A stretch of DNA of 38,140 nucleotides from Acidobacteriaceae bacterium (GTDB lineage Bacteria; Acidobacteriota; Terriglobia; Terriglobales; Acidobacteriaceae), in NCBI GenBank assembly GCA_030041955.1, contig JASIAO010000067.1, forward strand, positions 1 to 38,140. The letters are read 5' to 3'. A program made the translations under genes and the position numbers. Under the pieces are notes generated by a model. That model was given only the letters and a program-made list of their open reading frames with translations. It was not told where the DNA came from and searched no databases. Shown piece by piece: positions 1-38,140 of the stretch. Numbering within the stretch: the first letter of the stretch is position 1; each line of letters starts with the position of its first letter.

Positions 1-417
1 GCGCTGGGCGCGGCCTTTTGTCCGACGCTGCCGCCGGCGGGCCCATGGACAGCGCGGGAGCAAGCGTTGAGCGCGGCGCATAACGCATTCGCGGAAGTCT
101 TCTTCATCACCCTTGCCGTAATGTGCCTGACGCTGTTCCGGACAACGGCGCGCAACCGCACGCTGACACGGAACAAGCGGCGGCGCAATCGCGTGTACAC
201 GGTGTGCGGCACGGTGATGGCATTGTGTGGAGTGGTCGAGTTCATCTGCCACCGGATGCAGCCGATCCCCATGTGGGGCCCGGTGGGGTCAATCTTCTGC
301 TGCGAGTTCGTGGCGCTCGAGGCATTTGGCGTGGCGTGGCTCGCGAAGGGCAAGACGCTGCGGATGGGAAAAAAGACGGGGCGGGCGGCGAAGGACAAAC
401 AGGCGGTGGGGGTGTAG
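1..417 (+). CDS. Integral membrane protein, 5'-truncated by the window edge
   Basis: Frame 1 is open from base 1 (ALGAAFCPTLPPAGPWTAREQALSAAHNAFAEVFF...) to the stop at 415-417; hydrophobic segments; the track start at 67 is internal. Confidence 0.7.
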   Translation, partial: ALGAAFCPTLPPAGPWTAREQALSAAHNAFAEVFFITLAVMCLTLFRTTARNRTLTRNKRRRNRVYTVCGTVMALCGVVEFICHRMQPIPMWGPVGSIFCCEFVALEAFGVAWLAKGKTLRMGKKTGRAAKDKQAVGV

Positions 418-491
418 GGGCAGAGCAAGACGGCGCCGTTTCTCGTCGCCTTGGTTCTTCGCTCAGGACGACTGCTCTTTCCATAACAAAC

Positions 492-521
492 AAGCCCCGA
501 CTCCAATGAGCCGGGGCTTTT
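492..521. terminator. Rho-independent-type hairpin between convergent genes
   Basis: AAGCCCCG-ACTCCAATGAGC-CGGGGCTT followed by TT, between the + gene ending at 417 and the - gene ending at 573. Confidence 0.75.
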
Positions 522-572
522 CGTGCGGAGGGGCTTTCCAACCGGTAAAAGCTAAACCCTAACCGCTGCTCG

Positions 573-1481
573 TCAGGCTTCCGCGTATTCCATCTCCTGC
601 TCTTCGTCGAGGCCGTGGCGGCGCAGCAGCGTGGGCAGGTTCTGCGAGAAGGCGCTGCGCGGCATCACCATGTCGCAGCCGGCTTCCAGCGCCTTGGCTT
701 TCAGGTCCCCCTGCAGGTGCGAGAGGAATCCGATGACTGAGGTGCCGCGCTTCAGCTTCGCCTTCAGTTTCGGAATGAGCGTGAGCGGCTTGGCCGCGGC
801 ATTGTTCAGATCGAAGACGATCAGCGACGGGCGCTCCTCTTCGGGCGCCTCGACGATTTTGGCCAGCGTCTCCGGCTCGTTCTTAACGAAGGCCACTTTG
901 ACCCCGATTTTGCGCGCGGTCTCGTTGATCTTCGCGAAGAAGAACAGGTCCTCGATGAAAAGGAAAATGCGCGTGGGCGCGTCCTCGCGGACCGGCGGCG
1001 CGGGCGGCTCCCATGGCGCGGGCTCCGCATAATAGCCGTTGCCGTTCACGTTGCCGTTGCGGAGCTCGATGGTCGAGGGGGGCGCGTCGGCAACGTTGCC
1101 GTTGACGGTGCGGTAGCTGTGGTCCATGGGACCGACAAAGACGCGCTCGCGGCGCTGCTTGCCGCGGCGGCGACCCCCTCCGCCCTGGCCTCCCTGCGGC
1201 TGGCCGTTGCTCTTGAAGAAGCGCTGCTGGCTCGAAGGCTGCGGCTTGGGCGGCTTTTGCTTGTGCTGGTGGGGCTGCGCTTGGGCAGGCTGCTGGCCCT
1301 GCGCCTGGGGCTGTTGCTGCCCGCCGGCGTGCGCGGCTGCTCCCTTGTTGCGCTTGCGGCGGCGACGGCGGCGACGGCCGCCCGGAAATTGTCCCTGATT
1401 CTGGGCTTGCGCCTGATTCGAGGCCTGAGCCTGGGGCGGCGCTTCCGCCGGAGGCTGAGACTGGTTCTGCTCTGATGTCAT
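573..1481 (-). CDS. Arg/Gln/Pro-rich disordered N-terminus fused to a receiver-like (pseudo-receiver) domain
   Basis: Likely start MTSEQNQSQPPAEAPP at 1481 (GGAAG upstream); polybasic GGRRRR..KRNKG and GGGGRRRGKQRRERVFVGPMDHSYR segments; C-terminal alpha/beta domain with LIVFDLNN and DMVMPRSAF. Confidence 0.7.
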   Translation of the reverse strand: MTSEQNQSQPPAEAPPQAQASNQAQAQNQGQFPGGRRRRRRRKRNKGAAAHAGGQQQPQAQGQQPAQAQPHQHKQKPPKPQPSSQQRFFKSNGQPQGGQGGGGRRRGKQRRERVFVGPMDHSYRTVNGNVADAPPSTIELRNGNVNGNGYYAEPAPWEPPAPPVREDAPTRIFLFIEDLFFFAKINETARKIGVKVAFVKNEPETLAKIVEAPEEERPSLIVFDLNNAAAKPLTLIPKLKAKLKRGTSVIGFLSHLQGDLKAKALEAGCDMVMPRSAFSQNLPTLLRRHGLDEEQEMEYAEA

Positions 1482-2015
1482 GCGTGCACTTCCTGGTGCG
1501 ATAGATAAGGTCCCTGGTCCCATCCCGACGCTGTCGGCGATTGCTCGAGCGGCGGGGTCACAAAGCGGAATGCAGGAACGCGGTGTTAGGTCTAAGGTCA
1601 AGCTCCGGCGTCAACACCCTGACAGAAACTGACGGATATCCCCGGAAAGTTAAGTTTGCGGCAAAGCGGCACCGAACTGGCTCCCGACTGAACGGGGGAG
1701 CCGGCGGAACACCACGAAATGCCACGTCGATCAACGGAACGCAATCGAAATCGCCGTCCGATCCTGATTCACCATTCGCCACCGGATCTCCGCAGCCAGC
1801 ACACTGCCGGGGCGGGTTCCGGGGCCGATTCCAGACTCTCGAGAATGCGGCGAGCCTCGCCGAGTTCACAGCATGGCGTCAGCCGCTCGATAGGTAAGTC
1901 CAATACTACTCCGAGAGCACTGCACTGGCAAGCTATTTGATGCGTGGGAGGGAGCGGGGCGATGCACGGAGGGATGGGGCGGGTTCCGGGGCGGCGAATC
2001 GGGTAGGCGGGAAAG

Positions 2016-2044
2016 CAAAAAGCCATCCGCATGGGCGGATGGCT
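2016..2044 (-). terminator. Rho-independent terminator (minus strand)
   Basis: Perfect 10-bp stem AGCCATCCGC/GCGGATGGCT with a 4-nt loop; on the minus strand it is followed by a T5 tract. Confidence 0.8.
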
Positions 2045-2206
2045 TCTCGATGGCCAGTCACTGGCCTCCCTAAAATTCCCTTCCTCCTCGCGGTGTCCGG
2101 GATGCTTGCATTCCGGCCGGGGCAAAACCTTGTAAGGGATGCTCTCGGCGGCCGGAATTCTCTGTCGCAGTGACCCTTCTGTGGAGGGCCTGTGCGTCGC
2201 TGGCAT
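2016..2206 (-). ncRNA. Candidate structured small RNA or structured mutM 3'UTR
   Basis: Long non-coding gap after mutM; inverted repeats ATTCCGGCCG/CGGCCGGAAT (2110-2119/2149-2158) and GGCCAGT-C-ACTGGCC (2052-2066), ending in an intrinsic terminator. Boundaries are inferred. Confidence 0.4.
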
Positions 2207-2216
2207 CGTGCATAAG

Positions 2217-2232
2217 AGCAATTGGCGGGCCG
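2217..2232 (-). promoter_or_regulatory. Sigma54-like -24/-12 element
   Basis: Minus strand CGGCCCG-CCAA-TTGCT; exact GG-N10-GC spacing; mismatches at two positions of the TGGCACG element. Confidence 0.3.
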
Positions 2233-2346
2233 TTTCGATTGCTCCGGAAAATCAATAACTTAGGAGAAAAGTGAGGGCGCGTACGCTTCCGATTCCCGTA
2301 GAGCGTCGAGGGGGCCTTCCATAAATCCATAAAGGAACGCCGCAGA

Positions 2347-3168
2347 TCAGTGCTGGCAATGAGGGCAGAAGTGGGTTCCGCGGCCGGCGAGGACGATGCG
2401 GCGGATGGGGGTTCCGCAGACGCGGCACGGTTCACCCTGCCGGCCGTAGACGCAGTGTTGGATCTGGAAGAATCCCTCCGAGCCATCGGCGTCGACGTAA
2501 TCCGAGACGGAGGAGCCCCCGGCGCGAATGGCCGCGCGGAGGACGGAGCGCAGGGCATCCCGGAGCCGGTCGAGGCGTGGGCGGGTGAGCCGGCCGGCGG
2601 GGCAAGTAGGGCGGATTCGAGCGCGGAAGAGGCTTTCGTCGGCGTAAATGTTGCCCACGCCGTGAAGCAGAGACTGGTTGAGCAGCGCGGCTTTGATCGT
2701 GAGCTTGCGTCCGCGGAAGAGCGCGGCAAACTCGTCGCGGGATATGGTGAGCGGCTCGTGGCCGGGGCCGGCGAAGTCGTGCACGAGGGCCAGTCGGCCG
2801 AATCGCCGGGGATCGACAAAGCGGAGCTCGCGGCCCGAGGCCAGGTGCAGGATGGCATGGGTGTGTGGCGGGAGTGGGACTTCGGGCACAGAGACGAGCA
2901 GGCGTCCGGTCATGCCAAGATGAACGAGCCACTGAGCCTGGTTCGAATGAGCTTTGCGGGACCGGGGATTCGCAAGGTCGAAAACGATGTGTTTGCCGAC
3001 GCGCCGGACGCGGTCGATGCGCCGCCCCGCGAGGGCGGATGCCATCGCATCGGGCGGGGTCTTGAAGGGCTGTTTGAATGAGGAGAGCCAGGCGGAGCGG
3101 ATGGTGTCGCCATGGATGCGGCGATGGACGCCGTTGGCGATGGTTTCGACTTCAGGCAGTTCGGGCAT
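2347..3168 (-). CDS. mutM: Formamidopyrimidine-DNA glycosylase
   Basis: MPELPEVETIANGV N-terminus, C-terminal zinc finger CRVCGTPIRRIVLAGRGTHFCPHCQ. Confidence 0.97.
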   Translation of the reverse strand: MPELPEVETIANGVHRRIHGDTIRSAWLSSFKQPFKTPPDAMASALAGRRIDRVRRVGKHIVFDLANPRSRKAHSNQAQWLVHLGMTGRLLVSVPEVPLPPHTHAILHLASGRELRFVDPRRFGRLALVHDFAGPGHEPLTISRDEFAALFRGRKLTIKAALLNQSLLHGVGNIYADESLFRARIRPTCPAGRLTRPRLDRLRDALRSVLRAAIRAGGSSVSDYVDADGSEGFFQIQHCVYGRQGEPCRVCGTPIRRIVLAGRGTHFCPHCQH

Positions 3169-3400
3169 AGCTGATTACGAGTCTAGTGTCGCGGAGCAGG
3201 TTCCGTCGGATGCACTGCCGGAACCGGGCATGATCGCGTCAAGAGAAGGCTTACTAAGGGCGGATCGAAGCCTCGGCACAGCGATCCGGCCCCGGAAAAC
3301 GAACCGGTAAACTCTTCCGGGATTCCGCTTGACACGCCGTTGGCCGCGGAAGTACCTTCGATAGTCCAAAAAATCAGCTTTGAGCGCGAGGCCAAATTCA

Positions 3401-6400
3401 ATGAGAACTCCATTTAAGATAAGAAAACCTTTACAGCTGACCCTTTACAGTTTCCTCTTTGCGCTGGCCATTCTGCTCCTGAACCGCACCGGCAGGGCGC
3501 AAACCGAAAATGCGACCCTCCAGGGCAGCGTTACCGATCCCTCAGGCGCAGGTGACCGTCACCAACGCAGCCACCGGAGTGGCGCGCTCGCTGACTACCA
3601 ACAGCGCCGGAGAGTTCACCGTGGTCGGACTGATTCCAGGTACGTACTCGGTGCGCGTCGCCCATGAGGGATTCAAGTCGGCCGAGGTGAACGGGATCGT
3701 GCTGAGCGTTAGCGCCCACGAACAGATCCCCATTCAGCTCACCGTTGGAACCGCAACCCAGACCGTCACCGTGAACGGCAGCGCCATTCAACTGCTCACG
3801 ACATCCCCGGCGGTTTCCACTGTCGTCAACCAGCAGGAAGTCGCCAACATGCCCCTGAACGGCCGCAGCTTCCAGGACCTGATGCTGATGGTGCCGGGTG
3901 TGACCACCGTGAACCCCCAGACCGCCAGCTCGCTCTCGGACCACAATGGCGTTTCGCTGATCCAGGTCGACGGCGGCTCAGGCTACTCCAATGCCTTCAC
4001 CGTCGACGGGGTAAGCGCGAACTTCGGCTCTGACAATAACGGCGGATTCGCCGGCATCGGAGGCGCCGGCGGCCTGGCCGCGGCTACCATTCTGGGAACC
4101 ACCCAGGCCCTCGTGCCCGTCGACGATCTCAAGGAATTCCGCGTGGAGACGAACAGCTATGCTGCCGAGTATGGAGGTTACTCCGGAGGTCAGTTCGTCT
4201 TCGTTACGCGCTCCGGAACCAACACCTTCCACGGCAGCGCCTCTGACTATTACCGCGACACGATTTTCGACGCCAACGACTACTTCAACAACTACTATGG
4301 GACGCGCAGGCAGCCGCTGCTGCAGAACGATTTCAGCGGTACGCTCGGAGGCCCGGTACAGATTCCCCACTTCTATAACGGGAAGGATAAGACCTTCTTC
4401 TTTGTCAATTACGAAGGGCTCCGTGCAAACCTGCCCGGCGCATCGTACCTGCAGTACGTTCCCACCGCCGCCGCCCGTGCATCGGCCACCGGCACCATGG
4501 CGGCTTTTCTCAACTCTTTCCCCACGTCGAACGTGGCCAACGCTCCCGACCTGGGAGACGGCCTCACCACCTTCGTCGCCGGCTATCCCTCCCTCAATAA
4601 CCTGAACACCTACGACCTGCGCATTGACGAGGACCTCACGAAAAACGAAGAACTATTTGCGCGGGCCAGCAACACCAACTCCACGGCCACCTCCTACTTC
4701 CTCGCTCAGATCGAGCACCTGAAGCAGAACACCCGCATGTACACGGCCGGTCTCACCAGTTCCTTCGGTCCGCGCATTACCAACCAGTTCCGCGCTAACT
4801 TCTCCCTGAGCGCGGGCCCCCAGTCCGGCGGCGATTACGTCCAGCCCGGCGCCGATCCTTTCAACATGATCACCGGCGGCGGCTATCCGGCGAACATCCC
4901 CAACATCTACATCGGCGTCTTTTACTATCCGGCCGTCGGCAGTCTTTATTCCCAGGCCTACCTGGGAGTGAACGAAACTCGCCAGGTCGATGTTCCCGAC
5001 AACCTGACGTGGGTGGTAGGTCGCCATCAGATGAAGTTCGGCGTTGACTACCGCATCCTCAACTCCACCCAGCTTCCGGAGAGCCCGCTGGTGGGCTACG
5101 AGTACTACAGCGAGGCAACTCTGCTCGCGAACACCTCGGATTACATCTACAACTACTCCTATGGGAGCTTTTACCCGGGAGTCTGGGACTTCGCGGCATA
5201 CGCCCAGGACCAGTGGCAGGTGAACCACAGGCTCAGCCTTTCCTACGGTCTCCGTTGGGATCTGATGCCTCCCCCAACCGTGAGGCGGGGCAATGTTCCC
5301 TATACCCTCGTCAATCAGAACAATCTTTCCGCGCTCGCCTTAGGCTCGCCTGCCGCGCCTTACGATACGTATGACGACGACTTTGCGCCTCGTTTGGGAG
5401 TGACGTATCTTGCCCGGACAGCGCCCGGCTACGAGACCCAGGTTCGCGGCGGAGTGGGCGTGTTCTATGACTCGGCCGTGAATGAGGGCAACGCGCAGAT
5501 CGGCTTCTACTCGCCGGGGTTCTCCGACGGTAACTCCTTCTGCCCGTACTCCTATTGCAACATCGTGGGAACGTACTCTTACCCCCTGCCTGCTCAGTAC
5601 CTTTACACGCCCATTCAGTACCCGCCGGTGCCTCCGTTTACTTCCCTGTACTATGCGGTCTCGCCACACTTTGCCAATCCGTATACGATTCAGGGGAATA
5701 TCGCCGTGCAGCAGGATTTCGGCGCGAATAACGCCGTCACCTTCGACTACGTCGGGGCCTTCTACAGGAAAGGGATCGAGTTCAACGACACTTATGTCTA
5801 TCCCTATAACCCGAACTTCCAGTTTGTCGATTTCGAAACAAATGCATTACGTTCCGCCTATAACTCGGGCCAGTTCACCTTTCAGCATCGCGTCAGTAAC
5901 GGCCTCTATGCCTATGCTGGATACACCTGGTCGCACGACATCACGCAGAATCAGATCAACTCATTTACCCCGTACCAGAAGGGCAACTCCGGGGCCGACC
6001 TGAGGAATAATTTCAACGCTGTTCTCACCTGGGATGTCCCTTACGCCTCCGGCAATCACCTCGTGGACGCTCTTGCCGCGCACTGGGGCGCCGATATTCG
6101 TTTCATGGCGAGAACCGGATTTCCCATTACCCTCTACGGCGCCAAAGGGTCATCTGCAGCGTCGGATGGCCAGAGCGTTTCTCCCGGGCTTGACTTCGTG
6201 CCCAACCAGCCGCTGTATCTCCACGGCACTTACAACGGCGCGCAGATACCCAGCGGCGTGCAGTTGAATCCGGCGGCCTTCACGTCAGCTCCGGTTGGTG
6301 TTAACGGTACCGTGCCCCAGAATTATTTCCGCGGCTACGGGATGAGCCAGTGGAACGTCGCCCTTCGTCGCGACTTTCCCATCTACGAGAGGACTCATCT

Positions 6401-6593
6401 CCAGTTCAGGGCGGAAGCGTTCAACCTCTTCAACCGTGCGAATTTTGGCGCGATCGACGATTATCTTCCCGACCTGACCTTCGGACAGGCCACCGACAGC
6501 CTGGCCGCTGCACTGACTCCCGGCGCGAGCTCCGCGCAGTATCAGTCCGGAGGTCCGCGTGAACTGCAGCTGGCTTTGAAAATTCTCTTCTGA
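3401..6593 (+). pseudogene. TonB-dependent receptor with carboxypeptidase-regulatory-like N-terminal domain, interrupted by an apparent frameshift near 3546-3551
   Basis: MRTPFKIRKPLQLTLYSFLFALAILLLNRTGRAQTENATLQGSVTDPSGA in one frame continues as AQVTVTNAATGVARSLTTNSAGEFTVVGLIPGTYSVRV... in another; the C-terminal LQFRAEAFNLFNRANFG motif is typical of the family. Confidence 0.85.
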
Positions 6594-6698
6594 TCTTTCC
6601 GGAGGAGAAGGGCAATGGATAAGAATGGGCCCGGCTCAGCCCCCGCTCGGTGGGGCGGCCGCGGCCCATCCAGTGCATCCGAGCCCAAAAGGATAAAC

Positions 6699-7505
6699 AT
6701 GAAGTCCGCAATTCTTCCCGTAATTGTCTTACTCGGTCTGACTCTCACCTCCCGGCCTCTTCTGGCCGCTTCTCCTGAAAAAGGCGTCGGCGAGTATTCG
6801 CAGCCTCATGGCGCCAGGGTCCTTACCGAGCTGAAAGTCTCCTGGTATTACGACTGGAAACCACGGCCGGACGTTGCGGGAGCGCCCGCGAACGTGCAGT
6901 TCATCCCCATGATCTGGGGTCCGCAGAACCTTAACGAGGCGGATCTGCAGGCGGCGAAGGCCGGCGGCGCGGGCATCGTTCTGGGCTTTAACGAACCGAA
7001 CGAACCATCGCAGTCAAACATGACCGTGGAAGAGGCCCTGGATGCCTGGCCGAAGCTCGAGGCGCTGGGCATGCGCCTGGGAAGTCCGGCGGTGGGAACA
7101 GGTGACGACGTGAAACCGGACGGATGGCTGGCGCGGTTTATGGCAGGCGCGAAGCAGCGCGGGTACCGCGTCGATTTCCTGTGCCTGCACCCCTACCAGT
7201 CGAGCTTCGATCCGCAGATCGCTGCGCGCGACCTGGTGCGCGAAGTGACGGAGATGCACGAGCGTTACCATTTGCCCATCTGGGTGACGGAATATGCGAT
7301 CGCAAACTGGGAGGGCAAGCCGGTAACTCCGGATGCGGCGACGGAGGCGAACTTCGTGCGGGAGTCGACAGCCGCCATGGACAAGCTGCCGTTTGTGGAG
7401 CGTTATGCGTGGTACGGCGCGGTAACGAATCAGCCGTATTTTTCAACCAATGAGAGCGACGGGAAGATGACTCCCGTGGGCAAGGCCTGGAGCGAAGCGC
7501 ACTGA
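6699..7505 (+). CDS. Exported GH128-like (Asl1-type) glycosyl hydrolase, putative beta-1,3-glucanase
   Basis: Signal peptide MKSAILPVIVLLGLTLTSRPLLA; WYYDWKP, FIPMIWG, LGFNEPNEPSQSNMTVEEALDAWP, WVTEYAIANW motifs. Confidence 0.85.
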   Translation: MKSAILPVIVLLGLTLTSRPLLAASPEKGVGEYSQPHGARVLTELKVSWYYDWKPRPDVAGAPANVQFIPMIWGPQNLNEADLQAAKAGGAGIVLGFNEPNEPSQSNMTVEEALDAWPKLEALGMRLGSPAVGTGDDVKPDGWLARFMAGAKQRGYRVDFLCLHPYQSSFDPQIAARDLVREVTEMHERYHLPIWVTEYAIANWEGKPVTPDAATEANFVRESTAAMDKLPFVERYAWYGAVTNQPYFSTNESDGKMTPVGKAWSEAH

Positions 7506-7563
7506 GCGGCTGGCCGCATGGCGACGGCCTCAGCCGCAGCCGAGGCAAAGCCGCCAATGCAAA

Positions 7564-8040
7564 CTAAGCGGAAGCGGGCTGCTCGGATCTGGGTGCCGGT
7601 GCGGGCTTGGTGGCTTTGGCTTCTGAATAGAGAGCAGATCCGACGATCGTGCCAACCAGCGTTCCCGCCAGCGCTCCGGCCGTCGTGTCCACGGCAAGCC
7701 GCTGCGTGAAGAGTCCGCTCAGATACATGAAGCTGGCGTTGGGAATCAACGCTCCAACCACCCACACGATCAGACCCGCGCGGACCGCGGTGAGCGTTCC
7801 GGCGCCAAAGCGGGGGAGCATGGCTGCATAGAGGTAGACGGCGATGACGCCTCCGAGGATGCCGAGGATATTGACCCACATAATTTCGTAGGTGGAGACA
7901 GTGGGATGACCAAGGGCATGCATTTCGGCGGTCCACTCGGCTCCAAGCATGCGGCCATTGACGGCGTAACCGAGGAGATCGACGACCAGACCGCCGAGAA
8001 CACCGCCGAGTAGTACACGTCTTAGATTAACTTTTGTCAT
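7564..8040 (-). CDS. Conserved hypothetical membrane protein (paralog of 9899..10375)
   Basis: Four hydrophobic segments; aligns end to end with the second copy (RVLLGGVLGGLVVDLLGYAVNG / RVILGGIVAGIVADVLGFLVDG). Confidence 0.8.
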   Translation of the reverse strand: MTKVNLRRVLLGGVLGGLVVDLLGYAVNGRMLGAEWTAEMHALGHPTVSTYEIMWVNILGILGGVIAVYLYAAMLPRFGAGTLTAVRAGLIVWVVGALIPNASFMYLSGLFTQRLAVDTTAGALAGTLVGTIVGSALYSEAKATKPAPAPRSEQPASA

Positions 8041-8187
8041 TTCCTCCTCCAGTGGGGGACGCGCGTAGGATAACCGCGCCCGGGAGCAGGCGCAATGAAA
8101 AACTACGGTGGAGACGCGCTGGAGTTAACGTTCCGCACGCCGTTCGCGCCGGAGTGCGATCCGGCCGCGAGCACAGTTACTGAAGAG

Positions 8188-9522
8188 CTATTCGAGCGTG
8201 AGTACTTCCTGGCCATCGCGCTTATATACGACGCCGGCTTTCATCACGAAGTTCACTTTGCTCATCACGGAGATATCGTCGAGCGGATTGCCGGGAACCG
8301 CTACCAGGTCGGCGTACTTGCCGGCGGTGACGCTGCCGAGTTCGTCATCGTGACCGAGCAGTTGCGCGGCGTTGATGGTCGCCATTTGCAGTGTGTAGGC
8401 GGGCGGCAGGCCGGCTTTGACCAGATAGATGAAGTCGTGCCAGTTCTGGCCGTGCGGGTAGACGCCCGCGTCGGTGCCATACGCAAATTTGACGCCGCCT
8501 TTATACGCGCGAGAGACGGTGTTCATGATCTGCGGGCCCACAGTCAGGGCCTTGGCGGTGACGGCGGGCGGATAGGCACCTAGTTTCGCCTGCTCGGTGA
8601 CATATACCGCCGTGTAGACGGTGGGGCAGTAGAAGGTGTGGTGCTGGACCATCAGCTTGATGTCCTCGTCGTCCATGAACGTGCCGTGCTCGACGGAGTC
8701 CACGCCGGCGATGACGGAGCGGCGGATGGCCTCGGCCCCGTGAGCGTGAACGGCGACCTTCATGCCGTAGTCGTGCGCCGTGGCGACGAGAGCGTCAAGC
8801 TCGTCCTGGGACATCTGCGGGCCGGAGCCATTGGTGCCCAGATCCATGACGCCGCCGGAGGGCATGGCTTTGATGAGGTCGGCGCCGTTCTTGTAGTGAA
8901 GACGGACAACTTTCCGGGCTTCGTCCGGGCCGTTGAAGATCGACTGCAGCGGGCCGGGGTCGCCCTGGAGTTCGAGGCTGAGGCCGTTGGTGCGGTCGGC
9001 GTGGCCGCCGGTGGTGCTGATCGCCGGTCCGGCGGTGAAGATGCGCGGGCCGACGACGTTGCCGGCGGCGATTTCATCGCGGAGCGCAACGGTGTCGTAG
9101 TCGGTGTCGCCCACGTTGCGGACGGTTGTGAATCCGGCGAGCAGGGTGCGGCGCGCGTAGAGTGTAGAGCGCAGAACCTGATTTGCGAAGTTGAGATGCG
9201 CGGCTTCCATGTACGTGTTCTTGCCAAACTGGCCGTCGAGGTGGACGTGGTCGTCGATGAGCCCCGGCAGACACGTGACGCCGCTGAGATCGATGACGGT
9301 GGCCCCGTCGGCGGAGGCGACACCCGGCTCGACTTTCTGAAACTTGTCGCCCTGAATGAAGACCGAGGTGGGGCCGAGCATCGTGCCGGCAACGCTGTCG
9401 AACAGCGCGGGGCAGTGAACGACGGTGAGGGAAGCCGAGGGCGCGGTTTGCGAGAACGCAATGGCGGGGGACAGACAGAGGAGCGCGGCGGCGACGCGGC
9501 GCAGAGATCGGATAAGCGACAT
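8188..9522 (-). CDS. Exported amidohydrolase family protein
   Basis: Signal peptide MSLIRSLRRVAAALLCLSPAIAFSQ; LPGLIDDHVHLDG metal-binding motif; KVAVHAHGAEAIRRSVIAGVDSVEHGTFMDDE; FAYGTDAGVYPHGQN. Confidence 0.92.
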   Translation of the reverse strand: MSLIRSLRRVAAALLCLSPAIAFSQTAPSASLTVVHCPALFDSVAGTMLGPTSVFIQGDKFQKVEPGVASADGATVIDLSGVTCLPGLIDDHVHLDGQFGKNTYMEAAHLNFANQVLRSTLYARRTLLAGFTTVRNVGDTDYDTVALRDEIAAGNVVGPRIFTAGPAISTTGGHADRTNGLSLELQGDPGPLQSIFNGPDEARKVVRLHYKNGADLIKAMPSGGVMDLGTNGSGPQMSQDELDALVATAHDYGMKVAVHAHGAEAIRRSVIAGVDSVEHGTFMDDEDIKLMVQHHTFYCPTVYTAVYVTEQAKLGAYPPAVTAKALTVGPQIMNTVSRAYKGGVKFAYGTDAGVYPHGQNWHDFIYLVKAGLPPAYTLQMATINAAQLLGHDDELGSVTAGKYADLVAVPGNPLDDISVMSKVNFVMKAGVVYKRDGQEVLTLE

Positions 9523-9898
9523 CGTGGGGTTCTCCTTTGGAGGGTGCAGGAAGATTGGTAGCACTATAGCGGAAAGGCAGGGGCGCGGCGAGATAGAGTG
9601 CGCGCGGTTGCCAATGCGGCGCGCGCGAATCTACGATGTCAGCCTCCCCACAGGCCAGCACAGGATTGTCTCGGAATATCGCGGCACTGTATCCGCGAAA
9701 CGTAGTTCCCGTTTCCAGGACACGACCGGCGCCGCCCTGGAGTACACAGACAATCCGATTCGGAGGTGAGTGATGGGCTCAGCGGGGTTCCGGGTTTCAG
9801 CACACAGAGTTTCCGCCGGAGAAGCCTCAGGCGCAAAAGTAGGACAATGACCGCCGGCTGCGGTTTCTGCGCCAGGTTTCGGTTCGGCGCGCAGCCGA

Positions 9899-10375
9899 TC
9901 AGGCGTGCGCGGACTGCTGCGTCTGTATCGTCTCGACGGTTGCCGAGGCCGGCGGCTCTTTGTAGAGCGCGGCTCCGACGATGGTGGCCACAACGATCTC
10001 CACCAGGAAGCCGGCCGTCGTGTACAGCGCGAGGTGCCGCGAGAAGAGGTGCGGGATGACCATGAAGCAGAGATTGGGCAACAGCCCGGCCAGCGCCCAC
10101 ACCGCCAACCCCGCGCAGATCGCGGTCTTTACGCCCTTGCCATAACGGGGACGAATGGCGGCATAGAGCCAGATGGCGATTAGCCCCATGGCGATGCCGA
10201 CCAGCTCGTAGCCAATCATTTCGCTCGTCGACATCCCGGGATGGCCGAGCGCCCGCATGCCGGCGAACCAGCGCGGCGCGAGAATGACCCCGTCGACCAG
10301 GAATCCCAGCACATCGGCAACGATTCCAGCGACGATACCACCGAGGATCACTCGGCTCCAGTTGATCTTGCCCAT
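9899..10375 (-). CDS. Conserved hypothetical membrane protein (paralog of 7564..8040)
   Basis: Likely start MGKINWSRVILGG at 10375 with GGAGG upstream; end-to-end similarity to the other copy. Confidence 0.8.
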   Translation of the reverse strand: MGKINWSRVILGGIVAGIVADVLGFLVDGVILAPRWFAGMRALGHPGMSTSEMIGYELVGIAMGLIAIWLYAAIRPRYGKGVKTAICAGLAVWALAGLLPNLCFMVIPHLFSRHLALYTTAGFLVEIVVATIVGAALYKEPPASATVETIQTQQSAHA

Positions 10376-10488
10376 ATTGCCTCCTCTGGAAACGGACGGG
10401 AGTATACGCCCGGTGAGATCGAGAGGCAATCAAAATGGAGAACCGGGGCACAGTTCCGGGGCGAGGACCTCGGAAATATCCGGGTCCG

Positions 10489-10719
10489 TCAGCAGCCGTA
10501 GCTGCGGGGCTCTTCCTCAATCCAGGGATGGCTTTGCATGGGGACGAAGGTGCGCTGGAAAAAGGCGTCGTCGACGACGTAGCACTCCCCGTCCTCGTCG
10601 CGGACGACCCACTGGCCGGGTTTCACGTTGACGAATCCGAGATCGGTAGCGACGGTCGCAGGCTCGGTGGCTTTCGTGGCGTCGACCAACAGGGGCCGGC
10701 ATGTACGAAATGCGCTCAT
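10489..10719 (-). CDS. Small conserved hypothetical protein (76 aa)
   Basis: MSAFRTCRPLLVDATKATEPATVATDLGFVNVKPGQWVVRDEDGECYVVDDAFFQRTFVPM; GGAGGAACC upstream of the start. Confidence 0.65.
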   Translation of the reverse strand: MSAFRTCRPLLVDATKATEPATVATDLGFVNVKPGQWVVRDEDGECYVVDDAFFQRTFVPMQSHPWIEEEPRSYGC

Positions 10720-10906
10720 GGTTCCTCCGCCGGCAACGGGGCCGGCACGTCTTATTGAATCGCCGGGAGCATAAAAATCCGCCAGGGGAGATGTAAAGGC
10801 TTTGCGGGATGTGACGCTTGGATTCCGAGTGGGCGATGGAATCGGAAGCAGTTGCGAATAGCAGCAATGGGCGAAGACAAAACGAAAATCGGCGTAGAAT
10901 CGGAGG

Positions 10907-15379
<4,473 letters not shown>

Positions 15380-15599
15380 GCCGGCGTCCACATCCGGGCA
15401 GCGGCCGCTCGTGGAGGGCGAGGATTTCTATCGCGAGGGGCCGTACGTGGTATTCACTGAGGCGTATCACCGGCGCCGGGGGTATTGTTGCGGATCAGGG
15501 TGCCGGCACTGTCCGTGGAGAAGCAGCGAAAAAACGGCCAGCGGTGAGACGGCCGGCGACGCGGCAAGGTAGCAGGTTGGTGAGTTAGCGGAGGTGCGC

Positions 15600-15635
15600 G
15601 TTCCCACTTCTGCCAAAGCGGGCAGAAGTGGGAAC
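15600..15635. repeat. REP-like perfect hairpin, 15-bp arms
   Basis: GTTCCCACTTCTGCC - AAAGCG - GGCAGAAGTGGGAAC; shares 13 nt of its arm with the element at 22106-22140. Confidence 0.75.
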
Positions 15636-15658
15636 CCCGATGAAGAAGGACCTGCGTG

Positions 15659-17404
15659 TTACTCCACTTTGCCGATGTACACGCCGTAGGGGCCGAGGGC
15701 GATGTGGCGCAGGGTGTGAGTGTCGGCTTCGCCGGGGGATTTCATCAGCGTCTTCACGCGATCGCCGGAGATGCCCTGCGCGCTCAGATCGAAGCTGACG
15801 GTCTGTGGCTGGGCGGTGAAGTTGCAGGCGACGACCACCGCTTCTCCACCGGGCGATTTGCGCAGCCAGGAGAGAACGTTGTTGTCAGTCGTGTTCAGCA
15901 TGATCTCCTCGCCGGAATGGAGTGCGGGATCGGACTTTTTGAGCGCGATGATCTGCTCGTACCACCGCAGGATGGAGTCAGGATCGCGCTCTTCCGCAGC
16001 GACATTGACAGTTTTGTAGCTGGGTGGGATGGGCAGCCAGGTTTTCGCGGCGGCTGAAAAGCCGGCGTCGATGCCCGAATCCCACTGCATGGGCGTGCGC
16101 TCGCCGTCGCGTCCCTTTTCCTTGGGCCAGCCGGTAATGCCGATGGGGTCGCGGACATCCTCTTTGCGCGTCGGCACGGTGGTGACCATGCCGATCTCGT
16201 CGCCGTAGTACATCATGGCGGTGTCGCGCGAGGCGAAGAGGACGGCAGCGAGCATGCGGCCGAGATCGATGCGGTGATCGTCGGTGACGAACCGATCCCA
16301 GCGGTGATTGTCGTGGTTGTCGAAGACGAAGAGCGGCTGGTCGCCGTTGATTTCGGTTTCAGCCTCGTTGATGCGAGCACGGAAGAGCGGGACGTCGAGC
16401 TTGCCAATGAAGCCCACTTCCATGTCCATCGGCAGCTCCAGCTCGTCGTTGTGGGCGCCGTACATGCGGCGCAGATCGCTCACCGAATCCAGATACGTTT
16501 CGCCGATGAGAATGACTTTGCGGCTGGTGGTCTCGTCGGCGACCTGGCGCAACTCGCGGAGAACGTCGTGTACTTCAGGAAGGTTATCGGTGTAGGTCGA
16601 CTCGACTTCCTTGTCGCCCCACGCATCGAGCAGAGGCTTACCGTCGGGGCCGAGGATGTAGGGCTCGTCCCGGTCCTGAGGATCCTCAAACAGCGCGGTG
16701 ATCGCGTCGAGACGGAAGCCGGCGACACCGTGCCTGATCCAGAAGCGCTCCACGTCGTACATGGCCTTGCGCACCTGGGGGTTGTTCCAGTTCAGGTCGG
16801 GCTGCTGAATGTAGAAACGGTGGTAGTAGTACTGCTGGCGCGCGGGATCCCATTGCCAGGCGGAGCGGCCGAAGACGGAGAGCCAGTTGTTGGGCGGTTC
16901 GCGATGGCCGTTCACGTATTTGGGATCGCGCCACATGTACCAGTCGGCTTTGGGATTCGTGCGCGAGCTCGCGGACTCCTTAAACCACGGGTGCTGATCG
17001 GACGTGTGGTTGAGGACGAGGTCCATGATGATGCCGATGTTGCGCTTGCGGGCTTCGGCCACGAGGCGGTCGAAGTCGGCCAGGGTCCCGTACTGCGGGT
17101 CGATGGAGTAGTAATCGGAGATGTCGTAGCCGAAGTCGACCTGGGGCGACGGATAAATCGGCGTAAGCCAGATGGCATTGATGCCGAGGCGCTGGAGATA
17201 GTCGAGGCGGGAGGTGATGCCGTTGAGGTCGCCGATGCCGTCGCCGTTCGAGTCCTGGAAGCTGCGCGGATAGATTTCGTAGATGACGGCGTTCTTCCAC
17301 CAGTTGGGATTCTGCTGAACGGCGGAGGTGGATTGCGCGCGGAGGCCGGCGGCGAGCGCCAGCGCGAAGAAGACACACGAAAGGCGGCGAACTGCTGGAT
17401 GCAT
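15659..17404 (-). CDS. Exported GH13 alpha-glucosidase/oligo-1,6-glucosidase-like enzyme
   Basis: Start MHPAVRRLSCVFFALALAAGLRAQ; VIYEIYPRSFQDSNGDGIGDLNGI, VAGFRLDAI, FDNHDNHR. Confidence 0.93.
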   Translation of the reverse strand: MHPAVRRLSCVFFALALAAGLRAQSTSAVQQNPNWWKNAVIYEIYPRSFQDSNGDGIGDLNGITSRLDYLQRLGINAIWLTPIYPSPQVDFGYDISDYYSIDPQYGTLADFDRLVAEARKRNIGIIMDLVLNHTSDQHPWFKESASSRTNPKADWYMWRDPKYVNGHREPPNNWLSVFGRSAWQWDPARQQYYYHRFYIQQPDLNWNNPQVRKAMYDVERFWIRHGVAGFRLDAITALFEDPQDRDEPYILGPDGKPLLDAWGDKEVESTYTDNLPEVHDVLRELRQVADETTSRKVILIGETYLDSVSDLRRMYGAHNDELELPMDMEVGFIGKLDVPLFRARINEAETEINGDQPLFVFDNHDNHRWDRFVTDDHRIDLGRMLAAVLFASRDTAMMYYGDEIGMVTTVPTRKEDVRDPIGITGWPKEKGRDGERTPMQWDSGIDAGFSAAAKTWLPIPPSYKTVNVAAEERDPDSILRWYEQIIALKKSDPALHSGEEIMLNTTDNNVLSWLRKSPGGEAVVVACNFTAQPQTVSFDLSAQGISGDRVKTLMKSPGEADTHTLRHIALGPYGVYIGKVE

Positions 17405-17671
17405 GTTGTCCTGCTCCCAAAGAAATGGTGGTGCGGCAATCCGCTCTGGTGTGGCGGCGTAATTGTGAACCAAGGAACGAAACTACCACAGAAGCCGCGG
17501 CACCGGGGCGAGATGTGGCGGCCGGGCGCACAGCCTGCGGAAAAACCGGGTGGTGCCAGTTCGATCTGCTTCACCCAGCCGGACACTTTGTCCACCGGTT
17601 TCCGCCTGCCGGCTCACGCGAAGCCCGGATCGTTGCGTTTCCCTGGAGTGAAAAGTTGCCCTCAAAATCAA

Positions 17672-17699
17672 AAGGCCGTCCGCAAACGCGAACGGCCTT
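17672..17699 (-). terminator. Intrinsic terminator downstream of the desaturase gene
   Basis: AAGGCCGT ... ACGGCCTT; minus strand continues TTTTG. Confidence 0.7.
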
Positions 17700-17719
17700 C
17701 CTTCAAACCCTGAAGAGGT

Positions 17720-18685
17720 CTACGCCCCAGCCGGCCGCGGATTCTGCGGATCGAACTTCGCCGTCTTGATCTCTCGCGCCAGGCCCACTTTCTTGAGCAG
17801 CCAGATCCCCCAGTAATTCGGATCCAACTCATACCACTTGAGGCCATGCCGAGCCGACACCGGATGCGCATGGTGATTGTTGTGCCATCCCTCGCCGCCC
17901 GTAATCAGCGCCACCCACCAGTTGTTCCTGGAGTCGTCCCGCGTCTGGAACCGCCGCGATCCCCACATGTGCGTCGCCGAATTCACCAGCCACGTCGCGT
18001 GCAGCCCCAGCGTCGTCCGCAGGAAGATACCCCACAGCACGCACGGCCATCCGCCAATCGCGTACAGAATCCCGCCCACCACCACCATCGGAACCCAGTG
18101 GTATTTGCTCAGCCATACATAAAAGCGGTCCCGCATCAGGTCCGGCACATACCGCGCCAGCGCATCCGTCTCCCCGCTCAGCGCGTCGCCAATCAGGATC
18201 CAGCCCGCGTGCGCCCACCATCCGCCCTCATGCGGGGTATGCGGATCGCCCTCGTGGTCCGACAGCTGATGATGCACCCGGTGCAGCGATACCCAGAAAA
18301 TCGGCCCGCCTTCCATCGCCAGCGTCCCGCACACCGCCAGCGCGTACTCCAGCCACTTCGGCACGCGATACCCGCGGTGCGTCAGCAGCCGGTGGTAGCT
18401 CATCCCGATGCCCACGTTGGTCGCCAGCACCCACAGTACCAGCGCGCAGATCAGCGCCTTCCACGTAAAGAAGAACAGCGCCGCAATCGCGCCCGCGTGA
18501 AACACGACCATAAACACCGTCGTGATCCAGTTCACGCCGCTCTGCGACTTGCGCCCCAGCTTTGGCATAGGGTGCGTGTCGGCTTTCGGCGTAGAAATAA
18601 GGGTCGGGCGAACCGCCGCGGAGGCCGAGACATCGACACCTTCCACGAACACGGGGGGCACTGCAGTTTCCAAATTCATAGGCAT
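17720..18685 (-). CDS. Acyl-CoA (delta-9) fatty acid desaturase
   Basis: Three histidine boxes: HRLLTH, HRVHH, HNNHH, in a membrane protein. Confidence 0.92.
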   Translation of the reverse strand: MPMNLETAVPPVFVEGVDVSASAAVRPTLISTPKADTHPMPKLGRKSQSGVNWITTVFMVVFHAGAIAALFFFTWKALICALVLWVLATNVGIGMSYHRLLTHRGYRVPKWLEYALAVCGTLAMEGGPIFWVSLHRVHHQLSDHEGDPHTPHEGGWWAHAGWILIGDALSGETDALARYVPDLMRDRFYVWLSKYHWVPMVVVGGILYAIGGWPCVLWGIFLRTTLGLHATWLVNSATHMWGSRRFQTRDDSRNNWWVALITGGEGWHNNHHAHPVSARHGLKWYELDPNYWGIWLLKKVGLAREIKTAKFDPQNPRPAGA

Positions 18686-18869
18686 GAAAAAGTCGTCTTC
18701 CGGGGGGATTTTCGAGACCTTGGCCCGCGCAAACCTGCGACGCCTCTTTTCACCCTACCAGCCGCACCCCCGCCCAGGCTGTAACACTTTTGTAAGCCGC
18801 CCGGATCCCGGGGTGCCCCATCCTCGCCGCGCGCTTCTGGTGCGACAGAGTGGGCAACCGACGAGGTCG

Positions 18870-19133
18870 CTACCGAATCGTCTCCACCAGCCGATACCGA
18901 TCCAGCGTGATCTCCGCGCGAATCGCCGCGACCTCGCGGGGGTACCGAAGCCGCGCGAATGCGACCCACGCGCTGCGATAGGCCTCCCACGCTTTCTCCG
19001 CACTGGCAGGACCGTCGGCCGTCACGGCCCCGTCCTCGACATCCGCCCTGGTCTGCGTTCGCAACTGCTCCAGCGTCTTCGCGTATTCGCCATCCAACAA
19101 CCCCAGCTCCCAGGCGTATCCTGAACTTCGCAC
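18870..19133 (-). pseudogene. LprI/DUF1311-like domain fragment lacking a recognisable N-terminus
   Basis: LDGEYAKTLEQLRTQTR...SAEKAWEAYRSAWVAFARLRYPREVAAIRAEITLDRYRLVETI resembles lysozyme-inhibitor LprI-like C-termini; reading upstream in frame reaches a stop at 19158-19160 with no signal peptide. Confidence 0.35.
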
Positions 19134-19197
19134 CCGGGCCCCGCACCGCCCCGTCGTTTACGAATCTGTAACCCCCACGGGAGACCATAATCCTGCG

Positions 19198-22086
19198 ATG
19201 ATTCCCCGCTCTCTGCGCGCCTTCTGTTCTTCGCTCTTCCTGCTCGCCGCCGTCGCCGCCGCCCAAAGTTCGCATCCGCCCATCCACCTGCCTTCCAGCA
19301 AAGAAATCCTCGGTCCCGTCCCCGGCTCCCCGCAGCAGATGAACAGCCTGCCCATGACCGCCGCCTGGTCTCCCGGCCATCGCTATCTCGCCTTCGTCAA
19401 CGCCGGCTTCGGCACCGTCGAGTCCGACTACGAGCAGTCCATCGCCATCCTCGACACTTCCACCGGCAAGCTCACCGATTTCCCCGATCCCCGCACCGCC
19501 ATCATTACCCCGCAGACGATGTACTCCGGCATCGCCTTCTCCTCCGATGGCTCGCGTCTCTACGTCAGCTTCGACTCGCTCAGCGCCCCCAGCGGCGGCC
19601 AGCCTGACCAGACCGGCAACGCCATCGTCGTCTACCGCTTCACGCCCGCCTCCGGTGACGCCGCGCCCACACTCACCCCCGACTCCGTCCTCCCCGTTCC
19701 TCTGCGTGCTCTCGAAGGCGACCAGATCCAGCACCACGGCGAATACCAAACGCCCGAAACCGACGCCATCCCAGCGCCTGCCGGGCTCGCCGTCGTCCAT
19801 ACCGCGAACGGCCCCGACAAAATTCTCGTCGCCGACGAATACTCCGACGACGCCGTCCTCCTCGACTCCTCCACCGGCAGGCTCCTCACTCGTTTCGATC
19901 TTTCCAGCGGCCCCATCATCCCCAGCACCTACCCCATCGCCGCCGTCGCTGCGCCCGATGGCCGCCGCGCCTGGGTCTCTCTCTGGAACGGCTCCGCCGT
20001 CGCCCAACTCGATCTCCGTTCCGGCCGTGTCCTCCAGCGCCTCAGGCTCATGCCACCCGCGCACAAAGTGGATCCCAGTTCCCACCCCGTCGCCATGACC
20101 CTTTCGCCCGACGGCCGCCGCCTCTACGTCGCCCTCGCCAATCGCGACACCGTTGCCGCCATCGATGTCGGGCGCCGCCGCATGCATCTCGCCGCGCTCT
20201 ATGACACCCGCCTGCCCGGCCAGACTCTGTTCGGCGCCATGCCCGACGCCGTCGCTGTCTCACCCGACGGCGCCACGCTCTTCGTCGCCAACTCCGGCTC
20301 TGACGCCGTCGCTCTCTTAGATCTGCGCGCACCCGCTACCGTCCACGATTCCCCGCGTCACATCGGATTCATCCCCACCGAGTGGTATCCCACCGCCCTC
20401 GCCGTCGACGCTACGCACCTCTACGTCGCTACCGCCAAAGGCAAAGGCACCGGCCCCAATGATTTCGCCCAGGCCCCGGCCGCGAACCCCTCGCCGCACC
20501 AGGATAACCGCCTCGTCGGCCGCAAGAGCACCTACATCCCCTCGCTGCTCCACGGCTCGTTGGCCACCATTGACATCGCCCAGGCCCGCGCCAATCTCGA
20601 CGACCTCACCCGCCAGGTGGTCGAGAGCAACATGATGCACGCCGCTCAGCAGACCGTCGCCTTCCGGAACGGTGGCGATCCCATCAAACACGTCATCTAC
20701 ATCATCAAAGAGAACCGCACTTACGATCAGATCCTCGGCGACCTCGGCGTGGGTGACGGCGACGCCGCCCTCACCATGTACGGCAAGAACATCACTCCCA
20801 ACCTCCACGCTCTCGCCCGCCAGTTCGGCGTCCTCGACAACTTCTACGACTCCGGCGAAGTTTCCGGCGACGGCCACGTCTGGTCCACCGCCGCCATCAC
20901 CAGCGATTACACCGAGCGTACCTGGCAGGTCGGCTATCGCGGCCGCGAGCGCGTTTACGACTTCGAAGGCGTCGTGGAAGGCGGCTACCCACTCCTCGAG
21001 CACATCCCCGACATCGACACCCCCGATTCCGGCTACATCTGGACCGACCTCGCCCGCCACCACATCTCCTACTACCACTTCGGCGAGTTCATCTCCTCCG
21101 AGTTCTGCGACGAAGCCGGAACCGTGCGCAAAGCCCAGCTCCCCGAACAGGCCGGGACCCCTGAAGGCCACCATCCCTGTCCGCATCCATTCATCCGCAG
21201 GGGCGATCCCATCCCCGCCAACTATGGCGGCGGCATCAGCCAATACCCCTGGAACATTCCCTATATCTATAAGGACATCGCCACCATGCCCGAGTTAGTC
21301 GGCCACTTCGATCCCGAGGGCGCCGACTTCGAGCTCAGCTTCCCCGATCAGTTCCGCGCCAGCGAGTTCATCACCCACTTCAATCAGTGGGTTGCCGACC
21401 TCAAACAAGGCCATGACACCATGCCCGCCTTCGTCATGCTGCGCCTGCCCAACGATCACACCGCCGGCACGCGCCCAGGCAGCCCCACTCCGCGCGCTTC
21501 CGTCGCCGATAACGATCTCGCCGTCGGCCGCGTCGTCGACGCCGTCTCCCACTCGCCCTTCTGGGATTCAACCGCCTTCGTCATCCTCGAAGATGACGCC
21601 CAGGACGGCGCCGATCACGTCGACGCCCACCGCTCCATCTGCCTGGTCGTCAGCAAATACGCACCCCGCCGCCCCGGGTCCCCGGCGAGCTCCCCCGACG
21701 GGGGTGGTAACCCCACGCCCTTCGTGGATCACAATTTCTACACCACGGTCAGCGCCGTGCATACCATCCTCACCCTCCTCGGCGCGCCGCCCATGAACAA
21801 CAACGACGCCTTCGCCCCGCTCATGTCCCCCGAGTTCTCCGGAGCCGGCGACCAGCCGCCCTATACCGCCGATTACCGCAATCGCGACAACGGTCTCATC
21901 TACACCGCCAACTCGCCCCGGGCCGTTGGCGCCAAACAATCCGCGAAAATGGACTTCTCCCACGAGGACCGCGCTCCCGTCCGCACTCTGAACATCATCC
22001 TCTGGAAGGACGCGATGGGGAACAAACCCGTCCCCCCGCAGCTCCTCCATGAGAAAAACATCAACGGCGACGACGACGGCGATTAG
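19198..22086 (+). CDS. Exported YVTN beta-propeller / phosphoesterase-family fusion protein
   Basis: Signal peptide; repeated SPDGRRLYVALANRDTVAAID / SPDGATLFVANSGSDAVALLD units; HVIYIIKENRTYDQILGDLG phosphoesterase motif. Confidence 0.9.
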   Translation: MIPRSLRAFCSSLFLLAAVAAAQSSHPPIHLPSSKEILGPVPGSPQQMNSLPMTAAWSPGHRYLAFVNAGFGTVESDYEQSIAILDTSTGKLTDFPDPRTAIITPQTMYSGIAFSSDGSRLYVSFDSLSAPSGGQPDQTGNAIVVYRFTPASGDAAPTLTPDSVLPVPLRALEGDQIQHHGEYQTPETDAIPAPAGLAVVHTANGPDKILVADEYSDDAVLLDSSTGRLLTRFDLSSGPIIPSTYPIAAVAAPDGRRAWVSLWNGSAVAQLDLRSGRVLQRLRLMPPAHKVDPSSHPVAMTLSPDGRRLYVALANRDTVAAIDVGRRRMHLAALYDTRLPGQTLFGAMPDAVAVSPDGATLFVANSGSDAVALLDLRAPATVHDSPRHIGFIPTEWYPTALAVDATHLYVATAKGKGTGPNDFAQAPAANPSPHQDNRLVGRKSTYIPSLLHGSLATIDIAQARANLDDLTRQVVESNMMHAAQQTVAFRNGGDPIKHVIYIIKENRTYDQILGDLGVGDGDAALTMYGKNITPNLHALARQFGVLDNFYDSGEVSGDGHVWSTAAITSDYTERTWQVGYRGRERVYDFEGVVEGGYPLLEHIPDIDTPDSGYIWTDLARHHISYYHFGEFISSEFCDEAGTVRKAQLPEQAGTPEGHHPCPHPFIRRGDPIPANYGGGISQYPWNIPYIYKDIATMPELVGHFDPEGADFELSFPDQFRASEFITHFNQWVADLKQGHDTMPAFVMLRLPNDHTAGTRPGSPTPRASVADNDLAVGRVVDAVSHSPFWDSTAFVILEDDAQDGADHVDAHRSICLVVSKYAPRRPGSPASSPDGGGNPTPFVDHNFYTTVSAVHTILTLLGAPPMNNNDAFAPLMSPEFSGAGDQPPYTADYRNRDNGLIYTANSPRAVGAKQSAKMDFSHEDRAPVRTLNIILWKDAMGNKPVPPQLLHEKNINGDDDGD

Positions 22087-22105
22087 ACACAGGCGAGATT
22101 CGAGT

Positions 22106-22140
22106 GTCCCACTTCTGCCTCATGTTGGCAGAAATGAGAC
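22106..22140. repeat. REP-like hairpin, imperfect 14-nt arms
   Basis: GTCCCACTTCTGCC - TCATGTT - GGCAGAAATGAGAC; left arm shares TCCCACTTCTGCC with 15600-15614. Confidence 0.6.
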
Positions 22141-22177
22141 GGTACGATTCCTGCCTGATTCCACTTTTCTTGTGTGA

Positions 22178-22220
22178 ACCGGGAGATAGCTAACAGCTTA
22201 GACCGGGCAGATAGGTAACA
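22178..22220. repeat. Imperfect direct repeat, possible transposon-end remnant
   Basis: ACCGGGAGATAGCTAACA (22178-22195) and ACCGGGCAGATAGGTAACA (22202-22220). Confidence 0.4.
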
Positions 22221-22414
22221 CGTTTTCGCCGGTGTTATTGTTTCGCCAGACGGATTGGCCGGCCGCCGTAGCCCGGCGACCGCCCCTGGGCGGCGCGCCG
22301 GTTTCAACCCGCGCGCCTTGCATTCGGATTAGAGCGCGGCTTCAGTCGCTGAGGCCCACTCCACCCCAAATCACCAAATTTTCACTTCCCAGCCGCACCC
22401 GAACTGTGCTCCAA

Positions 22415-22430
22415 TGTCCGGTACCGGACA
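22415..22430. promoter_or_regulatory. Perfect 16-bp palindrome, putative repressor operator
   Basis: TGTCCGGTACCGGACA equals its own reverse complement; lies upstream of the small membrane ORF at 22561. Confidence 0.45.
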
Positions 22431-22560
22431 AAACCAGGATCCCGCAGGGCTCAGGTCCCCGCGACCGCCACAGCGCGGTAGCCCTCGACCCATCGAAAAA
22501 CAAACCGGCGTTTCTGGATTTTGCCGCAGGCTGTCCCCCGGCCGGAACGAGGGGATTCCC

Positions 22561-22800
22561 ATGAGAACGACCGGTTGGCTTTGCATCCTGGCAGCCGCGC
22601 TGCTTTTCCTGGCAGCCTTGAACACCGTTTATACCTGGAACTTCTCCGCCGAAACGATGACTCTCCACGCCCAAACACCTCAGCAGCTTCCATGGCAGGT
22701 AGAAGCTGGCATTGAGGTCCTCTCCGGCGTGGCCTTCCTGCTCCCCGGCATCGGCATGCTCACCCCCTTCGGCCCCCGTCGCCATCGCAGCGGCAGCTAG
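22561..22800 (+). CDS. Small membrane protein (79 aa)
   Basis: MRTTGWLCILAAALLFLAALNTVYTWNF...EVLSGVAFLLPGIGML; two hydrophobic helices. Confidence 0.6.
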   Translation: MRTTGWLCILAAALLFLAALNTVYTWNFSAETMTLHAQTPQQLPWQVEAGIEVLSGVAFLLPGIGMLTPFGPRRHRSGS

Positions 22801-23136
22801 GCCCCCCGCCCGATCCGCCGCGCCGCTTATCATCGAATCCATGCGCTACCGGCTGGTCCTCGCTTTCTCCGCGCTGCTTTTTCTCCTTCCTGCTGCCGCT
22901 CCGGCCCCCGCTACCCACGCCCGTCGTCGATACCATCCGCGTCGACCCCTGCTACGGCACCCCCCTCAACGCCCAGGGCGAACCCATCCCATCCCCTCAC
23001 CTCCCGCCCCGGCCTCATCTCCGCCCGACTCGCACTGAGCCGTCGCGGCGCAATATATCGATGGCAACGCCTGAACCCCTGAGGGTTCCGCAACGTAACG
23101 ATCACGGTTACAAAATCGTCGCAGGGAGCACCGCTC

Positions 23137-24474
23137 ATGTTTGTTTCCGGCCCGGCAGCATCGCAGTCGTCAACCGATGCTCCTCACAAAATGATCCCCG
23201 CGGGCATGGGGCTTCAGTTCTTTCTCGTTACCGTCCTCTTTTTCTTCTGGGGAATGCCCAACAACCTCAACGATGTCCTCATCCGCCAGTTCATGACGTC
23301 GTTTGCGATCACCCGCTTCAAGGCCGGCCTGGTGCAGTCGGCCTTTTATCTCGGCTATTTCGTTCTCGCCACCCCCGCCGCGCTGTTAATGCGTAAATAC
23401 GGTTACAAATTCGGATTCGTCGCTGGCCTGCTCCTCTTCGGCGCCGGAGCCATCCTCTTCTGGCCTGCCGCCGCCGTCGACCGCTACTGGTTCTTCCTCG
23501 CCGCGCTCTTCGTCATCGCCGCAGGCCTCTCGTTTCTTGAGACCGCTTCCAACCCCTTCGTCGCGCAGATGGGCGACCCCGCCAGCGCCGCCCGCCGCCT
23601 CAACTTTGCTCAGGCTTTCAATCCCCTCGGCGCCATCTCCGGCGTCCTCATCGGCACGGTCTTCATCTTTTCCGGCATCGAGCTCACCCCCGCGCAGGTT
23701 TCCGCTATGCAGTTGGCGGGCAAGTACCACGCCTACCTGCGCCGCGAAACCATGCGCGTCGTCACGCCCTACCTGGTCATCGGCGCGGTAGTGATCTTCT
23801 GGGCTATCCTCATCGCCCTCACCAAATTTCCGCGCATCGAAAGCGAACACGAAGGCGAATCCGGCGACCACGGCCACTTCGCCGAGCTCCTCCGCCAGCC
23901 CAACTTCCTCTTCGCCGTCCTCGCCCAGTTCATGTACGTCGGCGCCCAGGTCTGCACCTGGAGCTACTTCATCCAGTACATCCAGGAAACCACCCACCAG
24001 CCCGAGAAAACCGCCGGCTACATCCTCACCGGCACCCTGGTCGCCTTCGGCGTCGGCCGCTTCAGCTCCGCGGAAATCATGCGTCGCGTCCGCCCCGACC
24101 GCCTCATGGGTCTCTACTCCGTCATCAACGTCGTGCTCGTCGCCATCGGCGTCCTTGCCCCCGGCTGGATCGGCATCGGCTCCATTTTCCTTACCAGCTT
24201 CTTCATGTCCGTTATGTACCCCACCATCTTCGCCCTCGGCATCGAAGGCCTAGGCCGCAACACCAAAATCGGCGGCTCCTTCATAGTCATGGCCATCGTC
24301 GGCGGCGCCGTCCTCACTCCCCTCATGGGCTGGCTCTCCCAAATCACCCACAGCATCGCCGAAGCCTACCTCGTCCCCCTCGGCTGCTACGTCGTCGTCG
24401 CGTTCTATTCCTATGTGGGACATCGCATGGGCCGCCCCCGCGCCACCAGCCTCACCAACCCCGCGGAAGCCTGA
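23137..24474 (+). CDS. Sugar MFS transporter, FucP (L-fucose:H+ symporter) family
   Basis: FFFWGMPNNLNDVLIRQFMTSFAITRFKAGLVQSAFYLGYFVLATPAALLMRKYGYKFGF and LSFLETASNPFVAQMGDP are characteristic of FucP-family permeases. Confidence 0.9.
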   Translation: MFVSGPAASQSSTDAPHKMIPAGMGLQFFLVTVLFFFWGMPNNLNDVLIRQFMTSFAITRFKAGLVQSAFYLGYFVLATPAALLMRKYGYKFGFVAGLLLFGAGAILFWPAAAVDRYWFFLAALFVIAAGLSFLETASNPFVAQMGDPASAARRLNFAQAFNPLGAISGVLIGTVFIFSGIELTPAQVSAMQLAGKYHAYLRRETMRVVTPYLVIGAVVIFWAILIALTKFPRIESEHEGESGDHGHFAELLRQPNFLFAVLAQFMYVGAQVCTWSYFIQYIQETTHQPEKTAGYILTGTLVAFGVGRFSSAEIMRRVRPDRLMGLYSVINVVLVAIGVLAPGWIGIGSIFLTSFFMSVMYPTIFALGIEGLGRNTKIGGSFIVMAIVGGAVLTPLMGWLSQITHSIAEAYLVPLGCYVVVAFYSYVGHRMGRPRATSLTNPAEA

Positions 24475-24512
24475 GGTGGCGAGAGGGCCGAAGCTTCCCG
24501 TTTGCCCGGCGG

Positions 24513-25720
24513 TTATTGCGGCTCAGGCGTCGCAGGCGTGTTGTCGCGCAGGCGCTGGGATTCCTCCTCGCTGAGGATGCGGGCATCGGCGCGAAACAGC
24601 CGGTAGCGGGTGAAGGTCACGTCGTTCAGGTAATTCTGCACCGGGATGACCGTGGTGGGGCCGAATCGGACGCCCGGGAGGATGGGCATCCTGCCCAGCG
24701 CGACGCCGTGGAGCGGGACGATGTACGGGCGGCCGCCGAGGATGACCGAACCATATTCGATCAGGATGCCGCTGGCCGGCTCGAACAGCTTCGCCGGGTC
24801 GGAGACGATGGAGATGCGAAGAATGCTGCCCGTGCTGGGATCGACGGCGATCTCGCCGTGATACGCGGGCGCATCTGCGTCACCCCCACATCGACCACAT
24901 AGTGCGATTTCTCCGCAGGCACCTGATACCGAAATACGGCAAGCTGCGTCTCCTGGCGGCGTTGCCAATAGCCCCAGGTAAGCGAGCCCTGCTCGGCATC
25001 GCCAAGGACAATGGCGAGAATGGGTCCGAACTCGCCGCTGGTCGTGAAGCCCAAATTGCCAGCCGCGGCAGTCTCGCCGTTGAGCGCCTCTCTGCCATCC
25101 CGGTAGGTCACCGGGGCGCTGACCTGGACCGTAAACGACAGCGGCAGCAGGTCCAATCCGACCAGTTCATCGGTCGACGTAGCAGCGTCCTGATGGGCGG
25201 AGACCGCGGCGTCGCGAGCCTGTTCCATTACCGCATCCAGGGAGGCCTCGGCGGTCTGGAAGTGCAGGGTCTGGCGGACGGCAAGAAGGTTGGGCAGGTT
25301 GTGGATGGTCCGGTTCGCATACTCGACAGCAGAGTCGAAGATCTTTTTCTGCGCGGAAGCGTCGGGCGGAGGATCGGGGGACACGTCCGACGCAGGTAAA
25401 GAATAGAAGGCGGATCCGTCGGCCAGAATCAGAAGCATGTTCCGCGTGTGCGTCCCGGGGAACCGGGCCTGCCATGCGGCGAGACGCTCAGCGGTGACGC
25501 GCTCGGTGAGGGCAAAACCGGCGAGCTGGCTCGGCATTACGTCGTCGGACAATCCGCCGTCGGCGCTGAGGATCTGCTCCATCTGGGCGACGGTGACGCG
25601 CTGGGCCGCCTGCGCTAGCGGAGCAAGCAACGAGAGGGTAAGGACCGGAATGAGGCGGGAGCGCATGCGCCGTTTCCTGGCGGGATTATAAGCCGCAATC
25701 TCTGGCTCCGGTCGCTTCAA
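24513..25720 (-). pseudogene. Exported conserved hypothetical protein split by an apparent frameshift at a G5 tract (24883-24887)
   Basis: N-terminal ORF (signal peptide RSRLIPVLTLSLLAPLAQA ... YVVDVG) continues in another frame as GDADAPAYHGEIAVDPSTGSILRISIVSDPAKLF... Confidence 0.75.
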
Positions 25721-25828
25721 CCCCCGTCAGCCCACCCCCTCAGGCTGGCGGCTTTCACTCGCCCAATGGTTCAATGAACTATCGGGGCATCACTCAACTT
25801 GGCCCGCCCGCACCTCCGAGGATCCGCC

Positions 25829-26569
25829 TTGCGCATCTCGCTCTTTATCACGTGCTATAACGACGCGCTCTTCCCCGCAACGGGCCAGGCCGTCGTGCGC
25901 GTCCTCGAGCGCCTCGGCCACACCATCGACTTCAACTCCGCCCAAACCTGCTGTGGCCAGATGCACTGGAATACCGGCTACCTCCGCGAAGCTGTTCCTA
26001 TCATCCGTCACTTCGTCTCGACCTTTCGCGACGCCGAAACGATCTGCATCCCCTCATCCTCCTGCGTCGCCATGATCCGCGACCACTACCCCAAAGCCGC
26101 CCGCGAATCCGGCGATCCCGACTTCATCGCCGACGTCGACGCTCTTCTCCCGCGTGTCTTTGAATTCTCCGAGCTGCTCGTCAACCGTCTCGGCGTCGAA
26201 GACGTCGGCGCAACCTTCCCGCATCGCGTCACCTACCACGCCAGTTGCCACTCGCTGCGCAGCCTGCGCCTCGGCGACATTCCCTTCCGCCTCCTGCGCC
26301 AGGTGCGCAGCCTCACCCTCTGCGATCTCGAAGGTCTCGACCAGTGCTGCGGCTTCGGCGGCACTTTCGCCATCAAGAACGCCGACGTTTCCTCGGCCAT
26401 GCTCGCCGACAAGACTCGCTGCGTCTTCAATACCGGCGCCGAAGTCTGCACCGCCGTCGACAACTCCTGCCTCATGCACCTCTACGGCGCGCTCCATCGC
26501 CAGCGCACGCCCCTCCGCACTGCGCACCTCGCGGAAATCCTCGCCTCCGAAGCAGAGGGCGCCTCATGA
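25829..26569 (+). CDS. lutA: L-lactate utilization (Fe-S) protein LutA
   Basis: RISLFITCYNDALFPATGQAVVRVLERLG, QTCCGQMHWNTGY, CCGFGGTFAIKNADVSSAMLADK; TTG start preceded by GAGGA. Confidence 0.92.
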   Translation: MRISLFITCYNDALFPATGQAVVRVLERLGHTIDFNSAQTCCGQMHWNTGYLREAVPIIRHFVSTFRDAETICIPSSSCVAMIRDHYPKAARESGDPDFIADVDALLPRVFEFSELLVNRLGVEDVGATFPHRVTYHASCHSLRSLRLGDIPFRLLRQVRSLTLCDLEGLDQCCGFGGTFAIKNADVSSAMLADKTRCVFNTGAEVCTAVDNSCLMHLYGALHRQRTPLRTAHLAEILASEAEGAS

Positions 26570-27993
26570 CCGAGCCCCGCTCCGCCGATTTTCCCCACGC
26601 CGCTCGCGAGGTCCTTCAGGACTCGCAATTGCGCCGCAACGTCGCGCACGCCACCGACGTCATCCGCAACAAGCGCGATCGCGTCGTCGCCGAATGTTCC
26701 TCCTGGCAGGACCTCCGCGACGCCGGCAGCGCCATCCGCCAGCATGTCCTGCGCCATTTAGATCAGTATCTGTTACAGTTTGAATCCGCCTGCACCCAGG
26801 CCGGTGGCCAGGTTCACTGGGCCGCCGATGCGGCCGACGCCAACCGCATCCTCCTCGATCTCCTCGTCCGCCACAACGCCCGCGAGATCGTCAAGATCAA
26901 GTCGATGACCACGGAAGAAATCGGCCTCAACCGATCGCTCGCGGCTCACGGCATTGCCGCCGTCGAAACCGACCTCGCCGAATTGATCATCCAGCTCGGC
27001 CGCGACCAGCCCTCACACATCGTCGTCCCTGCGCTGCACAAGAATCGCCGGCAGATTCGCGACCTCTTCCAGCGCGAAATGCACCTCGACTCCCTCGGCG
27101 ACACCGCCGAAGACCTCACTGCCGCCGCCCGCCAGTATTTGCGGCAAAAGTTTTTCTCCGCTTCTGTAGCAGTCAGTGGCGCAAATTTCCTCATCGCGGA
27201 AACCGGCAGCGTCGTCATCGTCGAATCCGAGGGCAACGGCCGCATGTGTCTCACCCTCCCGCGCGTCCTCGTCTCCATCGCCGGCATCGAGAAAGTCATC
27301 CCCCGCTATCGCGATCTCGACGTCTTCCTCCAAACCCTCCCCCGCTCCGCCACCGGCGAGCGCATGAACCCCTACAACTCCATCTGGACCGGCGTCCACT
27401 CCGGCGACGGCCCCCAGGAGTTCCACGTCATCCTTCTCGACAACGGCCGCAGCCGCATCCTCCGCGACCCCGAAGCGCAGCAAACCCTCAAATGCATTCG
27501 CTGCGGAGCCTGCCAGAACGTCTGCCCCGTCTACCGTCAAACCGGCGGCCACGCCTATCGCTCCGTCTACGCCGGCCCCATCGGCGCCATCCTCACGCCG
27601 CAACTGCACCGGCTCCAGGAGGGAGCGTCGCTCCCGTACGCATCATCGCTCTGCGGCGCGTGCTACGAAGTCTGCCCCGTTAAAATCGACATCCCCGAAG
27701 TCCTCATTCACCTGCGCGGCCAGGTCGTCCGCAAACAGCAGGCGACACTCACCGGAAAACTCGGCGCATGGAACCTCGGCATGCAACTCGCCGCGCAGAT
27801 CTTCGTCAGTGGCGATCGCCTCGCCCTCGCGGAAACCCTCGGCCGCCTCGGCCAGCGCCCCTTCGTCCGCTCCAGCGGCTTCATCGAGCGCCTCCCGTTC
27901 ATGTTCTCCGGCTGGACCCGGTTCCGCGACCTCGCTCCCCTCCCCGCCGAATCCTTCCGCGAGTGGTGGGCCAAACGGAGCACTACCCCATGA
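26566..27993 (+). CDS. lutB: L-lactate utilization iron-sulfur protein LutB
   Basis: ATGA overlap with lutA; VKIKSMTTEEIGLN; ferredoxin motifs CIRCGACQNVCPVYRQTGGHAY and CGACYEVCPVKIDIPE. Confidence 0.93.
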   Translation: MTEPRSADFPHAAREVLQDSQLRRNVAHATDVIRNKRDRVVAECSSWQDLRDAGSAIRQHVLRHLDQYLLQFESACTQAGGQVHWAADAADANRILLDLLVRHNAREIVKIKSMTTEEIGLNRSLAAHGIAAVETDLAELIIQLGRDQPSHIVVPALHKNRRQIRDLFQREMHLDSLGDTAEDLTAAARQYLRQKFFSASVAVSGANFLIAETGSVVIVESEGNGRMCLTLPRVLVSIAGIEKVIPRYRDLDVFLQTLPRSATGERMNPYNSIWTGVHSGDGPQEFHVILLDNGRSRILRDPEAQQTLKCIRCGACQNVCPVYRQTGGHAYRSVYAGPIGAILTPQLHRLQEGASLPYASSLCGACYEVCPVKIDIPEVLIHLRGQVVRKQQATLTGKLGAWNLGMQLAAQIFVSGDRLALAETLGRLGQRPFVRSSGFIERLPFMFSGWTRFRDLAPLPAESFREWWAKRSTTP

Positions 27994-28649
27994 CCGCGCG
28001 CGACACCATCCTCCGCAGCATTCAGGAAAATCTCCGCGCCGCCGAACGTCTCGCCGGCCCAGGCCCAGGCCCCGGCTCCGGGGGCGACGATCTCATCTCC
28101 CGCCTCTATCGCGAAGCCGCGCCCCGTACCCCCGCCGACCGTCTCGCTCTCTTCGAGCACAACCTGCGCGACTACGAAGCCGGAGTCGCCTACGCATCCC
28201 CCAACACCATCGCCGAAGCCGTCGCCTGCTCGCTCGCCGCTCGATCTCTCACGCGCATCGCCATCCCTGGCGGCCTCCCCGCCGAGTGGCTTCCCTCCGG
28301 ATTTCTCTTCGAGCCGGCCGACGACTGCGATCCAACCGCGCTCGAAACCTTCCAGGGTGTCCTCACCGCCTGCACCCTCGCTATCGCCGAAACCGGCACC
28401 ATCGTCCTCCAATCCGCGCCCGGCCAGGGTCCGCGCCGCCTCTCGCTCGTCCCCGACTATCACCTGTGCGTCGTGTTCGATCGCCAGATCGTCGACACCG
28501 TTCCTGAAGCCTTCGTGCGCCTCGCCGCCAGCGCGACCCTGCCCACCACCTTCATCTCCGGCCCCTCGGCCACATCCGACATCGAAATGACCCGCGTCCG
28601 CGGCGTCCACGGCCCCCGCACCCTCGAAATCATCCTCGCCAAAAGCTGA
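27990..28649 (+). CDS. lutC: L-lactate utilization protein LutC
   Basis: ATGA overlap with lutB; ETGTIVLQSAPGQGPRRLSLVPDYHLCVV and TFISGPSATSDIEMTRVRGVHGPRTLEIIL. Confidence 0.92.
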   Translation: MTARDTILRSIQENLRAAERLAGPGPGPGSGGDDLISRLYREAAPRTPADRLALFEHNLRDYEAGVAYASPNTIAEAVACSLAARSLTRIAIPGGLPAEWLPSGFLFEPADDCDPTALETFQGVLTACTLAIAETGTIVLQSAPGQGPRRLSLVPDYHLCVVFDRQIVDTVPEAFVRLAASATLPTTFISGPSATSDIEMTRVRGVHGPRTLEIILAKS

Positions 28650-28825
28650 CTCCCGCCCCGCAATATCCTCCAAATCTCCCAATCTCCCAAAACTCGTCAA
28701 GAGTATGTGGAAAAATCTAAAGTAACAATCATTGATACGAAATAACTTCCGGGCCGCCGCTCCGCAACATATTTGGCAGGCCTATTCCTTCGGTTTGGTA
28801 TTCTGAACTTATAGGGTGAAAAACA

Positions 28826-28853
28826 AAAAGCCTCGCTCGCCGGCGAGGCTTTT
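28826..28853 (+). terminator. Intrinsic terminator
   Basis: AAAAGCCTCG-CTCGCCGG-CGAGGCTTTT followed by CTCTTT. Confidence 0.7.
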
Positions 28854-28870
28854 CTCTTTGCACACTGAAC

Positions 28871-28898
28871 CTGTTCCTTAAACCCTAACCCCTGTTTT
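28871..28898. repeat. Degenerate heptanucleotide tract
   Basis: CTGTTCC|TTAAACC|CTAACCC|CTGTTTT. Confidence 0.5.
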
Positions 28899-28943
28899 CA
28901 ACAACTTCCCGGGGGATGAGGGGGATGATTTTCGAGAACAGGG
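28890..28943. repeat. Copy 1 of a duplicated element with terminal inverted repeats
   Basis: CCCTGTTTTCAACAACTTCCCGGGGGATGAGGGGGATGATTTTCGAGAACAGGG; near-identical to 29085-29137. Confidence 0.85.
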
Positions 28944-28973
28944 CAAGGCAATCTATCCGACGAACGGCATTTA

Positions 28974-29001
28974 CTGATCACTGACATCTGATCGCTGACT
29001 A
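28974..29001. repeat. Degenerate heptanucleotide tract
   Basis: CTGATCA|CTGACAT|CTGATCG|CTGACTA. Confidence 0.7.
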
Positions 29002-29065
29002 CTCTTTTCCCGAGGTTCGCAAAACTGGAAGAGAACGAAGGCAACCGCGCTCTAGATGCCAACCG

Positions 29066-29093
29066 CTGACCTGTGATCCCTGATCCCTGTTTT
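29066..29093. repeat. Degenerate heptanucleotide tract
   Basis: CTGACCT|GTGATCC|CTGATCC|CTGTTTT; runs into copy 2 of the duplicated element. Confidence 0.6.
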
Positions 29094-29137
29094 CAATAAC
29101 TTGCCGGGGGATGAGGGGGATGATTTCGAAAACAGGG
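29085..29137. repeat. Copy 2 of a duplicated element with terminal inverted repeats
   Basis: CCCTGTTTTCAATAACTTGCCGGGGGATGAGGGGGATGATTTCGAAAACAGGG; perfect 10-bp termini CCCTGTTTTC/GAAAACAGGG. Confidence 0.85.
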
Positions 29138-29216
29138 AACGGCCATGCGGGATGGGTCTGCAACACCAGCGGAGCTGCCTTCGAGGACACCAACGAACCT
29201 GGGGCCTGCCAACTGG

Positions 29217-29462
29217 CTAACCCGCTGCCTGCTGAACCGCCAACGGCAATTGCTCCACCACAGCAATCCCCGCACGCCGCAGGAGCTGAAAAATGGTGGG
29301 GGGGGTGAGCCGGGTCGCGTCGAACTCCACGCGGATCGTCTTCCATTCCTCGTCAATCGAAATGCGCCGGATCCCGTACACCTCGCGCAAATTCCCGATC
29401 GCCGCCATCGCGGCCTCGGTCGGATGCCCCTCATAGCGGTACTGCACGTCGAGCTGCGTCAT
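29217..29462 (-). CDS. Small conserved protein, possibly HMA-like ferredoxin fold
   Basis: MTQLDVQYRYEGHPTEAAMAAIGNLREVYGIRRISIDEEWKTIRVEFDATRLTPPTIFQLLRRAGIAVVEQ; beta-alpha-beta-like pattern. Confidence 0.65.
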   Translation of the reverse strand: MTQLDVQYRYEGHPTEAAMAAIGNLREVYGIRRISIDEEWKTIRVEFDATRLTPPTIFQLLRRAGIAVVEQLPLAVQQAAG

Positions 29463-29499
29463 GCCTCGATGATACAGGGTGAGGAGGCAGGGGCTGGGG

Positions 29500-29555
29500 G
29501 GCTACCGGCTACCAGCTTCTCGCTACATCCTATACCCTATCCCCTACCCCCTAAG
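29500..29555. repeat. Degenerate heptanucleotide tract, 8 units, overlapping a stop codon
   Basis: GGCTACC|GGCTACC|AGCTTCT|CGCTACA|TCCTATA|CCCTATC|CCCTACC|CCCTAAG. Confidence 0.8.
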
Positions 29556-30173
29556 GAAAGGATTGGTCGCTCGTTCTTCTCCAATCGTCGTCTCCGGACC
29601 GTGCCCCGGAATCACCCGCGTCTCGTCCTCGAGCGTCATCAGCCGGTCGTGCAGCGACCGAAGGATCTGCCGCCCGTCGCCGCCCGGCAAATCTGTCCGC
29701 CCGATCGACCCGGCAAACAGCGTGTCGCCGGCCAGCAGCAGCCGCTCCGCCGCAAAATGCAGGCAGATGCTCCCCTGCGTGTGCCCAGGCGTGTGGATCA
29801 CCTGCGCGGGATGCGCCGCCAGCCCCACCACCATGGAATCCTCCGCGCTCTCGTCCGGCGGAGCCACCTCGGGCGTGGGTATTCCCAGCCATCCGGCCTG
29901 CACATCCATCATGCGCAACAGCGGCAAGTCTTTCTGATTCAGAAGAATAGGAGCACGAGTGGCCTGCTTCAGCTTCAGCGCCCCACCCACGTGGTCGATA
30001 TGCGCATGGGTCACTACAATCTGCTTCAGCGTGAGCCCCATCTCCGCCAGTCGCCTCAGGATATGCGGGATATTGTCTCCCGGATCGACCACCATCGCCT
30101 CTCCCGTCGCCTCATCGCCCGCCAGGATGCAGTTGCAGGCCAGCGGACCCACCGGAAATGTCTCAAGAATCAT
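29544..30173 (-). CDS. MBL-fold metallo-hydrolase (glyoxalase II-like)
   Basis: THAHIDHVGG, HTPGHTQGSICLH, LLAGDTLFAGSIGRTDLPGGD, VIPGHGPET motifs. Confidence 0.95.
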   Translation of the reverse strand: MILETFPVGPLACNCILAGDEATGEAMVVDPGDNIPHILRRLAEMGLTLKQIVVTHAHIDHVGGALKLKQATRAPILLNQKDLPLLRMMDVQAGWLGIPTPEVAPPDESAEDSMVVGLAAHPAQVIHTPGHTQGSICLHFAAERLLLAGDTLFAGSIGRTDLPGGDGRQILRSLHDRLMTLEDETRVIPGHGPETTIGEERATNPFLRG

Positions 30174-30331
30174 CGACTTAATTCTCCACCGGGAGGGGAA
30201 TTTCCCTCCGCCCCCTGACTTCAGAATAGGCTGCCGTCAGCCGTTAATCAGGAAAATCCTGGCATCCTGGTCAACCGCAGGGGCGCTCCCTGGCATCTTA
30301 TGTCACGATTTGACCTTTCGGGGTCCAGGCT

Positions 30332-30508
30332 ATGCATTCTGTCCCTTCTCTCGTTGACGTGCTCCGCAGCACCCTTAAGCGCCTCGAGCATAACGAGGAA
30401 TTGGCTCCCGACGATCCTCGGCTGGTCGAGTTGCGTCGCTCTCTCCTGCGCACCATCGCCGAGCTGGAATCACGGCGTCACGATCCGCACGAATCCTCCG
30501 TCGCCTGA
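30332..30508 (+). CDS. Small ORF (58 aa) absent from the supplied ORF track
   Basis: MHSVPSLVDVLRSTLKRLEHNEELAPDDPRLVELRRSLLRTIAELESRRHDPHESSVA; amphipathic, charged helical composition. Confidence 0.5.
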   Translation: MHSVPSLVDVLRSTLKRLEHNEELAPDDPRLVELRRSLLRTIAELESRRHDPHESSVA

Positions 30509-30643
30509 CTGCCGCGCAGTGCCCATCGTTCCCCAGCGAATCTCGTTGGCCCTCCACGCAGCACCCGAACCGCAACACACAACGCGGTTTTCGAGTCCAA
30601 TCGAATACCCTTGTGCTGTCCATTCTGGATCAGGAGGTAACCC

Positions 30644-31369
30644 ATGCTCCCGTCGGTTCGGCTTTCTGAACGTCCGTTTTTTGCCCTTCTGCTGGTCGCC
30701 CTCACCGTCCTCATCGTCCCACAGCTCGCCCTGGCGCAAACCGACGTCAGTGCCAGCATCTACGGCGCTTTCAGCGGCACAACCACTGGCGACGGCACGC
30801 AGCAGAGCCCCGCAAACCAGGCGGGCGGTCTCATCGAGCTACGCCACATTGCCAATCCGATTTTCGGCTTTGAGGCCACCTACTCCTTCAATAGGGCTGA
30901 CCAGACCTACACCAGCCATCCGGGCGCGTGTCCCGCGTTCGGCTGCACCATCTCGACAGAATCGGTGAGCAGCAATGCCCACGAAATCACCGCCGACTGG
31001 GTGCCCTCGCTGCACATTGCCAATCTGCGCCCCTTCGCCGTGCTCGGCGTCGGTTTGCTGCTCAACGTGCCCGCCACCGCCCAGGCGACGGTGACCACCA
31101 CGGCGCCTTGTGAGGGCCTGCAATGCTGTCTGGAGTGCGCCGCCGGCTCGACCGTCACAACCACCACCACCAGCCCCACCCAAACCAGCACCAAGGCAGT
31201 CTACGTCTATGGTGCCGGTCTCGACTGGGGCCTGCTGCCGCACCTCGGCCTGCGCCTGCAGTACCGTGGCAATCTCTACTCCGCGCCGAATGTCACGAAG
31301 CTCTTCTCCTCGACCAGCACCTTCGCCCACACCTCGGAACCGATGATCGGGGTCTATTTGCGCTTCTGA
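30644..31369 (+). CDS. Outer-membrane beta-barrel protein
   Basis: Signal peptide ending LALAQ; alternating pattern; C-terminal ...EPMIGVYLRF ending in Phe. Confidence 0.8.
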   Translation: MLPSVRLSERPFFALLLVALTVLIVPQLALAQTDVSASIYGAFSGTTTGDGTQQSPANQAGGLIELRHIANPIFGFEATYSFNRADQTYTSHPGACPAFGCTISTESVSSNAHEITADWVPSLHIANLRPFAVLGVGLLLNVPATAQATVTTTAPCEGLQCCLECAAGSTVTTTTTSPTQTSTKAVYVYGAGLDWGLLPHLGLRLQYRGNLYSAPNVTKLFSSTSTFAHTSEPMIGVYLRF

Positions 31370-31423
31370 ACGCAAGACGGGCAGGCTCTATGGCCTGCCC
31401 GCCTTGAATCCTGTGTCGGGACT

Positions 31424-31714
31424 CTATTTCTTCGCTGGCTGCGACGTCGTCGTGCCCGACAGCACCGACGTGTGGTGCGACGTCTGGTGCTGCATCATCA
31501 CCGTCAGCGCAATCGACGTCAGCACGAACACCACCGCCAGCCACGCCGTGGTCTTGGTCAGCAGGTTGGCCGCCGAACGCGGTCCGAACGCTGTCTGCGA
31601 GCCCTGCCCGCCGAAGGCCGCGGCCAGATCGGCGCTCTTGCCCTGCTGCAGCAGGATGATCACGATGAGCAGGATGCAAACAATAATGTGGATTGCAGTT
31701 ATGAGGTAAATCAC
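31424..31714 (-). CDS. secG: Preprotein translocase subunit SecG
   Basis: GTG start; VIYLITAIHIIVCILLIVIILLQQGKSADLAAAFGGQGSQTAFGPR. Confidence 0.92.
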   Translation of the reverse strand: MIYLITAIHIIVCILLIVIILLQQGKSADLAAAFGGQGSQTAFGPRSAANLLTKTTAWLAVVFVLTSIALTVMMQHQTSHHTSVLSGTTTSQPAKK

Positions 31715-31749
31715 GCTGTTTTCAACCTTCTTGGGCGCGGCGGTATTCT

Positions 31750-31835
31750 TGGTGCGGAAGGGGGGACTTGAACCCCCATGCCTTTTGGGCGCCACCCCCT
31801 CAAGATGGTGTGTCTGCCAATTTCACCACTTCCGC
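31750..31835 (-). tRNA. tRNA-Leu (GAG)
   Basis: Acceptor GCGGAAG/CTTCCGC, anticodon loop TTGAGGG in a CCATC/GGTGG stem, long variable arm, T-loop GGTTCAAGTCC, encoded CCA. Confidence 0.95.
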
Positions 31836-31918
31836 ACTTCAGGCCGATCTTCACCCAAGTATAACAAAGCCACTGGATGCCCCATTCAAGCCTTTTCATG
31901 GCTTGAGCGGGGTCCAGT

Positions 31919-33595
31919 TTACTGCGGCGGCGGAGGATAATACGGCAGCTTTTCATTTCGCGTCTGCGTCCGTTCCACCGTCACATCGTCGAATAGCAGC
32001 GCCGGGGCGATGATCGTCGTCGGAACCGGCCCGTACATATTGTCCACGCGCGAATCGCTGCCCGCCGCGACAGTCCCCGAACGGAAGGAGCGCAGGTCAA
32101 AATCCGCGATCCGCGCCCCGCGCACCAGCTGCCGCGAACCGTCCGCGACCTTGATCCGGTAGATGGTCCGCGCTTCGCTGCCGCCTTTCGTCTGCAGCAG
32201 ATACACCGAGTCCAGACCCTCGTCTTTGCCCATGGCAACCAGCTTCTTCGTCAGGTCGTCGTCGCTCAGGCCGCCGGTCGCCTCGATCCGCAGTACTCCG
32301 ATCATCGGTCGCGCAGCTCCGGCCGGCCCGGAGCGCCCATGTCCGTTGGAAGCAGGGAAGTCCTTCACCGGCTCGCGTCCGATCAGATAGTTCACCAGCT
32401 TGCCCTCGTCCACCAGCGTCACCGCTTGCGCGAGAACTCCCTCGTCGTCGATGGCGTACGCGCCCAGCAGCGCCTTGCCGTCGAACTCGGTCAGTGTCGG
32501 ATCGTCGACCATCTTCAGGAAGTCCGGCAGCACGCGCGACTGATACGCGGTCGCGAATGCCCCGGTGGTACGCGCCGTCGAGCCCAGCTCGGGCCGGTTC
32601 GCCCCTACCGACTGAGCGAAGAACTGGTCGAAGCTGCGCGCCGCGGCGCTTGCGGAAAAGAGGACCGGCCCGTGATATTCATCGCCCATCACCGGCGCCT
32701 GCTGCAATTCGTGCAGGCCTTCGAGGATCGAAAGCACGCCATGATGGAAACGATCCGCCGAGCCAAGTCCCGCCGCGTCCGGACTGTCGACCGGGAACGA
32801 GCGCTCGAGGCGCATCCCATCCGGCGCCTGCCCTTCAACCACCGCTTCCGCGCGGTATTCAGGCGTACTGGCGCGAACAACCGTGCCCTCGGAGTTCACC
32901 AGATACTCCGTCCGCACCATCCCTTCCACTTCGCCGCGCGATACCTCGACCTGATCGGTGTAGGCCTTCGCCGTGGGATCGGTGAGGCACAGTCCGGAAC
33001 CTTCCACGATGCGCTGCTTCCAGTCATCGCGGTCCAGCGACAACGGCACGTCTGGCCCGAGAAAGATCGTCGGCTTCTGGTGCGAGAAATCGTCCGCCTG
33101 GGGCGGCGTCTGCACCGATTTCAGATCCGCCTGCTTCTGCGCCCAGGCATTCAGGGCGTTCTTGTAAGCCTCATCGGTCGCGGCCCACAGCGCGAAACGC
33201 AGTCCGATCGCGTTATTGTCGGTGGGCGCAATCTGCACACTTCCTTCGCCGCGTGCCGAGGAGTTGTCCGATTTGTAATCGCCCACCCGGATCGTGACCC
33301 GCGCTACGCGCACTCGCGTCTCGTCCTCGCTCGTCAGCGCGCCCCATGCGGCTCTTGCCTCATACCGTGTGACGTCGTCGATCCGGTATTCGATGAAGTA
33401 CGGCTTCTGCATGCCGGCCAGCTGCAGATGCGCCTCGCTGCGCTCCAGCTCAGCGAGCATGGCACTCAGAACAGGATCCTTTTCCGCATCCGCCCGCGTG
33501 GCCGTGGGGTGCACAGTCGGCCCGGCGGTCTGCGCAAAGACGGGCGCAACGACCGTGAGAGCAAAGATGGCTATGAACACTCTGCGGACGATCAC
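31919..33595 (-). CDS. Exported TldD/PmbA-family protein lacking the HExxxH motif (TldE-like)
   Basis: GTG start MIVRRVFIAIFALTVVAPVFAQ; C-terminal TldD architecture (GREPVKDFPASNGHGRS); AARSFDQFFAQ where the partner has HEVLGH. Confidence 0.8.
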   Translation of the reverse strand: MIVRRVFIAIFALTVVAPVFAQTAGPTVHPTATRADAEKDPVLSAMLAELERSEAHLQLAGMQKPYFIEYRIDDVTRYEARAAWGALTSEDETRVRVARVTIRVGDYKSDNSSARGEGSVQIAPTDNNAIGLRFALWAATDEAYKNALNAWAQKQADLKSVQTPPQADDFSHQKPTIFLGPDVPLSLDRDDWKQRIVEGSGLCLTDPTAKAYTDQVEVSRGEVEGMVRTEYLVNSEGTVVRASTPEYRAEAVVEGQAPDGMRLERSFPVDSPDAAGLGSADRFHHGVLSILEGLHELQQAPVMGDEYHGPVLFSASAAARSFDQFFAQSVGANRPELGSTARTTGAFATAYQSRVLPDFLKMVDDPTLTEFDGKALLGAYAIDDEGVLAQAVTLVDEGKLVNYLIGREPVKDFPASNGHGRSGPAGAARPMIGVLRIEATGGLSDDDLTKKLVAMGKDEGLDSVYLLQTKGGSEARTIYRIKVADGSRQLVRGARIADFDLRSFRSGTVAAGSDSRVDNMYGPVPTTIIAPALLFDDVTVERTQTRNEKLPYYPPPPQ

Positions 33596-35316
33596 TGCTG
33601 CACCTCCGGCGTGGCGTCGGCTGTCGGCGGCGGCAAAATCGGCGGTCGCGCCGTGCCCTGCGGCGTTCGCTGCGTCTCCAGTTGGCTCAGCAGAATGGCC
33701 GGCGAGATCGCGGAGACCGGAATCGAACCCGATTCCGCGCCGCAGTCGCCGTTGAATACCTCGCTCTTGTCGCCGGTGGCCACGATGCTCTTGAGCGCCG
33801 CCTGCGGCGTCCCGACAATACTCACGCCCCGCACCAATTCGTCCGGGCGACCGTCGGCGTATACGCGCCACACGACCAGCGGAACCACCGAAAACGCCTG
33901 CGGCATGCCGCGCGTGGTCAGCGCAAAGCCGGATGAAATGTCCTCGAAATACAGCCCATACGGTTTGCCCTGCTTTTTCGCCTCCTCGATCAGCATCTTA
34001 CGCAGCTTCGCCTCCGGCACCATCTTCTTCGAGGCGACGAACAGATTGCCCTGGCGTCCGGTGGGCAGCAGGCCGTCCTGTGCGCGGCCGTGGCCGTTGG
34101 AGTTGGAGAACGCCGCAATGGGCAGCCGCGACATCAGGAACGTTTTCAGCACCCCGTCGTCGATCAGATCGACCTTGCGCGCAGGTTGTCCCTCGTCATC
34201 GTATTGATAGCTGCCCATCAGCCAGGTGCCCTGGAAGCTCTGCTGCGTCGGGTCGTCGTAGACCGAGATGAAGTTCGGAAGGATTGGCTTGCCGATGTCC
34301 TTGGTGAAGGTCTCGCCCTCCTGATCGCCGCGCTGTCGCTGGCCTTCCAGCCGATGCCCCAGTACCTCGTGGAAGAACACCGCAGCGGCGCGCCCGCTCA
34401 GCAGCGCCGGACCATTGAAAGGCTCGGTCACCGGCGCGGTCCGCAGCTTTTCGAGGCTTGCCGCAAGTTGATTCATGGAGTTCAGCATCACCGGTTGACC
34501 GGGCAGCCCCGCCGGAGCTTCGGCTTCGAATCCGGCCATGCGATAGAGGTCCATGCCGTCGTCGGCCCGGGTCATAGCGACCGCCACCACTCGCGCCAGG
34601 CGGTACGGCTTTACCACCCGCGTGCCCTCCGAGGTGACGAAGTAGCTCGTTTCGTCGGTGACAAAGAGCATCACGAAGTTGGCATAGATATGCGGATACC
34701 TGCGAAAGACCGCGGAAAGAGCGCGCGTCCGCTCCTTCCACGCCGCGCTGTCATACTCCGGCGGCGGAGCAGGCGCCCCGTTCGCGGTCACCGCCGTTTC
34801 CTGCGAGAAGTCCGGCGAATTGTCTTCCTCTGTGGCGCGGACCTGCTCCTCGGTCTTCACGCGCAAATACGTCTCCATCGCTCGCTGGTAGTCGGAGTTC
34901 GTCGCCCACCACAGGCTCCGCTCGATGGCCACGCGATCGTTATTCAGCGGCAACGCCACAGTGTGTACCGCGCTGGCGCGATGCTCGCCGTGCGTGTTGT
35001 CCAGTTGGTGATCGCCCACCCGCACCACGATGTCCGCATTTCGGGAGTGCTCCATGTTGGAGCCGATCAGCGCGCCCTGCTGCGCCATCACCACGGATTC
35101 GTAGCGGTCGTGCGCGGCGTAGCTGATGTAGTACGGAGCCTGCCGAGGAGCAGTGCCTGTGGCGCCCGCCGAAGCCGGGGCGGCCAGATCCGTCATGGCC
35201 CGGTGCAGCTCCGACGACATCGCGTCCAGCAGCGGCGAGGAGTTTTGCGGGTACGCGGAAGAAAAACCGAACAGCACCGTTGCGGGCAGGCAGAGCAGAA
35301 GAAAACGGCGTCTCAT
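33592..35316 (-). CDS. Exported TldD-family metalloprotease with HExxxH
   Basis: MRRRFLLLCLPATVLFGFSSAYPQ signal; FFHEVLGHRLEGQRQRGDQEGETFTKDIGKPILPNFISVYDDP; stop overlaps the start of the downstream gene. Confidence 0.88.
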   Translation of the reverse strand: MRRRFLLLCLPATVLFGFSSAYPQNSSPLLDAMSSELHRAMTDLAAPASAGATGTAPRQAPYYISYAAHDRYESVVMAQQGALIGSNMEHSRNADIVVRVGDHQLDNTHGEHRASAVHTVALPLNNDRVAIERSLWWATNSDYQRAMETYLRVKTEEQVRATEEDNSPDFSQETAVTANGAPAPPPEYDSAAWKERTRALSAVFRRYPHIYANFVMLFVTDETSYFVTSEGTRVVKPYRLARVVAVAMTRADDGMDLYRMAGFEAEAPAGLPGQPVMLNSMNQLAASLEKLRTAPVTEPFNGPALLSGRAAAVFFHEVLGHRLEGQRQRGDQEGETFTKDIGKPILPNFISVYDDPTQQSFQGTWLMGSYQYDDEGQPARKVDLIDDGVLKTFLMSRLPIAAFSNSNGHGRAQDGLLPTGRQGNLFVASKKMVPEAKLRKMLIEEAKKQGKPYGLYFEDISSGFALTTRGMPQAFSVVPLVVWRVYADGRPDELVRGVSIVGTPQAALKSIVATGDKSEVFNGDCGAESGSIPVSAISPAILLSQLETQRTPQGTARPPILPPPTADATPEVQQ

Positions 35317-35673
35317 TGGTTGAACCGAAGGATGGGCCATTGTAACAGCGGAAGATAGAGCCGCCATGAAGCCTCGGAGGCCATCCCAAAACGCCAGTCC
35401 AGCGCCTCGGCTGGTCCAGCGGTCCCAGGAACCCAGCTCTCATGGGAATTCCGGCTGCGCCAGACCGGGCCTGCGGAGTACAATATGGGTTACCTGTCAG
35501 GCCCGGCCGCAGGCGCAAAGAGGAATATTCTGACATTCGGGTCTGACTTCCGCCTCCTCAGGCGGTTGTCTGGCGTCTAATTCAAGTGGGTAAGCGGGCC
35601 TGGACTGAACCACCCTGGGTGGGATTGCGCGATCGGCGGGCTGCTTTCGAGAAGATAGAGAGGGTTATCCCTG

Positions 35674-37587
<1,914 letters not shown>

Positions 37588-37610
37588 GCCCGGCCCACTC
37601 AATCACCCGC

Positions 37611-37637
37611 AAAGGCAGCCCGCAAGGGCTGCCTTTT
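37611..37637 (+). terminator. Intrinsic terminator after ftsH
   Basis: Perfect 11-bp stem AAAGGCAGCCC-GCAA-GGGCTGCCTTT, followed by T. Confidence 0.8.
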
Positions 37638-37670
37638 GCTTTGCGCTGCATCTGCGACAATACGGGCAGC

Positions 37671-38140
37671 ATGTCTTTTCGTCTTTCGGTTCTGCTGGCG
37701 CTCCCGCTGCTGCTGCTGGGCGGATGCGCCGGCTATCACACCGTCGGCTCGGCTGCACATTTGCCCAGCGGCGCGCGTACGCTGGCGATTCCATCCTTCA
37801 GGAACAGCACGCAGTCATACCAGACCGAGGCTGCGTTCACCCAGGCCGTCATCCGCGAGTTCACCAATCGCACCTCGTACCACATTGTTGCGGGCGAGGA
37901 TCCCGAGGCCGACGCGACCCTGCGCGGCACCATCACCAGCTTTCAGATCGTGCCGCTGACGTATGACAACACCACCGGCCAAACCTCCAGCTACCTGGTC
38001 ACGATTACCGCGCGGCTGGCGGTCGTCGACCGCAACGGCAAGACCATCTGGCAGAACCCGTCGTATATTTTCCGCCAGCAGTATGAACAAACCGAGGATC
38101 TGGCCAGCTTCATCCAGGAAGACTCAGCCGCCACCCAGCG
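37671..38140 (+). CDS. lptE: LptE-like LPS-assembly lipoprotein, truncated by the window end
   Basis: MSFRLSVLLALPLLLLGGCAGYHTVGSAAHLPSGARTLAIPSFRNSTQSYQTEAAFTQAVIREF; lipobox LGGC; frame open to the end. Confidence 0.8.
   Translation, partial: MSFRLSVLLALPLLLLGGCAGYHTVGSAAHLPSGARTLAIPSFRNSTQSYQTEAAFTQAVIREFTNRTSYHIVAGEDPEADATLRGTITSFQIVPLTYDNTTGQTSSYLVTITARLAVVDRNGKTIWQNPSYIFRQQYEQTEDLASFIQEDSAATQ

Follow-up and report, generated by a model that had tools for sequence, protein, structure and literature searches.

A degenerate heptanucleotide tract at the 3' end of an MBL-fold hydrolase gene belongs to a lineage-wide family of intergenic repeats in Terriglobales

The minus-strand tract of degenerate heptads at positions 29500..29555 of the window (the whole stretch of DNA that was analysed, 38,140 nucleotides of Acidobacteriaceae bacterium contig JASIAO010000067.1) is a real repeat and a member of a lineage-wide family. 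Probably, tandem tracts of this kind are born by slippage and tolerated in the spacers of Terriglobales, and the tract described here overran the C-terminus of an MBL-fold hydrolase.

Tandem structure of the tract and its overlap with the MBL-fold gene

The tract was characterized by its sequence, lag identity, unit profile and comparison with shuffles. All eight 7-mers without phase slip that had been described from the sequence alone could be recovered, and on the sense strand of the gene they read CTTAGGG, GGTAGGG, GATAGGG, TATAGGA, TGTAGCG, AGAAGCT, GGTAGCC and GGTAGCC. Identity at lag 7 was 35/49 (0.71), with 0.57 at lag 14 and 0.54 at lag 21, and ranged from 0.19 to 0.31 at the remaining lags tested. 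When lag-7 segments were scored with +1 for a match and -1 for a mismatch, the tract reached 23, the top score of the window, while the highest window maximum in 200 dinucleotide-preserving shuffles was 14. The tandem 7-nt period is thus beyond chance, which, with the mainly non-coding placement of such tracts described below, agrees with the heptanucleotide simple-sequence repeats of prokaryotes in the broad sense. Read outward from the gene, the first five units fit YAGSGNN loosely and later units drift to TAGCCGG. A DNA search of the genome identified no second copy of the exact tract. Two other heptad tracts are located nearby on the plus strand, one of CTGATCN type (CTGATCACTGACATCTGATCGCTGA) at 28974..28998 and a short one (ACCGCTGACCTGTGATCCCTGATCCCTG) with a lag-7 score of 11 at 29062..29089.

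The gene entered by the tract is located at 29544..30173 on the minus strand and encodes an MBL-fold hydrolase of 209 aa (PF00753, 7.6e-34). Its open reading frame ends in NPFLRG*, which confirmed that the TAG stop at 29544-29546 and the final residues L, R and G lie inside the tract. The tract is contained in the 81-nt spacer between this stop and a small conserved ORF (MTQLDVQYRYEG..., without Pfam match) at 29217..29462 on the minus strand. Genes were predicted by a simple caller based on codon usage and written for this analysis, and start positions are therefore approximate.

The equivalent spacer was compared among congeners, using one genome per species, so that the differences represent turnover at the species level. 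A tract was present in G005 (CCTGTAGCCGGTAGCCCGTAGC...), G009 carried ∼250 nt of a CTGTGCA-type tract and G008 a CCCTGCA-type tract close to the next start, while the spacers of five resolved congeners (G007, G010, G003, G006 and G002) contained none. Most relatives end their MBL protein in NPFLQPGVRL*, NPYLQPGVRL* or similar. The genome of the window (G000, NPFLRG*) and G005 (NPFLRSL*) lack this C-terminal end, and in both the stop lies within a tract. These differences are explained most simply by a tract that overran the gene end: it may have extended into, or been captured by, this end, so that the TAG of one unit now acts as the stop and the QPGVRL end of the relatives was lost, presumably in that order. 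Tracts overrunning gene ends would be a route for rewriting C-termini and stop codons.

Some further elements were observed around these spacers. In two other Acidobacteriaceae loci (L171:6637-6736 and L185:6636-6778), the spacer after the MBL gene carries an inverted TCGCTNN/AGCGANN heptad pair, whose stems are predicted to be strong (z -6.3 and -4.7, respectively) and in which the pyrimidine-rich arm comes first, the reverse of the polarity in the genus. Within the window, the genes for a LutB-like iron-sulfur protein and then a LUD-domain protein (PF02589) are located at 26245-28649, apparently a lactate-utilisation operon. The LUD-domain gene has a long downstream spacer, which contains a terminator-like hairpin of 12 pairs on the minus strand (28825-28854). 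A second dispersed repeat of ∼45-55 nt (TTTTCARCAACTTCCGGGGGATGATGGGGATGATTTT-like) is found at 28892-28945 and 29086-29137; a search that included it gave 17 genome matches, of which some were heptads, and several of its copies are close to heptad tracts.

A family of intergenic heptad tracts with outward polarity

Lag-7 repeats were surveyed in samples of 95-465 kb per genome, with contigs chosen without regard to content. Among short lags (<14) that are not multiples of three, lag 7 was the only one with a clear excess in the sampled contigs. At a score of at least 13, 13/14 tracts in G000 and 17/17 in the congener G009 were intergenic, unlike lag-6, -9 and -12 repeats, which were mostly coding. 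The comparison of intergenic DNA with shuffled controls, which had been suggested from the sequence alone, gave 13 tracts in G000 against 0.0 in shuffles at this score. As a background, about 30 tracts were counted in 246 gaps of G000 and 22 in 153 gaps of G009. The CTGATCN-type pattern occurred at 43 places in the genome, and its reversed control at 0. Aligned outward from the gene, the units follow the profile Y-A-G-(C/G)-G-N-N, with C or G about equally at position 4. Three CAGNGNN units followed by CAG were found in 117/200 genomes of the order, representing 29/57 genera; the controls for this pattern were near zero in most genomes, with appreciable counts in a few. Neighbouring units have a similarity of 0.75, which falls to 0.55 over a distance of eight units, as local duplication predicts.

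Enrichment at stop codons, also raised as a check, was evaluated by random placement of each tract within its own gap. Twenty-one tracts were located at most 12 nt from a stop codon where 9.5 were expected (p<=0.00025), and the same test gave no excess near start codons. When the 25 nt before starts were excluded, 44 tracts against 26.4 expected were found near stops in four pooled genomes (p<=0.0005), with a weaker excess in G000 alone (10 vs 7.3, p=0.10). The sequence-only reading had named the lack of a lag-7 excess near stops, or presence at a single locus, as what would speak against it; because of the intergenic excess and the enrichment near stops, neither is the case. In 29/34 tracts, the G-rich strand points away from the gene whose edge is nearest. 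Counted by pattern, this polarity was significant in G000 and G174, reached p=0.06 in G009 and was absent in G116. A strict register of the units to the stop codon was suggestive in G000 and weak or absent in the other genomes, and is therefore not claimed.

Most likely, the tracts would be created and reshaped by replication slippage or tandem duplication in steps of 7 nt, combined with point mutation. Reading frames would exclude them, and for this reason they would tend to occupy the free spacer that opens just past the stop codon.

From the sequence alone, the TAG repeated every 7 nt had also been taken to make the tract an all-frame translation stop cassette. The target tract indeed closes all three sense frames (antisense none), and the enrichment of tracts just past stops would fit such a function. 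However, this does not extend to the family: among 20 near-stop tracts, 6 close no frame, 4 close three frames in sense and 4 in antisense, compared to ∼2/20 all-frame closures expected from shuffles, and some common units, CAGGGTA among them, are free of stops in every frame. All-frame closure was therefore rejected as a general design, and a stop cassette is a very improbable explanation of the tracts.

RNA structure and persistence in operon spacers

It had been proposed that the G-runs of the target could form structure in mRNA. This did not hold: the target tract, which is single-armed, showed no folding beyond shuffles (z -0.27 and -0.22) and contains no canonical G3 quadruplex motif, on which ground a quadruplex at the target was rejected. 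For the family, an effect on mRNA or DNA through G-quadruplexes or another structure of G-rich nucleic acid appears highly unlikely. The outward G-rich strand in most tracts and the G4 formed in vitro by related Xanthomonas and Nostoc heptads (PMC4692102) point in this direction, but a canonical G3 motif is found in only 4/34 tracts. No Rfam family matched up to E=1 in 28600-30400, and a known RNA family at the target was dismissed accordingly.

That the tract serves to terminate or attenuate transcription at the MBL 3' end is extremely improbable. Although the tract sits right at the stop, it has no terminator-like site and no excess fold, and neither an intrinsic terminator, defined as a GC-rich hairpin with a T run behind it, nor an RNA hairpin was identified at the target. 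Moreover, the rplW-rplB spacer of the S10 operon holds equivalent tracts, and strong termination inside this operon would come at a cost, which argues against it.

Two spacers were followed in the genus, the one between rplW and rplB in the S10 operon and the one behind nuoD. At each of them a tract (lag-7 segment score of at least 10) was found in 9/10 other resolved congeners; both spacers were picked for their tract in G000, which biases this fraction upward, but hardly to 90%. The units differ between congeners at both spacers (GGGATCA, GGGTTTA, GCCGGTA, GGGTACA and GCTATTA, among others), and the length of the rplW-rplB spacer varies from 44 to 127 nt within the genus. Tract density was 2.8 per 10 kb at S10-operon loci (30 genomes), 1.1 at nuoD and 0.8 at MBL loci.

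In some gaps, two tracts in inverted orientation face each other. In G174, gaps with both arms exceeded independence (15 with both, 4 and 3 with a single arm, odds ratio 57, p=6e-9), and they were also above independence in G000 (p=0.009). Arms within one gap matched each other better than arms across gaps (p=0.0008 in G174 and p=0.0006 in G000). Strong folding was predicted for the gaps at L072, L070 and L084 (z -9.1, -7.3 and -5.8, respectively), to which the post-MBL stems at L171 and L185 described above can be added. At a score of at least 12, 39/45 tracts of G174 were located on two contigs carrying ribosomal-protein operons.

These results would fit selection of the heptad tracts, taken as a whole, for a role between cistrons: outward-reading arms at the two gene edges would pair as stem-loops and thereby insulate parts of a polycistronic mRNA or make them more stable, chiefly in ribosomal-protein operons. 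In this case, the target would represent half of such an element or a decayed copy. On the other hand, gaps with tracts fold no better overall than other gaps (p=0.20), the target spacer has no structure beyond chance, and the sampled tracts of G116 are scattered across all kinds of contig. In addition, template switching can also give inverted pairing without selection. Selection of this kind is considered possible but doubtful. The more specific proposal, that Terriglobales punctuate polycistronic operons, above all ribosomal-protein operons, with heptad-armed stem-loops, one arm just after the stop of the first gene and one before the next start, and keep this architecture while the sequence is continually rewritten, is rather unlikely. 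In the tuf-S10-spc operon of G174 (L286), facing heptad arms of differing sequence are found in 12/13 spacers of at least 60 nt; the loci concerned in this genome are L286 and L289.

Tolerated repeats generated by slippage are favoured by the intergenic bias, the falling similarity between units, the species turnover at the target spacer, the changed C-termini of G000 and G005, the varying length of the rplW-rplB spacer and the lack of a fold or G4 signal in the target tract, which suggest that this tract is nearly neutral. Pure neutrality is opposed by the outward polarity of the G-rich strand, the retention of tracts at the two operon spacers, the co-evolving inverted arms and the concentration in ribosomal-protein operons. 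With a common skeleton and polarity, changing sequence and some members in essential operons, the lineage represents a large natural experiment in which the slippage, selection and stem-loop models become separable.

Relation to known heptanucleotide repeats

Cyanobacteria contain short tandemly repeated repetitive (STRR) sequences, tandem heptanucleotides with several unit sequences per genome, and by this description the Terriglobales tracts can be likened to them. No literature on heptanucleotide or 7-bp repeats in Acidobacteria was found. The sequence-only reading knew of no named family of this design; this has to be revised, since heptad tracts near or over stop codons have been described in Xanthomonas and Nostoc (PMC4692102) and in Beggiatoaceae (PMC4679880), and the kind of repeat is therefore already known. 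What is new about the Terriglobales set is the YAGSGNN skeleton, the variety of unit sequences and the fact that most tracts are not of G4 type.

Rehm et al. (2015; PMC4692102) described heptamers of Xanthomonas (GGGNATC) and Nostoc (GGGGA(C/T)T) that are placed and oriented like the Terriglobales tracts. They too overlap stop codons and occur as inverted pairs, and their sequence is variable although their neighbours are stable. The G-rich strand in sense after stops and in antisense before starts, as defined by Rehm et al., was also observed here (29/34 outward). In contrast, the unit of the Terriglobales family has no conserved run of at least 3 G, and a capacity for G4 is not indicated, as most tracts carry no G4 motif (4/34 with motif, the target without). 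It further differs by the YAGSGNN skeleton, the many units per genome and the concentration in ribosomal-protein operons, the latter seen in one relative.

Direct TAACTGA repeats were reported in marine Beggiatoaceae, Cyanobacteria and Bacteroidetes (MacGregor, 2015; PMC4679880). Like the target tract, they are intergenic, provide stops in three frames in one direction and in some cases overlap the upstream stop; they differ in having one exact unit, mainly toward start codons, and no degenerate family. The exact TAACTGA unit was found neither in the target tract nor in the family profile. According to work cited in the same article, heptamers outnumber the other longer simple repeats in many bacterial genomes rich in repeats. 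The article also relays an earlier idea by which the length of 7 nt could stem from polymerase contact and slippage; polymerase contact length as the reason for a period of seven is a suggestion only. Among cyanobacterial heptanucleotides, those of Calothrix PCC7601 are cited in PMC4692102. In Geobacter metallireducens, tandem heptanucleotide elements (GGACCGG, MTYCTGA; PMC2700814) are likewise multicopy and partly intergenic, but consist of a fixed four or five units, also occur within genes and were proposed as regulatory sites.
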